Assembly (NCBI GenBank): GCA_003134995.1 | Contig: PLDC01000025.1 | Span: 182,882 to 246,881, forward strand | DNA from: Acidobacteriaceae bacterium | GTDB lineage: Bacteria > Acidobacteriota > Terriglobia > Terriglobales > Acidobacteriaceae | DNA: 64,000 bases | Direction: 5' to 3' | Shown here: positions 1 to 64,000 of the stretch, in pieces | Position numbering within the stretch: position 1 is the first letter of the stretch | Layout of the letters: every line of letters starts with the position of its first letter | The notes under the pieces: generated by a model | Told to the model about the DNA's origin: nothing | Database searches by the model: none | Seen by the model: only the letters and a program-made list of their open reading frames with translations | Translations under genes and position numbers: made by a program

Positions 1-13
1 ATCGCCGATTTGC

Positions 14-1984
14 TCACCGCTTCTCTTTGTAATCGATCACGGTCCGAATCTCAGCCCCAAACTTTTCTTGCAGCCGCCGGACTACGGCATCCTGCTCCGC
101 TCGCCCTCGGCCGCCAACGCCCGAGTTCGCCCCGCTGGATTTCGCGGACGCGCCGTTGCGTTTCTCTGGCGCGGCTACGTTCGCTCCCGCAACAATTTTC
201 AGCTTGACTGCTCGACCCAAAATGCCGCTGGCCGAAGCGATCGCCAGCCGCCGGGCCTCGGGCCCCACCGACATGTCAACGACAGTTTGCGACTCCGATA
301 CCTTGATCACGACTTCATTTCCTTCTACTGCCCACTCGCCCGCTTCCAGCATCGAGACAAGAATGCGCTGATTGCCATCCGCGAGCGCTTGCAGCACAGC
401 AGCTTGCAACCTGTCGATGGGCGCGCCTGTCGCTGCAATCGACGGCTGGACCTTCGAAACTTGCAGGTCGGCCGGCGCCTGCGGAACGAGTTGTGAGTTC
501 ACTTCCGCCGAACGTTGAACCTCAGGACTCGCACTGATCCGCGACTCGGTAGCGGGTTCACTTACGTTCGCAGGCGCGGCCGAGCCCATCACCACTCGCG
601 GCTGTGCGCTCCCACCCGTAGTACTGCGCGGTGCGCTGCCGGCAACTTGGTCGGCAGCGGCCTCCTGCCGCGGACCGCCCTTTCGCGCCGAGTCGGCCGC
701 GAACGGAGAAACATGATTCGTCTCCGCACGCCGAGTGTCGCTCGCGCCGCTCAACGGTGAAGGAACAATCGAAGGCCGCGCCGAAGTTCTAGGCGCGCCC
801 GCTCCGCCGGAAGTTTGAGAAAGCTTCGGGACAGCATTCGAAGCGCCCGCCACATCGGTCAAAAGTTGCTCGATCGGCAGCAACCGTTGCGCGTGCGCCA
901 TCTTCAGCAGGCCAAGCTCCAAGTGGAAACGCTGCTCCTGCTTGTACCCCAGTTCGCCGTGCGTTCGCAGCATGATTTGCAGATGACGAGTCAGGTCTTC
1001 TTCGCCAAACAGCGCCGCCACGCGCTCAACCCGCTCGCGCTCTTCACTCGATATCTGCAGCAGAAAAGAATCTTTACCGGCAATCTTGGCGACGGTCGCA
1101 TTGCGCAGAAACCGCACCATCTGGCGCGCGAAATGAGTTGGACTGTGGCCTTCGCTAATAAGATGATCGACCTGCCGCAACACATCTTCACTCGCACCAC
1201 GAGAGATGGCCTGCATCACCTCTTCGAGAACATGCGCCGGTGCGGCACCAACAAGGTTGCGCACGGAATCGGCCGTAATTCTTCCGCCCGCTGACGCCGA
1301 CGCAATCGCCTGATCGAGAATCGAAAGCGCATCGCGCATCGATCCGTCTCCGGCTTCAGCTAGCAGCGCAAGAGCGTCGTCATCGGCTTCAATCTTCTCG
1401 CGGCCAACCAGATCGCGCAACTGTCCGACAATGTCGTCGAACTTCACCGCACGAAAGCTGAAATGCTGGCAACGCGAGCGAATCGTCTGCGGGATATCTT
1501 CCGGCTGCGTGGTCGCGAGCATGAAAACAATGTGGTCCGGAGGCTCTTCCAGCGTCTTCAGCAGCGCATTGAATGCAGCGTCAGTAATCTGGTGGGCTTC
1601 GTCGAGAATATAAATCTTGAAACGGTCGCGCGCCGGCTTGTAGCGCGCGGCCTCGCGCAGTTCGCGAATCTCGTCAATGCCGCGATTCGTAGCGGCATCG
1701 ATCTCGATCACATCAACGGCGTTGCCGGCGCGAATCTCTGTGCACGATTCGCAAATGCCGCAAGGTTCAGCGGACGGCTTATCCGACGACCTGCAATTCA
1801 AGGCCGCTGCCAGAATGCGCGCGACCGTCGTCTTTCCAATCCCACGATGCCCGCTGAAGATGTAGCCATGCGCTGTGCGTCCCTGTTCGAGCGCATTCTG
1901 CAACGTTCGAGTGACGTGCTCTTGTCCGATCACGTCGGAGAATTTCTGCGGACGGTATTTGCGTGCCAGGACGGTGTAGCTCAT
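14..1984 (-). CDS. dnaX: DNA polymerase III subunits gamma/tau
   Basis: Clamp-loader ATPase of the replicative polymerase (656 aa). The AAA+ core fills about residues 1-370: Walker A around 45-53 (GHRGIGKTT), zinc-binding cysteines at 64, 75, 78 and 81, Walker B DEAH at 128-131, and a sensor-1/SRC region near 168-172. A proline-, serine- and alanine-rich linker of low conservation covers roughly 380-525. A second folded segment of the tau type, probably binding the polymerase, forms the C-terminus. The start MSYTVLARKYRPQ is the usual DnaX N-terminus. I see no frameshift slip site that would clearly give a gamma form. It is transcribed leftward; whatever follows it (often a ybaB-like gene) lies outside the window. 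Confidence 0.97.
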   Translation of the reverse strand: MSYTVLARKYRPQKFSDVIGQEHVTRTLQNALEQGRTAHGYIFSGHRGIGKTTVARILAAALNCRSSDKPSAEPCGICESCTEIRAGNAVDVIEIDAATNRGIDEIRELREAARYKPARDRFKIYILDEAHQITDAAFNALLKTLEEPPDHIVFMLATTQPEDIPQTIRSRCQHFSFRAVKFDDIVGQLRDLVGREKIEADDDALALLAEAGDGSMRDALSILDQAIASASAGGRITADSVRNLVGAAPAHVLEEVMQAISRGASEDVLRQVDHLISEGHSPTHFARQMVRFLRNATVAKIAGKDSFLLQISSEERERVERVAALFGEEDLTRHLQIMLRTHGELGYKQEQRFHLELGLLKMAHAQRLLPIEQLLTDVAGASNAVPKLSQTSGGAGAPRTSARPSIVPSPLSGASDTRRAETNHVSPFAADSARKGGPRQEAAADQVAGSAPRSTTGGSAQPRVVMGSAAPANVSEPATESRISASPEVQRSAEVNSQLVPQAPADLQVSKVQPSIAATGAPIDRLQAAVLQALADGNQRILVSMLEAGEWAVEGNEVVIKVSESQTVVDMSVGPEARRLAIASASGILGRAVKLKIVAGANVAAPEKRNGASAKSSGANSGVGGRGRAEQDAVVRRLQEKFGAEIRTVIDYKEKR

Positions 1985-2128
1985 GAGCAGGAAAGACGAT
2001 TATACGTGAATGCGAGGGATAGACTTGATGGTATTGAACCGCCGCGGCCTATGTCACAGCCAGCCAAGCTGTGCATGAGGCGTACCCGTCAACCAGCCAT
2101 GGAGTAAAGTATTCTGGATACAGGCGGA

Positions 2129-2680
2129 GTGATTGTGTCCCTGGTAAAGTTCTCGCTATCGCGCCCCGGCGCTGACCGAATCCACTATGTGAGTGAGGAA
2201 GACGTACGCATTGTCCTGAGTCGTCTGCCTTCGAGCCTGTGGCATCGCCTCCGCGCTGTGCATTTCAATGATAGGGGTCGCGGTGCGCGTATTTTAGGCT
2301 ATGTAAATCGGGGACGCCGGGAGATCGCCCTGAGCGCCTTGCCGCCTCGCGTGGGCTTGACACAAGCCCTCAGGAACGGTCAGACGCCCGAACAGTTCGG
2401 GGCGCGACCACGGCAGAAATGGCCCGTACTGGCCGTCCGGCGATTCATACTCTATGACGTGTTCCTTCATGAACTTGGGCATCTGCAACTTATCGATGGA
2501 AACACCCGTTCGGTACGCCTCAAGTTTGCACACGAAAGATTGGCCCAAGAGTTCGCGATGCGGTGGTGTAACAATCTGTGGTCGCGGCCGTTCCCTCATC
2601 TCGATCCGGTCCATAACCCGCCTCGCCCGGAAGAGTTCGTGGCAGTTCCTGCCGATACCGTTGCCAATCAGATACGGTAA
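2129..2680 (+). CDS. Small HELGH-motif protein, putative metalloprotease
   Basis: A 183-residue protein with no recognised family. It carries HELGH at 114-118, the HExxH zinc-binding pair of metallopeptidases, followed by glutamates (137, 141) that could supply a third ligand. No signal peptide or membrane segment is evident, so it is probably cytoplasmic. Two GTG codons (2129 and 2135) could start it. The second sits five bases after GGAG and is perhaps the true start. It lies between dnaX, on the other strand, and a STAS gene. The motif supports peptidase-like zinc binding; substrate and activity are unknown. Confidence 0.6.
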   Translation: MIVSLVKFSLSRPGADRIHYVSEEDVRIVLSRLPSSLWHRLRAVHFNDRGRGARILGYVNRGRREIALSALPPRVGLTQALRNGQTPEQFGARPRQKWPVLAVRRFILYDVFLHELGHLQLIDGNTRSVRLKFAHERLAQEFAMRWCNNLWSRPFPHLDPVHNPPRPEEFVAVPADTVANQIR

Positions 2681-2797
2681 GTGACCGATGCTTGCTAAAA
2701 CCTCTGCGCAAGCGATAGGCTGGTTCGTCAAGTTGGAAGGCTGAACCGTGCCTGATCCAGGCGCACCTAGGTGGTCCGCCGCGAAGGAGTCTTCTTT

Positions 2798-3148
2798 ATG
2801 CAACTGAAACTGGCAACGCGAACGAAAGATGGAATTCTGATCGTGGAATGCAGTGGCCGGATTGTATTCGGCGAAGAGTCTTCGCTTCTGCGTGAGACGG
2901 TGAAAAAAGCGGTTTTGGAAAACAACCGCATCGTGCTGAATCTGGCCGAAGTGAATTACATCGATTCCGGCGGACTGGGCACACTTGTGGCGCTGCGCAC
3001 AACGGCGCTGAATGCCGGCGGCACGATCAAGCTGACGAACCTGACCAGCCGCGTAACCGATTTGCTGCAGATTACCAAGCTGCTCACGGTTTTCGAAGTG
3101 TATGACTCAGAGGCGGAAGCCATCGACTCCTTTCGCAAGGCGGCTTAG
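2798..3148 (+). CDS. STAS-domain anti-sigma factor antagonist
   Basis: A 116-residue single-domain protein of the SpoIIAA/RsbV type. The phosphorylatable serine is Ser57 in the motif YIDSGGLG. Family members release a sigma factor, or switch another partner, by binding an anti-sigma kinase when unphosphorylated. I start it at the ATG at 2798 because AAGGAG lies eight bases upstream; a longer GTG reading begins at 2771. No RsbW-like kinase or sigma gene is adjacent. A second STAS protein occurs at 10317-11039 on the other strand. It may be cotranscribed with the permease gene that follows. Confidence 0.9.
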   Translation: MQLKLATRTKDGILIVECSGRIVFGEESSLLRETVKKAVLENNRIVLNLAEVNYIDSGGLGTLVALRTTALNAGGTIKLTNLTSRVTDLLQITKLLTVFEVYDSEAEAIDSFRKAA

Positions 3149-3219
3149 CCCGGCGGTTGCGTTTGGCGGATTCACCACGGCCTTGGCCGCGGAGAACACG
3201 CCGAGCCGGGTTTTCTCGA

Positions 3220-4143
3220 ATGCTTCCACGCATCGTCTTTCTTCTATGCCTGCTGGTCAGCGCCAGCGGCTTCGTGTCGCCGCCGGTCGCGCTGGCGATG
3301 GGGCTGCTGTTTGGCCTGACACTTCCCCATCCCTACGGATCCCAAGCGAAAAAGTTCTCCAAGTTCCTGCTGCAGGCGTCGGTGGTAGGGCTCGGCTTTG
3401 GAATGAACCTGCACCAGGTCATCCAGGCAGGCCGCAGCGGCTTCGTCTACACCATGCTCGGCATCAGCTTCGCGCTGCTCGCGGGCATGGGACTAGGCGC
3501 GCTGCTCAGTGTGCCACGCGTGCCGGCGTTTCTGATTTCTACAGGCACGGCGATTTGCGGAGGCAGTGCTATTGCCGCCGTCGGGCCCATCACGCAGGCC
3601 AGCGACGAAGAGATGGCGATCGCGCTGGGGACGGTGTTCGTGCTGAACTCCGTTGCGCTGCTCATCTTTCCGCCTATCGGTACTGCGCTCAAGCTGACGC
3701 AATCGCAATTTGGATTGTGGGCTGCGCTCGCCATTCATGACACGAGTTCGGTGGTCGGGGCCGCGGCGAAGTATGGGGCCGAAGCGTTGGCTGTTGCGAC
3801 CACCGTGAAGCTGGCGCGCGCGCTGTGGATTGTTCCACTCTCGATTGGAACGGCAATTGTGCGCGGCGCAAAAGCGAAGATTCAGTGGCCATGGTTCATC
3901 GGCCTGTTCTGCCTAGCAGCGGTTTGCAATACATATTTGCCTACTGGAGCGCATGCCTACGGCGTCGCGGTGAAAGTCGCAAAGGTCGGTTTGACTGCCA
4001 CTCTGTTCCTGATCGGTAGCGGCATCTCGGTGGCGACGATCGAGCGCGTCGGCCCTCGTCCGTTGGTGCAGGGCATCATATTATGGCTGCTGGTTCTGTT
4101 GGGATCGCTGTGGCTGATTCGCGTGGGATGGATTCGACTGTGA
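3220..4143 (+). CDS. YeiH-type putative sulfate exporter family membrane protein
   Basis: Integral membrane protein of about 307 residues from this start, with nine to ten hydrophobic segments. It matches the YeiH/UPF0324 family, recognisable from the conserved GTAICGGSAIAA stretch and the HDTSSVVGAA segment. The family is annotated as putative sulfate exporters, but the transported substrate is not firmly known. An upstream in-frame start at 3157 would add a polar 21-residue extension, while 3220 (MLPRIVFLLCLLVS) begins directly with the first membrane helix. The next gene starts inside its last codons, so the two are probably translationally coupled. Confidence 0.85.
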   Translation: MLPRIVFLLCLLVSASGFVSPPVALAMGLLFGLTLPHPYGSQAKKFSKFLLQASVVGLGFGMNLHQVIQAGRSGFVYTMLGISFALLAGMGLGALLSVPRVPAFLISTGTAICGGSAIAAVGPITQASDEEMAIALGTVFVLNSVALLIFPPIGTALKLTQSQFGLWAALAIHDTSSVVGAAAKYGAEALAVATTVKLARALWIVPLSIGTAIVRGAKAKIQWPWFIGLFCLAAVCNTYLPTGAHAYGVAVKVAKVGLTATLFLIGSGISVATIERVGPRPLVQGIILWLLVLLGSLWLIRVGWIRL

Positions 4144-4526
4144 AGAAAGGAAGCAAAAAGCCAGCGAAGCTTGCAAAGAAGAAGAGTGTCCGTAAGGCTT
4201 CACCCGATCAATTCGCTCCCGATCATGCGTCGAAGATGCGGATGCGCATCGAGGCCGCTATACGACAAATTCCCAAAGGTAAAGTGTCGACGTACGGAGC
4301 GGTTGCGCGAGCGGCGGGGCTTCCGCGTGGCGCGCGGCTGGTAGCGCGGGTGCTGCATCGCGGGTTCGGATTGCCGTGGCAGCGCGTGCTGGGCGCGGGC
4401 GGAGAAATCAAACTGCGTGGAGATTCGGCCATCGAACAGCGTCTGCGGCTCGAAGCAGAAGGTGTGCACTTCCGCGGGAGGAAAGTGGATATGAAGTTGT
4501 GTGAGTTCAAGTTTAAACACACGTGA
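4128..4526 (+). CDS. Alkyltransferase-like (ATL) DNA-binding protein, MGMT fold
   Basis: A 132-residue protein of the O6-alkylguanine-DNA alkyltransferase-like group. The methyltransferase active site (PCHRV) is replaced by PWQRV, with Trp84 in place of the acceptor cysteine. ATL proteins of this kind flip out and mark O6-alkylguanine for nucleotide excision repair and do not remove the alkyl group. The first 25 residues form a lysine-rich tail (KKGSKKPAKLAKKK), probably binding DNA. The ATG at 4128 overlaps the end of the upstream permease by 16 bases; an ATG at 4083 is less likely because of its deeper overlap. Confidence 0.85.
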   Translation: MDSTVKKGSKKPAKLAKKKSVRKASPDQFAPDHASKMRMRIEAAIRQIPKGKVSTYGAVARAAGLPRGARLVARVLHRGFGLPWQRVLGAGGEIKLRGDSAIEQRLRLEAEGVHFRGRKVDMKLCEFKFKHT

Positions 4527-4550
4527 AGGTCTGCACTCGGTGTTTGAAGG

Positions 4551-4580
4551 CCAACGACAAACGACCATCGACTAACGACG
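4551..4580. repeat. CAACGAC-type intergenic repeat
   Basis: Short degenerate tandem of CAACGACAAACGAC-like units between two convergent genes. It overlaps the stop codon of the leftward gene. A longer tract of the same units lies at 46212-46300. Confidence 0.5.
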
Positions 4581-4973
4581 GGTCTTGAACTGCTCGTCGA
4601 TCTCCACTTGATAACCTGTGACCGCCTTGTTGATTTCGTTGGCCAAGCCGACGACCGCGATCAGCTCTTTGAACATGGCATCGGTCATGCCTTTCTTCTG
4701 CGCGCCGACGGTGTGTGAGGCGATGCAGTAGTTGCACTGGTTGGTGACGCTGACCGCGACATAGATCGTCTCTTTGGTCAGCGGATCGAGCGCGCCCGGA
4801 GCCATGATCTGCTTGACGTCATCCCAGGTTCGCTTCAGAGTGGCGGGATCGTGCGCGATCGCCTTCCAGAAATTGTTGATCCAATCGGTTTTGCGCGTGG
4901 CCATGATGTCGTCGTAAACCGCGCGCACTTCGGGGCTGGCGTTTTTGTATTCGATGAGTCCGAGCGTGGACAT
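4572..4973 (-). CDS. Carboxymuconolactone decarboxylase / AhpD-like protein
   Basis: A 133-residue protein of the CMD/AhpD-like alkylhydroperoxidase superfamily. It carries the CxxC...H signature as Cys80, Cys83 and His87 (NQCNYCIASH), the redox centre of AhpD. This arrangement favours a peroxidase or thiol-disulfide role over the decarboxylase reaction that gave the family its name. The ATG at 4973 is preceded by a strong AGGAGG. A longer reading from 5036 runs into the palindromic repeat upstream and is unlikely. It lies downstream of hemQ on the same strand, separated by that repeat. Confidence 0.88.
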   Translation of the reverse strand: MSTLGLIEYKNASPEVRAVYDDIMATRKTDWINNFWKAIAHDPATLKRTWDDVKQIMAPGALDPLTKETIYVAVSVTNQCNYCIASHTVGAQKKGMTDAMFKELIAVVGLANEINKAVTGYQVEIDEQFKTRR

Positions 4974-4991
4974 GGGTCCTCCTAAGATCGA

Positions 4992-5073
4992 TTCACCACA
5001 GAGGCACAGAGGCACAGAGAAAGGCAAAAAACTCAAAAGGCTTTTCTCTGTGACTCTGTGTCTCTGTGGTGAA
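4992..5073. repeat. 82-bp near-perfect palindrome (CACAGAG repeat)
   Basis: Arms at 4992-5022 and 5043-5073, each 31 bases, pair with only two mismatches around a 20-base loop. Each arm is itself built from repeated CACAGAG units. It lies between hemQ and the AhpD-like gene on the same strand, so a hairpin in their transcript is expected. A related half-unit occurs at 20988-21020. Confidence 0.85.
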
Positions 5074-5081
5074 TAGCGGTT

Positions 5082-5966
5082 CTACTTCGGCAGTTCGCCG
5101 CTCAACAACTTCTCCAATGCTGACGCGGGGCAGCGCACTCCTACGAAGAACTGGCCGAACAATGCGTAGACTGCGCTGACGTGATCGAAGCGCATTTCGT
5201 AGATCAGCTTCTTGAAGACCAGCGGATCGTCGGCGAAGAGGTCGACACCCCACTCCCAGTCATCGAAGCCAATCGAGCCGGTAATGATCTGCCTGACCTC
5301 GCCTGCGTAGCGTCGGCCCACGAGTCCGTGCTCGTTCATCTGGCGGGCGCGCTCTTCGATGGGGAGTGAATACCAATTCTTGTCCTCGCCGCGCAGACGG
5401 TTCATGGGATAGAAGCAGACGTAACGGTTTGGCGGGATCTCAGGAAACAGCCGCGGATGCATCGCCTCTTTGTGGCGATTGACCTTGCATTCGATCTCGG
5501 CCTTCCACTGATCGGAGTGCGGCTGGATGCCCTGATCGGTGAGCTCTTTGTAAATCTTGAGCGTGGAGTCGTAGAGTCCGAGTTCGATGATCGAAAGATA
5601 AGACGAGGTGGGTTCGAGGTAATCGCTTAGGCGCAGGCCAGCCAGCTTGAGTTCCGCCTGGTTGAGATCGGCGAAGGAGTTGCGGAAGTGAATCAGCATC
5701 AGATCGCCCTTGTGTCCGATCAGCGAGAAGAGTGCGGATTGTCCGCCCGGAGTTGCCCCGGGAAGAACCTTCTCCATTTCGCCCAGCACTGACGCGGCTT
5801 CCTGCGCGATTGCCGATCGCGTTGCGTCGGGTAGGGCACGCCACGCAGTCCAGCGGAAACGCATCATCTGATGCAGAACGCTGTAGCCCTCGGTGGTCAG
5901 CGGTACGGCGGGGGTCTCGGTGGAGTTGACTTGTGGACGAACAGGAGGATGCGCAGTGGTTGTCAT
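5082..5966 (-). CDS. hemQ: Coproheme decarboxylase (HemQ/ChdC, chlorite dismutase family)
   Basis: Catalyses the last step of the coproporphyrin-dependent haem pathway, oxidative decarboxylation of coprohaem III to haem b. The protein has 294 residues from the ATG at 5966. It matches the chlorite-dismutase-fold HemQ family throughout the C-terminal two thirds. Tyr186 in FYPMNR sits where the catalytic tyrosine is expected. His213 in MNEHGLVGR sits where the proximal haem ligand is expected. The DDWEWGVDLFADDP block is typical of HemQ. A longer start at 6110 adds 48 residues without family similarity. No other haem gene is adjacent. The assignment as HemQ, not true chlorite dismutase, rests on these motifs. 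Confidence 0.92.
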   Translation of the reverse strand: MTTTAHPPVRPQVNSTETPAVPLTTEGYSVLHQMMRFRWTAWRALPDATRSAIAQEAASVLGEMEKVLPGATPGGQSALFSLIGHKGDLMLIHFRNSFADLNQAELKLAGLRLSDYLEPTSSYLSIIELGLYDSTLKIYKELTDQGIQPHSDQWKAEIECKVNRHKEAMHPRLFPEIPPNRYVCFYPMNRLRGEDKNWYSLPIEERARQMNEHGLVGRRYAGEVRQIITGSIGFDDWEWGVDLFADDPLVFKKLIYEMRFDHVSAVYALFGQFFVGVRCPASALEKLLSGELPK

Positions 5967-6100
5967 TGTTCTCTCATCTGGTCTCTCGGGATGTGTGCCC
6001 ATTCTGATTTCAATATCATTGTACGCAAGAAGGCGCGGCGCCAGCGAGTTTGCGACCTCTACCGCTTGCTCTGCTTGGCGCAGTTTACGGCTAAGAGCTT

Positions 6101-6145
6101 TTAACCGCAAAGGGCGCTAAGAAATCCGCGAAGGGCGCGAAGGGA
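6101..6145. repeat. Intergenic GCGAAGG-type repeat
   Basis: A degenerate tandem (AACCGCAAAGGGCG, CGCGAAGGGCGCGAAGG) between divergent genes. A related fragment is at 10246-10275. No coding potential is evident. Confidence 0.4.
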
Positions 6146-6222
6146 GTCGATTCGCGATCTGAACCTGCGGTTGTGCTTTGCGATTTACAATCATCTTCAT
6201 CAACCAACGAGTTCTACATCTT

Positions 6223-7482
6223 ATGCGAAGATTCGTTCTGACATTTTGCACTCTTCTTCTGTTCGCTGCTTCACTCGCGGCGCAGGGCAAGCGGCTGTGG
6301 GTGCTGCGCGCGCCCGGCGAGGCGGTCGAGTATGATCCCGCGACGTTTGCGGAGAAGCAGACCGTGAAGGTTCCCGCGGAAGCGGTGGAGTCTCCGCAGA
6401 ACTTCTCGGTGAACCGCCTCGGGCAGATGCTGTTTGCTGCGCCTGTCTCTTTGCCGCTTGTAGAGGGCGATCTCGGGGCTGAGCGCAAGGTGTGGTTCTG
6501 GGATGGCAAGACAGCGACTACGCTTTCGCGCGAAGTCTCCCGGACTACATCTACGGCGGGATCGAATCTGGCGATCGCCGAAGCGGCGCCTGTGCCTTAC
6601 ATGTCGGCCGATGGCGTGCATCTTTATTGGTTTTCGAACCAGGCGCGGCGGTTGCAGCGCGATGGCATTGATCTCTCGACGAAGACGACCTGGCTTAGCT
6701 GGCGGACTGATCTGGCAGGTGCGGGACGCGAGGATGTCGCGTCGATCGCGCTTCCTGAATGCTTGTGCCCGAGCGGGAGCTGCGAAGAGAGTTGTCCTTA
6801 TAGCGAGATGTGGGTTCCCGACGATGGGGTTGGCAAGTTCGTTCTGATGACGCAGTTCGTCGCGGGGAAGGCGCAACCGGTTTACAAGGCTACATCTTTA
6901 TATGAAGAGAACGCCGGCAAATGGACGGCGACGTCAGTCGATCCTCCGCTGCGGCGAGTGTTGGATGCCGCGAATGCTGGCGCGATCTTAGAGGCGATTC
7001 CTGACACCGCTTGTTGCGGATGGGAGAATGAGAGCGACGATCGGACTGTGTTGCATTTGCAAGGGAAGACATTGACCGTGTTCGATGAGCAAGCTGCGTA
7101 TAAGAATCCTGACTACGACGTCAGCTTCTATACCGAGAACGCCAAGCTTGCTTCTGACATCTCGTCGGTGGCATTGACGATCGTTGCGACTTCTCAGCCG
7201 AACACTCCCATTCAACTTGCCGAGCAGGGGCAGGCGAATCCGGAAGAGTCGCAGCGCATTCGTAAGGCGTTGCTGGATCTGCCGGCGGTCGAGGTGAAGA
7301 GTGTTGGGGATGCTCCGCGACGGATTGCCTTTTTGCCTCACGCGGCACTGATTGGCTGGATTAGCTCTAAGGAAATAATTATCATAGAAGGTAATCTATT
7401 GGTTGCGTACAACGTGACGAACGGGTCACGGCGAAAATCAAACATTCGAGTTGAGGATGCGGCGCATGTGTTCTTGCGGTGA
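6223..7482 (+). CDS. Exported hypothetical protein
   Basis: A 419-residue protein from the ATG at 6223, opening with a clear signal peptide (MRRFVLTFCTLLLFAASLAAQ, cleavage after about residue 20). The rest is a soluble domain with scattered aromatic and WSN/WFWDG motifs suggesting a beta-rich fold. A cysteine-rich stretch (CLCPSGSCEESC) occurs in the middle. I do not recognise a family. An upstream ATG at 6178 would place 15 residues before the signal and is less likely. The IS element begins about 200 bp downstream. Confidence 0.65.
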   Translation: MRRFVLTFCTLLLFAASLAAQGKRLWVLRAPGEAVEYDPATFAEKQTVKVPAEAVESPQNFSVNRLGQMLFAAPVSLPLVEGDLGAERKVWFWDGKTATTLSREVSRTTSTAGSNLAIAEAAPVPYMSADGVHLYWFSNQARRLQRDGIDLSTKTTWLSWRTDLAGAGREDVASIALPECLCPSGSCEESCPYSEMWVPDDGVGKFVLMTQFVAGKAQPVYKATSLYEENAGKWTATSVDPPLRRVLDAANAGAILEAIPDTACCGWENESDDRTVLHLQGKTLTVFDEQAAYKNPDYDVSFYTENAKLASDISSVALTIVATSQPNTPIQLAEQGQANPEESQRIRKALLDLPAVEVKSVGDAPRRIAFLPHAALIGWISSKEIIIIEGNLLVAYNVTNGSRRKSNIRVEDAAHVFLR

Positions 7483-7579
7483 GAGATCGGTGGGCCGGTC
7501 CCTCCCGTTTTAGATTGTGGAATACGCTCGCAAAATAAATTTTGGCCGGACATCGGCGAATTCTGCGGGATTGGCGAAT

Positions 7580-7620
7580 CAGCCGGATTTCGCGAGATTT
7601 TTTTTTCGCGGATCCGGCTG
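7580..7620. terminator. Hairpin downstream of the exported protein gene
   Basis: CAGCCGGAT (7580-7588) pairs with ATCCGGCTG (7612-7620), and an inner CGCGA/TCGCG pair extends the stem. The loop carries a run of Ts. It may act as a terminator for the gene ending at 7482, though no T-run follows the stem. Confidence 0.4.
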
Positions 7621-7698
7621 AAATCCTTGTCCAGCGCGGGTTTCGTCAAAGTGGACTTCGTAAGATCCTGCTTTCAAAGAACTTAGATATCAAAATCT

Positions 7699-7729
7699 CG
7701 GAATTAGGCACTTGACAAACCCATGCAAT
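7699..7729 (+). repeat. Left terminal inverted repeat of the IS element
   Basis: 31 bases starting CGGAATTA and matching the right end at 25 positions. It is preceded immediately by the target duplication CAAAATCT. Confidence 0.9.
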
Positions 7730-7746
7730 TCAGTTAATGTTTACGC

Positions 7747-8739
7747 ATGGAAACGAATGAACTCAATCTAATCGCGCTGGCTCAACACTTTAGCGATGAA
7801 GATAAGGCGCGGGAATTTATCGAAAAACTCCGCTGGCCTGATGGCCCTATCTGTCCGCACTGCGGCGAGATCAATAACGCCTATCGGCTAGAGCCTAAGC
7901 CCTCCAAGAAGGGCACGCACGTCCGCAAAGGCGTGTGGAAGTGTGGCGGATGCCGTGAGCAGTTCACCGTTACCGTGGGAACGATATTCGAGGATTCCCA
8001 TATCCCCTTGAGCAAGTGGTTGCTGGCCTATCACCTGCTTTGTGCCAGCAAGAAGGGCATGAGCGCCCATCAGCTTCATCGAATGCTCAAGGTCACATAC
8101 AGGAGTGCATGGTTCATGGCCCATCGGATTCGTTACACGATGGCTCAAGAACCATTGTCATCGAAACTCACTGGCATTATCGAAGTTGATGAAACTTACG
8201 TTGGCGGAAAGTTGCGAGTCGGAGCGTATCGGAAACGGCCATACATGAAAGATCGCGGCGAGAAGCGCGTCTATCCTTCCGTCACTTCCAACAAAGCAGC
8301 CGTGGTTTCCGTGTTGCAGCGCGGCGGACGTGTCCAGTCTCGCCATGTAGAGCGCGTCACGGCTGAGAACCTGAAGCCAATCGTTAACCAGATGATCGCA
8401 GAAGATGCCCACGTAATGACGGATAGCTCTACCGTACTGAAAGCCGGATTGATCGCCCGCAAGCACGATCAGGTGAACCATGTGGCGAAAGAATACGTTC
8501 GGTACGAGGATGGTGTCTGCATCACAACGAACACGATTGAGGGCTATTTTGCCACTTTGAAACGCGGCATAAACGGTGTATACCATCACGTCGGCAAACA
8601 GCACCTACACCGCTACTTGAGCGAGTTTGATTTTCGTTACAACTCTCGCAAGGAGAAAGACGGAGATCGCACCCTGATGGCGCTCAAGAGCACAGGCGGA
8701 AAGCGGTTAATGCTGCGGGACTCGGTAAAGGTCAGCTGA
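7747..8739 (+). CDS. IS1595-family transposase
   Basis: A 330-residue DDE-type transposase of the ISXO2/IS1595 family. The N-terminal zinc ribbon uses Cys36, Cys39, Cys66 and Cys69. A helical DNA-binding region follows at about 85-135. The catalytic triad is probably Asp148 (IIEVDETYVGGK), Asp226 (HVMTDSST) and Glu265 (NTIEGYFATLKRG). The C-terminal LHRYLSEFDFRYN block is typical of the family. No strong ribosome-binding site precedes the ATG. The reading frame is intact. Confidence 0.95.
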   Translation: METNELNLIALAQHFSDEDKAREFIEKLRWPDGPICPHCGEINNAYRLEPKPSKKGTHVRKGVWKCGGCREQFTVTVGTIFEDSHIPLSKWLLAYHLLCASKKGMSAHQLHRMLKVTYRSAWFMAHRIRYTMAQEPLSSKLTGIIEVDETYVGGKLRVGAYRKRPYMKDRGEKRVYPSVTSNKAAVVSVLQRGGRVQSRHVERVTAENLKPIVNQMIAEDAHVMTDSSTVLKAGLIARKHDQVNHVAKEYVRYEDGVCITTNTIEGYFATLKRGINGVYHHVGKQHLHRYLSEFDFRYNSRKEKDGDRTLMALKSTGGKRLMLRDSVKVS

Positions 8740-8937
8740 AGTAGTCACCCTGCTCATTCTTGGCGGAAGGTTTGGGGTGAAAACATCTTACTTAGCATCA
8801 CTCAAGGTGCTCGTTCTGCATCGCCAGTATAAGTGTGCCCGCAGAAAGGAGTCTACAACATGCGGGCATATAATTCCACCTACATAGAAGAATTGGCGCA
8901 GCGCGTTCACCCACGCGACGGCAGGAAGGAGTTCTGC

Positions 8938-9762
8938 ATGATAGAGGCATACATGGACGAAAGCGGCATTCATGATGGCGCTCACGTCTGTGTCATCGCA
9001 GGATATTGGGGCACTGTGAAGAAGTGGAAGAAGTTTGAGGATCGCTGGAAAGCCATTTTGCGCGATGCTGGTGAGCCAACGCTCAAGGAGTTTCATAGCA
9101 CGGATTTTTGGCACAAAGACGATAGCCGCAAGGGAGTCTTTGCTAGATGGAGCAACCAGAAGGCTGACCGATTTATAGACGATCTGGCGGGTTGCATTGC
9201 CGATGCGAAGATATTTCCGACCTTTTGCTCCGTCGTCATGGACGAGTGGAAAAAATTAAATAAGAATGAGCGGCGCTTTCTGACGGGCGGGCGGTATAAC
9301 AACAAGACGCATGAGTGGGTAACGCAGGGAGCGCCGAACAAGCCCTATTTTTGGCCGTTCCAGGTTGCGATACTAAATCCAGTATTGGCGTGCGCTGATG
9401 GCTTGCATGTCCATTACACATTCGACCTGAACAAACAGTTCAAGAATCATGCTGTCGGTCTTTATGCCTTGCTTAAGTCCGACAACAGTTTCGCGCATCG
9501 TCACAAACTGGGTTCCTTGGACATGGAGAATGGCGAAGTGGCGGTCGGGCTACAAGCCGCCGATTTATTAGCCTATCGACAGTACAAGTTGGCGAAGACT
9601 CGGTTGGAACACGGCAGACCGATGCTGTTTGAGAGCGCCCCCAAACTCATAAAGAAACTTCTGGAGAATATAAGAGACCCACGAGATTTAGTGTTTTACG
9701 ACAAGCACAATCTAGACATCGCCTTGAGGGGTCTATCTCCCGAGCTAAGGAGTAACCAATGA
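8938..9762 (+). CDS. DUF3800 protein, cargo of the IS element
   Basis: A 274-residue protein from the ATG at 8938, chosen because AGGAAGGAG lies seven bases upstream; an upstream start at 8833 adds unconserved sequence. The N-terminal YMDESG and the C-terminal GLQAADLLAY motifs identify the DUF3800 family, which is often associated with mobile elements and is thought to adopt an RNase H-like nuclease fold. No activity is established. Its stop codon overlaps the next start as ATGA, so the two cargo genes should be cotranslated. It lies wholly inside the terminal repeats of the element. Confidence 0.85.
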   Translation: MIEAYMDESGIHDGAHVCVIAGYWGTVKKWKKFEDRWKAILRDAGEPTLKEFHSTDFWHKDDSRKGVFARWSNQKADRFIDDLAGCIADAKIFPTFCSVVMDEWKKLNKNERRFLTGGRYNNKTHEWVTQGAPNKPYFWPFQVAILNPVLACADGLHVHYTFDLNKQFKNHAVGLYALLKSDNSFAHRHKLGSLDMENGEVAVGLQAADLLAYRQYKLAKTRLEHGRPMLFESAPKLIKKLLENIRDPRDLVFYDKHNLDIALRGLSPELRSNQ

Positions 9763-9884
9763 GCACCGAACCAAAAAAGGTCACAAACTCGAAACCCATC
9801 CCTCACATTCCTCTGCCCTTCAAGGAAGTCATGGCCGATGTGCTCAAGGTGAAACCACCAAAGAAAACTCCCAAGAAACGGTGA
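9759..9884 (+). CDS. 41-residue basic protein coupled to the DUF3800 gene
   Basis: A small gene starting in an ATGA overlap with the DUF3800 stop codon. The product is lysine- and proline-rich, with IPHIPLPFKEVMADVLKV in the middle and a basic KPPKKTPKKR tail. It has no recognised domain. The overlap, the sensible composition and its position within the IS boundaries support it as a real gene. It might be an adaptor or regulator of the DUF3800 protein, but that is inference from position. Confidence 0.6.
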   Translation: MSTEPKKVTNSKPIPHIPLPFKEVMADVLKVKPPKKTPKKR

Positions 9885-9917
9885 GCGCCCTGTCACGGCG
9901 ATCTTACTGTGTCATTT

Positions 9918-9948
9918 ATGACACGGGTTTGTCAAAGGCATAATTCCG
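9918..9948 (-). repeat. Right terminal inverted repeat of the IS element
   Basis: Read on the minus strand it starts CGGAATTA and contains TTGACAAACCC. The second CAAAATCT duplication follows it directly at 9949-9956. Confidence 0.9.
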
Positions 9949-9956
9949 CAAAATCT

Positions 9957-10316
9957 TGAGAACAAACAACTTAGCAGGGGAGGTTTCGCGCTGGGCGAAC
10001 CGTCACTGCCTCGACCATGATCATCCACTTTGATTCTGGGCGCAAGGTCAGATGTCACAATGGGGCTGTGGAAAAGTCGGAAGCGACGGGCTAAAAGCCC
10101 GGTTCTATTTGGGGGGACTCGGCGCGGCGCCGAAGCGCCGCTCTTCCACGTATAGAAGGCGGGGACAGCAGGTTCCTCCGCTGCGCCGTCGCTGGCGCTC
10201 CGGCTCCGGTCGGAATGACAGGAGCGTAAGTAAGCTTAACCGCAGAGTTCCCACTTCTCGCAAAAGACGCGAGAAATATGCCCCAGGTCTGAATATTTTG
10301 GCTAACCCCTTACGAG
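9957..10316. other. Gene-free, repeat-bearing spacer
   Basis: About 360 bp right of the IS with no convincing gene. It holds short palindromes such as CGGGCT-AAA-AGCCCG (10087-10101), a GGCGC-rich inverted motif around 10121-10140, and a degenerate copy of the GCAAAAGACGCGAG-type repeat near 10246-10275. An open frame across it (10052-10522) is compositionally repeat-derived and runs antisense into the next gene. Confidence 0.6.
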
Positions 10317-11039
10317 CTATGCAGTTTTTGGTTTTAGTTGGGCTTCGATTTTGGCTAGCAGGCCGGAGCTGGCTTCGCCGGCATCGAGGGTGGAGAAGTC
10401 GCTGCCTAATTCGATTACCGGGAGTTTGGCACAGGCAGCTTGAAATGCTTGTAGCGCGCCTGGGGATGAGGAGGTCATGCCGGGTCCGGCAAGGAGCAGG
10501 TCGAAACGGGTGGCGCGCATGAGCATTAGGGCGTCGCCACGGTGACTGCTGGTGGAAACGTCGTAGCCGGCGCGGCGCAATAGTTCGCGCAGGTAGGCTA
10601 GCATGTCGGCATTGCCATCGAGGCAGAGAACGCTGGGGCCGGTGAATGCGGGAGCTTCGGCGCGCGGACCGGGGCGATAGAAAGCTGCGACTGCGGCCTC
10701 CTCTGATTCCTGAGGGTCGAACAAGGGCGTGAGGTGCGAGAGTTCGAGAACTTTGCGCACAACGCCGGGCACGTTGCAGAGCTTCAGTTCGCCGTGGGCC
10801 TGACGGGTGCTGGTCATCATGCGGACCAGGGTGCCGAGTCCGCTGCTGTCGATGAAATCGACTTCGCCGAGATGGAGCACGATGCTGCGGCGGTCACGCA
10901 GTAAATGTGCCACGTGCGCGCGGAGAGCCTCGGCCTCGCCTCCGGCGACAATGCGGCCTTTGCAGTGCACGATGGTGACGCGGCCTACTTCACGGGTGTC
11001 TAGTGTTAAGCGCAATGGGTTCGATGGGCGAACGGACAT
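10317..11039 (-). CDS. STAS domain fused to a degenerate receiver-like domain
   Basis: A 240-residue regulatory protein. Residues about 8-115 form a STAS domain with the serine motif FIDSSGLGTLV, like SpoIIAA. A linker of about 20 residues leads to a second domain at about 133-238 that resembles a CheY-type receiver: VLCLDGNADMLAYLRELLRRAGYDV. In it the strand that should end in the phosphoacceptor aspartate reads FDLLLAGPG, so phosphorylation there is doubtful. It may act as a partner-switching protein with a ligand- or protein-sensing pseudo-receiver. No kinase or sigma factor is adjacent. The G-rich repeat tract lies just upstream of its start. Confidence 0.8.
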   Translation of the reverse strand: MSVRPSNPLRLTLDTREVGRVTIVHCKGRIVAGGEAEALRAHVAHLLRDRRSIVLHLGEVDFIDSSGLGTLVRMMTSTRQAHGELKLCNVPGVVRKVLELSHLTPLFDPQESEEAAVAAFYRPGPRAEAPAFTGPSVLCLDGNADMLAYLRELLRRAGYDVSTSSHRGDALMLMRATRFDLLLAGPGMTSSSPGALQAFQAACAKLPVIELGSDFSTLDAGEASSGLLAKIEAQLKPKTA

Positions 11040-11060
11040 TATATGCTATGCGAGGAGATA

Positions 11061-11226
11061 GGGATTAGGGAATAGGGGCTAGGGAATAGGGGCTAGGGAA
11101 TAGGGAATAGGGAATAGGGGCAAGGGACTAGGGCTCGGTGCTGTGTCTCAGACTAGACCTAGCCCCCTGAACCCTAGCACCTGAACCCTAGCACCTGACC
11201 CCTCGTCCCTGATCCCTAGTCCCTGC
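11061..11226. repeat. G-rich telomere-like tandem repeat with opposing C-rich tract
   Basis: From 11061 to about 11133 there are more than ten GGG runs separated by three or four bases (units like AGGGAATAGGGG and GGGATTAGGG). From 11156 to 11226 a C-rich tract of CCCTAG and CCTGAACCC units runs in the opposite sense. The first tract fits the G-quadruplex pattern and the two together could form a long imperfect hairpin. It occupies the space between the STAS-receiver gene and a small lipoprotein gene, both leftward. Confidence 0.8.
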
Positions 11227-11229
11227 CGT

Positions 11230-11502
11230 CTAGTGGTGGTCGTGGTCGGCTTGACTGTGGCGCCAGGTCCAGTATTCCTTTTGCTGGTCGGGCGGCAGTT
11301 TGCGGAAGTCTCGGTGCTCGTCGTAATGACGATCATGCGCCCAGGTGTGGTAGTAACCGACTTCCTGGTCGTTCCAGACGTGGTAGTCGCTGTAGTAGGG
11401 GTCGTAGACGCGGTAGTGGTGTGCGCAGCCCACGCCCAATGCGGCACATGCCAGCGCGGCAGCCAGGAAACAGGAACTGAGAAAACGTCCTTTTCGATCC
11501 AT
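11230..11502 (-). CDS. Small His/Tyr-rich putative lipoprotein
   Basis: A 90-residue protein with a signal sequence ending in a lipobox-like LGVGC at about residues 22-26, then a short domain very rich in tyrosine, histidine, aspartate and tryptophan, ending HSQADHDHH. It should be anchored to a membrane by the acylated cysteine. The histidine-rich tail could bind metal, but there is no family support. It is an orphan gene between the G-rich tract and a repeat-bearing spacer. Confidence 0.65.
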   Translation of the reverse strand: MDRKGRFLSSCFLAAALACAALGVGCAHHYRVYDPYYSDYHVWNDQEVGYYHTWAHDRHYDEHRDFRKLPPDQQKEYWTWRHSQADHDHH

Positions 11503-11597
11503 CTTGAGATGATCCTTTCGACCGTGGATCTTACATTAGGGACTCGAGTGAGAAACCTGTGCCGTCCCTGCGGGACTAGCTCCTTATTCTTCCTCGT

Positions 11598-11621
11598 AGC
11601 CCGGCACTTCCGTGCCGGGCT
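11598..11621. repeat. Perfect GC hairpin
   Basis: AGCCCGGCAC (11598-11607), a four-base loop, then GTGCCGGGCT (11612-11621) and TT. It lies upstream of the leftward lipoprotein gene, so it is more likely a dispersed palindromic repeat than that gene's terminator. A second short hairpin (CCCC TTTC GGGG) follows. Otherwise 11503-11746 shows nothing coding. Confidence 0.6.
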
Positions 11622-11746
11622 TTCGCATGCCGCCCCTTTCGGGGCTGACGTCCCCGTTCATCTGGAATTGACGCCACGGTTCGGATTTCGGTGCTCGGGA
11701 GGATCAAGTGGTTGCCTCCAAATGATGAGGCCCAGGGAAACTAACA

Positions 11747-11883
11747 GGCTGCTGAAAACTCGTTTTACGCTGCGAAGAGGGTAACCGCACGCGCTAAAGC
11801 GCGGTTGATTTTGATGGACTTAACGGCATGAGTGAACTTGTGCCCTTCCCAAGAACAGCTCGAAACAGAGTTTTTCAACAGCC
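11747..11883. mobile_element. MITE-like 137-bp element
   Basis: GGCTGCTGAAAACTC at 11747-11761 is inversely repeated as GAGTTTTTCAACAGCC at 11868-11883, with one substitution and one indel. The inside has no open frame. GGCTGTTGAAAAA-type ends are common on small non-autonomous elements. No target duplication is obvious. It abuts a truncated reading frame on its right. Confidence 0.5.
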
Positions 11884-12210
11884 GTCAGCTACATCAAAGG
11901 CCAGCCGGTTGCTATTGCTGCGGGGCATTCCAATGCAATCCTGGCTCGCGGCTCTGAGCTGAGTAACCTGCGAGCTTGGGATCATGTTCCTGTAATCGGC
12001 GAGATGCCGGTGCGCGCGTTGCCGGTGGTTGCGGTGCCGAGCGTGGTAAGCGCGATTCCGGCGCGTGTAGAGGTGCCGGTTTCGGATCTGCGGTTGGAGC
12101 AAATTCATCCCATCGGCGTGCAGGCGCCGCTGGCGCGGTTTGGAACGACCATCGAGCGCCGTGAACCAGTCAGGACTGTGCCGACGATGCTTCCGCACGT
12201 GACGCGGTAA
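11884..12210 (+). pseudogene. 3' remnant of an unidentified gene cut by the MITE-like element
   Basis: An open frame enters from inside the small element and runs to a stop at 12208-12210. The reading YIKGQPVAIAAGHSNAILAR followed by GSELSNLRAWDHVPV looks like genuine protein, but there is no start codon before 12004 and no matching coding sequence left of the element. The tail is valine- and proline-rich. I take it as the last ~109 codons of a disrupted gene; a short product from 12004 (68 aa) cannot be excluded. The family is unknown. Confidence 0.5.
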
Positions 12211-12233
12211 CGATTACGCGGCGGTGGCGTCCG

Positions 12234-12671
12234 ATGATAAAATCGGCGTGCAAAAGAGGCGGAACTAGTAAGGGGAAAATACTTCTGAAGAAGCGGCTGG
12301 TGGGATTCTTCGCAGTATGCTTCGTTGCATTGGGATTATTGGCAGCATCGACCGGGTGTAGCCGGGATCATCGGCGTAAGGGGCCGGAGATCACGACGCC
12401 CTATGCGGCGGTGCTGCTCGATGATAATCAGCTTTACTACGGCAAGCTGACGAATGCGGGCTCAGGTTATCCTGAGCTGACCGATGTGTATTACATCGTG
12501 AGCCAGGTCAACCAGGAGACCAAGGAAGTGAAGAGAGTATTGGTGCGGCGTGGCAACGAATTCCACGGTCCGGACCGCATGTTCCTGAACGAGCGCCACA
12601 TTGTATTGATCGAGCCTGTGGGTGAGAAGTCCGACGTAGCGACGCTGATCGAAGCAGACAAGAAGAAATAG
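12234..12671 (+). CDS. Putative lipoprotein of unknown function
   Basis: A 145-residue protein. A basic N-terminus is followed by a hydrophobic stretch ending in a lipobox-like ASTGC at about residues 38-42. The mature part is a small soluble domain (TTPYAAVLLDDNQLYYGKL, then VYYIVSQVNQETKEVKRVLVRRGNEFHGP), reminiscent of small beta-barrel proteins. The true start may be nearer the hydrophobic stretch. It is followed by a good terminator hairpin. No family is recognised. Confidence 0.7.
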   Translation: MIKSACKRGGTSKGKILLKKRLVGFFAVCFVALGLLAASTGCSRDHRRKGPEITTPYAAVLLDDNQLYYGKLTNAGSGYPELTDVYYIVSQVNQETKEVKRVLVRRGNEFHGPDRMFLNERHIVLIEPVGEKSDVATLIEADKKK

Positions 12672-12704
12672 CAGCCTGCTGAATTTTCAGTACGGTTCTA
12701 ATCA

Positions 12705-12749
12705 GGCACCGGAATGCTAGGGCAGCAAGGCTTGGCCGGTGCCGTTTTT
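12705..12749 (+). terminator. Rho-independent terminator
   Basis: GGCACCGG (12705-12712) pairs with CCGGTGCC (12736-12743), followed by GTTTTT. It ends the putative lipoprotein gene. Confidence 0.7.
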
Positions 12750-12820
12750 GTCTGTAGAGCTGTGACGCTTTAAAACCCGCGGCCTAATTCTTCTCCGCTT
12801 CTAATTTAGAATGCAAGACG

Positions 12821-13115
12821 ATGATTCCTGCCCAGCGGAGCGCGTTTTCGCAAGGCCACAGGCCCGGCCTTTTGCTTGTTCTGCTGGCCGTAACTCTCGC
12901 CATTCTTCCCGCTTGCCACAGTTCGGCGCGGGCTCGAGGCTGCGGTGGCAAAGAATCCGCAGGTTGCTAAATTTCAATTTCATTTAGGGATGGCGTATCT
13001 TGCCGCCGGGCAACCCGCGCAGGCGCACACCAGTTTGCAGGCCGCCCTGCAATCGGGCTTGGCGGGAGAAGACGCGCGCTCGGCGCGAGAGGCGCTGCAG
13101 AAGAGCGGTTCGTAG
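12821..13115 (+). pseudogene. TPR lipoprotein gene with an internal deletion
   Basis: The ATG at 12821 opens a lipoprotein signal (GLLLVLLAVTLAILPAC, lipobox at the end) that stops in frame at about 12970. Overlapping it in another frame, from about 12943, comes a normal C-terminal tetratricopeptide unit: EAAVAKNPQVAKFQFHLGMA and then YLAAGQPAQAHTSLQAAL, ending at the TAG at 13113-13115. The two ends fit a TPR lipoprotein whose middle has been lost with a frame change. Both halves look like real protein, so one damaged gene is more likely than two small ones. Confidence 0.7.
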
Positions 13116-13123
13116 CCCGAGCG

Positions 13124-13861
13124 TTACTGCCGCAGCGTCAGCGCGCTCAACACGCCTTGCTGCTTAGCTATTAGCGATTGCACTCCCTGCCGTGAAAACG
13201 CCATCATCTTGGCAAATTGCGCTTCGTCAAACGCCTGGCGCTCAGCGGTAGCTTGCACTTCCACCATCTTGTGGCCGGCGGTCATCACAAAATTCATATC
13301 GACCTCGGCACGCGAGTCTTCTTCATAACAAAGATCGAGCAGGACTTCTCCATCGACAATACCGACGCTCACCGCCGCGACAAAATCTCGCAAGGGAACC
13401 GAAGTCAGAGTGCCAGCCTCTACCAACTTTTCCAAAGCGAGTCCCAGCGCTACGAACGCTCCCGTAATCGAAGCGGTGCGCGTGCCACCATCGGCTTGAA
13501 TTACGTCGCAATCAATCCAGATGGTGCGCTCGCCCAGGCGCGCGAGATCGGTCACGGCGCGCAGGGACCGCCCGATCAGCCGCTGAATTTCATGCGTGCG
13601 TCCGCTTTGTCGTCCCTTGGATACTTCCCGGGGCGTGCGCGTCAGCGTCGCTCGCGGAAGCATCGCGTACTCGCTGGAAATCCATCCTTTGCCCGAGTTC
13701 CGCAGAAAGGACGGCACACTTTCTTCTATGGACGCGGTGCAAATTACCCGCGTGTTCCCCATTTCAACCAGCACCGAACCTTCGGCCGTCGTAATGAAAT
13801 CAGGAATGATCGTAACCGGACGCAATTGATCGACAGCGCGATTATCTGAGCGATAGAACAT
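13124..13861 (-). CDS. rph: Ribonuclease PH
   Basis: Phosphorolytic 3'-5' exoribonuclease that trims tRNA 3' ends. The protein has 245 residues from the ATG at 13861, which gives the family N-terminus MFYRSDNRAVDQLRPV. A start at 13918 would add 19 unrelated residues. Family blocks are present throughout: GNTRVICTASIEESVP, GWISSEYAMLPRAT, GRQSGRTHEIQRLIGRSLRA, DCDVIQADGGTRTASITGA. The phosphate-binding GGTRT arginine is intact. It is a single gene, and the TPR pseudogene lies just downstream. Confidence 0.96.
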   Translation of the reverse strand: MFYRSDNRAVDQLRPVTIIPDFITTAEGSVLVEMGNTRVICTASIEESVPSFLRNSGKGWISSEYAMLPRATLTRTPREVSKGRQSGRTHEIQRLIGRSLRAVTDLARLGERTIWIDCDVIQADGGTRTASITGAFVALGLALEKLVEAGTLTSVPLRDFVAAVSVGIVDGEVLLDLCYEEDSRAEVDMNFVMTAGHKMVEVQATAERQAFDEAQFAKMMAFSRQGVQSLIAKQQGVLSALTLRQ

Positions 13862-14038
13862 AAGTGTCGATTGTAAATGATTGCGCAGATTTATCCGGAC
13901 TTTACAAACTCTATGCAATTCTTCACCAATCTCTATATAACCTTCATCTAACTGTGAGGTCTAAGCGGCAGAGAGCGAATTAAGACTCTCAAATCGCCAC
14001 TCGCAGGAAGGTTTCAGCCTTCCAGAAAGAGGCACCAG

Positions 14039-15022
14039 ATGTCTGCGAACCACTGCAGGCTTCGCATCCTCCCGACCACAGCATCTTTTCTTCAGGCCAA
14101 AACAACAATTCGGCGAAGCATCGCCTTAACCTCCACTTTACTCTTAGCTATCTCCAGCCTCGCGCAGCAAACTCTACCAACAACTCCCGAGCCAGATTCG
14201 CGGAACACGTCGGAGAGCGCGGCCGCGTCCGCAAAAACGGAGCCGGTAGAGGCAGTAACGGTTCCTGCCGGAACCAGCATTGCTCTGGTGCTCACGCACC
14301 CTATCGAGAGCCGCTACATTCATCACGGGGACGACATTTACGCCCAGGTTATTTCCGCCGTCACCGTCGGAAATCAAGTCGTCATCCCGCCGGGGACGCT
14401 GGTTCAAGGAAAAGTACAAAGGCTCGGGCATAACGGAAGCCGCGGTGAAATTCGGCTGCAGTCATTGTCGATTATTTATCCGGACGGTTATGTGGCTCTG
14501 GCATCCGGACCGATAACCTTGGAAAGCGATCAAGGGTATGCTCTCAAAGACCCGGGCAGCGGCCGTATCGCGGGATTGATTGCGGGACCCCTTGTCGGGT
14601 CGGGCGTGGGAGCGCTGATTGGTCATTCCGTCGCTTCTTCGCAAGGGCAGACGATCACTAGCAGCCTTCCGCCGGGCTGCACGCCGGGCTCGTTTGGTTG
14701 TCTTTCGTCCAGTGTAACTGGCCCTCCGGACAAGGGAAAAGATACGGTGATTGGGTCGGCCATTGGCGCAGGCGTCGGCTTGGCCGTTGGTCTCGTGCTG
14801 GTCGGGACTTCTCACCACTTTTTTCTCGACGTAGGCGCGCCGGTAGAAATGGTTTTGCCGCACGCGCTGACTCTGCAAGGGGATCAGGTCGCCGATGCAT
14901 TAAGCGATGCCGAACAGCATCCTGCGGCTGTGCAGGCTGTCGCCCCACGGCCGCAACCGCCGCCCCCACCGCCCGATATGAGCATCCCGCCGCCGCTGCC
15001 TGCTGTCCCTCCTAATCAGTGA
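14039..15022 (+). CDS. Exported protein with TrbI-like beta domain and glycine zippers
   Basis: A 327-residue protein with an N-terminal signal-like segment around residues 28-43 (SIALTSTLLLAISSLAQQ). Residues about 75-165 form a beta-rich domain starting VPAGTSIALVL and containing the NQVVIPPGTLVQGKVQRLG motif. Two glycine-rich hydrophobic segments follow (IAGLIAGPLVGSGVGALIG and GSAIGAGVGLAVGLVLVG), then a proline-rich tail. The same architecture occurs in the 216-residue protein at 38831-39481, so they are likely paralogues. It may sit in the outer envelope; the function is unknown. Confidence 0.7.
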   Translation: MSANHCRLRILPTTASFLQAKTTIRRSIALTSTLLLAISSLAQQTLPTTPEPDSRNTSESAAASAKTEPVEAVTVPAGTSIALVLTHPIESRYIHHGDDIYAQVISAVTVGNQVVIPPGTLVQGKVQRLGHNGSRGEIRLQSLSIIYPDGYVALASGPITLESDQGYALKDPGSGRIAGLIAGPLVGSGVGALIGHSVASSQGQTITSSLPPGCTPGSFGCLSSSVTGPPDKGKDTVIGSAIGAGVGLAVGLVLVGTSHHFFLDVGAPVEMVLPHALTLQGDQVADALSDAEQHPAAVQAVAPRPQPPPPPPDMSIPPPLPAVPPNQ

Positions 15023-15045
15023 GGTCTTATTGATTGGGTTTTCAT

Positions 15046-15078
15046 TCGGCGGAGAGTTTTCTCGGATCTCTCCGCCGA
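15046..15078. terminator. Perfect 11-bp hairpin between two genes
   Basis: TCGGCGGAGAG (15046-15056) pairs exactly with CTCTCCGCCGA (15068-15078). It lies between the stop at 15022 and the probable cupin start at 15099, and could terminate the first gene or attenuate the second. Confidence 0.5.
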
Positions 15079-15098
15079 GTTACACTCGTACGATTAAA

Positions 15099-15545
15099 AT
15101 GATCCGCAAGACGAAAACCCGAAGCTCGAAGCCGGAAGCCCGGAAGCTGCAAGCCCGCAAGGCGAAGACCGGAAGCCGGAAGCCGACCCTGATCCCGCGG
15201 CCGACGCGCATCCAATCCGCCGGGAACAAGCCCAAACTTATCGACGAATACATCGGGCGGGTTAACTCGCATACTTCGTCTGCCAGTGTCGCCCACATGC
15301 GCAGCCCCGCGGGATGGGTCGAACCAGGACAGACTCCTGCCTTCGATGAGTTCACCATTGTTCTGAAAGGGATCTTGCGCGTCGAACATAAGAATGGATC
15401 AATCGACGTAGCGGCCGGACGAGCGGTGATCGCACACGCCGGCGAATGGATCCGCTATTCCACTCCTCATGAGGGCGGTGCTGAATACATCGCGGTCTGT
15501 TTGCCGGCGTTTTCCATGGAAACCGTTCACCGCGACGAAGTATAA
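15099..15545 (+). CDS. Cupin-domain protein with basic N-terminal tail
   Basis: 148 residues from the ATG at 15099. The C-terminal ~100 residues form a cupin barrel of the EutQ-like or generic small-cupin type: PGQTPAFDEFTIVLKGILRV, then AGRAVIAHAGEWIRYSTP. The metal-binding histidines of classical cupins are largely missing, as the first motif has no HxH. The first 35 residues are lysine- and arginine-rich and are encoded by a CGGAAGC-type repeat tract that resembles intergenic repeats elsewhere in such genomes. An ORF start at 15030 would read through a perfect hairpin, which argues for 15099 or later. Confidence 0.7.
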   Translation: MIRKTKTRSSKPEARKLQARKAKTGSRKPTLIPRPTRIQSAGNKPKLIDEYIGRVNSHTSSASVAHMRSPAGWVEPGQTPAFDEFTIVLKGILRVEHKNGSIDVAAGRAVIAHAGEWIRYSTPHEGGAEYIAVCLPAFSMETVHRDEV

Positions 15546-15586
15546 GACAAAGGTGTTTGAGCTAACAGCTAAGAGCGAAAGCTGCA

Positions 15587-17179
15587 TCACTCCCACTCAA
15601 TCGTTCCCGGGGGCTTGGACGTAATGTCATAGACCACGCGGTTCACGCCCTTCACTTCATTCACGATGCGCGTGGAGATGGTTTTCAGCACTTCGTGCGG
15701 CAGCGCCACCCAATCGGCGGTCATACCGTCCTCTGAACTCACCGCACGAAGCGCACACGTATAAGCATAGGTGCGCATGTCGCCCATCACGCCTACCGAC
15801 ATTACCGGAAGCAGCACGGCAAAAGACTGCCAGATTTTGTTGTAGAGTCCGGCGTTTTTTATTTCGGTGACGACGATGTCATCGCACTCGCGGAGCAGCG
15901 CAAGGCGCTGCGGAGTGACTTCGCCGAGCACTCGCACGGCGAGACCAGGACCGGGGAACGGCTGCCGCTGCAGAATTTCTTCTGGCATGCCGAGGTCGCG
16001 GCCAATCTTGCGGACTTCATCCTTGAACAAATCTTTCAGCGGCTCGATCAGCTTGAGTTTCATTTTCTCAGGCAGCCCGCCCACGTTGTGATGCGACTTG
16101 ATCACCTGCGACGGCCCCCGCACCGAGCGCGATTCGATCACGTCGGGATAAAGCGTGCCCTGCACCAGCCACTTCACGTTGCCTTCTATTTTCTCGATGC
16201 GCCGCGCTTCCCGTTCGAAGACCTTGATGAATTCGTTGCCGATGATCTTCCGTTTCTTCTCAGGATCGCTGACTCCTTTCAGTTTGTCCAGAAAGCGATC
16301 GGTCGCGTCGACGGCGTCGAGATTCAGGCCAAGCTTGTCGTGCAGCGTCTTCTGTACTTTCTCAAATTCATTCTTGCGCAGCACGCCATTGTCCACGAAG
16401 ATGCAGGTGAGGCGTGATTTACCTTTAGCGTCGCGGAGCGCTCGGTCGACGAGTACGGCCGCAACGGAGGAATCGACTCCACCCGAAAGTGCGCAGATCG
16501 CGCGGCCTTTGCCGACTTGCTGCCTGACTTGCTCGACCGTTGAATCGATAAAGTGCTGCGGCGTCCAGGTAGGTTTTGCGCCGCAGATCTGGAAGATAAA
16601 GTTGCGCAGCATCTCCGTCCCGTTGCGAGTGTGGTGAACTTCGGGATGGAACTGCACCGCGAACCACTTCTTCGCGACATTCTGAATTCCCGCGACGGCG
16701 TGCGCGGTCTTCGCGGTCAGTTCGAATCCGGGAGGCAATTCCAGCGCCTCATCGCCGTGCGACATCCAGACGGGCTGGCGCTTTGCCAGTCCGCGGAAAA
16801 GAACCGACTCGGCGACGATGTCGATTTCCGCGTGGCCGTACTCGCGCTTATCTGCGGGACGCACTTTGCCGCCGAGCGTGTGCACCATGAACTGCAGCCC
16901 GTAGCAGATGCCCAGCACGGGCAGGCCCAGTTCGAAGACGCGTTTGTCCGCAGGCGGCGCGTCTTTGTCGTAAACCGACCACGGGGCTCCCGAGAGCACA
17001 ATGCCAACCGGGGCACAGGTTTTGATCTCGTTAAGCGACGCCGTGCACGGCAGCACCACGGAAAAAACATTCTGTTCGCGAATGCGGCGCGCGATGAGCT
17101 GCGTGTACTGCGCGCCAAAGTCGAGAATGACGATGGATTGAGTGAGCGAGGACTCTTTACGTCTGGATTGGGTTTCCAC
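15587..17179 (-). CDS. guaA: GMP synthase (glutamine-hydrolysing)
   Basis: Converts XMP to GMP using glutamine and ATP. 530 residues from the GTG at 17179. The N-terminal class I glutamine amidotransferase has Cys92 (GICYGLQ), His178 and Glu180. The ATP-pyrophosphatase P-loop SGGVDSS is at 232-238. The C-terminal dimerisation domain ends in the usual [14 protein letters not shown] at 17233 would add 18 residues, but the 530-residue form matches the family length. It lies downstream of leuS and a membrane-protein gene on the same strand and may be cotranscribed with them. Confidence 0.97.
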
Positions 17180-17248
17180 GGATGAGTTTCTCAAATCAGA
17201 TGGACTGTGTAAAGGCCGTCTGTTCCCCCGCACGCAATGCCTGGCAAG

Positions 17249-18268
17249 TTAAGTCTCTACGGCAAGGTTCGGAAGGTCGCTGAGAATTGGCTCGTCGCGA
17301 TCAATCGAGGTCTGAGGCGGAGGAGTGGGCAGTGGCGCGGGCTTAGCCATAGCCTCCGGCATTTCGGCGATGCAGACGTATCCGGCTAGGCGAGCTATGT
17401 ACAGCCAATCGACGACCGCGAAATACGCGAGCGTGAAAAGAACAATAGCGCCAATCACAAGCCGACCCGGGGCGATCTGGACGAAGGCGAGCGGCAGGGA
17501 CGCAGCCGTCGTGCCGACGCTGAAGACCGCCAGGTGCGCCAGTCCTGACCATGTGCTCACCGCGCAAACCGGTCCGGAATGTTCCTGAGAAAAAATGGCG
17601 GCAGCAGAAATTGCGCTCACTGCGTCGTCACCATCGCGGACAGCGAAAATGCAGGCGAGCGACAGTAACCAGTTCAACATCGGCCATAGGATGCAGATCA
17701 GTCCGGCCAGCGGGAAGAAGAGGGTGAAGACCAACGCAGGTCGCGGATGCGCTGGCGATGAGGCGGAGCTAACGAGAATCGCAGCGCCGGCAAAGGAAAG
17801 CAGCGCGGCTAACGTTAACGCGACGCGTAAAAAGTTGAGCCAGATGAGGGAGCGCAGTGGCCGCGGCGTTATCGTGTTCTCTGTTGCCGCGGAGACTTCG
17901 TCAGGAGCATCTCGACGAAAATAAGCGAGCAGGGCGCGGACAGTCGCGGCACGCCCGAGAGAAGCGGCGAGAATCCAGAGGAACGAGAGTGCCAGCGTCG
18001 CGAGCAAACCGGCCAGCGCGGCGCGATTCAGGCTACCGCGAAAGATGTGTGCGATCGCTCGTCCAACCAGTAGCGGTTGCCTTGTGCGAAGAAGAGCCGC
18101 ATCACCGTTCGTCACAGGCAAGGTGTCGAGATATTCGATGAGCGAAAAAAAGAAAAAGGCGCAGGCGACGGAGCCGGCCGTCCAGCGCCAGGCAATTTCG
18201 GCAAACGTCAGCGAAGGCCGTCGGAACGCGGCGCGGAAGCCTTCGAGTGTGGGCGAAACGCTCGACAT
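17249..18268 (-). CDS. Hypothetical multi-pass membrane protein
   Basis: A 339-residue protein with about six hydrophobic segments in two groups (around residues 30-50 and 85-115, then 140-165, 180-210, 240-265 and 270-300). A charged, proline-rich cytoplasmic tail (PAPLPTPPPQTSIDRDEP) ends it. No family is recognised. It starts three bases after leuS ends, so the two are almost certainly cotranscribed. Nothing suggests a functional link to aminoacylation. Confidence 0.75.
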   Translation of the reverse strand: MSSVSPTLEGFRAAFRRPSLTFAEIAWRWTAGSVACAFFFFSLIEYLDTLPVTNGDAALLRTRQPLLVGRAIAHIFRGSLNRAALAGLLATLALSFLWILAASLGRAATVRALLAYFRRDAPDEVSAATENTITPRPLRSLIWLNFLRVALTLAALLSFAGAAILVSSASSPAHPRPALVFTLFFPLAGLICILWPMLNWLLSLACIFAVRDGDDAVSAISAAAIFSQEHSGPVCAVSTWSGLAHLAVFSVGTTAASLPLAFVQIAPGRLVIGAIVLFTLAYFAVVDWLYIARLAGYVCIAEMPEAMAKPAPLPTPPPQTSIDRDEPILSDLPNLAVET

Positions 18269-18271
18269 ACG

Positions 18272-20896
18272 CTACTTGACGACTAGGTTGAGCAGTTTGC
18301 CCGGGACAAAGATTTTCTTCACGATCTGCTTACCAGCGATGGCGGACTGGATTTTTTCGTCGGCCAACGCACGCTCGACGACGAATTCCTCGGTGGCGTC
18401 GGCTGGCACAACGACGCGGCCGCGTAGCTTGCCGTTGATCTGCACCGGAATTTCAAGTTCTTCTTCTTTGGCGAGCGCCGCGTCATATTTCGGCCAGGGA
18501 GCTTTGAGCAGGCTACCTTTTTCGCCGAGCATCTCCCAGAGTTCGTGCGCGAGATATGGCGCGAAGGGGGCGAGCAGGAGAACCATGCTGCGCTGTACCT
18601 CTGCCATCAGGGCTGGAGGAATCGTTTCCCCTTTGACGACCTCTCCCGTCGAGGGGTTCTGTACATCCTCACTTCCCAGCGCTCTGCGATTGGCGTCGTT
18701 GAGTAGCTCCATGATTGCCGATATACAGGTATTGAAGTGCCAGCGTCCCCGGAAGTCGTCGGTGACGCGCTTAATGGTTTGGTGAAGCTTGCGCTGAAGA
18801 TTCCTGTTGGACACAGACAATTGTCCCGGCAAGGGTCCGCGCCAATTAGGGTCTTGCGGCCTCGCATGCGTCTCGACAAACCGGTACACGCGCCCTAAAA
18901 ATCTCTGGATACCTTCGATGCCGGAATCCTGCCAGTCGAGATCGCGGTCCGGCGGAGCGGCGAACAGGCTGTAAAGGCGTGCGGCATCGGCGCCGTAGCG
19001 CGCAATCATTTCGTCAGGGCTGACAACATTGCCGAGACTCTTCGACATTTTCGCGCCATCTTTGATCACCATGCCTTGCGTGAACAGGCGCGCGATAGGC
19101 TCGTCGTTGGTGACGAGGCCGAGGTCGCGCATGAACTTGGTCCAGAAGCGCGAGTAGATAAGATGCAAGATGGCGTGCTCGACGCCGCCGATATATTGGT
19201 CGATGGGGAACCAATATTGCGCGGTCTTGGAATCGAATGGAGCGCGATTGTTGTGCGCGTCCGTGTAGCGATAGAAATACCAGGACGAGTCGACGAAAGT
19301 GTCCATGGTATCGGTTTCGCGGCGCGCCGGGCCGCCGCATTTGGGGCAGGTCGTGTTCACAAACTCCGGCAAACCGCCGAAGGGCGAGCCAAGGGCGTGC
19401 GCGATATCGATGGCCTCTGGCAAAATCACCGGCAAATCTTTTTCCGGCACGGGGACGATTCCATCTTTCTCGCAATAGAGCATGGGGATGGGCGTGCCCC
19501 AGTAACGCTGGCGTGAAATTCCCCAATCTTTCAGGCGATAGGTGACGGTGGCTTTGCCGAAGCCGTTCTGCTCGGCGAATGCGGACATTGTTTTGATCGC
19601 GTCGGCGCACTCCATGCCGCTGTAGGGGCCGGAGTTGATCAACATGCCGTCATGCGCGACAAACGGAAGCGGCGGCTCGGTCATGGTTTCTTCCTGATCG
19701 GTGGAGACAGGAAGAACCACGAGGCGAATCTCGAGTTTGTATTTCTTTGCGAACTCGTGATCGCGGTCATCATGCGCGGGGACGCTCATGATCGCACCGG
19801 TGCCATAGTCCATGAGAATGTAGTTCGCCACCCAGACGGGAATCTTCTCGCCGTTGAAGGGATTGATGGCGTAGCGGCCGGTTGGAACTCCGTGCTTCTC
19901 GATTTCTCCGATGTCACCCACTTCTTTGGCTTTGCGCTGCTCGGCGATAAGTTGATCGACCTTGGCGCGCAACTCTGGATTGTTGGCCGCGAGATCGGCG
20001 ACGATAGGATGCTCGGGCGCGAGTTGCACCGAGGTCGCGCCGTAAATAGTATCAACGCGCGTGGTGAAAACTTTGATAGTCGCGCCCGCGGGCCCAAAGC
20101 CGTGGTGTTGAGGCTGCGAATAGTCGAGCTTGAAATCAATCAGCGTGCCTTCGCTGCGGCCGATCCAGTTGCGCTGCATGGTGCGGACTTTTTCAGGCCA
20201 GCCATCGAGCTTATCGAGATCGCGCAACAATTCGTCCGCGTACTTGGTGATGCGCAAAAACCATTGCTCAAGTTCGCGTTGTTCTACGCGAGTATCTTCG
20301 TGACGCCAGCAGCAACCGTCGACAACCTGCTCGTTGGCAAGTACTGTGGCGCACTTGGGGCACCAATTGACTTTGCTTTTCTTGCGATACGCCAAACCTT
20401 TCTCGCAGAACTTGAGAAAGAACCACTGGTTCCAGCGGTAATAATCGGGGAGGCAGGTTGTGACTTCGCGAGACCAGTCGTACGCGAAGCCGAGTCGGTT
20501 CATCTGCGCCTTCATCTTCGCGATGTTGCTGAGGGTCCACTGGCGCGGTGGAGTATTGTTCTGAATGGCCGCGTTCTCCGCGGGCAAGCCGAAGGAATCC
20601 CATCCCATCGGATGAAGCACGTTATAGCCATTCATCCACATATAGCGCGCGAGAGCATCGCCGATTGCGTAATTGCGCACGTGTCCCATATGCAACGCGC
20701 CGGAAGGGTAGGGCAGCATTTCGAGCACGTAATACTTCTTCTTCGCCGAATCGGCTTCGGCGGCGTAGAGTTCAAGATCGTTTTGCCAGCGCGCGAACCA
20801 CTTGGTTTCTACGCGCTGGGGATCGTAGCGCTCGTCGTTGCTGCGCGGATTGCCGCCGGGAGCGGTGGTTTCTTCCTGCATCTTTTCTTGCTGCAT
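18272..20896 (-). CDS. leuS: Leucyl-tRNA synthetase
   Basis: Class I aminoacyl-tRNA synthetase charging tRNA-Leu. 874 residues, a normal bacterial length. The HIGH-type motif is HMGH at 69-72 and the KMSKS loop is at about residue 617. The CP1 editing domain lies in between, with the [11 protein letters not shown] and [15 protein letters not shown] motifs of the deacylation site. A zinc-binding CPKC segment lies near residue 180 and the C-terminal anticodon-binding and QINGKLRG regions are complete. Two ATGs (20896 and 20881) are possible starts. The second is preceded by AAGAAAAG. Confidence 0.97.
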
Positions 20897-20987
20897 AGGA
20901 GGTCAGGCGAATTCCGGTAAACCTTAGATTCTACAATGGGGCGGCAGACCTGTGTTGGGATCGCTTATCGACCGTGCGTCAAAATCT

Positions 20988-21020
20988 TAACCACAGGGGG
21001 CACAGAGGTACACGGAGGTC
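20988..21020. repeat. CACAGAGG-type repeat half-unit
   Basis: A single arm of the CACAGAG repeat family (ACCACAGGGGGCACAGAGG) just downstream of the pseudogene. It resembles the arms of the palindrome at 4992-5073. Confidence 0.5.
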
Positions 21021-21043
21021 ATGGGCAGTGTTCGGGGCTTCAT

Positions 21044-21908
21044 TCATCTGCGGTGCTTGGTTGCGGACGCGCGACTCCGCAGCTTGCTGTAGTCGCGGAA
21101 GTAAGCACGAAGGCCATATTGCGGCGTACTTTTCGTGTAGCCGGCAACGAGTTGGTCCTGGTAGTGATCGAGAAAGAAGTCGAAGGGATCGCGCGGCTCC
21201 ATATCGATCATGGTCAGTCGGAATCGTGCATGGTGAGCTTGCCGAATTGCATTTCGCCATGCCGGAACGCAATGTAGTTTCCAGTTTGCCTGGTGGCGAA
21301 AGTCGACGGCTGAGTTGTGCCGAACACCTGGACGATATCGTTGCCTTGCAGGCGAACGGCGGTGACTCTTCCCTGAATATGGGGCGCAGGAAGGATTTGT
21401 TCAGGATTGGCAGGTGCGAAGCCTTCAGATGCTCGGTGTGCAGGTGAATTCGTCCATCTGGCTCTGCCATGAGAACGCCTTCGGTTTCGAAGAGAATGTC
21501 ACCTTTCTGATGAAGTTTGCCTTTTACGATGAGCCGATTATTCTTGCTTTCGATGCTGAGATTCTTAATGGGAGAGTCGGCAGCGGACAACACGTTTTCA
21601 TTCAGCACCTGCGCGAGAGCATTGCAACTGATCGAAATCTCCGCCGACGCCAGAGCGAGCGTGAAGGAATTCTTGTCGTCGAATACGACGATTGCTCCCG
21701 GTCTAGTGGGAAGAAGCGCGCCCTGCAATCGGACGATGTGTACGGTTATCGACTCTGCGTAGTGATAGGTCACGTTCCTCATGGCAATCTGCACCGCTTG
21801 GGTGGCTGGTTCTGCGTTCACCTGAGCCCTGGCGCGATTTCGCGAATGGACAGTTGCAAAGAAGAGTATCGCCAGGCAGATGGACCGGATGGCGGGGGCG
21901 AAAGTCAT
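21044..21908 (-). pseudogene. Exported protein gene with a deletion and two frameshifts
   Basis: The first ~170 codons give a signal peptide and a coherent beta-rich domain (AMRNVTYHYAESITVHIVRL, then KLHQKGDILFETEGVL). Near 21415 the protein-like reading moves to another frame, continuing FAPANPEQILPAPHIQGRV and then AVRLQGNDIVQVFGTT. It shifts again near 21230 to LTMIDMEPRDPFDFFLDHYQ, stopping at 21044. The residues expected between the first two parts seem to be missing, so a deletion probably caused the first shift. The nominal 309-residue reading is therefore two thirds genuine and one third out of frame. Confidence 0.7.
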
Positions 21909-21944
21909 CGAGAGTAAGACGCCAAGAATGCGAAAACGTTGGGT

Positions 21945-22868
21945 CTATGCCACCAGCTTCTTCAGGGCGTCAACATTTCTGCGGTCGTCGCCCGGTTCGT
22001 CGATGGGAGTTTCGGCAATAAAGGATGCATGGGCGAGACGTAGGTCATTGAGCAAAATGCGAAACGGTTCAATGCCGATGGTTCCTTTACCGATTTGCTG
22101 ATGGCGATCAAGCTTCGATCCGCGGGCGGCTTTGGCGTCGTTGCAGTGAATCACTTTCACATTGTTCAGGCCAACGGTCGCGTCGAGATGAAGCAGCGTC
22201 TGATAGATGCCTTCCTCAGTGACAATGTCGTAGCCGGCCACGTGAGTGTGGCAGGTGTCGATGCAGGCCGCGATGGGAACGACGCCGCGCAGGCGGTCGA
22301 TGACTTCGGCGACTTGTTCGAAGCTGCCCCCAAGGGAGAATTCGGAGCCAGCAGTGTTTTCGATCAGGATGGTCAATCCAGCATTCGCGAGATCGAGACC
22401 TTGAGTGGCGGTGGCGATGGCTGCGGCAGTTTGCAATAGTCCGGCTTCGCGATCGGCTCCGCGAAATGAGCCGGGGTGCAGCACCAGGTAGTCGGCGCAC
22501 ACCGCGAGCGCGCGCTCCACTTCGCCGCGAAAAGCTTCGATCGATTTCTTCAGGAACAACTGGTTCGTGCTGGCAAGATTCACCAGATAGTTCGTGTGAA
22601 TCACCAGCGGCTTGTGATCGTATTGCCGGCGTAGAGTGAGCATCTGTTCGCACAGAGGATGGCTGAGCTCATAAGGCGCCCATTGGCGCGGGCTGGTGGA
22701 GAAAATCTGCAAGGTATTGCAGCCGAGACGATAGGCGCGCTCGGCAGCGTTCTGAATGCCTCCGGCGGTAGAGGTGTGAATGCCGATGCGGCGGGAAGTC
22801 AGGCGGGGCGGGCGTTTGGGCGCGGGTCGGGCAAGAATATCCTGTTCGCGGGCGATGGAGCGGGGCAT
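21945..22868 (-). CDS. nfo: Endonuclease IV (AP endonuclease)
   Basis: Cleaves the DNA backbone 5' to abasic sites in base-excision repair, using three zinc ions. 307 residues, about 25 longer than typical because of a basic N-terminal extension (residues 1-25). The TIM-barrel metal motifs are intact: IGIHTSTAGG, VLHPGS, ILIENTAG, CIDTCHTHVAGYD, VIHCNDAKA and SFIAETP. The extension may not be real, since a downstream start is possible. Confidence 0.95.
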   Translation of the reverse strand: MPRSIAREQDILARPAPKRPPRLTSRRIGIHTSTAGGIQNAAERAYRLGCNTLQIFSTSPRQWAPYELSHPLCEQMLTLRRQYDHKPLVIHTNYLVNLASTNQLFLKKSIEAFRGEVERALAVCADYLVLHPGSFRGADREAGLLQTAAAIATATQGLDLANAGLTILIENTAGSEFSLGGSFEQVAEVIDRLRGVVPIAACIDTCHTHVAGYDIVTEEGIYQTLLHLDATVGLNNVKVIHCNDAKAARGSKLDRHQQIGKGTIGIEPFRILLNDLRLAHASFIAETPIDEPGDDRRNVDALKKLVA

Positions 22869-22997
22869 TAAGAAAGTATAAATGCAGGTAAGGCCGACGG
22901 ATCTGTTCTGGCATCTTCAACTCATGCTTCAGCAGTTCTTGAGGATGACCTGAGCACTCCCGGTACAATAGATTTTCTTTCGCAACTCCACACTTGC

Positions 22998-24635
22998 ATG
23001 ACAGCTTTCGTGAATGATGCCCCATTGGATTCCTCGGCTGCGGCAATCAAGCCCACGCGATCCGAAACCAACTGGGTCAAATATGGCTCCGTGGGTGCAT
23101 TGCTGCTTGTCGTCGTATTTTGTTCCGTCGTGCGAATGCGGCTGCGCAACATGCCTTTGGAGCGCGATGAGGGCGAGTATGCCTACATGGGCCAGCTTAT
23201 GCTGCAAGGCATTCCGCCCTACAAAATTGCCTGCAACATGAAGTTGCCGGGAACCTATGCGGCATATGCGGCCATGATGGCGGTTTTCGGCGAGACCCCC
23301 GCAGGCATTCGCGTCGGACTAATGCTGTTCAATGTCGCGGCCACGATCCTCGTTTTTCTGTTGGCGAAATATTTGTATGGATGGCTGGCGGGCGCAGTCG
23401 CAGGGATGACCTACAGCTTCCTCTCCTGCCGCCCGGCGGTGCTCGGCCTCTACGCGCACGCCACCCATTTTGTGGTCTTAGCTGCGTTGGCCGGAATTCT
23501 GTTGTTGCTCTACGCCATCGAGACCAGGCGGATCGGCATTTATTTTGGCAGTGGACTTTGCCTTGGGCTGGCATTCCTGATGAAGCAGCCCGGGAGTTTC
23601 TTTGCCGTTTTCGCCGGATCGTACTGGCTGTGGAAGGAATGGAGGCAGCCGTTTCCGTATCGCGATGTCGCGATCCGCGGCGGCGCCCTGTTTGCGGGCA
23701 TGGTATTGCCATTTGGCGTGACGTGCCTACTACTTCTTCGCGCCGGAGTTTTTCCCAGCTTCTGGTTTTGGACTTGGTCGTATGCGTGGCAGTATGGCGT
23801 CGCAACAACCTGGCCGGACGTACAGTACGCGTTACACGCCTTCTTGCCGGGGGTTATACGCCCGTTTGTGATCTGGGAAATCATCGCTGTCGGTCTCGCT
23901 GCACCCATGTGGAGCCGCTTTGCCCGCACGCATGCAGGGTTCGTCACATGTTTCTTCTTGTTTTCGTGCCTGGCGGTTTTTCCTGGATTTTATTTTCGTC
24001 CGCACTACTACATTCTTGTGCTGCCGGCGGCCGCGCTGGGTGCGGGAATTGCCGTCAGCGCGGCACGACAAATACTGCTTGAAAAGCGGCTGGGCACATT
24101 CTTTGTGTGGTTTCCAGTGCTCTATTTCTCGATTGCGTTGGCGATTTCTGTTCGCGCCGAGTGCCGGAAGTACTTTAGCTTAGATCTCGATGCCGCCGCG
24201 AGGAAAATGCACCCGGGAGAACCGTTCCCGGAGGCGGTCGTCGTCGGCAGCTACATAAAAGCGCACTCCGACCAGCGCGATACGATCGCAATCTTCGGCT
24301 CCGAGTCGGAGATTTGTTTCTACGCTGCGCGCCACTGCGCCAGCAGTTATCTTTACTTCTTCCCCTTGATGGAAAAACAGAAGTTCGCCCGCCAGATGCA
24401 GGACGATATGATGCGACAGATTCGGGCAGCGCAACCGAGATTTCTGGTCTATGTCAGCGAAGTCCGATCCTGGGGATCGAATGGCCAAGTGCAGGAAAAC
24501 CAGGACTTGGTCGATAGGACGTGGGCCTACGCTCACAACGGCTATGAGTTGGTGGACGAGGTGGCGCTTGCGGAGGATCGCGAACACATGTGGGGCGATC
24601 ACGCGTGTCTGTACATTTTTCAGCGGAAAGAATAG
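22998..24635 (+). CDS. Membrane glycosyltransferase, GT39/ArnT-like
   Basis: A 545-residue integral membrane protein with around ten membrane helices and a periplasmic C-terminal domain. The first extracytoplasmic loop holds LERDEGEYAYMGQLML, the acidic motif shared by PMT/ArnT-type enzymes that use polyprenyl-phosphate-linked sugars. The acceptor (lipid, protein or polysaccharide) cannot be told from sequence. It is a single gene with nfo divergent on its left. A perfect hairpin separates it from the convergent alcohol dehydrogenase. Confidence 0.85.
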   Translation: MTAFVNDAPLDSSAAAIKPTRSETNWVKYGSVGALLLVVVFCSVVRMRLRNMPLERDEGEYAYMGQLMLQGIPPYKIACNMKLPGTYAAYAAMMAVFGETPAGIRVGLMLFNVAATILVFLLAKYLYGWLAGAVAGMTYSFLSCRPAVLGLYAHATHFVVLAALAGILLLLYAIETRRIGIYFGSGLCLGLAFLMKQPGSFFAVFAGSYWLWKEWRQPFPYRDVAIRGGALFAGMVLPFGVTCLLLLRAGVFPSFWFWTWSYAWQYGVATTWPDVQYALHAFLPGVIRPFVIWEIIAVGLAAPMWSRFARTHAGFVTCFFLFSCLAVFPGFYFRPHYYILVLPAAALGAGIAVSAARQILLEKRLGTFFVWFPVLYFSIALAISVRAECRKYFSLDLDAAARKMHPGEPFPEAVVVGSYIKAHSDQRDTIAIFGSESEICFYAARHCASSYLYFFPLMEKQKFARQMQDDMMRQIRAAQPRFLVYVSEVRSWGSNGQVQENQDLVDRTWAYAHNGYELVDEVALAEDREHMWGDHACLYIFQRKE

Positions 24636-24659
24636 GCCGCGGCCATTGCTGGCCGCGGC
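24636..24659. terminator. Bidirectional terminator hairpin
   Basis: GCCGCGGCCA (24636-24645), loop TTGC, then TGGCCGCGGC (24650-24659), a perfect 10-bp stem. It sits between two convergent genes. Confidence 0.6.
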
Positions 24660-24666
24660 TCAAGTC

Positions 24667-25746
24667 TTAAACTTGCACACCTCGTAGGGTTGCGAGCGAT
24701 TCCCGACCGGCCTGTTGGCCGATTCCAAGGACTACGCGGCCGTTGATTTGTCCCTTTTTCATCCGATCGAATACGTCGTTGATCGAGTCGAGGGGAAGAG
24801 TCTGGATGGTTGCCTTTACCTTGCCTTCCGCGGCGAAGGCAAGACTTTCTTCGAGATCGAGGCGTGTGCCGACAATGGAGCCGCGCACGGTATATCCGTT
24901 CAGCACCACGTCGAAGATGGAGATGGGAAACTCTCCCGCGGGAAGGCCATTGAGCACGCAGGTGCCGCCGCGCCGCAACATCCCGATGGCCTGCTTAAAT
25001 GCGATGGTAGAGACCGCGGTCACCAGGACTCCGTGAGCGCCGCCAATCTGTTTCTGGATTTCTGCAGCCGGGTCTTGCGTTTTTGCGTCGATAGTGATGT
25101 CGGCTCCGAGCTTGCGGGCGAGAGCCATTTTCTCCGGGCCTAAGTCCACTGCCGCAACATGCAGGCCCATAGCCTTGGCGTATTGAATGGCAACATGGCC
25201 GAGGCCACCAACGCCGGAAATTACGACCCACTCGCCGGGACGCGCGTTGGTTTGTTTTAGTCCTTTATAGGTTGTGACCCCGGCGCACAGAATGGGCGCG
25301 GCGTCGACGAAAGAAAGACTATCGGGAATTCGTCCCAGATAGTCAGCTTGACCGAGGGCATATTCTGCAAAGGTGCCGTTGACCGAGTAGCCGGAGTTCT
25401 GTTGTTCGTGGCAGAGCGTTTCCCAGCCGGACAAACAAAATTCGCAATGACCGCAGGCGCTGTGCAGCCAGGCGATGCCTACGCGATCGCCAACCTTCAG
25501 ATGTGTAACACCGGTGCCGAGGGCGGCTACGATGCCTGCGCCTTCGTGGCCCGGGATGAATGGCGGAGTTGGCTTGACGGGCCAGTAGCCTTCCGCCGCG
25601 TGCAGATCGGTATGGCATACACCAGTGGCAATAATTTCTACCAGAGCTTGACCTGGTCCGGGGGTGGGTACTGGCACTTCTTGAATGACTAGGGGCTTGC
25701 CGAATTGCTCGACGACCGCTGCTTGCATGGTTCTTGGAATGGCCAT
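24667..25746 (-). CDS. adhP: Zinc-dependent alcohol dehydrogenase
   Basis: A 359-residue medium-chain dehydrogenase interconverting alcohols and aldehydes with NAD(H). Catalytic zinc ligands are Cys44, His67 and Cys154. The structural zinc is held by Cys98, Cys101, Cys104 and Cys112. The Rossmann motif GVGGLG is at 178-183, and Asp201 is suited to NAD rather than NADP. Sequence type is that of AdhP/Adh of bacteria and yeast. AGGAGG lies seven bases before the ATG. A CRP/FNR-like palindrome lies about 56 bp upstream of the start, so control by oxygen or carbon status is plausible. Confidence 0.93.
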
Positions 25747-25801
25747 GAATGAATCCTCCTGGGAAACTAGCTTTACTGTATCGGGGTGCGAGTCGCGGGG
25801 C

Positions 25802-25817
25802 TGTGATCGAGATCACG
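25802..25817. promoter_or_regulatory. CRP/FNR-family-like binding site
   Basis: TGTGA-TCGAGA-TCACG, spaced exactly as the CRP consensus TGTGA-N6-TCACA, with the palindrome GTGATC-GA-GATCAC at its core. It lies between the divergent adhP and DAHP synthase genes, closer to adhP. No such regulator gene is in the window. Confidence 0.5.
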
Positions 25818-25927
25818 GCCTCTGTTGCGTCCGATCACAAGAAAGAGGCGGGATAAGTTGCTGCGTTTGCGGTGCAAGAGCGGGCACGGGTAGACTAAAT
25901 AGGCTCGCCGCGAGTGAGGGGAAATCT

Positions 25928-26986
25928 ATGTTAGTCGTCATGAAAGCGCACGCTACCGAAGAGCAGGTGCGTGGCGTCTGCCAAAAAATCGAGAAGCTGG
26001 GCTATCGCGCACATGCCATGCCGGGCGCGCAGCGCACTGCCATCGGCATTACCGGCAACAAGGGCGAAGTGGAGCAGGGCACGCTGGAAGAAATGCCGGG
26101 CGTGCAGGAAGTGATCAAGGTTTCAAAGCCCTACAAACTGGTGAGCCGCGATGTGAAAGAAGACAACACGGTGATTCGCTTTGCTGGGACTGCGGCTACG
26201 ATCGGCGGCCCCGGACTGGCGATTGTTGCAGGACCGTGCGCCATCGAGAGCCGCGAGCAGGCTTTTGCCGTGGCGGAGCGCGTCCACCGCGCCGGAGCGC
26301 AGTTTTTTCGCGGCGGCGCTTACAAGCCGCGGACGTCTCCGTATTCTTTTCAGGGGCTCGGCGAAGAAGGGCTGCGCATCATGGCGGAGATTCGCCAGCA
26401 GTCTGGCATGAAAATTATTACGGAGGCGATCGACAACGAATCGCTCGATCTGGTGGAAGAGTACGCGGACGTGATCCAGATTGGCGCGCGCAACATGCAG
26501 AATTTTTCGTTGCTGAAGCGCGCGGGACGGGCAAAGAAGCCGGTGCTGCTGAAGCGCGGCATGTCGGCCACGCTGGAAGAATTTCTGATGGCAGCCGAGT
26601 ACATTTTGAGCGAAGGCAATTACAACGTAGCGCTGTGCGAGCGCGGCGTGCGCACGTTTGCCGACCATACGCGCAACACACTCGATCTCAGCCTGGTGCC
26701 GGCGGTGCAGCGGCTGAGCCATTTGCCGATTCTTGTCGATCCTAGCCATGGCACGGGTAAGCGCAATAAGGTCACTCCACTGTCGCGTGCGGCAGTGGCT
26801 GTGGGTGCCGACGGATTAATGGTTGAAGTGCACAACAAGCCCGATGAGGCGATGTCCGATGGTCCGCAGTCGCTGTTTCCCGATCAGTTCGATGAGCTGA
26901 TGAAACAGGTGCGGCAGATCGCGGCGGTCGTGGGCAGGACTGTGCCCGAGATTGGGGTCAGAGAGACGGTGGAGATTGGCAAGTGA
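25928..26986 (+). CDS. aroF: 3-deoxy-7-phosphoheptulonate (DAHP) synthase, class I-beta
   Basis: First committed step of aromatic amino acid synthesis, condensing phosphoenolpyruvate with erythrose 4-phosphate. 352 residues from the ATG at 25928, preceded by an AGGGG-like site. Residues 1-70 form the ferredoxin-like regulatory domain ([20 protein letters not shown]) found in the AroF/AroG type of Thermotoga and relatives, which mediates tyrosine or phenylalanine feedback. The catalytic barrel follows with [30 protein letters not shown] and DPSHGTG. An upstream start at 25685 would run across the divergent promoter region and is rejected. Confidence 0.95.
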
Positions 26987-27145
26987 GCGCGAAGAATCCT
27001 GAGGCCGCTCGTTTGAAACGTGGTGGTCGGGGCAATTACAGGACGTCGTGCAAAGAACTGTAAAGCCTGTGGCCTTTTTGTCGGATCTGGTCCAAGCTAA
27101 GGCTTTCGGGCACTCGACCTGATATTCGTTGGAGATTTTTGACTT

Positions 27146-28552
27146 ATGTTTCGGCATACCCGTTTAGTTTTCAATCCGAGCACAATCGTTTTGGCGGCGG
27201 CGCTACTAGCGCATCCCTGCGGACTGCTTGCCCAGCGCGGCGGTGGCGGCGGCCACGTTGGCGGCGGTACTGCGGGCGGGGGTGGATTGAGCAGCGTCGG
27301 CAAAGCGACCGGCGTGGATGATAAAGATGATTTGAAAGATTTTCACGCAGTCATGGCCGTGCAAGCCACCAGCGAGCAGGTCGCCGGGTACGCTGCGATG
27401 ATGAAGAGCACCGAAGTCGCGAGCGCGGAGTTGAAAACGTTTCTGCTGCAACTCGCCAAGGAGAACGGCGCCGCCGAACTTGCCGGTCGGACTGCAACGG
27501 TTGAGCAGGCAATCGAAAAAGCGCGAACCGAAAATAAAAAGTTCCTCGATGGGTTCTCTGAGTCGCAGAAATCCGGCCTGAAAGAAATCAGCAAGAGGCT
27601 AATCAAAGCGGACTCCGACCTGGCGCAACAAGCGAAGGTACTCGATCTTGAGGCCGGAAATTCGAAGATAATCGGCCAGCCAATCACTGCATCGGTGCAA
27701 ACCCTCGATCGCGCACTTACCAGCTTCCAGACCCAGCAGATCGGTCTGGGAGAGGAAATGAGCATTGGAAATGGCAAGAGTGGCGCGGATTCCGCGTTCA
27801 ACCTTGCTCAGGTGAAGCGCTCGATCACTGTTGCCAGTCAGCCGATCGCAATTACGACGTCAGAAGTGATTTCCAATAGCGTGGCCTCTGGCGGCCAAAA
27901 CACATTCAAACTTCAGTTCACTGCGGATTTGTCGGACTTGCAGCAAAACATTACAGACGTTCTGCATTCGGAACTGGACAAAAGTGATCGCTGTGGAGAG
28001 CGGATTGCCGTCCAGGGCGCGACCCTTACGCCATCGGAGCCCGCCAGTGTGGTGCTTGTTCAACTTCACTTTGAGCGCTGGACTTGCATGGGCAGGGAAG
28101 CAAACGAAATGGTGGAAGGCAACGGCACGTTCGCGGTGAAGCTGACGCTATCGGTCGGAGACGACGGCGCGGTGCGGCTTACGCCTGAGATTGCGCGCGT
28201 CGATGCGCAGGGATTGATTGGAGACCTACTGCGGTCGGGCTCTCCGGGAGAGATGTTGCGTGACAAGATTAGTGAATCAATTTTTTCCGCCATCCGCCAG
28301 GGTAGTGACTTTAACGCAACGCTTCCCCCCGCTGCGCGGAGCAACGCCACAATCCACGACGCGCGGTTCCAGGGTAGCAGCTCGGGAAAGCTGTGGGTTG
28401 TGCTCGGTGGAGAGATTCGAGTTTCCAACGAGCAGGTAACGTTGCTGACCAGCGAATTGAAAGCTGGCGAATTGAACGCCGGCGAACTGAAGGCCCCGGA
28501 ACTGAAGCGAAGACCCGCACAGGAAACCGTTCAGGAAACCGTGCCCCGCTAG
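27146..28552 (+). CDS. Exported hypothetical protein with glycine-rich N-terminus
   Basis: A 468-residue protein. A signal peptide (to about residue 30) is followed by a short glycine-rich stretch (RGGGGGHVGGGTAGGGG). Residues about 60-185 are mostly helical and charged, probably a coiled-coil region, and the next 240 residues appear beta-rich. The C-terminus has the small repeat LKAGELNAGELKAPELK. No family is recognised. It is followed within 60 bp by a secreted beta-propeller gene on the same strand, so a shared transcript is likely. Confidence 0.7.
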   Translation: MFRHTRLVFNPSTIVLAAALLAHPCGLLAQRGGGGGHVGGGTAGGGGLSSVGKATGVDDKDDLKDFHAVMAVQATSEQVAGYAAMMKSTEVASAELKTFLLQLAKENGAAELAGRTATVEQAIEKARTENKKFLDGFSESQKSGLKEISKRLIKADSDLAQQAKVLDLEAGNSKIIGQPITASVQTLDRALTSFQTQQIGLGEEMSIGNGKSGADSAFNLAQVKRSITVASQPIAITTSEVISNSVASGGQNTFKLQFTADLSDLQQNITDVLHSELDKSDRCGERIAVQGATLTPSEPASVVLVQLHFERWTCMGREANEMVEGNGTFAVKLTLSVGDDGAVRLTPEIARVDAQGLIGDLLRSGSPGEMLRDKISESIFSAIRQGSDFNATLPPAARSNATIHDARFQGSSSGKLWVVLGGEIRVSNEQVTLLTSELKAGELNAGELKAPELKRRPAQETVQETVPR

Positions 28553-28612
28553 CTGCCGCGGCGAGAACCTCTCTCTGGTAGTCTTGTTTCTTTCAGGGAA
28601 GCAGCCTTCATC

Positions 28613-29791
28613 TTGCGAAAACTCCTTCTGATCCTCACGGTTCTGGTTCCGCTGCTGGGCGGGGCAGGATGGTGGTATTTCCGTGAGCAGGCGCTGCCCG
28701 ATTACGGACCGGCTTACCGCGAATATGCCTACGTGACCAACGGCAAGAGCAACACCGTCAGCGTGATCGATCTGCGCACGTTCGAGCCGGCAAAGACCAT
28801 CGCGGTTGGCATGGAACCGACCGGCGTTGCGGCGAATAGCAAGAAAAACGAAATCTACGTGGTCAACACGGGGTCGAACAACGTCAGCGTGATTGACGCG
28901 GAGAAAAATGCCGTGGTGGCCACGATCGGAGTCCATGGCAAGCCGTACTTCATCGACGTGTCGGAAGATGGAAAGCGCGCGTATGTGGCGAACTCCGCAT
29001 CGGCCAATGTGTCGGTGATCGACCTGGAAAGGCGCGTGCTCATCGGCAATGTGCGCGTAGGCGCCGCGCCTGGGCTGGCGCGGGCTTCCCCCGATAGCGC
29101 GACTGTGGTGGTCTCAAACCGCGGTGACAACAGCGTTACGTTGATCGACGCGAAGCTATTGCGGGTGCGGGCAACTTTACCGGTCTGCCAGCAACCGGAA
29201 GACATTACCATCCTGCCGGATTCGAGCAAGGCGTTTGTGGCGTGCTCGGGCTCGTCGCAGGTGGCATCGATCGCGCTGAAAAACAGCGACGCGACCAGTG
29301 ACCGGGTGCTGGCATTGCTCGATGTCGGCAAGACGCCCGTGAGCCTGGCTCTCAAGCCGGATGGCGGCGAACTCATCGCGTGCGATTTCGATTCGGGCAG
29401 CATTTCGATTATAGAAACAGGGAATGATGAGGTCGGCAGCAGCGCATTGATCGGGCAGAATCCGACGCATGCAGTGATCGCGCTCGACAACTCGCGGTTA
29501 TACGCCAGCAACTTCGGCTCCAATAGCGTCGCCGTCTATGACATCGATCTGGGCCGAAGAATCGCGACCGTGGCCGTAGGCAGCCGTCCGGATGGCTTGG
29601 CATTATCGCAAGATCAGAAATATCTTCTGGTGCTCGACACGCAAGCGGGCGATGTTACGGTGATTCAAAAGCGCACGCCGCGAAAGCTGGAGCCGACGGA
29701 ATATTCGCTTCTAACAATGATTCCCGTGGGCTTGCAGCCGAATGGGATCGTGGTGAAGGCGTTTATGATGAGTGCGGCAGCGAAGAAGTAA
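28613..29791 (+). CDS. YVTN-family beta-propeller protein
   Basis: A 392-residue protein anchored by one N-terminal membrane segment (LLLILTVLVPLLGGAGWWYF). The body is a seven-bladed propeller of YVTN-type repeats, visible as repeated units such as YVTNGKSNTVSVIDLRTFEP, YVVNTGSNNVSVIDAE and YVANSASANVSVIDLE. Such proteins bind partners or ligands at the periplasmic or cell surface; no enzymatic residues are evident. The start is a TTG. It may be cotranscribed with the exported hypothetical gene before it. Confidence 0.88.
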   Translation: MRKLLLILTVLVPLLGGAGWWYFREQALPDYGPAYREYAYVTNGKSNTVSVIDLRTFEPAKTIAVGMEPTGVAANSKKNEIYVVNTGSNNVSVIDAEKNAVVATIGVHGKPYFIDVSEDGKRAYVANSASANVSVIDLERRVLIGNVRVGAAPGLARASPDSATVVVSNRGDNSVTLIDAKLLRVRATLPVCQQPEDITILPDSSKAFVACSGSSQVASIALKNSDATSDRVLALLDVGKTPVSLALKPDGGELIACDFDSGSISIIETGNDEVGSSALIGQNPTHAVIALDNSRLYASNFGSNSVAVYDIDLGRRIATVAVGSRPDGLALSQDQKYLLVLDTQAGDVTVIQKRTPRKLEPTEYSLLTMIPVGLQPNGIVVKAFMMSAAAKK

Positions 29792-29837
29792 CGCAGCCAG
29801 ACCTTTGCGGAAGAAGATAACGTGGAGTCTTAAAATC

Positions 29838-30200
29838 ATGTCACTGCTCCGGGTCGCAGATTCGTTTTACGTTGGAGTCAATGTCGTCGCCGCCGCATCC
29901 GCGTGGTACATCGAAAAGTTCGGTTTGAAAGAGATCACAGTTGAGTTGGACGAAGGAGAGGGTTGCATCGCGCTGGCTTTTCCGAGAGAACTTCCTACCC
30001 CGATTGTCCTTGGCCCTTCGCGCACAGCAACCGATGGAACCACTCCCATGCTCTATGCCGGCAACATCAACAAGGCCCGGGAGCGGTTAAGTTCCCGGGG
30101 CGTAAGCGTCGGAGCGGTGCAGGAAGACCGGCAGGGAACTCACTACTTCGAAATGCGCGACCTGGAAGGCAATGTGATTGAGATTTCGGAGGAACCTTAG
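29838..30200 (+). CDS. VOC (glyoxalase/bleomycin-resistance) family protein
   Basis: A 120-residue single VOC-fold protein. The C-terminal segment HYFEMRDLEGNVIEISEEP is characteristic, with Glu near the end as a metal ligand. The N-terminal half is SFYVGVNVVAAASAWYIEKFGLKE. A full metal-binding set is not obvious: the first strand lacks the usual histidine. The substrate is unknown. I start it at the ATG at 29838, because the longer reading from 29772 overlaps the previous gene with an arginine-rich tail. It may follow the propeller gene on one transcript. Confidence 0.8.
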   Translation: MSLLRVADSFYVGVNVVAAASAWYIEKFGLKEITVELDEGEGCIALAFPRELPTPIVLGPSRTATDGTTPMLYAGNINKARERLSSRGVSVGAVQEDRQGTHYFEMRDLEGNVIEISEEP

Positions 30201-30257
30201 GCCCTAAGCCCACAGTCTTCGAGCCCGTCACCTCGTGCGGAATCCGTCAGCCAGCGA

Positions 30258-32609
30258 CTACGTTGGAATTTTCAAAATCAGATACGCGCCCACCATAGCG
30301 AAGATCAGGTCCGGCGACCACGCAGCTAGCGCCGGCGGCAACTGGCTGATGTCGCCCATCGCTTCGAACAAGCGCGATACCACGGTGTAGATCACAGCGA
30401 TTCCCACCGCGACTGCGACTCCCGTGATCGCTCCCTTCTTAGAGGCCGACAGAGAAAATGGAACGGCGAGCACCGCCATGATCAGCGTGATCAACGGGTA
30501 GGAGAGCTTTTTGTTTAGCTGCACGCGGAGCTTCACCACGTCGAACCCGCTCTGCTGCAGGTCACCGATGTAGCGGCGGAGTTCTTCGTAGTTCATCTCG
30601 GAATACTGCTTCACTTCTTTCTTGAAATAGGACGGCTCTTCGCTGATCTGCGGGAAGGTGGAAACGTCGAAGGTGTGGAAGCCCGCGATGGCCGCTCCGC
30701 GCAGGGTGCGCTGCCAGCCTTGTTCATAAATCCATCGGCCCAGTTCTCGGCCCCAGTGGGCGCGGTCGGCATGGATGCGCTCGGTAATCGCAAAGCTGGC
30801 GGGATCGAGTTGAAAGACTGTCAGGTTGGCGAACTGATCGCGGTCGGCGTCGAAGAACTGGTAATAGTAAATGTCATTGTTCTGGCCGAAAATCCAGCGG
30901 CGATCGGGACGAAGGTAAGTCTGCGGCGGCTTGCCCTTGATCTGATTGTGCAGCGCTTCCTGCCGCTTGTTGGTGTGCGGCAGGTAGAACTGATCGGCAA
31001 AGAACAGGCCCGCCGCCAGCACCCCGGCTGCAACCATCACAGGCATGACGATGCGGTAGATGCTGGTCCCGGTGGCTTTGATCGCCGTGATCTCGTTCGA
31101 GCGGTTCATCAATCCGAATGTGATCAGCACTGCCAGCAGCATGATCAGCGGCGCAACACTGTACAGCAGGTAAGGCGACGCGTTCAGCAGATACTCGACG
31201 ACCACAATCGCCGGCGTCTGGTTGTGCAGAATGTCGCCCAGTAACTCGAACAGAGTGAACACCTGCATCAGGACGAGGAACGCCAAGACGATCATTCCGA
31301 GGTAGAGGAAAAAGTCGCGCAGAACGTAGTCATCGAGCAGCGTCGGGAAGTTGGCGCTGAAGACTTTGTGCCGCGTGGAGGCGCGTTCGAACGCGTTGGC
31401 AGGGTCGCGCCGCTTGCGCCTGCGCTCGATTGCGGGAGCACTCACATTCGCCGAAAGAGTCGTTGCTGACTTGTCGCGCTTCCAAACCAGACGGATCGCC
31501 GACAGCGACAATGGCCGCCGCTCAGCTTGCCACAACAAAAATAACGCGGTGGCAAAGAAGACGAGGTTCGCCAGCCACGCTCCGAGAACCGGGCTGACCC
31601 TGCCCTGCTTGGCCAGCGACACTCCGATTAGAGAAATGAAGTAGTAAATAAAGACGAGCGCAATCGTGAGCACGAACCCGCCCGACTTGCCGCTCTTCTT
31701 CGATGAGAGGCCCAAAGGGATTCCGACCATGGCCAGCACCACGCACGCAGTGGGCAAGGCGAAACGATTGTGAAATTCGATGAGGTAAAGGCGGGCCGTG
31801 GCCGGATCCGCATTGTTGGCGCGCTCGCGCAGCGCACGGGTTCCGATCGCTCGGTATGGAACTTGCTCGTCCGCCTTGTTCTCTGATGACGCCAGTTCGA
31901 TTGGGATATCAGTCTGAAGGAACGTGGAAATCTGGTAGTGGTCGGCTTGCGCCGGATCGGTCTCGTGCGTGGAACCGTCGGTTAAGTGCAGGTGCAGTCG
32001 ATCCTGGCCTTCGGGAACGAGGATTCCTTCCTTGGCCAATGTGATGGACGGATTGGATGGATCAGAGATGTCGGCGAGAAAAACATCGTTCCAGACTGCG
32101 CCACCTTGCGCGCTGTGCACATCCTGCACGTAGAGGACGAGCTTGGGGAAGCCTTCGTAGAAAACGCGGGGCTGCACTTCGTAAGAGACTTGCGAACCTT
32201 TGAGTTGGTCTTCAAGGCGACCGAGCGAGGCGAGTGACCAGGGCGCGAGGTAGAGGCCGTTGAGAAGCGCGAGCCCCCATGCGGCGGTGACAAAGATCGC
32301 GAGCACGCGACCGAAGCTCCACACGCCCATGCCGCTGGCGCGCATGGCGGTGATTTCGCTGTCGGCGGCGAGCCGGCTCAGTCCAATGAGAATGCCCACC
32401 AGCACGCTCATCGGGATCGTGTACGTCAGGGCGAAGGGTACGGTGTAGAAAAAGATTTGCGCGACGCTCGGTAAGGGCGCGCTGGCGCGGACAACTAGTT
32501 CCAGGATGCGGCCTAGATCGCGGGTGAAGAGAACAAAGGTGAAGATCGCCGCGCCGATGAGGGCGTGCGAGGTGACTTCACGAAGGATGTAGCGGGTGAG
32601 AATCCGCAT
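30258..32609 (-). CDS. Fused LptF-LptG lipopolysaccharide export permease
   Basis: A 783-residue protein containing two complete YjgP/YjgQ-type permease units in one chain. The first spans about residues 1-370 (RILTRYILREVTSHALIG and the VLVGILIGLSRLAADSEITAMRASG block). The second spans about 425-783 (LLDDYVLRDFFLYLGM and VLITFGLMNRSNEITAIKATG). Each has the six-helix, periplasmic beta-jellyroll layout of LptF or LptG, the membrane part of the LptB2FG transporter that extracts LPS to the outer membrane. In most proteobacteria these are separate genes; here they are joined by a basic linker of about 50 residues. No lptB, lptA or lptC gene is adjacent. Confidence 0.88.
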   Translation of the reverse strand: MRILTRYILREVTSHALIGAAIFTFVLFTRDLGRILELVVRASAPLPSVAQIFFYTVPFALTYTIPMSVLVGILIGLSRLAADSEITAMRASGMGVWSFGRVLAIFVTAAWGLALLNGLYLAPWSLASLGRLEDQLKGSQVSYEVQPRVFYEGFPKLVLYVQDVHSAQGGAVWNDVFLADISDPSNPSITLAKEGILVPEGQDRLHLHLTDGSTHETDPAQADHYQISTFLQTDIPIELASSENKADEQVPYRAIGTRALRERANNADPATARLYLIEFHNRFALPTACVVLAMVGIPLGLSSKKSGKSGGFVLTIALVFIYYFISLIGVSLAKQGRVSPVLGAWLANLVFFATALFLLWQAERRPLSLSAIRLVWKRDKSATTLSANVSAPAIERRRKRRDPANAFERASTRHKVFSANFPTLLDDYVLRDFFLYLGMIVLAFLVLMQVFTLFELLGDILHNQTPAIVVVEYLLNASPYLLYSVAPLIMLLAVLITFGLMNRSNEITAIKATGTSIYRIVMPVMVAAGVLAAGLFFADQFYLPHTNKRQEALHNQIKGKPPQTYLRPDRRWIFGQNNDIYYYQFFDADRDQFANLTVFQLDPASFAITERIHADRAHWGRELGRWIYEQGWQRTLRGAAIAGFHTFDVSTFPQISEEPSYFKKEVKQYSEMNYEELRRYIGDLQQSGFDVVKLRVQLNKKLSYPLITLIMAVLAVPFSLSASKKGAITGVAVAVGIAVIYTVVSRLFEAMGDISQLPPALAAWSPDLIFAMVGAYLILKIPT

Positions 32610-32722
32610 GATGGTGCTAGAGGGCAGGATAGCACTAAAAGCAGTTACCAGCTTCCAGTCGCCAGCCGCCAGCCGCCAGTCTTGTGACTCAGGGCGTGAA
32701 AATTATTGACGCCCGGCGCCAA

Positions 32723-34645
32723 CTATCCCGCTTTCAGAAACAACGCGCCCAGCGGCGGCAGGGTTAGCTTAAGCGAGTATGGTCGTCCATGCGCGGGTTC
32801 TTCTTCGGCGTGAACTCCGCCGAGGTTGCCTACGCCGGTGCCACCGTATTCGCGTGCGTCGCTGTTGAGGAGTTCGCGCCAATAGCCTCCTGCGGGAACG
32901 CCTATGCGATAGCCAACTCGCGGGATCGGCGTGAAGTTGCAAACGATCAGAACCGTGTCTGCTGGAGATTCACTCTTGCGCAGCAACGAAATCGTGCTGG
33001 TCAGGTTGTCGTTGCAATCGACCCACTCGAAGCCCGCGGCGTTGTTGTCGAGCAAATGCAGCGCGGGCTCGCTCCGATAGACGCGGTTCAACTCTCCAAC
33101 CCAATTCTGCATGCCGCTGTGAACTGGATACTGGAGCACGTCCCACTCGAGGCTGCTGTCGTGGCCCCACTCGCGAACCTGCCCAAACTCGTCGCCCATG
33201 AACATTAATTTCTTTCCGGGCTGCGCATACATGTATGCGAACAAGAGCCGCAGGTTGGCGAAGCGCTGCCATTCGTCTCCGGGCATCTTGCCGATCAATG
33301 AGCCTTTGCCGTGAACGACCTCATCATGCGAGAGCGGCAGCACGAAATTTTCCTGGAACGAATACAGCATGCGGAAGGTCAGCTTGCTGTGATGATATTT
33401 GCGGTGAATGGGATCTTGCCTGAAATACTCAAGCGTGTCGTGCATCCATCCCATATCCCACTTCATGCCGAAGCCCAGGCCGCCGAGATATACCGGCTTT
33501 GAAACCATTGGCCATGATGTGGATTCTTCCGCCGTGGTCTGGATGTCAGGATGTTCTTTATAGGCTTCCTGATTGAAGCGCCGGAGGAAGTCGATAGCTT
33601 CGAGGTTTTCGCGTCCGCCGAATTTGTTCGGGATCCACTCGCCCTCTTTGCGAGAGTAATCGAGATAGAGCATGGAAGCGACTGCATCCACGCGCAGGCC
33701 GTCGATGTGATATTTGTCGAGCCAGAACATGGCGCTCGACATCAGAAAGCTGCGAACCTCGCTGCGTCCGTAGTTAAAGATGTGCGTCTTCCAATCGGGA
33801 TGAAAACCCTGGCGCGAATCCGCATGCTCGTACAAATGCGTTCCGTCAAAATAGGCCAAGCCGTGGGCGTCGGAAGGGAAGTGCGACGGCACCCAGTCGA
33901 GGATTACGGCGATGCCGTGCTGGTGCAGGTAGTCGACCAGATACATGAAATCCTGCGGCGTGCCGTAGCGCGACGTGGGCGCGAAGTAGCCGGTGGTCTG
34001 GTATCCCCAAGAGCCGTAGAAGGGATGCTCCATCACCGGAAGAAATTCTACGTGAGTGTAGCCCATGCGTTGCACGTACTCGGCGAGACGCGGCGCAGTC
34101 TCGCGATAGGTCAGCGGACGATTGTGATCCTCGGGAACGCCCATCCATGAGCCGAGATGAACTTCGTAGATGGAGTGGGGCGCGCGCAGAGAATTGCGAG
34201 CGCCGCGCTTCTCCATCCAGTCGCGGTCATTCCATTGGTAGTCGAGATCCCATACAACGGATGCGGTGCGCGGAGGTTTCTCGTGCAGAAGGCCGAGTGG
34301 GTCGGCCTTGTCGACGTGATAGCCGTGAGTACGCGATTCGATGTGGAATTTGTAAAGCGCGCCTTTGGTCACTCCTGGGACGAAGCCCTCCCAGATGCCG
34401 GAGTTTCCGCGGGGAACGAGCAGATTGGTGCGCGCACCCCAGAAGTTGAAACTGCCAATCACCGAAATCAATCGGGCGTTCGGCGCCCACACGCTGAAGG
34501 CCGCCCCCTGTTGGCCGTCGCGCGAGACCAGATGCGCACCCATGGTTTCGTACATGCGATAGTTGCTGCCTTCGTTGAACAGGTAGAGATCCTGATCGGA
34601 GAGCAGGGTAATGCGGTCGGAGGCTGGGATGGGGGTGTCGGGCAT
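32723..34645 (-). CDS. glgB: 1,4-alpha-glucan branching enzyme (GH13)
   Basis: Forms the alpha-1,6 branches of glycogen. 640 residues, typical for GlgB. An N-terminal CBM48-like domain (about 30-130, [20 protein letters not shown]) precedes the catalytic barrel. The nucleophile region is [13 protein letters not shown], the general acid region is TAEESTSWP, and the third acidic residue lies in [14 protein letters not shown]-terminal beta domain closes the protein. The accessory island begins just upstream of its start, and a GH57 alpha-glucan enzyme lies beyond the island. Confidence 0.96.
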
Positions 34646-34761
34646 TTCGAGTTCTTAGTGTACCGGAAGAGGAGGATCATGGCACCCAGGGATACCAGCG
34701 ACAAAGAGCGAGGAAGGCGGTGGTCTAAATCTGCGTTGCAATATCCTCGGACTTTTTCGCG

Positions 34762-34926
34762 CCCACTGGGCAACCGCCCTCCCGGAGCGCGTCCAGCAAT
34801 TCCTCCATTGACACGGCGTGTCCAACTTTTTCCAGATAACACTTCGCAGCATCTTTGTATGTCATGCCGGTGAACTCGTCGTCGCATAGTTTCGGCCTCG
34901 CTCCGCTGACCGCGCCGTTCTGGGCC
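34762..34926 (-). pseudogene. Truncated inverted copy of the winged-helix-like gene
   Basis: 165 bases that match 35447-35611 in the opposite orientation without an indel. Translated on the minus strand, the copy differs by about two residues over 54 (LCDDEF for LRDDEF, LREGG for LRDGG). It has neither the start nor the end of the intact gene. An open frame of 104 residues runs through it (34725-35039), but its N-terminus comes from the tRNA-like sequence, so I treat it as a relic. Confidence 0.75.
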
Positions 34927-34965
34927 GGAAGTGCCGAATATGCTATATCCCGGCAGGCCAAGCAA

Positions 34966-35061
34966 GGTGGAAGCAGAGGGACTCGAACCGTAGGGCATGG
35001 GTTTTTGCAGACCCCGCCCGGCACCCGCGCTGCCCCCATCTAACTTGGCCATAGCTTTACC
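34966..35061 (-). tRNA. Degenerate tRNA-Cys-like sequence
   Basis: On the minus strand it reads like a tRNA. There is a D-arm-like GCC...GGC segment, an anticodon loop CTGCAAA (anticodon GCA, cysteine) on a GGGT/ACCC-type stem, and a T-loop GTTCGAGTCC. A 3' acceptor TGCTTCC follows, then ACC. About 14 extra bases lie between the D and anticodon arms, the T stem has mismatches, and the 5' acceptor pairs poorly. It is probably a tRNA pseudogene or an integration remnant rather than a working tRNA. Confidence 0.4.
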
Positions 35062-35198
35062 CCTCCGACTTCACTTCCGCAAACGATTTGTTCGACGCCG
35101 CGCCAGTAGACTAGTATACTATTCCGCGATGGCTTACCGATACTTAATTTACTAGCTGTTACCGATGTCTTGTAACTGACTAAGCCATATATTTTTAA

Positions 35199-35227
35199 TT
35201 GACAACATGCGGTAAATTCGGTAGCAT
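35199..35227 (+). promoter_or_regulatory. Sigma-70-type promoter
   Basis: TTGACA (35199-35204), exactly 17 bases, then TAGCAT (35222-35227), about 38 bp before the start of the gene at 35265. Confidence 0.6.
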
Positions 35228-35264
35228 TTGTATGTCTAAATTGGTAATCTTAACGAGGTCTACT

Positions 35265-35750
35265 ATGGAGGACATCGAAATTCGCAAGCGGATGCGCGAT
35301 GTACTGCTTCAAGAGTACCGTGAGCTCGCGACGAAACTCAAGATCAAAGCTGAGCGAATCGCCGAGCTAGATCAGGAGATCGGGGATTCGACGGATCTAA
35401 CTGGAATCGCCGGAGGGCCCGCGTCCCTTGTCAGTTCGACGGCTGCGGCCCAGAACGGCGCGGTCAGCGGAGCGAGGCCGAAACTACGCGACGACGAGTT
35501 CACCGGCATGACATACAAAGATGCTGCGAAGTGTTATCTGGAAAAAGTTGGACACGCCGTGTCAATGGAGGAATTGCTAGACGCGCTCCGGGACGGCGGA
35601 TGCCCAGTGGGCGGCGTAAGCCCGAAAAAGACACTCTACATCAGTCTAGTCAGAGGGCGGGAGTTCAAACCCGTCCCCGGTAAATCAGGGATGCTGGGGC
35701 TTCGTAGTTTTTATCAGAACCGGGGATCGGACGTAAAGGGCAAAAAGTAG
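35265..35750 (+). CDS. Winged-helix (HARE-HTH-like) protein with coiled-coil N-terminus
   Basis: 161 residues from the ATG at 35265 (GAGG six bases upstream). Residues 1-50 are charged and helical (RKRMRDVLLQEYRELATKLK), probably a coiled coil. The C-terminal part, TYKDAAKCYLEKVGHAVSME followed by ELLDALRDGGCPVG, resembles the HARE-HTH/winged-helix pattern seen in ASXL, RNA polymerase delta and restriction-linked proteins; I offer that by pattern only. The last part of the domain reads REFKPVPGKSGMLGLRSFY. An inverted partial copy lies 520 bp to the left. It belongs to the accessory island. Confidence 0.7.
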   Translation: MEDIEIRKRMRDVLLQEYRELATKLKIKAERIAELDQEIGDSTDLTGIAGGPASLVSSTAAAQNGAVSGARPKLRDDEFTGMTYKDAAKCYLEKVGHAVSMEELLDALRDGGCPVGGVSPKKTLYISLVRGREFKPVPGKSGMLGLRSFYQNRGSDVKGKK

Positions 35751-35825
35751 GCTCAGGCCTTCGGCCAAAGGCGGAAAAGGAGGAGGGGCAGTGGCTGGCC
35801 GTTAAACTGCTCCTCGGCTCAATCT

Positions 35826-36074
35826 ATGAGCAAATGGACGAGAACGCGCCGCGATCCCGACCGCACATACTGCGACCCGGAAGAAGGCCGGAAACTTCGC
35901 CGCGACGTACAACGGGTGAAGGAACTGGTGGCGAAGGGGCTGGATGCTGAAGACGAATACGTGGAGCTTATAAACGAACTCGAACCGGGGATGAGCCCTG
36001 AGAAACGGAAGGCATTGATTATGCAGTTTCGCGACGCGGTTTACGCTCAACAGCCCGATCTACCACGTCGTTGA
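35826..36074 (+). CDS. Small charged hypothetical protein
   Basis: An 82-residue protein with no recognised family, highly charged and helical (EEGRKLRRDVQRVKELVAKG), ending QQPDLPRR. It overlaps the end of the convergent small gene (36019-36231) by 56 bases. Both readings have protein-like composition, so the overlap is a real uncertainty; this one has the better length and composition. It is likely an island gene. Confidence 0.5.
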   Translation: MSKWTRTRRDPDRTYCDPEEGRKLRRDVQRVKELVAKGLDAEDEYVELINELEPGMSPEKRKALIMQFRDAVYAQQPDLPRR

Positions 36075-36231
36075 TATTCTTGCGCACTTTGCGCACTTCC
36101 TCCGTTGTCATTCTTTCCGCAGCAGCAACCGCAAGCTCGTCCATGCTCTCGAGAAGCGTGTCCATCGCAGTCTTGCGCTTTGGGGATGCCGTGGCCATAG
36201 TGGGTTTCTTCTTGTGTTTCGTATTCGGCAT
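36019..36231 (-). CDS. Small basic hypothetical protein
   Basis: A 70-residue protein with a lysine-rich N-terminus (NTKHKKKPTMATASPKRK) followed by an amphipathic helical segment, MDELAVAAAERMTTEEVRKV. No family is recognised. The last 18 codons overlap the end of the convergent gene at 35826-36074. A TAGTGTACTCTA near-palindrome at 36233-36244 lies just upstream of its start, resembling the TAGTATACTA palindrome at 35112-35121. Confidence 0.45.
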   Translation of the reverse strand: MPNTKHKKKPTMATASPKRKTAMDTLLESMDELAVAAAERMTTEEVRKVRKNINDVVDRAVERKPRRETA

Positions 36232-36479
36232 TAGTGTACTCTATCGCGTCAACTCGCTGCCCCGTACGTCACGGAGGTACCTAGCTTGATAGGACGATTG
36301 ACGGCCGCAATTCGTTGCACGAAATCGCTAAATTGCTGATTTTATTTGGCTTAGTATCAGCTCTGCTTCCTCTCATCGCTCACACAAGCGGCGCGCGCTT
36401 TCGGTGGTCACAAGTGCCGTCAGCGTCCTTCTGTGATACCGAGCGTTCCGAATCCCCATGCTAGACTGACCTTCCGCCC

Positions 36480-38750
36480 ATGCCCGCCCTGCGTCTAATC
36501 CTTCTCTGGCATCAGCACCAGCCTTTCTATAAAGATCTGGTGACTGGAGAATATCGCCTGCCCTGGGTGCGACTGCATGGTCTGAAAGATTATTACGGCA
36601 TGGTGAAGCTGCTGGATGAGTTTCCCAATGTGCACCAGAATTTCAATCTGGTGCCATCGCTGATCACGCAGATTCAGGATTACGTGGCGGGGACTGCGCA
36701 GGATCCGTTTCTGAAGGTTGCGGCCAAGCCTGCGCAAGATTTGACGCTGCAGGAGCGACAGTTCGCGCTGCAATATCTTTTTCAGGCGAATCACGCGAAC
36801 GTGATCGGGCGATACCCGCGCTACCGGGAATTGCTCGACTCGTTTCGAGGACACAATTACTCGCCCGACAAAGCGGAGAAGTACTTCACGCCGCAACATT
36901 TCACGGACCTGCAAGTGCTGTCGCAGATCGCATGGTTCGACGAATTCTTTCTCGAGGACAAAGACATTGCGGCGCTGGTCCAGAAAGAACGCAACTACTC
37001 GCTCGAAGATCAAGAGTTTGTGATCAAACAGGAGCGGGAGTTGCTGGGCAAGGTCTTGCCGGCTCATGCCGAGGCCGCGAAGAAAGGCTCGATCGAGATT
37101 TCGGCTACACCCTTTTATCACCCGATTCTGCCGCTGGTCTGCGACACCCATGCCGGGGCAGCTTCATCGCCGGGCCTGCCTTTGCCGCAGAATCGATTTC
37201 GACATCCTGAGGACGCGCGTGAACAACTGGTGCAGGCGCTCGATCTCCATCAGAAAGTTTTTGGAGTGCGGCCGCAGGGCATATGGCCGTCTGAGGGCAG
37301 CGTCTCGGAAGAAGTTCTGGCCATCGCCGCCAATCTCGGCATTAAGTGGATGGCGACCGATGAAGGCGTGCTCGGGCGCAGCACCGGCGTGTTCTTTCAG
37401 CGCGACGGCAACGGCCGTCTGCCCGCGCATCTGGCGGAGCGCCTTTATGACATCCATCGTTATGAAAACGGCCAGACGGCCATGCACATGGTGTTTCGCG
37501 ATCACACAATTTCTGATCTGATCGGCTTCGTTTATTCGGGGATGGATCCGCGCGAGGCCGCCGGACATCTGCTGCGTAATATCAAAGACGCGGCTCGGCC
37601 CGTGCTGGCGCAAGGGCGCGATGCTGTCGTGTCCGTGATTCTCGATGGGGAGAATGCCTGGGAATATTATCCGAAGTCGGGGCGCGAATTTCTGCGGCGA
37701 TTTTATGACGCGCTGCAGCGCGAACAAGGATTGGAAGCGGTCACGATTTCAGAGGCGATTGCTCGCCATCGAAATTTCTCGCCTCTCAAGTCTCTGGTGC
37801 CGGGCTCGTGGATTCATGCGAACTTCAATGTCTGGATTGGCGCTCCGGAAGACAACCGCGCCTGGGATTATCTTAGCCACGCGCGCGACTTCTACGCGCA
37901 GAATGCGGCGCGAGCCACTGAAGCCCAACGCAAGCTGGCCTTCGAAGAAATCCTGATTGCCGAGGGCAGCGACTGGAATTGGTGGTATGGGCCAGAGCAC
38001 CATTCGGCCAACGACCGCGATTTCGACGAGCTTTACCGCAAGCACCTTTCGAATGTTTACCAGGCGTTGGAAGCGACGCCTCCGGATTATTTATCGCAGC
38101 CGATCACAGCTGGCGAAGTGCGGCCGGCGTTCACACCGCAGACGGCTTATATTCATCCGCGCATCACGGGCGACAAAGTCCGCTACTTTGAGTGGATGGG
38201 TTCTGCAATCTTTACCGCCGACCAGCGCGCCGGGGCCATGCATGGAAAACAGTTCTTGCTCGATTCGGTTTACGCCGGAATCGACGCTACATTCGTCTAC
38301 GGCCGATTAGATTTTGCCGGGCCGGTTCCGGTTATGGAGTGCGATTTAGTCGTGAATCTGGAGTCCTGGGCGAATGGGGAGTCGCGTCCGCGGCGGTCGC
38401 TGCGTCTCGATGCCCAAGTGGAGAGCGGCAAGCTTACGGGATGGAAGGTCGACGGCATGGAAGAGTCAGCGTCAGCAGCTTCGACCAAGAGTGATGACGT
38501 AGCCAAGGCAGCTTTGATGCGCAACTTTGAATTTCGCCTGCCTTTGAGTTGGTTGCTTGCGGCGCCGGGTTCGGCTTCGAGCCAGACCGCCGCAGAAAAA
38601 GAAAAGGGTGCAGTCCCTATCGCCGCAACCAGCCGTCTGCGGCTCCGCTTCAGTCTCTGGCAGAATCGTCTGCCGGTGGACGCATTGCCGATGGAGGGCT
38701 GGATCGAACTGCAGTTGCTGAGCGAATGGGAGTTGGGCGCGGCGATGTGA
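36480..38750 (+). CDS. Glycoside hydrolase family 57 protein (alpha-glucan-acting)
   Basis: A 756-residue enzyme of family GH57, which includes alpha-amylases, 4-alpha-glucanotransferases and amylopullulanases. The first conserved region is HQHQPF at 11-16. The nucleophile region has GIWPSEGSVSEEVLAIAANL. Further on come WMATDEGVL and the VILDGENAWEYY block. The C-terminal ~200 residues form a beta-rich domain, DUF1925/1926-like in position. No signal peptide is seen, so it acts in the cytoplasm, fitting a role in glycogen or maltodextrin turnover together with glgB across the island. Exact specificity cannot be read from sequence. Confidence 0.92.
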   Translation: MPALRLILLWHQHQPFYKDLVTGEYRLPWVRLHGLKDYYGMVKLLDEFPNVHQNFNLVPSLITQIQDYVAGTAQDPFLKVAAKPAQDLTLQERQFALQYLFQANHANVIGRYPRYRELLDSFRGHNYSPDKAEKYFTPQHFTDLQVLSQIAWFDEFFLEDKDIAALVQKERNYSLEDQEFVIKQERELLGKVLPAHAEAAKKGSIEISATPFYHPILPLVCDTHAGAASSPGLPLPQNRFRHPEDAREQLVQALDLHQKVFGVRPQGIWPSEGSVSEEVLAIAANLGIKWMATDEGVLGRSTGVFFQRDGNGRLPAHLAERLYDIHRYENGQTAMHMVFRDHTISDLIGFVYSGMDPREAAGHLLRNIKDAARPVLAQGRDAVVSVILDGENAWEYYPKSGREFLRRFYDALQREQGLEAVTISEAIARHRNFSPLKSLVPGSWIHANFNVWIGAPEDNRAWDYLSHARDFYAQNAARATEAQRKLAFEEILIAEGSDWNWWYGPEHHSANDRDFDELYRKHLSNVYQALEATPPDYLSQPITAGEVRPAFTPQTAYIHPRITGDKVRYFEWMGSAIFTADQRAGAMHGKQFLLDSVYAGIDATFVYGRLDFAGPVPVMECDLVVNLESWANGESRPRRSLRLDAQVESGKLTGWKVDGMEESASAASTKSDDVAKAALMRNFEFRLPLSWLLAAPGSASSQTAAEKEKGAVPIAATSRLRLRFSLWQNRLPVDALPMEGWIELQLLSEWELGAAM

Positions 38751-38780
38751 GAGTGGCAATGCACTGCTGTCAGTAAAAAT

Positions 38781-38807
38781 GAAAAGCCGGAGGCGACGAG
38801 CTCCGGC
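38781..38807 (-). terminator. Terminator for the leftward exported protein gene
   Basis: GCCGGAG (38786-38792) pairs with CTCCGGC (38801-38807). Read leftward, the stem is followed by TTTTCATTTTT. It also lies downstream of the convergent GH57 gene. Confidence 0.65.
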
Positions 38808-38830
38808 CTTCATAAGAGAATTAGGTTTGC

Positions 38831-39481
38831 TTACTGCCCGGCGCTAGCCACCACGGGCGTCATCGCCAGCGGTCGATTAAGCTCGAGAGTGAGGCCAGTG
38901 CCCGCGGGCAGTACAGCCGAGTGATGCTTGGTGAGCCAGTGAACTCCAGTCGAGCCTGCGCCGACCACTCCGCCGATGAGGACTCCCGGCGGTCCGCCGA
39001 TGAGGCCGCCGATCAACATTCCACCTGCGGTGCCGCCGCCAGTTTCCCATTGATCGCGGCGGTCGTGGCCAGATCCCTTGAACTCGCCTTCGCGGTTCAC
39101 GTCGGTGTCGCGTCCGGCATTGGTGTCAACTAGAGTCGCGTCGAGAAAGAATCGTTCGCCGGCCGGAAGCACCAGCGCTTCGGGCATAATGCCGATGGTC
39201 GGCTTGCCTGAGATGCGGCGCGGTTCGCTCACCCTGGTAACGCGGCCCTCCACCATCGCTCCTGCCGGAATCACAACTCTACCGTTGAGCATCACGGGTT
39301 CTGCCAGGCGTGCCCGGAAAGGGTCACCGGCTTTGTTGCTGAAGGTCGCGAGAGTTGTATCGAGTTTGACCATCAGAGCGGTGCCGGCCGGAACGGGCGA
39401 AATGGTCTGCGCTACGGCCATTGTGCTCATGCACGAACCTGCCACCAATAAGCTGCAGGATAGAACTGTCCACTTCTTCAT
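38831..39481 (-). CDS. Exported protein with TrbI-like beta domain and glycine zipper
   Basis: A 216-residue protein with a signal peptide (cleavage after about residue 24, AVAQ). A beta-rich domain starts VPAGTALMVKLDTTLA and contains GRVVIPAGAMVEGRVTRV. It is followed by GTAGGMLIGGLIGGPPGVLI, a glycine-zipper segment, and a short C-terminal beta stretch. The same order occurs in the protein at 14039-15022. A possible role in the outer envelope is inferred from the signal peptide and zipper. AGGAGG precedes the ATG, and a terminator follows. Confidence 0.75.
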   Translation of the reverse strand: MKKWTVLSCSLLVAGSCMSTMAVAQTISPVPAGTALMVKLDTTLATFSNKAGDPFRARLAEPVMLNGRVVIPAGAMVEGRVTRVSEPRRISGKPTIGIMPEALVLPAGERFFLDATLVDTNAGRDTDVNREGEFKGSGHDRRDQWETGGGTAGGMLIGGLIGGPPGVLIGGVVGAGSTGVHWLTKHHSAVLPAGTGLTLELNRPLAMTPVVASAGQ

Positions 39482-39613
39482 GATTCCTCCTCAGGTCTTA
39501 CAACCCCTAAGTGCCTCAATTGTTGCTTCAACTCTAGACTAGAAGGATGGCTGCGACAATAAGCGAGCCGAATCGGGGAACCAGAGAAGATAAGGGTTAA
39601 GCCGTCACAAAGG

Positions 39614-40360
39614 CTAATCTGAAATCCGAATTCCCAGCCGAGATTGCAGTTGCTTGCGATAACGCCGGCTCATGCGAAGTTCGGTTCCGTTTTCGAGCAG
39701 CACCTGGTAAGCGCCGTCTTCGCTGACTTTGAGACCCCGGACGCGATCGAGGTTCACGATGGTCGAGCGATGTATGCGGCAAAACGTAGCTGGATCTAGA
39801 TCCTGTTCCAGTTCAGCCATGCTGCGGCGCAACAGGTGAGTCTTATCCCCAACGTGCAGAGCCGCGTAGTAGTCGGCGGCCTCGATCCAATCTATCTCTG
39901 ATAGGCCGACGAATGCGACCTGTCCGGCGCTCTTGACGGTGAGGCGCTGGAGTTTCTTCGGCGAGCCTTTGCCCTGCGCGATCTTTTCCTTGGCGCGCTC
40001 CAGAGCGCGATCGAATCTGGCATTATCGAACGGCTTCAACAGGTAATCGAGCGCGCCCGCTTCGAAAGCGCGCAGCGCGTACTGATCGTAGGCGGTCACA
40101 AAGATGATCGCACTGGGCACGTCCTTTCCCAGCAACTCGAGTACATCAAACCCATCGCATTCCGGCATCTGCACGTCGAGAAAAAGTAGGTCCGGCTTCG
40201 TGGCGCGGATTTCTCGGGGTGCATCCACGCCAGACCCGCACTCGCTGACAATTTCAATTTCCGGATCGAGCCGCAAAAGCACGCTGAGATTACTGCGCGC
40301 GAGCGGTTCGTCGTCGACAATGACCGTGCGTATCTTGATCGGACTTGCCTCCGCAGACAC
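39614..40360 (-). CDS. LytTR-family response regulator
   Basis: A 248-residue regulator with an N-terminal receiver domain (phosphoacceptor Asp62 in LLFLDVQMP, acidic pair at 16-17, Lys in LLKPFD) and a C-terminal LytTR DNA-binding domain (about 145-245; FCRIHRSTIVNLDRVRGL is typical). It overlaps the upstream histidine kinase gene by about 70 bases, so the two form a cotranscribed pair resembling LytS-LytR or YehU-YehT. Target genes cannot be told. Confidence 0.95.
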   Translation of the reverse strand: MSAEASPIKIRTVIVDDEPLARSNLSVLLRLDPEIEIVSECGSGVDAPREIRATKPDLLFLDVQMPECDGFDVLELLGKDVPSAIIFVTAYDQYALRAFEAGALDYLLKPFDNARFDRALERAKEKIAQGKGSPKKLQRLTVKSAGQVAFVGLSEIDWIEAADYYAALHVGDKTHLLRRSMAELEQDLDPATFCRIHRSTIVNLDRVRGLKVSEDGAYQVLLENGTELRMSRRYRKQLQSRLGIRISD

Positions 40361-41522
40361 GAATCACTCCTTCGTCAATGAAACGACAAGGTACAGCAAC
40401 GAATGGCACGGAAACCGATACCTCTACTCCATCCGGCTCGCGGTTCTGCATGCTCAGTTCGAACGCGTCTCCATACAGGCTTTGCAATCGAGTTCGCATA
40501 TTCGAGATCCCGATTCCATCGCGACCACTTGCTGGCAAGCTGGGGCCGTCGTTGTAAACACTGAGCGTGAGCCTCCCGTTGGAGCGAATGGCAGCAATCC
40601 GAATCGCGCCTCCCTGGGCCCGTTTTGCGATTCCGTGCTTAATCGCATTCTCGACGATAGGCTGCAGAATCAGCGGCGGCACCTGCGCAAGCAGAAGTTC
40701 CTTGGGCACATCTACACTCAACTGAAGTCGCTCGACAAACCGCACCTTCTGAATGTCGAGATACTTTTGCGCGAACTCCATTTCCTCACTCAGGGGCACC
40801 TGTTGGCGAGTGGAATCCTCCAACACGCGGCGCAGAAAGTCGCTCAACCCCGCAATCGTGCTCACCGCGTCGTCGTTTCTTCCCTCCCGCACGAGGCCGG
40901 CGACAGCGTTGAGCGAATTGAATAGAAAGTGCGGCTCGATCTGGTGCCGCAGCGCATCGAGTTGGGCCTTCGAGAGTTGTTCGTTGAGCCGCGCAGTCTC
41001 GGTCTGTTGATAAGCGATGCGCGCTCGTGAATCGAGTACATAGCCGAGCGCAAGGATCGCAGTGTACAGAACGAGGTAAGAGAGAATTCCGTTGTAGAAC
41101 CTGTCAAATAAGAGAGGCGCGAAAGGGCGACGGATCAAACTGTATCCGTAGGGATTGAATGCCAGGTCGAGCCAGGCAGCCCAAGCAGCGAAGATCAGCC
41201 CGATGTTGGCGCAGGCGGCGAGATGCGCCGGCCACGTCGCGAGCGGCCTCAATCTCACCGGAGGGAATCGGCGCCCGAGGCGCATGATGAATCCAGTTGC
41301 GAGCGCCCACGGCAGCCAGGAAACGAGCGTGGTCACGAACAGTTTTATCCAGGCGTGATGCATACCCTCCGCGCGCATCACGAGGATGGTCTGCATCGCA
41401 TCGACCAACCCGAAGCCGAACCACACCGAGGCAATCCATATCCACCGGTGCGGCTGCGAGCGGGTAGCTAGGGCATCCATATCGAGATCGTATCTTACTG
41501 CGCTCGCGATAAGGCCAAACAT
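40290..41522 (-). CDS. LytS/YehU-type sensor histidine kinase
   Basis: A 410-residue membrane kinase. About four hydrophobic segments in the first 165 residues form the sensor. The His_kinase domain holds the phosphoacceptor His198 in HQIEPHFLFNSLNAVAG. The ATP-binding part follows with PLILQPIVENAIKHGI and the GIGISNMRTRLQSLYG glycine box. The C-terminal tail of about 25 basic residues is encoded in the overlap with the response-regulator gene and is unusual. The pair is probably one signalling unit. Confidence 0.92.
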   Translation of the reverse strand: MFGLIASAVRYDLDMDALATRSQPHRWIWIASVWFGFGLVDAMQTILVMRAEGMHHAWIKLFVTTLVSWLPWALATGFIMRLGRRFPPVRLRPLATWPAHLAACANIGLIFAAWAAWLDLAFNPYGYSLIRRPFAPLLFDRFYNGILSYLVLYTAILALGYVLDSRARIAYQQTETARLNEQLSKAQLDALRHQIEPHFLFNSLNAVAGLVREGRNDDAVSTIAGLSDFLRRVLEDSTRQQVPLSEEMEFAQKYLDIQKVRFVERLQLSVDVPKELLLAQVPPLILQPIVENAIKHGIAKRAQGGAIRIAAIRSNGRLTLSVYNDGPSLPASGRDGIGISNMRTRLQSLYGDAFELSMQNREPDGVEVSVSVPFVAVPCRFIDEGVIRVCGGKSDQDTHGHCRRRTARAQ

Positions 41523-41591
41523 GCAGTGAATCGCCAGAACCGTGCAGTCATCGGCCTAGCCAGCAACCACGCCTGGGGAGATACTGCCTTC

Positions 41592-42212
41592 ATGCTCACT
41601 CCATTCAAGACCGCGCTGTTGCTTCTGATTGCTCTAGTTCTTTTGGCCGCTTTCATGCAGTACCCGTCTTCGACGACCTCCGGGCCGGAATATACCAGCG
41701 ACGCGAAGCTCGAACTTCCCGAACATTATCGAGACTGGGTTTACCTCACATCCGGCTTCGACATGAGTTACAACCCGGCCATGCAGATGGCCGATCATCA
41801 CATGTTCGACAATGTGTTTGTAAATCCTGAAGCCTACAAAGCATTCGTGCAGACCGGCACCTGGCCCGACAAAACCATGCTGGTGCTCGAAGTCCGCGAC
41901 GCGCAGGGCAAGGGATCGATCAACCAGAAAGGCAATTACCAGGGAACCGAAGTGATGGGACTCGAAGTGCATATCAAAGACGAAGCGCGCTTTCCCGGCA
42001 AATGGGCTTTCTTTGGGTTCGATGACGGCAAGACCGGGAAAATGGTTCCGCTAACGGCGGACTGTTACACTTGCCACGCTGCGCATGCGGCGGTAGACAC
42101 CACGTTCGTCCAGTTCTATCCGACACTGCTGCCGATCGCGAAAAGCAAGGGTACACTCTCTGCCGCATACCAGAAAGAGACGGAAGCATCTGAAAAGAAT
42201 GAAAAGAAGTAG
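41592..42212 (+). CDS. Cytochrome P460-family protein
   Basis: 206 residues from the ATG at 41592, with an N-terminal membrane segment or signal peptide (KTALLLLIALVLLAAFM). The single c-type haem site is Cys158-x-x-Cys161-His162 (CYTCH). The domain (DMSYNPAMQMADHHMFDNVF, KWAFFGFDDG) matches cytochrome P460, haem enzymes that oxidise hydroxylamine or bind NO. Only the haem motif is certain; the lysine cross-link of P460 cannot be confirmed. An upstream start at 41526 is less likely. A hairpin follows the gene. Confidence 0.88.
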   Translation: MLTPFKTALLLLIALVLLAAFMQYPSSTTSGPEYTSDAKLELPEHYRDWVYLTSGFDMSYNPAMQMADHHMFDNVFVNPEAYKAFVQTGTWPDKTMLVLEVRDAQGKGSINQKGNYQGTEVMGLEVHIKDEARFPGKWAFFGFDDGKTGKMVPLTADCYTCHAAHAAVDTTFVQFYPTLLPIAKSKGTLSAAYQKETEASEKNEKK

Positions 42213-42247
42213 CGCTGGGTTTTCCGTTTCGTCGAGATCATCTTGGG

Positions 42248-42276
42248 CAGCGTCCTGATTTGAAATTAGGACGCTG
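42248..42276. terminator. Perfect hairpin downstream of the cytochrome gene
   Basis: CAGCGTCCT (42248-42256) pairs exactly with AGGACGCTG (42268-42276) around an 11-base loop. No T-run follows. It lies about 100 bp before eno and could also sit in the eno leader. Confidence 0.5.
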
Positions 42277-42355
42277 TCGCATCTTGCATTGCCCCCATCC
42301 GCGTGTCTCCCATCCGCTATAATCGTGAGTTTCAGACCTGATCACATGTTGATAG

Positions 42356-43666
<1,311 letters not shown>

Positions 43667-43701
43667 CCCTCGCGACGACAGCCGCATGGCGGCGTATTGG
43701 C

Positions 43702-44580
43702 TTGAAAATCATTTTCAGCAGAAAAGGTGTTGACAGTGGTGAGGGATCTGGTGGGATGGCCAGTCCAATTCTCCCTTGCGGTTGCCTATGCTCGATCCCA
43801 ATCCCGTACGGCTCCGGCGTGCCCTATTCCGAGGTTCAGTTTGGAAAGCGCACGCTCTGGTCGATCTGCCGTGAACTTGACCCGAACTGGGGTCATAGGC
43901 TCGCACATGTCGACCCGGATCTTCGATATGAGTCGTTGGCGCGCGATAAACGGGCGAGAGGTTGGAGACCAGCATTCGGACAGATTTCGGCTGCCGCTAG
44001 CCACCTCAATAACCAACATGTAGATAAAGGTGACCTGTTCCTGTTTTTTGGATGGTTCCGAAGAACCAAGTATGCAGGCGGCAAGCTGGAGTTCGATTCG
44101 ACGGACGCTGGGCGGCACATAATCTACGGGTGGCTTGAGGTGGGCCAGATAGTAGAGGTCGACAACGCGAAGCAGGCCCTTTCTAACGACCTGCTATTCG
44201 TCCGCAGTCACCCTCACTTTCATTTTTCCGAGCATAAGTATCCTAATAAAGTCTATGTGAGTTCCCTGTCGGGCCTTAAAGCTGGGCTATTCGGTATCGA
44301 GTCAAAGCATCTTGTACTTACCGAGCCAGGCTCCCGCGTACGTTCGCAGTGGTTGTTGCCAAAGAAGCCCTTCGAGTCGGTTTTTCGTGACTGCGGCATC
44401 TCCTATCACGGGAACGCAACTCGGTGGAAGTGCGCCGACGCAGGGATCAGCCTCAAAGTCGTCAACCGAGGTCAAGAGTTCGTACTGGACGGTGAACGAC
44501 AACCGAGCGTCTACGGGTACTTCGCTAAGGTGATAAAGGATTCGATGAGATCCTCTCGAACGTGCCATCATGATTATTGA
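43702..44580 (+). CDS. Nmad3-like (nucleotide modification associated domain 3) protein
   Basis: A 292-residue protein resembling the Nmad3 family, predicted from phage and bacterial contexts to act with base-modifying systems. The match is to the N-terminal KIIFSRKGVDSGEGSG start, the ASPILP segment, the RGWRPAFGQ motif, the GDLFLFFGWFRRTKYAGG block and HIIYGWLEVGQI. No biochemical role is known to me. It sits 35 bp after eno on the same strand and before a toxin-antitoxin relic, and no other base-modification or restriction gene is near. It may depend on eno read-through for expression. Confidence 0.65.
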   Translation: MKIIFSRKGVDSGEGSGGMASPILPCGCLCSIPIPYGSGVPYSEVQFGKRTLWSICRELDPNWGHRLAHVDPDLRYESLARDKRARGWRPAFGQISAAASHLNNQHVDKGDLFLFFGWFRRTKYAGGKLEFDSTDAGRHIIYGWLEVGQIVEVDNAKQALSNDLLFVRSHPHFHFSEHKYPNKVYVSSLSGLKAGLFGIESKHLVLTEPGSRVRSQWLLPKKPFESVFRDCGISYHGNATRWKCADAGISLKVVNRGQEFVLDGERQPSVYGYFAKVIKDSMRSSRTCHHDY

Positions 44581-44619
44581 AATTGACCTAGTTCACGAGT
44601 TAGTCCAAAAATGAGGCGC

Positions 44620-44865
44620 ATGGAAGTCAACATCCACGAAGCCAAAATCCACTTCTCCCGGCTGCTTGAGCGAGTGGCCTTGGGAGAAGAGATCATCATC
44701 GCCAAGGCGGGAACTCCGATCGCTAAGCTAGTGCCCCTGAAAAAGACGCCCAAGAAGCGGATCTTTGGCAGCGCCAAAGGCGAGTTCACCGTTCCGGACG
44801 ATTTGAATGCTCCCGATCCTGAAATCGAGGATCTTTTCTATAGCGGCCCCCTTCTACCGAAATGA
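44620..44865 (+). CDS. Phd/YefM-family antitoxin, orphan
   Basis: An 81-residue antitoxin from the ATG at 44620 (MEVNIHEAK, as in the second copy at 49982); a start at 44611 adds three residues. Residues 1-50 form the Phd fold that binds operator DNA. The C-terminal part (FGSAKGEFTVPDD...EIEDLFY) is the toxin-binding tail. It closely resembles the intact antitoxin at 49982-50212. Its own toxin gene has been deleted except for the last codons, so it may be a free antitoxin able to cross-react with the other pair. Confidence 0.9.
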   Translation: MEVNIHEAKIHFSRLLERVALGEEIIIAKAGTPIAKLVPLKKTPKKRIFGSAKGEFTVPDDLNAPDPEIEDLFYSGPLLPK

Positions 44866-44952
44866 AGCCTTCAGGAGAACCTTCCCATCACTACGTCGGA
44901 TCCACTGTTCGCCCGCTACGATGTCCGTCAGATCCGGCAAGGGCGCATTTGA
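44866..44952 (+). pseudogene. Remnant of a VapC/PIN toxin gene
   Basis: Directly after the antitoxin stop codon, in the same frame, come 28 codons reading [20 protein letters not shown] and then RQIRQGRI before a stop. They match the C-terminus of the intact PIN toxin at 50209-50589 ([20 protein letters not shown]). The first ~100 codons, carrying the active-site aspartates, are missing, as if deleted precisely between the antitoxin end and the toxin tail. Confidence 0.85.
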
Positions 44953-45019
44953 GAAGGTGCGCCCGCGCCTCCAGCGCGTTCTCGCTTTGTTGTTATACTT
45001 CTTCGACCATCGGAGACCA

Positions 45020-46207
45020 ATGAAGAAGGCCGCCAGCGTTTCTCAACGAAAAAACGATCGCGCCGTTTTTCGGCTTCTTCTATTCCTGTACTCGTCGTCG
45101 CTGCTGCTTTTCTTGGCGCTCGGTTCCGTCGGCGGCGCACAGACATCTCCCGCAACTGCGCCAGCCAATCCCACGCAAGACTACCTCGTCTACGTAGTTT
45201 GCGAATCCGCAGACAAGATTGTCTTAATTCGTTTCGGCCCCACCGGCGCGAAAATCGAAGCCGAAATGCGCACTGGTCTAATGCCCATGGACGTCAATGG
45301 CCCACACGGCATCGCCGTTTCTCCCGACAAAAAGTTTTTCTATGTTTCTGAAGGCCACGGCCGGCCCGATGGCTCGGTCTGGAAATACCGCGCCGGCACC
45401 GATGAAGTCATCAAGTACACCAGCCTCGGCCTGTTCCCGGCTACGACCGACATCACTCCCGACGGCAGCTTCATCTACGTGGCCAATGCAAATTTCCACG
45501 GCGACATGGTACCGTCATCGATCTCAGTGGTCGCCACAGACCAGATGATCGAGGTCAAGCGCATTCCCACGTGCACCATGCCTCACGGCTCGCGCCTGAA
45601 TCACGACGGCACGAAACATTATTCGGTTTGCATGATGGACGACATGCTGGTCGAGATCGATACCAGAAAATTTGCCGTAGATCGTTACTTCATGCTATCG
45701 AAGGGCAAAGAAATGGGCATGGCCGGCGCGCCAGATCCTCATGCGATGCCCGACCACAAGAGCGCCACATGCACGCCCACGTGGGCGCAACCATCAAACG
45801 ACGGATCGATCATCTACGTAGCCTGCAATCAATCGAACGAGATCGTCGCCATCAAGACTGACACATGGACTCTGGCTCGCCGCTTTCCCGCAGGAACCGG
45901 CGTTTACAATCTCGCAATGACCAAAGACGGACGGCTGATCGCAACCAACAAACGCGGGCAGTCGGTGTCGATCTTCGATCCCGTCACAGGTCGCGAGCTG
46001 GCAAAGATTCCCACGCAAAGAAAAATTGTGCACGGGGCAGTAGTAACGCCAGACGACCGCTACGCTTTTATCTCGGTAGAGGGAGTCGGCTCCGAGCCCG
46101 GCACGGTCGAAGTGATCGATCTCAGCAGTTTAAAAACGGTGGCCACGGTTGATGTGGGGCCGCAAGCGGCAGGCATTGATTTCTGGAAAATGGAACCAAG
46201 CAAGTAG
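45020..46207 (+). CDS. Secreted YVTN/LVIVD-type beta-propeller protein
   Basis: 395 residues from the ATG at 45020 (CGGAG upstream). The signal is long and hydrophobic (RLLLFLYSSSLLLFLALGSVGGAQ). The mature part is a beta-propeller built of SPDKKFFYVSEGHG, DITPDGSFIYVANANFH and DGRLIATNKRGQSVSIFDP type blades, closing with GTVEVIDLSSLKTVATVDVG. Cysteines (CTMPHG, VCMMDD, CTPTW, ACNQ) could form disulfides. A start at 44807 would read through the toxin remnant in another frame and is rejected. The next gene also encodes a secreted propeller. Confidence 0.85.
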   Translation: MKKAASVSQRKNDRAVFRLLLFLYSSSLLLFLALGSVGGAQTSPATAPANPTQDYLVYVVCESADKIVLIRFGPTGAKIEAEMRTGLMPMDVNGPHGIAVSPDKKFFYVSEGHGRPDGSVWKYRAGTDEVIKYTSLGLFPATTDITPDGSFIYVANANFHGDMVPSSISVVATDQMIEVKRIPTCTMPHGSRLNHDGTKHYSVCMMDDMLVEIDTRKFAVDRYFMLSKGKEMGMAGAPDPHAMPDHKSATCTPTWAQPSNDGSIIYVACNQSNEIVAIKTDTWTLARRFPAGTGVYNLAMTKDGRLIATNKRGQSVSIFDPVTGRELAKIPTQRKIVHGAVVTPDDRYAFISVEGVGSEPGTVEVIDLSSLKTVATVDVGPQAAGIDFWKMEPSK

Positions 46208-46211
46208 AACG

Positions 46212-46300
46212 TCCTTGGTCGTGAGTCGTTGGAAGTCGGCTGGGTTTTGCCAACGACAAACGACAAACGACCAACGACGAATGACTAATAACCAACGACG
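46212..46300. repeat. Palindromic CAACGAC repeat tract
   Basis: TTGGTCGTGAGTCGTTGG on the left faces CAACGACAAACGACAAACG and further CCAACGACG units on the right, so the tract could fold into a hairpin. It separates the two secreted propeller genes. The short tract at 4551-4580 is the same family. Confidence 0.6.
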
Positions 46301-46326
46301 ATTTAGTTTTTCAGCCCGGAGGGCGA

Positions 46327-48552
46327 ATGTTCAAGCACAATGCATTGATCTTTGCAGTCGCCGTAATGTTCGTTTCAGCAGGAACTATCACGCGCTCGCA
46401 GGACGCAACTCCCGCGAAGCCGGACACTCAGACAAAACAAGAAGCATCTCCCGCCAAGCCAGACAAAGCTTCCCAGGATTCGAAGAACGATACGAAGAAC
46501 GATACGAAGAACGACACCAAAGACGACGCCAAGCAAGAGCCGCCGAGCACTTCCGTGGCTCCTGCCAGCGTGGAAATTACCCCGGCCACGATCGACGCTC
46601 ACGTCGGAGAAAAAATCAAGTTCAGCGCTGCTGCCAAAGACGCCGCTGGCAATCCCATCGACGAAAAACCGTCGGTCTGGTTTGCCGCTCCCTTCGATGT
46701 CGCGGGCGCGGATGAATCCGGCGAAGTAACATTTCATGCGCCGGGAGTGGTGACCGTAGGCGCAGTGATCGCTGGGAAGACCGGCTACGCCACAGTGAAT
46801 GTGGCGAATTCAAAAATAACAAGCCTCGAAATCGAGCCGCCCACTTTTCCCGTTGTCGCGGGCGGCGCCGAACAGCTTTCGGCCATCGAGCGCACGGCCA
46901 GCGGAGATCCCCGCCGCGATGCGGCAATCAAGTGGACATCGGAAAAACCATCAATCGCCACCGTGGACGCGGCAGGATTGGTCACCGGTCTTACGCCGGG
47001 TAGCGTGACGATTAAAGCCTCGTCGGAAAGCGCGAGCGGCTCGGTTACGTTTCAGGTTGTACGCGACGCAGTCCACAAGTTAACCGTCAAGCCCGCGTCG
47101 GCGGAGGCGCGCACCGGCGACGTAGTTCATTTCAGCGCTGCGGCACTCGACACCGGCGGAAGCCATTTGAAAGATCCGCCCGTGCGCTGGTCTTTGAGCG
47201 GAAGCGGAAGTGGAAGTGGAAGCGGAGGCGGCGCATCAGTGTATCCCGATGGAGCCTTCGTAGCGGAAAAAGCTGGAACCTACGTGGTCATAGCCAGCAG
47301 CGGCCAGCACAGTGCAGCCGCGTCCGTGGTGGTTCGACCACGCAACGTCGCCCGCGAGTTGGATGTCGTCTCGCACACTCCCATGCCCGACCTGCAAATG
47401 TCGGAAGAATGGATCATCGGCCACCACGCTTATCTGGCGACCATCGCAGATAAAGTTTTCGTCTACGACATCGCCGATCCTGCGAATCCAAAACTGCTCG
47501 ACACTCTTAAAGTAGACGCCCGCATCATCAACGACATCAGCACCACGCCCGACGAAAAAATCGGAGTGTTCACGCGCGAAGGCGCGTCGAACCGCAAGAA
47601 CGGAATCGTCTTCCTCGACACCTCCGACGCCGCGCACCTGAAAGTTCTTTCCGAGTACACCGCGACCGTCACCGGCGGCGTGCACAGCGCCTATATCGAT
47701 GGACACTACGTCTACATCACCGATGATGCCACAGGATCGCTCCGCGTCATCGATTTTCAAGACGTGAAGCATCCCAAGGAAGTCGCGCGCTGGGAGGCGC
47801 AGAATCCAACGGCAGTCAGCATGGAAACCAAGCACGGCACGGTAACCAGCGGACGCTATCTGCACGACCTGCAGGTGAAAGATGGTCTAGCCTATCTGGC
47901 GTACTGGCGCGATGGTTTGATCATCCTCGATGTTGGCAATGGCATGGCCGGAGGCAGTCCGGAGAATCCCAAACTCGTCAGCCAATATCACTTCAATCAT
48001 TACGAACTTTACGGAGACGGCTGGCTGGCGGGCACACACAGCGTCTTCCGCTACAAGAATTATTTGTTTGTGGGCGACGAAGTCTTCCCCGCGATTTTTG
48101 AACTCGACGATCGCGACCGCATCCCGGTGCGCGCCATCTGCCACGTCATGGATGTTTCCGACCTCAAGCATCCGCGCGAAGTCGCGCAATACGAAGTGCC
48201 AGAAGGCGGCTCACACAATTTCTGGGCCGCGAACGACATGCTCTATGAGGGCTACTATAGCGGCGGCGCGCGCGTGCTCGATATTTCCGGCGAACTGCGC
48301 GGCGACCTCTACCGCCAGGGCCGCGAAATCGCCCGCTTCTGGACCGGCGACGCAAAAGGTTTCCGTCCAAATCTGCCATTCGTCTGGGGAGGCCAACCCT
48401 GCTCAGTGACGTGCGATAGCCCGCTGCTCAACAGCCTGATCTATTTCAACGACATCCACTCCGGCCTGTGGATCACAAAACTCGGCGACCCCAAGTTCGA
48501 AGGCTCAGCCAGTTCCCCAGCAGTTCGCAAAGGAGATCGAACCATTCACTAG
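46327..48552 (+). CDS. Secreted protein with Ig-like (BIG2) and LVIVD-repeat domains
   Basis: A 741-residue protein. A signal peptide (cleavage near residue 24) is followed by a low-complexity stretch of lysine, aspartate and asparagine (KNDTKNDTKNDTKDD) encoded by 12-bp tandem repeats. Residues about 78-340 hold three BIG2/Ig-like domains (TPATIDAHVGEKIKFSAAAK, SLEIEPPTFPVVAGGAEQLS, LTVKPASAEARTGDVVHFSA). An SGSGSGSGSGGG linker interrupts the third. The C-terminal half is a beta-propeller of LVIVD type (KVFVYDIADPANPKLLDTLK, GLAYLAYWRDGLIILDVGN, GARVLDISG). It is probably a surface or periplasmic binding protein, and a GGAG-like site precedes the ATG. Confidence 0.85.
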   Translation: MFKHNALIFAVAVMFVSAGTITRSQDATPAKPDTQTKQEASPAKPDKASQDSKNDTKNDTKNDTKDDAKQEPPSTSVAPASVEITPATIDAHVGEKIKFSAAAKDAAGNPIDEKPSVWFAAPFDVAGADESGEVTFHAPGVVTVGAVIAGKTGYATVNVANSKITSLEIEPPTFPVVAGGAEQLSAIERTASGDPRRDAAIKWTSEKPSIATVDAAGLVTGLTPGSVTIKASSESASGSVTFQVVRDAVHKLTVKPASAEARTGDVVHFSAAALDTGGSHLKDPPVRWSLSGSGSGSGSGGGASVYPDGAFVAEKAGTYVVIASSGQHSAAASVVVRPRNVARELDVVSHTPMPDLQMSEEWIIGHHAYLATIADKVFVYDIADPANPKLLDTLKVDARIINDISTTPDEKIGVFTREGASNRKNGIVFLDTSDAAHLKVLSEYTATVTGGVHSAYIDGHYVYITDDATGSLRVIDFQDVKHPKEVARWEAQNPTAVSMETKHGTVTSGRYLHDLQVKDGLAYLAYWRDGLIILDVGNGMAGGSPENPKLVSQYHFNHYELYGDGWLAGTHSVFRYKNYLFVGDEVFPAIFELDDRDRIPVRAICHVMDVSDLKHPREVAQYEVPEGGSHNFWAANDMLYEGYYSGGARVLDISGELRGDLYRQGREIARFWTGDAKGFRPNLPFVWGGQPCSVTCDSPLLNSLIYFNDIHSGLWITKLGDPKFEGSASSPAVRKGDRTIH

Positions 48553-48629
48553 GGCAGGCAGAATATTTTTCGGGAAAGGGAACAGCCCTAGGTGGAAAAA
48601 ACTGGAGTCTGAGTAAGTTGGCGAGCACG

Positions 48630-48706
48630 AATTCCGACCCGCCCTGAGCGAAGTCGAAGGGCGCCGTTGCGCGCACGATCGGGAAGGGCACGAATTCATT
48701 CGTGCC
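48630..48706. repeat. Palindromic intergenic repeats
   Basis: Within the 268-bp gap after the BIG2/LVIVD gene there is a CCCTGAGCGAAGTCGAAGGG unit near 48642 and a hairpin GGCACGAAT-TC-ATTCGTGCC at 48687-48706. No coding content is evident. Confidence 0.5.
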
Positions 48707-48820
48707 GTTACGCCGTAGAAGAAATGAGCCTGCGCTTCAGCGCCCTGATTGGCCCTGACGACCGAATCTAAGTCGATTACAACTGTTGCACGCGTGCATC
48801 TCCGGGGCTACATTTTCAGT

Positions 48821-49564
48821 ATGAAACTGTTCGGCGTGTTTCTTCTCGCGGTGGGCTCCCTTTGCGCACAGACAGACCGTGCCATCCCTGATGAGGGCTT
48901 CGATGAGCCAGTAAAGAAGACCGTCGTCGATCTAGGTCCATCCCCATATTACCGGCCTGCTCAACACGTTAGAAAAAAGCTGACCTGCTTCTACTATTCC
49001 ACCTTCGCTGTGAAGCAGTACGACGAAGGGCAGAAGGGTGCGGAGTGGCTGTCGATCGTTCCGTCGGCCAACTCTGGGTGCGGGCTGACCCACAGCGAGG
49101 GCGAGAAGGTCCTGACATGGCCAGAGTGGGGCGGATATTTCCGAGGCGTCAAAGGCGCCTTTGCCATCTTTGATGCGCCTGACGGAGAGGATGGAGGATT
49201 GCCGTTCGCGGTCTTCGATGTCAGGACGGGACGAAAGCTGTTTGAGGATTCTTCGTTACTCGACTACTACGAGAAAGAACTGCACATCAAGAAAAGCTTC
49301 CACATCGCCGAGACTGACCAAATTATCCGCTTAACCTACCTTCGCGTCGTGCGCGCTGGTTGCAACTTAAAAGCAGAACAGGCGGATTGCTGGAACAAAG
49401 TAAGGGCTAAGTTGGGTATCGCGCAAACCGCAATACCTGTTTGTAGCAGGTACGAAAAGGCTGACTGGGAGTCAGCGATTGTGTATCCAGTGTCTCTTCT
49501 GCTAACGGAATCCCCTCAAGTAAAAGCTGAAGACGGCCCTATTTACTGTTGGCCAATAGACTAG
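48821..49564 (+). CDS. Exported hypothetical protein
   Basis: 247 residues from the ATG at 48821 with a clear signal peptide (KLFGVFLLAVGSLCAQ). The mature domain is about 230 residues with scattered cysteines and a WPEWGGYFRGVKGAFAIFDA segment. An upstream start at 48749 adds 24 unsupported residues. No family is recognised. A hairpin follows the stop codon. Confidence 0.65.
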   Translation: MKLFGVFLLAVGSLCAQTDRAIPDEGFDEPVKKTVVDLGPSPYYRPAQHVRKKLTCFYYSTFAVKQYDEGQKGAEWLSIVPSANSGCGLTHSEGEKVLTWPEWGGYFRGVKGAFAIFDAPDGEDGGLPFAVFDVRTGRKLFEDSSLLDYYEKELHIKKSFHIAETDQIIRLTYLRVVRAGCNLKAEQADCWNKVRAKLGIAQTAIPVCSRYEKADWESAIVYPVSLLLTESPQVKAEDGPIYCWPID

Positions 49565-49583
49565 TTCGGCCGCAACGGCCGAA
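49565..49583. terminator. Hairpin after the exported protein gene
   Basis: TTCGGCCG (49565-49572), loop CAA, then CGGCCGAA (49576-49583), a perfect 8-bp stem right after the stop codon. Confidence 0.5.
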
Positions 49584-49981
49584 TAGCGATCCACGAGATC
49601 AAACCGGGCATCAATAAAAGGCGAAGTCACCCCAACGACAACTTCCATAAACGCTTTCCAAAGCGATTAGAAATTTGTTCTGGCGATAGTAGTTTTCATC
49701 GATAAGAGCAGGCCCCGGCAAGCGATAGACTGTGACATCTGACCTTGCCTTCCAGCCCGAATGGGCAGATGATATTGAGGAGGCGCTAGGGGAGGAGTCG
49801 GGCAAGACCCAAGCTAAATCATTTGTTATCAATATTTTGCCCCCAACCCATTGATTCTAAGAGATTATTTCGCATTTTCCCGCTAACATGCTGATTCCAA
49901 TATAGCGAGGGGGAGGGGGGAGGTAGAATCCGCTGCCTCTTGACTCTTGACTTAGTCCATGACTTAGCTATAATCGCCTTC
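49584..49981. other. Spacer without a supported gene
   Basis: About 400 bp between the hairpin and the antitoxin. A 73-residue frame on the minus strand (49611-49832) has no signal, no family and no clear ribosome-binding site, so I do not call it. The part from about 49820 is AT-rich by eye and probably holds the toxin-antitoxin promoter. Confidence 0.5.
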
Positions 49982-50212
49982 ATGGAAGTCAATATCCACG
50001 AGGCCAAGACGCACCTGTCGCGGTTGCTGGAGCGCGTTGCCATAGGCGAGGAAGTGATTATCGCCAAGGCGGGAAAGCCAGTTGCGAAACTGGTGCCGAT
50101 TGAGTCCTCGCGCCCACGGTTCAAGTTGGGTTCGGCCAAGGGTCAATTTGTAGTCCCAGATGACTTCAATGATCCTCTGCCTAAAGAGATCGAGGATCTT
50201 TTCTGGGAATGA
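49982..50212 (+). CDS. Phd/YefM-family antitoxin
   Basis: A 76-residue antitoxin (MEVNIHEAK start) that should bind its promoter and neutralise the PIN toxin encoded next. Its DNA-binding part is residues 1-50, and the tail FKLGSAKGQFVVPDD...EIEDLFWE is the toxin-binding region. The stop codon overlaps the toxin start as ATGA, the usual arrangement for coupled translation. A start at 49940 would add 14 residues. The closest relative in the window is the orphan copy at 44620-44865. Confidence 0.93.
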   Translation: MEVNIHEAKTHLSRLLERVAIGEEVIIAKAGKPVAKLVPIESSRPRFKLGSAKGQFVVPDDFNDPLPKEIEDLFWE

Positions 50213-50589
50213 GACTTCTGCTCGACACGCACACGCTGCTTTGGGCGCTTACCGAGAAATCCAGGTTGTCCTCGCGCGTGAGGTCGCTGCTTCCCTCCGC
50301 AGAATCCTGGTTTAGCGTAGCTGGGTTGTGGGAGATCATCACCAAGGTGCAGATCGGAAAACTCGCCTTGCCACTTCCGGCGGGAGCGTTTGTAACGTCG
50401 GAGTTGTCGTCCAACGGAGTCCAAGTCCTGCAGATAACGCTGGACCATGTGCTGCGGCTTGAGAGCCTGCAACTCCATCATCGCGATCCGTTCGATCGCA
50501 TTTTGATCGCACAGAGCCTTGAAGAAAAGATTCCGATTGTTACCTCCGATCCGTTGTTTGCGCGCTATCCTGTCGAGGTGATCTGGTAG
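50209..50589 (+). CDS. VapC-type PIN-domain toxin
   Basis: A 126-residue PIN ribonuclease, the toxin of the pair. The acidic active-site residues are present: Asp6 (LLDTHTLLW), Glu42 (WEIITK), Asp93/Asp96 (HRDPFDRI) and Asp114 (VTSDPLF). Family members cleave tRNA, rRNA or mRNA when freed from the antitoxin. It overlaps the antitoxin by four bases. Its last 28 residues are the template that identifies the decayed copy at 44866-44952. gpmI begins 44 bp downstream. Confidence 0.93.
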
Positions 50590-50633
50590 ATCGGTTGAAT
50601 TGTTTTCCTGTAGCTGCGGAGTCTGCAAGATTT

Positions 50634-52244
50634 ATGCCTCGCCCAAAACCACTCGTTCTCACAATCCTCGACGGCTGGGGATACCGCGCCGAAACAAAAG
50701 CCAATGCCATCGCGCTCGCGCGTAAACCCACGTACGATCGCCTGCTGCGCGAATATCCCAACACACTGATTCACACTAGCGGACCTTTCGTCGGCCTGCC
50801 CGAAGGCCAGATGGGCAACAGCGAAGTCGGTCATCTCAACATTGGCGCAGGCCGCATCGTTCACATGGACATCACGCGCATCGACCTGATGATCCAGAAT
50901 GGTGAGTTCTTCTCGCATCCCGTGCTGCTTGCGGCGATGAAGCACGCGCGCGTGGGCGAGCGAAGGCTGCATCTGTTCGGCCTGGTCTCGGACGGCGGCG
51001 TGCACTCGCAGCAAGCGCATCTCTACGCGTTGCTGAAGATGGCAAAGCAGCAAGGTGTGGATCGCGTCTTCGTCCATGCCTTCATGGACGGCCGCGACAC
51101 GCTTCCCACAAACGGCGCAGGTTATCTCGAGCAGCTTCAGCAGAAAATGCGCGAGTATAACTCCGGCAAGATTGCCACCGTGAACGGCCGCTACTACGCG
51201 ATGGATCGCGACCGCCGCTGGGAGCGCATTGCTAAGGCCTACAACGCAATGGTCTTCGGCGACGCCGAAGGCGACAAGTGCGCCGATCCGGTTCAAGGGA
51301 TGAAAGATGCCTACAACAAAGGCGTCACTGATGAATTCGTAATTCCGTTCGTGTGCACGGATAAAGGCGGTCAGCCGCTGGCGACGATTCGCGATGACGA
51401 CGCTTGCATCTGCTTTAATTTCCGCGCCGATCGCGTCCGCCAGATTACGCGAGCCTTAGCGCGGAACAGCGGGCTGAATGCGAAAGGCGGCAGCGATCTT
51501 CCGGGCGCGGCCGATCTCGACGACACAATTTCCCGCGACCGCGTGCCGAAGAATCTGCACTACGTTTGCATGACGCAGTACGACAAGAACTTCAGCCTGC
51601 CGGTCGTGATTCCCGCAGAATCGATGGCGAACATTCTGGCGAATGTGATGGGCGGCCTGAATATGCGCAACCTGCGCGTAGCCGAAACCGAAAAATATGC
51701 GCACGTCACATATTTTTTCAACGGCGGCGTGGAGCAGCCATTTCCCGGCGAAGAGCGCATTGTGGTTCCTTCGCAAAAGGTCGCAACCTACGATCTGAAG
51801 CCGGAGATGAGCGCCGCTGGAATTGCCGATGCTGTCGTGAAAGCCACGGAAGACGGAACGTTCGACGTAGTCATCGTCAACTTTGCCAACGCGGATATGG
51901 TCGGCCACTCAGGAAAAATCGAACCCACAGTGAAGGCGGTCGAAACGGTAGATGCCTGCCTCGGCCGCATCGAAGCCGCGGTTCGCGCCAAGGGCGGAGC
52001 CATGCTCATCACCGCTGATCACGGCAACGCCGAGATGATGATTGATCCGGCGACCGGAGGTCCGCACACGGCTCACACCACGAATCCGGTTCCATTTATC
52101 GTTGTCGCGGAAGATGCGAAGCAATACACACTGAAGCCCAACGGCTCGCTGCGGGATATTTCTCCGACGATGCTGAGGATGCTCGGAGTCGATGAACCGA
52201 AAGAGATGACGGGAAACGATCTGCGCGCTTTCAAGACTCGATGA
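50634..52244 (+). CDS. gpmI: 2,3-bisphosphoglycerate-independent phosphoglycerate mutase
   Basis: Interconverts 3- and 2-phosphoglycerate, one step before enolase. 536 residues from the ATG at 50634. The alkaline-phosphatase-like domain has Asp13 (TILDGWG) and the catalytic Ser63 ([14 protein letters not shown]). The manganese ligands continue in the NADMVGHSG and ITADHGNAE motifs. The phosphate-transfer domain with DGRDTLP and [15 protein letters not shown] is complete. A start at 50595 adds 13 residues without family similarity. Confidence 0.97.
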
Positions 52245-52283
52245 AAACCGCGCTTGTGCTAAGCATCCTACTGCCTGACGCAA

Positions 52284-52799
52284 TCAGGACGCCTTAGTAT
52301 TTTTCCATGCAGGTTCGGCGGCGGCCGGCTGAAGCCGAAATTTCTTCACCGCAAGAATACCGAGCACGACAAAAAGCACCATGACGATGAGTTGAACAAC
52401 CAGAAACGGCGGCTCTTTTCCCGTCGGAGCCAGCTCGTGCACAGCCGGCACTTTCAGGAAAATCTGCGCCACCAAAACGAAGACGTTCAGATAAAGAGCG
52501 AGCACGGCGCTTACCACATAAACCGAGCGCCAGATTCCATTCATGTCCTTCACGTAGCGCGCCAGGATCGCGACCGCCAGCACCAATAATGAAGTCAAGC
52601 CGACAATATGCGATGGCAAAATGTGCTCGAATGGAAAGAGAAATCCGGTGACGCTGGTCAAGACGGTCGTCGCCAGAAAGATCGCAGTCGCACCGTCGAA
52701 GCGTTTTCTAAGAAACATTCCAAAGAGGACGAACAAGCCTGAGCCGATTCCTGCCACGCTGATCAACACGTGGACAAGAGTGAATGTAGCCGTCGACAT
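52284..52799 (-). CDS. Hypothetical membrane protein
   Basis: 171 residues from the ATG at 52799 with five predicted membrane segments and a short cytoplasmic tail rich in alanine and proline. FGMFLRKRFDGATAIFLATT and the LFPFEHILPSHIVGLTSLL segment are clear, but the family is unknown. It is a single leftward gene convergent with gpmI. No partner or substrate is suggested by the sequence. Confidence 0.7.
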   Translation of the reverse strand: MSTATFTLVHVLISVAGIGSGLFVLFGMFLRKRFDGATAIFLATTVLTSVTGFLFPFEHILPSHIVGLTSLLVLAVAILARYVKDMNGIWRSVYVVSAVLALYLNVFVLVAQIFLKVPAVHELAPTGKEPPFLVVQLIVMVLFVVLGILAVKKFRLQPAAAEPAWKNTKAS

Positions 52800-52999
52800 G
52801 CCTAAGATCATGGTTTCGTCCCCTCAGAGGAAGAATGTTACGTCCGTCGCATAGAAACCGCAAGGCCGGGTCGCAAGGATAACGTGCAGAGATTCAGGGC
52901 TCCGAGAATCGTGCTTTGGTTCTGCGCGAGCTTTCTACTAAGCGCGCTTCGGCTTCGTGCTACAGTTTTCTCGCGGGCGATTGTGCTCCCGTGAATTCC

Positions 53000-54343
53000 A
53001 TGGAACCTCGAATCATTCTTATTCATCTGCTGCTTAAGCTGGGGGTCGCTGCCGCTGTGTCCGCCAGTTTAGTGCGCTCCAAGGAATTTAAGGCGCTATT
53101 GTTTCGCGAAGAGCGTTCGTTTCGGCAAAAGGTTTATCTCGTGATGTGTATGGCGCTGCCGATCATGGTCGGCGTCTGGATTCGTATTTCCGTTCCGAGT
53201 TTTCTGGCGGGCGATCTGAGTTTTGAGACCGCTCTTCTGCTGGGCGTGATCGGCGGACGCTGGGCCGGGTCACTCGGCGGCGTACTGATGGGCTTGCCAG
53301 CCCTACTGCATGGCGAATGGGCGGCGCTGCCCTTCGACGTGCTTTGCGGTTTCATCGCTGGCCAGTTGCGCACCATGGCGCTCGATAAAGACGACATTTG
53401 GTCGTTCTCCCCGTTCATCGATCAAAGCATCTTTCGCCTGATCCGGCGGAATCTGCCGACGCCGCGCCTGTTTGACTGGCAGATCATGTTTTTCACCACG
53501 GTCATCGGACTGCGGTTCGTGCAGACCGAGCTGTCGCGCTACTTTCCACACTCGATTTTCAGCATGGAGAGTCCCAATAACTGGTGGGTTTGGGCCGCGA
53601 TCTACGCCACCTCGGTCACAGCCATCGGAATCGAACTCAAGATCTTCAACGGCGTACGCATTCAGATCAAGCTGGAAGAGCAGGAGCGGTTGCTGCTGCA
53701 CGCGCGCATGGAAGCACTGCAGAACCAGATCAATCCTCACTTTCTTTTCAACACGCTGAATTCAATTTCTTCTCTCGTGCGCTTCGATCCGGATAAAGCC
53801 CGCGATGTAATTTCAAAGCTGGCCACAATTCTTAGGCGCTTGCTCAACAGCACGGACTCTTTCGTCCCGCTGCGCGACGAAGTGGAATTCATCGACAACT
53901 ATCTCGACATCGAAGTGGTGCGCTTCGGTCCCGATAAACTTCGGGTCGTAAAAGAATTGGAGCCGGCGTCGCTCGATGTCATGGTTCCTAGCATGCTTTT
54001 GCAGCCCTTGGTCGAGAACTCGATCAAGCATGGGCTTTCTTCCATGGTCGAAGGCGGAAGTATTTACCTGCGCAGCCGCCTGTCGGACACAGGCCTGGTG
54101 ATTGAAGTGGAAGACGACGGCGTGGGCATGGCAGCCACGCAATTGGTGGAATCGCGAGGCGCCGGCATCGGCATGGCGAATATTTCTGAACGCCTCCAGG
54201 TGCTTTACGGAGACACGGCGCGCATGACTATCGACAGCCAGGAAGGGAAGGGAACTCTGGTGCGCATCCGCTTGCCATTGTTGCAGGCGATGGGAGCGAT
54301 TCCAGAGGGTTTTTACGAAGAGCGTTCGACCACGCGCCGGTAA
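53000..54343 (+). CDS. LytS-type sensor histidine kinase with 5TM sensor
   Basis: 447 residues from the ATG at 53000. The N-terminal ~215 residues contain a 5TMR-LYT-like membrane sensor (GVIGGRWAGSLGGVLMGLPA is the typical glycine-rich helix). The kinase domain has the phosphoacceptor His247 (QINPHFLFNTLNSISS), the PLVENSIKHGL block and the GIGMANISERLQVLYGD glycine box. Unlike the kinase at 40290-41522, no response regulator gene adjoins it. A start at 52916 would add 28 residues of unsupported sequence. Confidence 0.92.
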   Translation: MEPRIILIHLLLKLGVAAAVSASLVRSKEFKALLFREERSFRQKVYLVMCMALPIMVGVWIRISVPSFLAGDLSFETALLLGVIGGRWAGSLGGVLMGLPALLHGEWAALPFDVLCGFIAGQLRTMALDKDDIWSFSPFIDQSIFRLIRRNLPTPRLFDWQIMFFTTVIGLRFVQTELSRYFPHSIFSMESPNNWWVWAAIYATSVTAIGIELKIFNGVRIQIKLEEQERLLLHARMEALQNQINPHFLFNTLNSISSLVRFDPDKARDVISKLATILRRLLNSTDSFVPLRDEVEFIDNYLDIEVVRFGPDKLRVVKELEPASLDVMVPSMLLQPLVENSIKHGLSSMVEGGSIYLRSRLSDTGLVIEVEDDGVGMAATQLVESRGAGIGMANISERLQVLYGDTARMTIDSQEGKGTLVRIRLPLLQAMGAIPEGFYEERSTTRR

Positions 54344-55455
54344 AACGCTTCGTATTGTGGAACGATTTTGCTGGAGCAGAAACCGGCCTGCGCCGCAGCA
54401 CGAGCCGCCTTCCCCATCGTCCGCAGCCGGCTTTCATCATTCAAAAGATCGATGGCATAGCGGGCCATGGTGTCGACATCGCCGACGTCGGCCAGATATC
54501 CGCTCACGCCGTGTTCGATCACCTCCGCGACTCCGCCAGTACGCGTGGCGATGGGGACGACTTCGCAAGCCATGCCTTCGAGTGCCGCCAGGCCGAAGGA
54601 TTCCAGTTCGCTCGGCATCAGCAGAACGTCGGCGATTCCAAGCTTATCCTGCACCTGGTCTTGCTTGCCGAGGAAGAGAACGTCTTCGTGAATTCCTTTT
54701 TGCACGGCCAGCCATTCCGCCACTGAGCGGTCAGGGCCGTCGCCAATGAGCAGCAGTCGTGACGGAACTTGCTTGCGCACGCGATCAAAGATCTCGATAA
54801 CATCGGTGAGCCGCTTAACCGGGCGAAAATTCGAGAGGTGAACCAGCAACCGCTCTTCGTTGGGTGCGTACTCGAGGCGAAGTTCCACGGAATTCTTCGG
54901 CCTGCAATACACGTCGCAATTGACCGAGTTGTAGATGACTTCGATTTCATTCTTTACATCGAAGACCCGCAGAGTTCGGTCGCGCAGGTAATTGGAGACG
55001 GCTGTGACGCCGTCACTCTGATTAATGGAATAGCGCGTGATCGGCAGGTAGGAACGATCGAGCCCCACCAAAGTGATATCGGTTCCGTGCAGCGTAGTCA
55101 CGAAAGGCAGGCGGCGGCCGCGCGGGCTATCGGCCAGCATCTGCCGCGCCAGCAGCGCGCTCACGGAATGCGGAATCGCGTAGTGCACATGCAGCAAGTC
55201 GAGATCGTACAGTTGAGCGACCTCAGCCATGCGCGTGGCCAACGCCAGATCGTACGGCGGATAATCGAATAGCGGATAGCGCGACACTTCCACTTCGTGA
55301 TAGTGGATGTTCGGTTCCTGTCCGCGCAGCCGGATGGGTTGAGCGTAGGAGATGAAATGGATCTCTTGGCCGCGCTGCGCCAGTTCGAGTCCGAGTTCCG
55401 TGGCCACTACGCCGCTGCCGCCGTATGTGGGATAACAAGTGATGCCGATTTTCAT
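54313..55455 (-). CDS. bshA: BshA-like GT4 glycosyltransferase
   Basis: 380 residues from the ATG at 55455. It resembles BshA, the enzyme joining GlcNAc to L-malate as the first step of bacillithiol synthesis. The GITCYPTYGGSGVVATELG N-terminus, TLHGTDITLVG, HLSNFRPVKRL and the nucleotide-sugar motif MPSELESFGLAALEGMAC are all of that type. Known BshA proteins share these motifs, but other GT4 enzymes can look similar. No bshB1 (LmbE-type) or bshC gene is in the window, so the pathway is incomplete here. It overlaps the kinase gene end by 31 bp, convergently. Confidence 0.8.
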   Translation of the reverse strand: MKIGITCYPTYGGSGVVATELGLELAQRGQEIHFISYAQPIRLRGQEPNIHYHEVEVSRYPLFDYPPYDLALATRMAEVAQLYDLDLLHVHYAIPHSVSALLARQMLADSPRGRRLPFVTTLHGTDITLVGLDRSYLPITRYSINQSDGVTAVSNYLRDRTLRVFDVKNEIEVIYNSVNCDVYCRPKNSVELRLEYAPNEERLLVHLSNFRPVKRLTDVIEIFDRVRKQVPSRLLLIGDGPDRSVAEWLAVQKGIHEDVLFLGKQDQVQDKLGIADVLLMPSELESFGLAALEGMACEVVPIATRTGGVAEVIEHGVSGYLADVGDVDTMARYAIDLLNDESRLRTMGKAARAAAQAGFCSSKIVPQYEAFYRRVVERSS

Positions 55456-55583
55456 TCGGTCGGGGTGCGCCCTTTCGCGCGGTTCTACAAGCTTCTGTAA
55501 TTCGATGGCTGGAAACAATAGACGATGCAGATTCTACAGGGATAGCGCCTTGGGAACGAGAAAAGCAGATTGAAACGCCCGAT

Positions 55584-56264
55584 TTACTCGGATTCTTTTT
55601 GCGCTTGCTTGATCAGGCCAGGGTCCTGACTGTCCAGATGGGCCTGGAAGTGGTTCTTGGTGTGCTCCGGCAGACCGGTGAATTCGATGCCCATGCCGAC
55701 GCCGGGATCACAGGTTCGAACCGTGGCGGAGGACGTAACGTGCTCCTGGTCGATCCAGATATCAACTCGCAGCACGGTTGAAATAGGCAATGGCATTGCG
55801 GTTTCAACGTAACAACCGTTGCCGCTGACGTCGGTTGCATTTACGCGCATCGGAGTGTTGACGCGTTCATCGCGAAATTCCAGAGGGAACGAAATCCTGT
55901 GACGTTGAAAACGCCGGCGATTGTCAGCGGCAGGAACTGGCAGGTTCGACCGTATTTCTACCGGCAGCTCGGAAATCCATGGACATTCCTGATCTGCTAC
56001 CAGCTGAACTCCCGTCTGAATTTTCTTGATTCCTCCGGCCTCCATCACCCAGATTACTTTGCAGCGAGCTTTCTTGGTTTGATACTGAACGCCAATCACG
56101 TCGCCCACTTTTAGCTGATGCTCAAGACCGGAAATGCAGGCTCCCGTGACGCTGACATTCTGGGCAACTGCGTGCTGATTGAAGGGATGGTCGTTCGCTC
56201 CCATCCCCCACACACGTATGCGCAGGTCCAAGGTCGTACGCGGAGCTGCCCCAAAGGCAGACAT
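55584..56264 (-). CDS. PilZ-domain protein, possibly tandem
   Basis: A 226-residue soluble protein. The C-terminal half has the full PilZ cyclic-di-GMP motifs: RRRFQRHR at about 116-123 and DVSGNGCYVE at about 145-154. The N-terminal half (about 12-95) shows a similar pattern with NVSVTGACISG but no obvious RxxxR, so it may be a second, degenerate PilZ module. Proteins of this type transmit cyclic-di-GMP to motility or exopolysaccharide systems. No cyclase or phosphodiesterase is near. It lies upstream of bshA on the same strand. Confidence 0.88.
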   Translation of the reverse strand: MSAFGAAPRTTLDLRIRVWGMGANDHPFNQHAVAQNVSVTGACISGLEHQLKVGDVIGVQYQTKKARCKVIWVMEAGGIKKIQTGVQLVADQECPWISELPVEIRSNLPVPAADNRRRFQRHRISFPLEFRDERVNTPMRVNATDVSGNGCYVETAMPLPISTVLRVDIWIDQEHVTSSATVRTCDPGVGMGIEFTGLPEHTKNHFQAHLDSQDPGLIKQAQKESE

Positions 56265-56418
56265 GATAAAGGCCTCCCAGCTTCAACATTCTTAGCTGGC
56301 TCTTATAAATGATAACCCGTGGGGAGGATTTGCCTAAGGTTACTAAGGTTTAGGTCGTTGTGCGTTTGGCTCGCGTTGGGCCGGTTGAGTCTCGGGGCGC
56401 TCGTACGCGTTGAAAAAG

Positions 56419-57312
56419 CTATGCGATGCGCACGCTGGAAATCAGGTCGCGGTAGGAAATCAATTCGATTCCTTGATCCGACAGCAACTCGCGGGCTTCG
56501 GGCATGGTTAGAATTTGTAACTCGGTTTCACGCGATTCGCGGAGGCGGGTGTTGGCAGACTTGAGATCGTCGTCGTTGTATCCGGGATGGCAGACGAATT
56601 CCCAGGTGCCTTCAGGAATGATCGCGGCGATCGCGCGGAAGAGTTTTTCATCGAGGGCGCCGGTGACCACGACGCCGAGCGTGCCGTCGGGAGTTATAAA
56701 GTCCTCTCGCTTCACCGAGTCGTGGAACTTGGAGGCGAGCGTGCGGAGGATTCGCACCTCGGCATAGCGCGTCCAGAGAGTGGGGCGCGACAGCAGTTCA
56801 CCAGACTTCAGCGGCTTACGCGGGCCGAACGGATTACGAATTGCAGGCACACCGCAGGCTCGAGCAGCGCGCAGCATGGGCCGCGATATCGCGGGAAACA
56901 AATGCGTGTGCTTGTGAGTGTCCACGTGAGAGACGTTGATGCCGGCGGCCTGGAGTTTGCGAATCTGCGCGCTCGCTTCAGCTTCGATCTCGGCGGGATC
57001 GAGGCGGCCGGTCAGGGCGCGTGCCGCAAAAGATTTCAAGCCATCGCGGAAGCGGAAGCCGTTGGAATGTGCGGAGGTAATGGACGGCAATCGCTTGGCA
57101 TCAAGAACCGGCTCGCCGTCGATCAGCACCACATGACAACCGACGCTGAGACTCGGAACAGTCTTTGCCGAACGGACCGCATCTTCGAAGGCGCGTCCGT
57201 TGGCCATTAGCGTGGAGGAAGTCACGATCCCATGGGTGTGGGTTTCAACGATGGCGCGATTTACGCCTTCGGTGAAGCCAAAGTCATCGGCATTGACGAT
57301 CAAGCGGCGCAC
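56419..57312 (-). CDS. YdjC/ChbG-like carbohydrate deacetylase
   Basis: A 297-residue protein of the YdjC family, which includes ChbG (chitooligosaccharide deacetylase) and HpnK of hopanoid clusters. The metal-binding start MRRLIVNADDFGFTEGVNRA (Asp9/Asp10) and the SHVDTHKHTHLFP histidine motif are intact, as are the FVCHPGYND residues near the C-terminus. No hopanoid gene is adjacent, so HpnK is not favoured; the substrate is unknown. It is a single leftward gene. Confidence 0.88.
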   Translation of the reverse strand: MRRLIVNADDFGFTEGVNRAIVETHTHGIVTSSTLMANGRAFEDAVRSAKTVPSLSVGCHVVLIDGEPVLDAKRLPSITSAHSNGFRFRDGLKSFAARALTGRLDPAEIEAEASAQIRKLQAAGINVSHVDTHKHTHLFPAISRPMLRAARACGVPAIRNPFGPRKPLKSGELLSRPTLWTRYAEVRILRTLASKFHDSVKREDFITPDGTLGVVVTGALDEKLFRAIAAIIPEGTWEFVCHPGYNDDDLKSANTRLRESRETELQILTMPEARELLSDQGIELISYRDLISSVRIA

Positions 57313-57409
57313 GGCGTCAGTCTAGCAGGAGAGGATTTATGGATGAGACGGATCGTTCTTCGATATTGTGATGCAAGCCGGTGCGGAATATTCAGAAGCC
57401 GCCAGAGGT

Positions 57410-57449
57410 GTGGGCGGGACGCCCCCACGACAGCCGCCGGGACGGCGGC
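57410..57449. repeat. Twin GC-rich hairpins (dispersed repeat type)
   Basis: Hairpin GTGGGCG-GGA-CGCCCCCAC (57410-57428) followed by GCCGCC-GGGAC-GGCGGC (57433-57449). It lies in the gap between two leftward genes. A similar hairpin-rich stretch is at 58000-58050. Confidence 0.6.
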
Positions 57450-57487
57450 GCTACTCGAGACGCTCATGTGCCGCTGCGAGGCTCGAT

Positions 57488-57877
57488 TTATTTTTGTTTC
57501 GCGGCGCTTTCATCGCCGAAGAGATTGACCACGACTGCAACGTCAAACTTTGAGTAGTACTTTTTCACGTCTGCTGCGCCATACTTCTTGCGAAATTTCT
57601 CGGCCACTGAAGAAACTGCTTTGGGGTCGGTGACGAGTGTGGCTTGGAAATCCTCTGCTGCGCTTCTGGTTGAGATCTGGATCCAAGGATTGCGCATCAG
57701 ATTTTCGTACCACTGTGTCTCGGAACCCTGCACCGGCAACAAGAACAACTTGTCTTGCTCGAGCACGAACCATACCGGACGGGTCGTGACCTTCCCCGAC
57801 TTGCGTCCAATAACGCTGACATGAACCTCGCGGTCGCGCTGCAGCAGAGTCTTCAATTTATCTTTTTCTTTCGGCAT
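57488..57877 (-). CDS. Split-barrel flavin/F420-binding-like protein (PPOX/DUF385 type)
   Basis: 129 residues from the ATG at 57877, which has GGGAGG just upstream. The core (HVSVIGRKSGKVTTRPVWFV, LLPVQGSETQWYENLMRNPW) fits the split-barrel fold of pyridoxamine-phosphate-oxidase-like or deazaflavin-dependent nitroreductase-like proteins. Whether it binds FMN, F420 or haem is unresolved. A start at 57976 adds 33 unsupported residues. It is a single gene before the tRNA. Confidence 0.8.
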   Translation of the reverse strand: MPKEKDKLKTLLQRDREVHVSVIGRKSGKVTTRPVWFVLEQDKLFLLPVQGSETQWYENLMRNPWIQISTRSAAEDFQATLVTDPKAVSSVAEKFRKKYGAADVKKYYSKFDVAVVVNLFGDESAAKQK

Positions 57878-58079
57878 GCTGCCTCCCGGGATTTTCAGTT
57901 TCCCGCGCACATAATCATACCCTTGACAGTGAGCAACGGCGCATCGCGATAGGTGCGGCGGGTATGGGTCGAACATCTCGATGTCACGTGTCGGCGGACC
58001 TCGCGGGAGACCTCGCAGCGCCCCGACCGTGCGGGCAAGACGCCGATGCTACATGTTATGCTGCTTGAAGTTACAGGTG

Positions 58080-58156
58080 GGGCGGTTAGCTCAGCTGGTT
58101 AGAGCGCCTGCCTTACAAGCAGGAGGTCGCAGGTTCGAGTCCTGCACTGCCCACCA
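58080..58156 (+). tRNA. tRNA-Val (anticodon UAC)
   Basis: A 77-base tRNA with an intact cloverleaf. Acceptor GGGCGGT pairs with ACTGCCC, the D arm contains AGCTCAGCTGGTTAGAGC, the anticodon loop is CTTACAA (anticodon TAC) on a CCTGC/GCAGG stem, and the T arm reads GCAGGTTCGAGTCCTGC. CCA is encoded at the 3' end. No integrase gene or attachment duplication is visible beside it. Confidence 0.96.
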
Positions 58157-58217
58157 ACTCTTCTGAGCGGGATCTTGCGGACCATTCATTACCTCACAGC
58201 CTTTCCGGCATTCTTCT

Positions 58218-59495
58218 TCAGCGTGGGATCGGAGTGAGACCGTTCTTGCGAATTTTATCTATGCTTAACACCCTGTACCAGGATTTTCCGTCGCGCCAAT
58301 TTGGCTCGACCTCCGTCCAGAATTCCTCATAGCCTTTCTTTGTTGCAGCCAGGAATTCGTCGTAGGAGTGGCTGGTGATTACTGGCTGCTTAGCGTCGAA
58401 CGGCTGATCGTCGGGCCGCGGACCACTGCCCAGCATAGTCGTCTCCAGGAATGCCAGTTGGTCGCGCTGCGAATGGCTAATGCCTTTCGTTTTTTCGTCG
58501 AGGTAATAGCCAACAAACATGTGTCCCGGCTTCATGACCAGTACTGGGGAAATGCCGATTTTGTACAGAACCGACGCAAACAGGACGGAGCCATCTACGC
58601 AATTAGCCTCGCCCCTGCCCGCGCTCTGATAGGCGAAGCGGACACTTTGGCTCTGGATACTGTCAGACAAAGCAGAAGGACGCGTTATGCTGGAATACCT
58701 GACATCCCGGTGCTGGAGAGCGTTCCAGATTGCGAAGACCTGCATTCGCACAGCTTCTTTCGATGCGCGGCCGGAGTTGTATCCGTAAAATTCTGAAACC
58801 CCGTGCCACTTCAATGCCTCGTGCAAAAGTTGATCGACGATGGGACTATTCTCGTTGACGAAGGCGGCAAACAAATGGGAATAGTCGTGGAGATTTCCTT
58901 TCGAGTCGACCGACCTGGTGGGCACGTCGTTGACTGCGCGAATCTGAACGTGCACGGTTTTCTGTCCCAGGTTTTCGCCATCAGCTTTCACGCTGATCAC
59001 CGTCGTGGTCGGAAACGCCTCGTCGTTGAAGGTCAGCTTATGCGTGTCCCATCGCGGTGTGGGCGCGATCCAGTATTGTCGATCCGCAGTTTTCAAGACG
59101 GCATCGCAAGAGCTCTTGGCTAAGAAAAATCCATCTACCATGACCTCGATATGCACGCGTGTACTTGGGGAAGAAGATTTCACGCGAACGCGGAATGTGC
59201 CGTGCGGATCACAGAGGATTCCGCTTGCTCCGGGCTGTGGTGGGACGGCAGCAGTTGAAAGAATCACCGAAGGGAAGACCTGATCTGGAATCACCGGCTC
59301 CCAAGTCACGACGGGCTTGGACGCGGCCTGCGCTAATTGCTGCGTCACGGCTGCAGCCAACAGCGCGAGGATAATGGTTCTTTTCACGGCCGCTCGTTTG
59401 CTTTGGCTGAGAATCAGAGTGTTTGCTCGCTTCTTTATTATTATTACGGTTCTTAACTTTTGTTTTAACTTCTGCATTAATTCGAGTACGCGCAA
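58218..59495 (-). CDS. Exported transglutaminase-like protein
   Basis: A 425-residue reading, but the real protein probably begins near codon 37 (GTG, VKRTIILALLAAAVTQQLAQ), which gives a normal signal peptide. The mature N-terminal part is beta-rich (CDPHGTFRVRVKSSSPSTRV). The C-terminal half has a transglutaminase/cysteine-protease-like arrangement: a Cys in GEANCVDGSVLFASVLYKIG and a His in MKPGHMFVGYY. The third, acidic residue is not obvious. The target is unknown. It lies between tRNA-Val and the saccharide-use genes. Confidence 0.65.
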   Translation of the reverse strand: MRVLELMQKLKQKLRTVIIIKKRANTLILSQSKRAAVKRTIILALLAAAVTQQLAQAASKPVVTWEPVIPDQVFPSVILSTAAVPPQPGASGILCDPHGTFRVRVKSSSPSTRVHIEVMVDGFFLAKSSCDAVLKTADRQYWIAPTPRWDTHKLTFNDEAFPTTTVISVKADGENLGQKTVHVQIRAVNDVPTRSVDSKGNLHDYSHLFAAFVNENSPIVDQLLHEALKWHGVSEFYGYNSGRASKEAVRMQVFAIWNALQHRDVRYSSITRPSALSDSIQSQSVRFAYQSAGRGEANCVDGSVLFASVLYKIGISPVLVMKPGHMFVGYYLDEKTKGISHSQRDQLAFLETTMLGSGPRPDDQPFDAKQPVITSHSYDEFLAATKKGYEEFWTEVEPNWRDGKSWYRVLSIDKIRKNGLTPIPR

Positions 59496-59586
59496 GTGGC
59501 ACTTTAAACCGCGGATGCAGTTCGAGACAAACCTGCAGCTCGCATCGAAAACTCAGTTTACGTGAGGCCGCTCGACTACGAAAGAA

Positions 59587-60912
59587 TCACTCAGATTTGA
59601 AGCCGACCTTTTCCATGGCCGATGCTGCTTCCGGATTTTTCATGAACGTTTCCCAGACGAATCCGGAGCGATAGTTCTCCGCCATCAGCATGGTAATGCC
59701 GAGGTCGATGCCGAGCACATCCGGGTTGTACCATCCTTCGATCGGATTGAATGCATCGGCAAAACCGTAAGGCGTCCAAGCCAGTGGATAGCGGCTGCGG
59801 ATGGTGCGCAGCACTTGAATGCAATCTTCGAACACGAAAGGCAACGAGCCTCCCGTGGCGCACGGAACGATGGAGCCATCGATCATTCCATGTGCCGGAG
59901 GTCCGCCCCAGGCCGTGTAGCCGTGCGTGGAATCGGATGCTGTGATACCCCAGAGGTCTTCGCTGTAATCCGGAAGACCTCCCTTCAGGCTCAGGCAAAA
60001 TAATTTGTGCGCCTTGGTGGCCTGGATGGAGTTCTCAAAATAGTTTGCATAGTCGTCGCGCTTGTCGCGGAAATCAAACCACGCGTGAGAATACTGATGG
60101 GTGAAGAGTGGATCGTTTCCGGAGATGTATTCGACGCCCGTGTAATCGATCTTCGGCCGCGCCCAAGCCCGCCAGCTTTCCGGTGAGACTGGATGAGTGG
60201 GCGATCCAATGGCGAGCAGGTAGAGCATCATCAGTTCGCAGTAACGATTCCAGCGCGACTTCAGGAAGCCGGTTTCCGGCAGCCAGCCCATTGAAAATGT
60301 CGTGCCTCCATTGAGCATCCAGGGCCAATCGACGCGCTCATAAATTTTGGTGGCCAGCTCTTTGATTTCCGGGTCAGCGAAATACTGGCGCGCGGTAAGC
60401 ACTCCGCATAAGAGGATGGTGCTGTCGATCGACGACAGTTCACATTTGTGCAATCGCTGCCCAGTTTCCATGTGGACAAAGTGGTAAAAAAAACCATGTT
60501 CGTGAGGCATTTGATTGTGGATGAATCGGAGTGTGCGGCGTGTCCGATTTACAATCTCACGCGGCTTCGCGAAACCTCGTTGATCGGCGATGCAGAGCGC
60601 GGTCAGGCCGAACCCTGTTGCGGCGATGCTCGATAGAGTGCGCCGATCCTGGCGGCTGGTTTGGGCGCGGTCTTTTACCTGCCCGGTAGCGGCGCTGGCC
60701 TCGTGCCAGAAAAATCGAAACGAAGCCTCTTGAATTTCTTCGAGGAGTTCCTCGTCAGTGCCCGCGTACGGGACTTGCGCACTGTGGCGAGCGGCGAACG
60801 CGCGGCCTGGAATGGTCGCGAGAGCCGCGGCAGCCAATCCGCCGCCGCAGACTCGCAGAGCTTGTCTTCTACTGAGCGGCCGCTGGCCAGTCACGTGCCG
60901 GAGGATCTCCAC
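59587..60912 (-). CDS. Glucoamylase-like / GH144-type secreted glycosidase
   Basis: A 441-residue protein with a twin-arginine-like signal (SRRQALRVCGGGLAAAALAT). The mature part is an alpha/alpha barrel of the PF10091/GH144-like type, known from endo-beta-1,2-glucanases: EIQEASFRFFWHEA, STILLCGVLTARQYFADPEI, and DPLFTHQYSHAWFDFRDKRDD shortened here by eye to its DPLFTHQYSHAWFDFRD core. Activity on a beta-glucan is inferred from family only. It is encoded in a leftward run with GH39 and lacI-type genes. Confidence 0.8.
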   Translation of the reverse strand: MEILRHVTGQRPLSRRQALRVCGGGLAAAALATIPGRAFAARHSAQVPYAGTDEELLEEIQEASFRFFWHEASAATGQVKDRAQTSRQDRRTLSSIAATGFGLTALCIADQRGFAKPREIVNRTRRTLRFIHNQMPHEHGFFYHFVHMETGQRLHKCELSSIDSTILLCGVLTARQYFADPEIKELATKIYERVDWPWMLNGGTTFSMGWLPETGFLKSRWNRYCELMMLYLLAIGSPTHPVSPESWRAWARPKIDYTGVEYISGNDPLFTHQYSHAWFDFRDKRDDYANYFENSIQATKAHKLFCLSLKGGLPDYSEDLWGITASDSTHGYTAWGGPPAHGMIDGSIVPCATGGSLPFVFEDCIQVLRTIRSRYPLAWTPYGFADAFNPIEGWYNPDVLGIDLGITMLMAENYRSGFVWETFMKNPEAASAMEKVGFKSE

Positions 60913-60971
60913 TTCTAACCCGATAGGTTTTACTTCACTTCGTTCTACGTGAATCCGTGGCTGCTTCCCAA

Positions 60972-62504
60972 TTACTTCAGTTCAATTACCGCCAGCCCCT
61001 GTGCGGGTAGAGTGAGGGTTAACGTGCCATTCTTCAGGGCGCGCTTCTCGGGGACGGGAAGTGCTGCGGCGTGCTGTAGATCCTCGATCTGTTTTGGCGT
61101 GGGATAGCGCGGCGATCCCATCTTTTCATACAGTGGGCGCACATCCCCGTGACCGCCGTCCACGCGCGAAATCATAGCTTGCTTGGCTTTCGCGCCTTTG
61201 AATTCGAGGGTGACGGTTTTGCTGCTTCCTGGCGGACCTTCTTTCGAATTTGGCGGGGCATAGTTCCAGACTGCAAGCACCAGCGTGCCATCTCTTCTTT
61301 TCGTGAGCAGCGCGGAATCGGAATCGACGGCGATTCGTTGATCGCCAAGCTCATGCAATAACTTGAAAGCGGCGAAGGCGGGTTTCGGAATATCGTCGAC
61401 CGCGATCAAACCAAATCCGCCATAGAATGGAGTTTTGACGACACCCTGTTCTTCGAAAACGTCGGAGAACGTCCAGTAGGACATCATGTCTACCAGGCCG
61501 TCGCATTGGCGGATCGTATCGGCCATCCACGGCCCCATGAAGGTTGAGTCTGTGACGTCCGGTTCATTCATGTAGCTGGCGTTGAACTCAGTCCAGATCA
61601 AGGGCAACTGCGGCATCGGAGACGCCTTGATCTGATCGTGGACTTTTCGCACGGCGCGGCAAACCATTTGATTGCGCGGGATTTCTTCATGCGTGCCGAA
61701 CACGTCTTCGGCTTTGTCGTTGCCGTAGACGTGGGACGAAACGAAATCCACGGGCACCTGATTTTTCGAGCAGTGCGCGATGAAGGCGTCGGCCCATCCC
61801 GCCTGTGCTGTCGAGGGCCCACCTACGCGCAAGTGCGTGTCCACAGCCTTTAGCGCTTTCGCGGTGTGGTCGTACAGCTCCCAGTAAGTGGATTGTTTAG
61901 GATCGCCGCCCCAGAAATCCAGGTTGGGCTCATTCCAAACCTCGAAATACCATTTGCCGACTTCGTCAATTCCGTAGCGTTCGATGATGTGTTTCGCGAA
62001 CTGCGTGATCAGGGCGTCCCACTTGTTCCAGTCCTTCGGTGGTGAAATATTCGGCTTGTACCAAAAAGCATGGGGCATGTTGCGGGCCGCGAGGGCGTTG
62101 GGCATGAAGCTGAGTTCCACGAATGGTTTTGCCCCGTCGGCGAGCAGTTCGTCGTAAATCTGGTCGACGTAGGAAAAATTGTAGACCGGCTGACCGTGCT
62201 CGTCCTCGCTGTACACGCCAACTTCATCATGGAAGATGCCATGGAAGCGAACATAGCGGAAATCGGTGGCTTGCCTTACCTCGCGAAGATCTTTTCGGTA
62301 ATTGTCGCGAAGGGCGAGAACCGCGCGCCCGGAGCCGAACATCTGCTCCCAGAAGTGCGGGAACGGCGTCGCGGGCGCGCTGGCATCGAGCACAATCTGC
62401 TGCGCGGAGGATTGCGAATGAGAGGATTGCGAATGAGCCGATACGCCGAGGATCAGGAACAGCAGACTGGAAATCAGCGCCTTAGAAAAACGAGATCGAT
62501 GCAC
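60972..62504 (-). CDS. GH39-family glycosidase
   Basis: A 510-residue secreted enzyme, with a signal peptide ending near residue 25. The (beta/alpha)8 barrel has the acid/base Glu192 in WNEPNLDFWGG and the nucleophile Glu306 in LPLIWTEFNAS, the pairing of GH39 beta-xylosidases and alpha-L-iduronidase relatives. A C-terminal beta domain runs from about residue 395. A 12-bp direct repeat (SQSSHSQSS) sits just after the signal. Substrate is probably a plant or microbial polysaccharide fragment. Confidence 0.88.
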   Translation of the reverse strand: MHRSRFSKALISSLLFLILGVSAHSQSSHSQSSAQQIVLDASAPATPFPHFWEQMFGSGRAVLALRDNYRKDLREVRQATDFRYVRFHGIFHDEVGVYSEDEHGQPVYNFSYVDQIYDELLADGAKPFVELSFMPNALAARNMPHAFWYKPNISPPKDWNKWDALITQFAKHIIERYGIDEVGKWYFEVWNEPNLDFWGGDPKQSTYWELYDHTAKALKAVDTHLRVGGPSTAQAGWADAFIAHCSKNQVPVDFVSSHVYGNDKAEDVFGTHEEIPRNQMVCRAVRKVHDQIKASPMPQLPLIWTEFNASYMNEPDVTDSTFMGPWMADTIRQCDGLVDMMSYWTFSDVFEEQGVVKTPFYGGFGLIAVDDIPKPAFAAFKLLHELGDQRIAVDSDSALLTKRRDGTLVLAVWNYAPPNSKEGPPGSSKTVTLEFKGAKAKQAMISRVDGGHGDVRPLYEKMGSPRYPTPKQIEDLQHAAALPVPEKRALKNGTLTLTLPAQGLAVIELK

Positions 62505-62547
62505 GACAAACCTCCTGGAATTCAGCGAAAGTAAAACTCGACAGCAT

Positions 62548-63681
62548 TCAAGGCTGCGCCTTCAGCACCGGAAAGTGGCGATCTGCTTTTGCGGTGCTCT
62601 GCCTGACGATGAACTCGGGTTCAACCACAATTTGTTTTGCACCCCACTTTGCCGAGGGCTGGCCGACGCCGCGCAACACGACCTCGGCGGCGATTCGTCC
62701 CATCTTGCGCAGCGGTTGTTTCACCGTGGTGAGTTCAGGGCTGGAGTGCGACGCACTCTGTATGTCATCGAATCCCACCACTGAAACATCCTCTGGAACG
62801 TGCAGATTCGAGTGCCGCAGTGCGCGCATCGCACCCAGCGCGGAAATATCGTTAAACGCGAAAATCGCGGTGAAGGGCTCTCTGGCGTGAATCAATTTCT
62901 TCACCGCCTTGTAACCGACCTGGGGCGACGGAGAATCTTCTCCTAGCTGCACCGTGAGTTTCGATCGCACTTCAAGGCCAAGGCGCATTGCCGCTTCCAT
63001 GTTGGCTTTCCAGCGCACTTCGGTGTCGGAGCTGAACTGCTGACCTTTAATGAAAGCAATCTTGCGGTGCCCAAGGTGCAACAGATGCTGGAGTGCGAGT
63101 TCCGAAGCGCGGTCGTGATCGAGCACAATGTTGGTTACGCCTGGCGCCTGGTTGTGGCCGGAAATCGTCGCCACCGGCACGGGCAGCGCGTGATGCCACG
63201 GCGTGTCGATCGCGATGACGCCATCCACATTCCGGTCGAGAAACATCTTCGGATACTCTTCGATCAAATCGGCGCGATGGCGGTGACTGGTGACGAAGTA
63301 GAAGTAGCCCTCTTCGAGCAGATAGTCCTCGATGCCCCCCAGCACAGTTGCGGTATAACCTTCGCTGATTTCCGGTACAACGACGCCGACGGTGAAGCTG
63401 CGGCGAGTGCGGAGCGAACGCGCCAGAAAATTTGGGCGGTAGTTGAGTTTCCGCGCCGCCGCCAGTATGCGTTCTTTGGTTTCCTCCGGAATCGAGTCGG
63501 CGTGCGAAGAACGATTCAGCACCAGCGACACCGTGGCCGGGGAAAATCCCAGATGATCGGCCAGGTGCCTCAAGCTCGTCGGATTTTGCACTCGGGAAGA
63601 TTTTTTTCCGGAATGTGCGCGCTTTTTTTTGCCGGGCACGTTGCGCAGTCTCGCACATCGCAGAGCCGTTATACAAGGCAT
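62548..63681 (-). CDS. LacI-family transcriptional regulator
   Basis: A DNA-binding repressor controlled by a sugar ligand. The helix-turn-helix covers SLRHLADHLGFSPATVSLVL, followed by hinge-helix NYRPNFLARSLRTRRS. The periplasmic-binding-protein-like ligand domain runs to the end (VVGFDDIQSASHSSPELTTV). 377 residues from the ATG at 63681; a longer reading to 63741 would start inside the operator palindrome, and a GTG at 63640 is also possible. It faces the TonB-dependent receptor gene and precedes GH39 and GH144-like genes, so it probably controls this locus. Confidence 0.92.
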   Translation of the reverse strand: MPCITALRCARLRNVPGKKKRAHSGKKSSRVQNPTSLRHLADHLGFSPATVSLVLNRSSHADSIPEETKERILAAARKLNYRPNFLARSLRTRRSFTVGVVVPEISEGYTATVLGGIEDYLLEEGYFYFVTSHRHRADLIEEYPKMFLDRNVDGVIAIDTPWHHALPVPVATISGHNQAPGVTNIVLDHDRASELALQHLLHLGHRKIAFIKGQQFSSDTEVRWKANMEAAMRLGLEVRSKLTVQLGEDSPSPQVGYKAVKKLIHAREPFTAIFAFNDISALGAMRALRHSNLHVPEDVSVVGFDDIQSASHSSPELTTVKQPLRKMGRIAAEVVLRGVGQPSAKWGAKQIVVEPEFIVRQSTAKADRHFPVLKAQP

Positions 63682-63696
63682 TTCCGGGCAATTTGC

Positions 63697-63726
63697 TTGA
63701 CAGTGCTCTAACGCACATGATATCAA
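63697..63726 (+). promoter_or_regulatory. Promoter of the TonB-dependent receptor gene
   Basis: TTGACA at 63697-63702 and TATCAA at 63721-63726, with 18 bases between. The -10 overlaps the operator palindrome. Confidence 0.5.
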
Positions 63727-63736
63727 CGACCGTTGA
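63723..63736. promoter_or_regulatory. Palindromic operator, probable LacI-family site
   Basis: TCAACG-AC-CGTTGA, a 6-2-6 perfect palindrome between the lacI-type gene and the TonB-dependent receptor. It lies on the likely -10 region of the rightward promoter. A second palindrome ATTCTT-GGG-AAGAAT is at 63786-63800. Confidence 0.5.
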
Positions 63737-63837
63737 CTCATAATGCAGGTAAATCGATTTATTGCCGTTTTAGTACGGTATCCCTATTCTTGGGAAGAAT
63801 TATTAACACCCAAAATTTGCTGGCCGAGGAGCGCTCC

Positions 63838-64000
63838 ATGTTGAGCATGACGAGAGGGAATTTGCTGGCCCGGTGGCTGGTGGTTGTCAGTTTTTCTCTG
63901 ATGTTTCTAATCGGATCCGCGCAAGCGCAGTTCCGCGGCTCGCTCAGCGGAACGGTGACTGATGCCCAAGGCGCAGTGGTTGCCGGCGCGAAGGTGACCC
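63838..64000 (+). CDS. TonB-dependent receptor with carboxypeptidase-regulatory-like domain (5' end)
   Basis: Truncated by the window edge; 54 codons are present. GAGGAG lies seven bases before the ATG. A signal peptide (LARWLVVVSFSLMFLIGSAQAQ) is followed by FRGSLSGTVTDAQGAVVAGAKVT, reported here as its FRGSLSGTVTDAQGAVV core, the start of a CarboxypepD_reg-like beta domain. This domain opens the large acidobacterial outer-membrane receptors that import oligosaccharides with TonB energy. It fits an uptake role for the substrate of the neighbouring glycosidases. Confidence 0.85.
   Translation, partial: MLSMTRGNLLARWLVVVSFSLMFLIGSAQAQFRGSLSGTVTDAQGAVVAGAKVT

Follow-up and report, generated by a model that had tools for sequence, protein, structure and literature searches.

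An IS1595-family transposon with a constant core and a probably exchangeable cargo slot

A short transposon in the genome of a soil bacterium of the family Acidobacteriaceae raises the question of which of its genes serve the element itself and which are cargo. It lies in the stretch of DNA analyzed here (64,000 nucleotides of contig PLDC01000025.1, referred to as the window), where it takes up 2,250 bp, from 7699 to 9948, between perfect CAAAATCT duplications. An earlier note, made from the sequence alone, had described an IS1595-type element with 31-bp imperfect inverted ends and CAAAATCT on both sides, and the sequence, a repeat finder, and profile searches bear that description out. The repeat finder paired 27 nt of the ends at 85% identity (7699 to 7725 with 9922 to 9948). 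Terminal inverted repeats with an 8-bp target duplication, a trait of the IS1595 family, were evident in the sequence, from the repeat finder, and in empty sites. The open transposase and two extra genes reported inside the ends are also present, the transposase frame being intact and the other two being a DUF3800 gene and a 41-codon open reading frame (ORF) (Table 1). We consider it quite probable that the whole is a complete IS1595-family transposon with a constant core, an exchangeable cargo slot, and a transplanted DUF3800 gene. The core would consist of a left end with a promoter and the transposase, one small basic protein, and the right end.

Table 1. Features of the element and its insertion site (positions in the window)
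Feature	Position	Strand	Basis
Dispersed target repeat, left half	7618..7698		Repeat copies compared
Target-site duplication, left copy, CAAAATCT	7691..7698		Sequence; uninterrupted repeat copies have one CAAAATCT at this point
Left terminal inverted repeat, 31 nt	7699..7729	+	25 of 31 positions agree with the right end (own count)
Probable transposase promoter, in or beside the left end	7712..7740	+	Inferred from TTGACA (7712-7717), 17 nt, TAATGT (7735-7740)
IS1595-family DDE transposase, 330 aa, zinc ribbon and ISXO2-like catalytic domain	7747..8739	+	ORF, Pfam, NF033547, alignment
Scar, about 12 codons, PKPSAKNEQGDY	8741..8780	-	Start of a small gene, no start codon, cut off at the transposase stop
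DUF3800 cargo gene	8860..9762	+	300 aa from ATG 8860 behind AAAGGAG (8845-8851); ORF opens at GTG 8833
Small core ORF, type A, 41 aa, KPIPHIPLPFKEVMADVLKVKPP and basic tail	9759..9884	+	Profile match; codon-position variation
Right terminal inverted repeat	9918..9948	-	Sequence and repeat finder
Target-site duplication, right copy, CAAAATCT	9949..9956		Sequence
Dispersed target repeat, right half	9957..10066		Repeat copies compared

The transposase matched the IS1595-family catalytic domain (PF12762, DDE_Tnp_IS1595; E value of 4.1e-32), the N-terminal zinc ribbon (PF12760; 9.8e-13), and the NF033547 model "IS1595 family transposase" (4.1e-52; 177 bits against a cut-off of 75). Residues D148, D226, and E265, which we take to be the catalytic acidic triad, were invariant across 19 aligned transposases. 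The enzyme would act on both ends and insert the element with an 8-bp duplication, and in keeping with the intact transposase the element may be mobile still. A promoter scan made no call for the TTGACA/TAATGT promoter, and the consensus of the 85 left ends described below shows TTGACA-17-TAtaaT (lower case, below 50%). Because the start codon lies 7 nt past TAATGT, the transposase message is possibly leaderless.

The element interrupts a dispersed repeat. When the empty site was sought, as the earlier note had proposed, it could be read in uninterrupted repeat copies of the same genome, each with a single CAAAATCT. A related element in another genome (L143) occupies the same 8-bp target in the opposite orientation, and insertion here would have been at a hot spot inside an extragenic repeat. 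Known RNAs were ruled out as the identity of this repeat, with none found among 8 copies, and a promoter of one gene type was rejected since the neighboring genes, compared by eye, differ. The proposed search for other copies in the host genome turned up none besides that in the window, the next-best match covering 50 bp within a different IS1595 transposase. A recent arrival, as the earlier note had it, is consistent with the perfect duplication; the single copy in the one genome examined leaves that part of the claim weakly supported.

To place the element among its relatives, we mapped the boundaries of 85 related elements in many phyla, 1,744 to 4,643 bp long and all with cargo, at loci chosen by transposase similarity and not at random. 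Ends were called where an exact 8-bp duplication accompanied a match of at least 15 of 25 end positions (21 of 25 for the window element). Ends were found in this way at 97 of 149 transposase loci. In controls with the downstream DNA reversed, with two separate shuffles of it, or with DNA of a different locus in its place, the rule found ends at 2, 2 and 0, and 2 of 149, so that the calls exceed chance and about 2 of the 97 could be false. The 97 calls (41 plus 56) became 85 on removal of 11 duplicates and of L295, which was taken out before counting; its call was 1,097 bp long with a 15/25 end match and a "duplication" inside the end motif, and without the duplication rule it measures 2,307 bp. 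Viral contigs, for which a 17/25 end match was required and one duplicate was dropped, gave 35 further elements, each of at least 1,787 bp. Two annotated plasmid relatives were inspected as well and left out of the analysis. The left ends of the 85 have the consensus GGgAATTATATACTTGACAAACCCA. The boundaries drawn in the earlier note agree with those of the relatives, both in the common end motif and in the transposase start, which falls at element position 49 in 22 of the 85, the window element included.

Across these elements a constant core was observed with changing cargo. Among transposase pairs at least 70% identical, the small-ORF type was the same in 41 of 41 typed pairs and homologous cargo was found in 5 of 50; for nearest transposase neighbors the values were 45 of 46 typed and 5 of 85, and in the viral set 4 of 35 nearest neighbors had homologous cargo. 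L128 and L129, from one genome, are 91% identical in DNA over bases 1 to 1268 and then do not match until the last 26 bp. Cargo differs in two of the three transposase pairs above 90% identity, and the most similar pair (L321 and L324, 98%) has common cargo.

It is improbable, in our judgment, that this is an ordinary IS1595 element with accidental passengers and that the cargo pattern reflects the sampling of loci, although the loci were picked by transposase similarity, cargo-bearing IS1595 elements are documented, and at least 92 of 150 cargo ORFs had no Pfam match. No bare element was found among the 85 and 35 delimited elements. A further 15 of 53 loci, a few being duplicates, yielded paired ends with no exact duplication beside them, and none of these was bare either. 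Moreover, toxin-antitoxin and nuclease families are overrepresented in the cargo: among the 150 longest of 167 cargo ORFs there were 15 PIN, 5 PIN_10, 5 DUF433, and 4 SocA (SocA/Panacea) matches, compared with at most 1 each among the 150 longest of 154 flank ORFs. The small ORFs, too, are absent from the flanks, as the profiles together matched 56 of the 85 elements and no flank. The type A profile accounted for 28 elements with 0 in flanks, and 29 elements had no match to any profile, type B matching its own seeds only. Among the viral elements, 16 of 35 had a match, and one flank scored as well. A regular expression, later replaced by the profiles, had hit 19 of 41 elements, 4 of 41 reversed, 0 to 3 of 41 shuffled, and 5 of 74 flanks.

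The earlier note had counted both extra genes as cargo. Since small-ORF type tracks the transposase while the cargo differs, the 41-aa ORF looks like core, and it is the DUF3800 gene that appears exchangeable. Variable sites in the 41-aa ORF fall 4/2/20 on the three codon positions, and the ORF is under selection at the protein level. The small protein would serve the element and not the particular cargo, most likely as a transposase partner or regulator. A different reading takes the DUF3800 protein as a toxin and the 41-aa protein as its translationally coupled antitoxin, carried together as ordinary cargo. The 41-aa ORF shares 4 nt with the end of the DUF3800 gene, PIN-domain genes stand beside a partner gene in sibling elements, and antitoxins can be small basic proteins. 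We nonetheless regard such a pair as unlikely because the small ORF also accompanies other cargo (PIN pairs in L143 to L146 and, named by eye, DUF433/PIN-like ORFs in L152) and follows the transposase, and because DUF3800 in other IS1595 loci adjoins a different small gene. The dedicated pairing of a type II module was not seen, and the 41-aa ORF was rejected as a private antitoxin of DUF3800.

A conserved noncoding element between transposase and cargo, at 8741 to 8780, was considered and rejected, as the stretch is the start of a reverse-strand small gene, with 86 to 96% DNA identity over 26 to 40 bp to six genomes. By context, translation, and alignment, the intact gene and the transposase converge in other IS1595 loci, and there the gene stands beside DUF3800. 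Because the scar holds the truncated beginning of another IS1595-associated small gene, the DUF3800 block appears to have been transplanted. Its source would most likely be a separate lineage of IS1595 elements that has DUF3800 behind the convergent small gene, and the broken start of the donor's gene would have been left behind. If this is right, the scar records a concrete transfer of cargo from one transposon lineage to another. No donor was found, as the closest DUF3800 homologs (51%, 44%, and 43%) sit on stretches where there is no IS1595 transposase and no ends were detected.

The DUF3800 protein, whose start we placed by our own reading of the AAAGGAG motif, matched its family profile (PF12686) with an E value of 1.1e-6 and 29.8 bits (cut-off of 21). 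In the alignment D42 is nearly invariant and D244 invariant (numbering from 8833). Published modeling (PMC10910872) gives the domain an RNase H fold, and the cargo is probably an RNase H-fold nuclease. A profile search for PDB relatives gave none at an E value of 1, and an AlphaFold2 model made without an alignment had a pLDDT of 40.7. Searches found no DUF3800 in plasmids or as a single protein in named genomes, and among viruses no relatives and no conserved stretch. Rfam contains DUF3800-associated RNA families; a structured RNA of this kind was rejected, with no match in 7200 to 10500 at an E value of 1. The sole Rfam match listed, isrK, scores well under its gathering threshold and lies outside the element. 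The RNase H-like fold claimed for the domain, and an IS1595 transposase ORF within 1.5 kb at 10 of 29 DUF3800 loci (that in the window included), would suit a protein that aids transposition, for example by processing the transposase message or DNA ends, rather than one for addiction or defense. We rate this as quite unlikely: only 2 of the 150 cargo ORFs of the clade matched DUF3800, which is thus not generally needed for movement. The cargo would most likely be a selfish stabilizer or a defense-type nuclease, as the PIN-type toxins may be in sibling elements.

Passenger genes lie inside the ends of the ISNwi and ISNha5 groups. Both groups of the IS1595 family are named in PMC8101967, and the window element resembles the family in its DDE_Tnp_IS1595 domain, N-terminal zinc ribbon, and 8-bp duplication. 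As PMC5704250 describes them, tISCpe8 (a lincomycin resistance element, by a title cited there) and MTnSag1 are mobilizable IS1595-family elements of Firmicutes. In these as here, an IS1595-type transposase moves extra genes between two ends, but the window clade differs in its small nuclease or toxin-antitoxin-type cargo and constant small ORF. The Tn3 family, according to PMC7157771, independently acquired several unrelated toxin-antitoxin pairs within one transposon family; it has another type of transposase and a resolvase, and the pair abuts the res site. In the window clade, by contrast, the cargo is placed between the transposase, the small ORF, and the right end. One-ended capture of the ISEcp1 type gives a constant left module with varying downstream genes. 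The window clade shares this pattern but differs in that both ends match well and that type A has a conserved ORF beyond the cargo, so that capture needs two junctions. Cargo-bearing IS1595 elements are already known. A limited literature search found no constant small ORF with swapping toxin or nuclease cargo in this family, and as far as such searches show, the architecture of constant core and swappable cargo is new.

A bolder and still doubtful proposal is that this widespread clade is a gene-trading platform with fixed ends and a coevolving transposase and small basic protein, in which cargo, often a toxin or nuclease, is replaced much more quickly than the transposase diverges. In that case the small ORF might be dedicated to transposition or cargo exchange, and extragenic repeats might be landing sites where elements meet and swap. 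If the main reading, of a constant core with exchangeable cargo, is right, many small toxin-antitoxin and orphan nuclease genes of environmental bacteria would move on transposons of 2 to 4 kb, which annotation tends to record merely as a transposase beside hypothetical proteins. With the end motif and small-ORF profile, such elements could be delimited and their cargo predicted in one genome after another, and the clade would join Tn3 as a second family for studying why toxin-antitoxin genes are carried on transposons.

The 8-bp duplication and imperfect inverted ends claimed in the earlier note are present, the ends matching at 85% over 27 nt by a repeat finder and at 25 of 31 positions by our own count. 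The transposase between them is likewise open, encoding 330 amino acids with matches to PF12762 (4e-32) and PF12760 (1e-12) in Pfam and NF033547 (4e-52) in NCBIfam, and residues D148, D226, and E265 are unchanged across 19 aligned transposases, including this one. We placed the start of the DUF3800 gene (PF12686, 1.1e-6 in Pfam) at an ATG with AAAGGAG 8 nt upstream; its stop overlaps by 4 nt a 41-aa ORF for which Pfam and NCBIfam searches gave no match. The search for further copies, also proposed in that note, found the complete element once in its own genome (5.62 Mb, 29 contigs searched), which contains 14 IS1595-type transposases above the Pfam cutoff.

Features in and around the element, with the small-protein profiles of related elements
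Feature	Position	Description
Window location	G000:C9:182882-246881	G000, own genome
Target repeat	7618-7698 + 9957-10066	~180 bp
Target-site duplication CAAAATCT	7691-7698 and 9949-9956	perfect copies
Whole element	7699-9948	2,250 bp, flanked by perfect CAAAATCT copies
Transposase	7747-8739 (+)
Scar	8741-8780 (-)	broken start of small gene beside transposase stop
DUF3800 gene, start as placed	8860
Second extragenic repeat	10165-10222	~60 bp
Profile A		KPISLxPLxFxEAxxDLLKVKPP, 28/85 elements
Profile B		FxxhLxxVLxVSKxxL, 8/85 elements
Profile C		hhxRMLxTPPKPHK, 20/85 elements

L-numbers denote the loci examined, and related elements were delimited at those around IS1595 transposases. In a first set of 79 such loci from the same genome and relatives (transposase match in 74, full length in 72), inverted ends with an exact 8-bp duplication were present at 41, as they were at 56 of 80 named loci from public genomes. 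The end-finding rule succeeded at 97 of 149 real loci, versus 0 to 2 of 149 when the downstream DNA was reversed, shuffled, or exchanged. Removal of L295 and duplicates left 85 unique elements of 1,744 to 4,643 bp (median, 2,691), none of them a bare insertion sequence of about 1.1 kb. Another 53 loci without an exact duplication, a few of them mutual duplicates, gave 15 end pairs, the smallest at least 1,590 bp, of which several look spurious. By record title, delimited elements occur in Acidobacteria, Nitrospirae, Nitrospinae, Actinomycetota, Chloroflexi, Ignavibacteriae, Clostridiales, several classes of Proteobacteria, and one Woesearchaeote, with binning errors possible in metagenome-assembled genomes. 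Viral contigs yielded 35 unique elements of 1,787 to 5,055 bp from 80 loci. Relatives of the transposase are encoded on 152 IMG/VR stretches, the best 80 of which (L359 to L438) gave 36 delimitable elements. Such elements may therefore reside on phages or on misassigned host contigs. The left-end consensus of the 85 elements, GGgAATTATATACTTGACAAACCCA...TAtaaT, includes TTGACA-17-TAtaaT, and in 22 of them the transposase starts at base 49, 7 nt past TAtaaT; a promoter inside the left end, with a leaderless transposase message, is therefore plausible. A promoter scan of the window did not call it.

Within these elements we distinguish three related short basic proteins, types A, B, and C, the 41-aa ORF being type A. 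Their profiles match 56 of the 85 elements at E 0.01, a count that includes the seeds, which were drawn from the same elements (nonseed matches: A, 10; B, 0; C, 13). No element has two types, and at that threshold neither reversed sequence nor the flanks, which extended at most 1.6 kb to either side, gave a match. In the viral set, 16 of 35 elements are matched, one match falls in a flank (type C), and profiles A and C both recognize one ORF. A search of 300 genomes of the family with profile A yielded 21 matches, 12 of them at E 1e-9 or better. Nine of the 12 are profile rows; of the remaining three, by our own tally, two (genomes G161 and G078) have an IS1595 transposase or its remnant next to them and one (G071) does not. 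Comparison of the 23-codon core among five close elements shows variation at 4 first, 2 second, and 20 third codon positions, which argues that the type-A ORF encodes a translated protein under selection. A decayed relative in the same genus (L071/L141, G161:C52) has kept only the C-terminal ~118 aa of its transposase (85% DNA identity), together with an ORF that looks PIN-like by eye and that its type-A ORF overlaps by 4 nt, in the same arrangement as in the window.

The small-ORF type follows the transposase. The nearest transposase neighbor agrees in type for 45 of 46 typed elements, a value reached by 0 of 2,000 label shuffles, and has homologous cargo in 5 of 85; homology was scored by phmmer at 1e-5 on ORFs no shorter than 100 aa, so short cargo is missed. 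Among pairs with at least 70% transposase identity, all 41 that are typed agree in type, and 5 of 50 have homologous cargo; in the viral set, cargo is common to 4 of 35 nearest neighbors. The earlier note had two extra genes traveling as cargo: both are present, but the 41-aa ORF looks to be core, since its type tracks the transposase lineage, and its protein probably serves the element rather than the cargo. DNA comparison of 16 pairs showed exactly three common blocks in eight: the left end with the transposase, a block in the middle, and the right end. That middle block is the small ORF in seven of those eight; the remaining eight had no separate middle block or had more in common. L128 and L129, from one genome, are 91% identical over bases 1 to 1268, through the small ORF, and then do not match until the last 26 bp. 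Of the three pairs above 90% transposase identity, cargo differs in L128/L129 and L322/L326 and is the same in L321/L324 (98%), so swaps are not universal. Overall, cargo changes faster than the core diverges. Exchange could occur by recombination between coresident elements through common core blocks or by use of another element's right end.

The cargo is enriched in toxin and nuclease families, a claim that does not extend to all of it. Pfam matches at 0.001 to the longest 150 of 167 cargo ORFs comprised PIN (15), PIN_10 (5), DUF433 (5), SocA_Panacea (4), NYN (2), HTH_66 (2), DUF3800 (2), and single members including Zeta toxin, GmrSD_N, Mrr, HicB, and DUF5615; the tallies sum to at most 58, leaving at least 92 ORFs without a match. 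Among 150 of 154 flanking ORFs, the largest family has at most two members, and the cargo families are absent from the 25 of 85 families listed, so that each accounts for at most 1 of 150. PADLOC gave 71 families, and the 25 that were listed contain a single member apiece, almost all of them methyltransferase models. Among fully delimited relatives, the four closest (L143 to L146) each have a PIN-domain gene after a gene without a Pfam match, and L144 additionally has DUF3825. In the element's own genome, DUF3800 is carried by the window element and L127, a Zeta toxin by L126, and GmrSD_N with a subthreshold HNH by L123; other cargo there includes several proteins that reach no family cutoff. 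An IS1595 transposase ORF lies within 1.5 kb of a DUF3800 gene at 10 of 29 loci, counting that of the window, which is more than we had expected. One cargo protein (L265:3514-5070) has Schlafen AlbA_2 and HATPase_c_4 domains and also matches a PADLOC pAgo model at 7e-49.

The scar beside the transposase stop bears on the origin of the DUF3800 block. Six further genomes of the family contain all or part of it at 86 to 96% identity over 26 to 40 bp, and a seventh (L041) has a 24-bp match. At the loci examined, this match is the start of a small gene convergent with the transposase. The overlap at their stop codons is 4 nt in L068, L065, L062, and L050 and longer in L067, and in L068, L067, and L050 the next gene encodes DUF3800. 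On the reverse strand of the window the scar reads ...HPKPSAKNEQGDYFS-stop, versus MPNRPKPSAKNEQGDYDRFESF in L065. Because the scar matches the start of a convergent small gene found beside DUF3800, the block and its broken neighbor most likely derived from an element of that other layout and were joined right behind the window transposase, the type-A ORF having stayed 3'. We found no donor; the DUF3800 relatives that come nearest (51%, 44%, and 43% identity) lie on stretches without a transposase or detectable ends.

The element interrupts a dispersed extragenic repeat. Joined flanks, used as a query for the empty site, gave some match in 45 of 45 genomes, many not crossing the junction, and crossing matches were seen in several genomes of the genus. 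The site sought is there: CAAAATCT stands at the insertion point of uninterrupted copies, in 8 of 13 fetched (one with an extra base directly after), two of the eight (L213 and L214) being from the element's own genome. That genome has 31 full or partial repeat matches, two being the halves beside the element. The repeat is a hot spot for several IS1595 lineages. In another genome, the L143 element (transposase 85 to 86% identical) occupies the same spot in reverse orientation, its duplication AGATTTTG being the reverse complement; the L174 element lies in the repeat 9 nt away, with duplication CTTAGATA. L128, L127, and L129 lie 18, 17, and 99 bp from repeat matches (duplications CCGCTAAA, CCGCTAAC, and CCGCTAAC), and 91 bp separate L134 from a 29-bp repeat piece. 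Of 12 delimited elements in the element's own genome, 4 (5 counting L134) either interrupt a repeat match or are at most 100 bp from one. When 396 genomes sampled from the phylum were searched at E 1e-6, with two candidates scored for each genome listed, the other 395 gave no match to the repeat, and eight copies matched no Rfam family. The repeat, so far seen only in this genus, has conserved islands among its copies (L213 to L225): TCAAAGAACTTAGATATCAAAATC ... CCGTCACTGCCTCGACCATGAT ... CAAGGTCAGATGTCACA ... CTGTGGAAA. The second extragenic repeat nearby recurs at 83 to 100% identity at dozens of sites across the genus. Elsewhere, L038:1425-3605 is a 2,181-bp element with ends, a DUF3800 gene, and duplication GTTAGGGG, close to the L127/L129 target GTTAGCGG; a search of that locus for a transposase ORF at 1e-6 gave no match.

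Published reports already describe the IS1595 groups and the 8-bp rule (PMC8101967), cargo-bearing IS1595 elements (PMC5704250), and Tn3 transposons with toxin-antitoxin pairs (PMC7157771). Among the matches listed for DUF3800, IS1595 passenger or cargo genes, toxin-antitoxin, ISNwi1, and ISNha5, a set without the defining 2009 paper and ISfinder, the architecture was not described, and we provisionally regard a constant core with swappable cargo as new. Judging from its family, the transposase would move the element. An RNase H fold has been reported from modeling for DUF3800 (PMC10910872); the predicted structure of the protein here reached a pLDDT of only 40.7, and D42 and D244 are its conspicuous conserved acidic residues. 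By analogy with the PIN cargo of sibling elements, the reading we favor, at roughly even chances, is that the DUF3800 protein is a nuclease that stabilizes the element or defends the cell.
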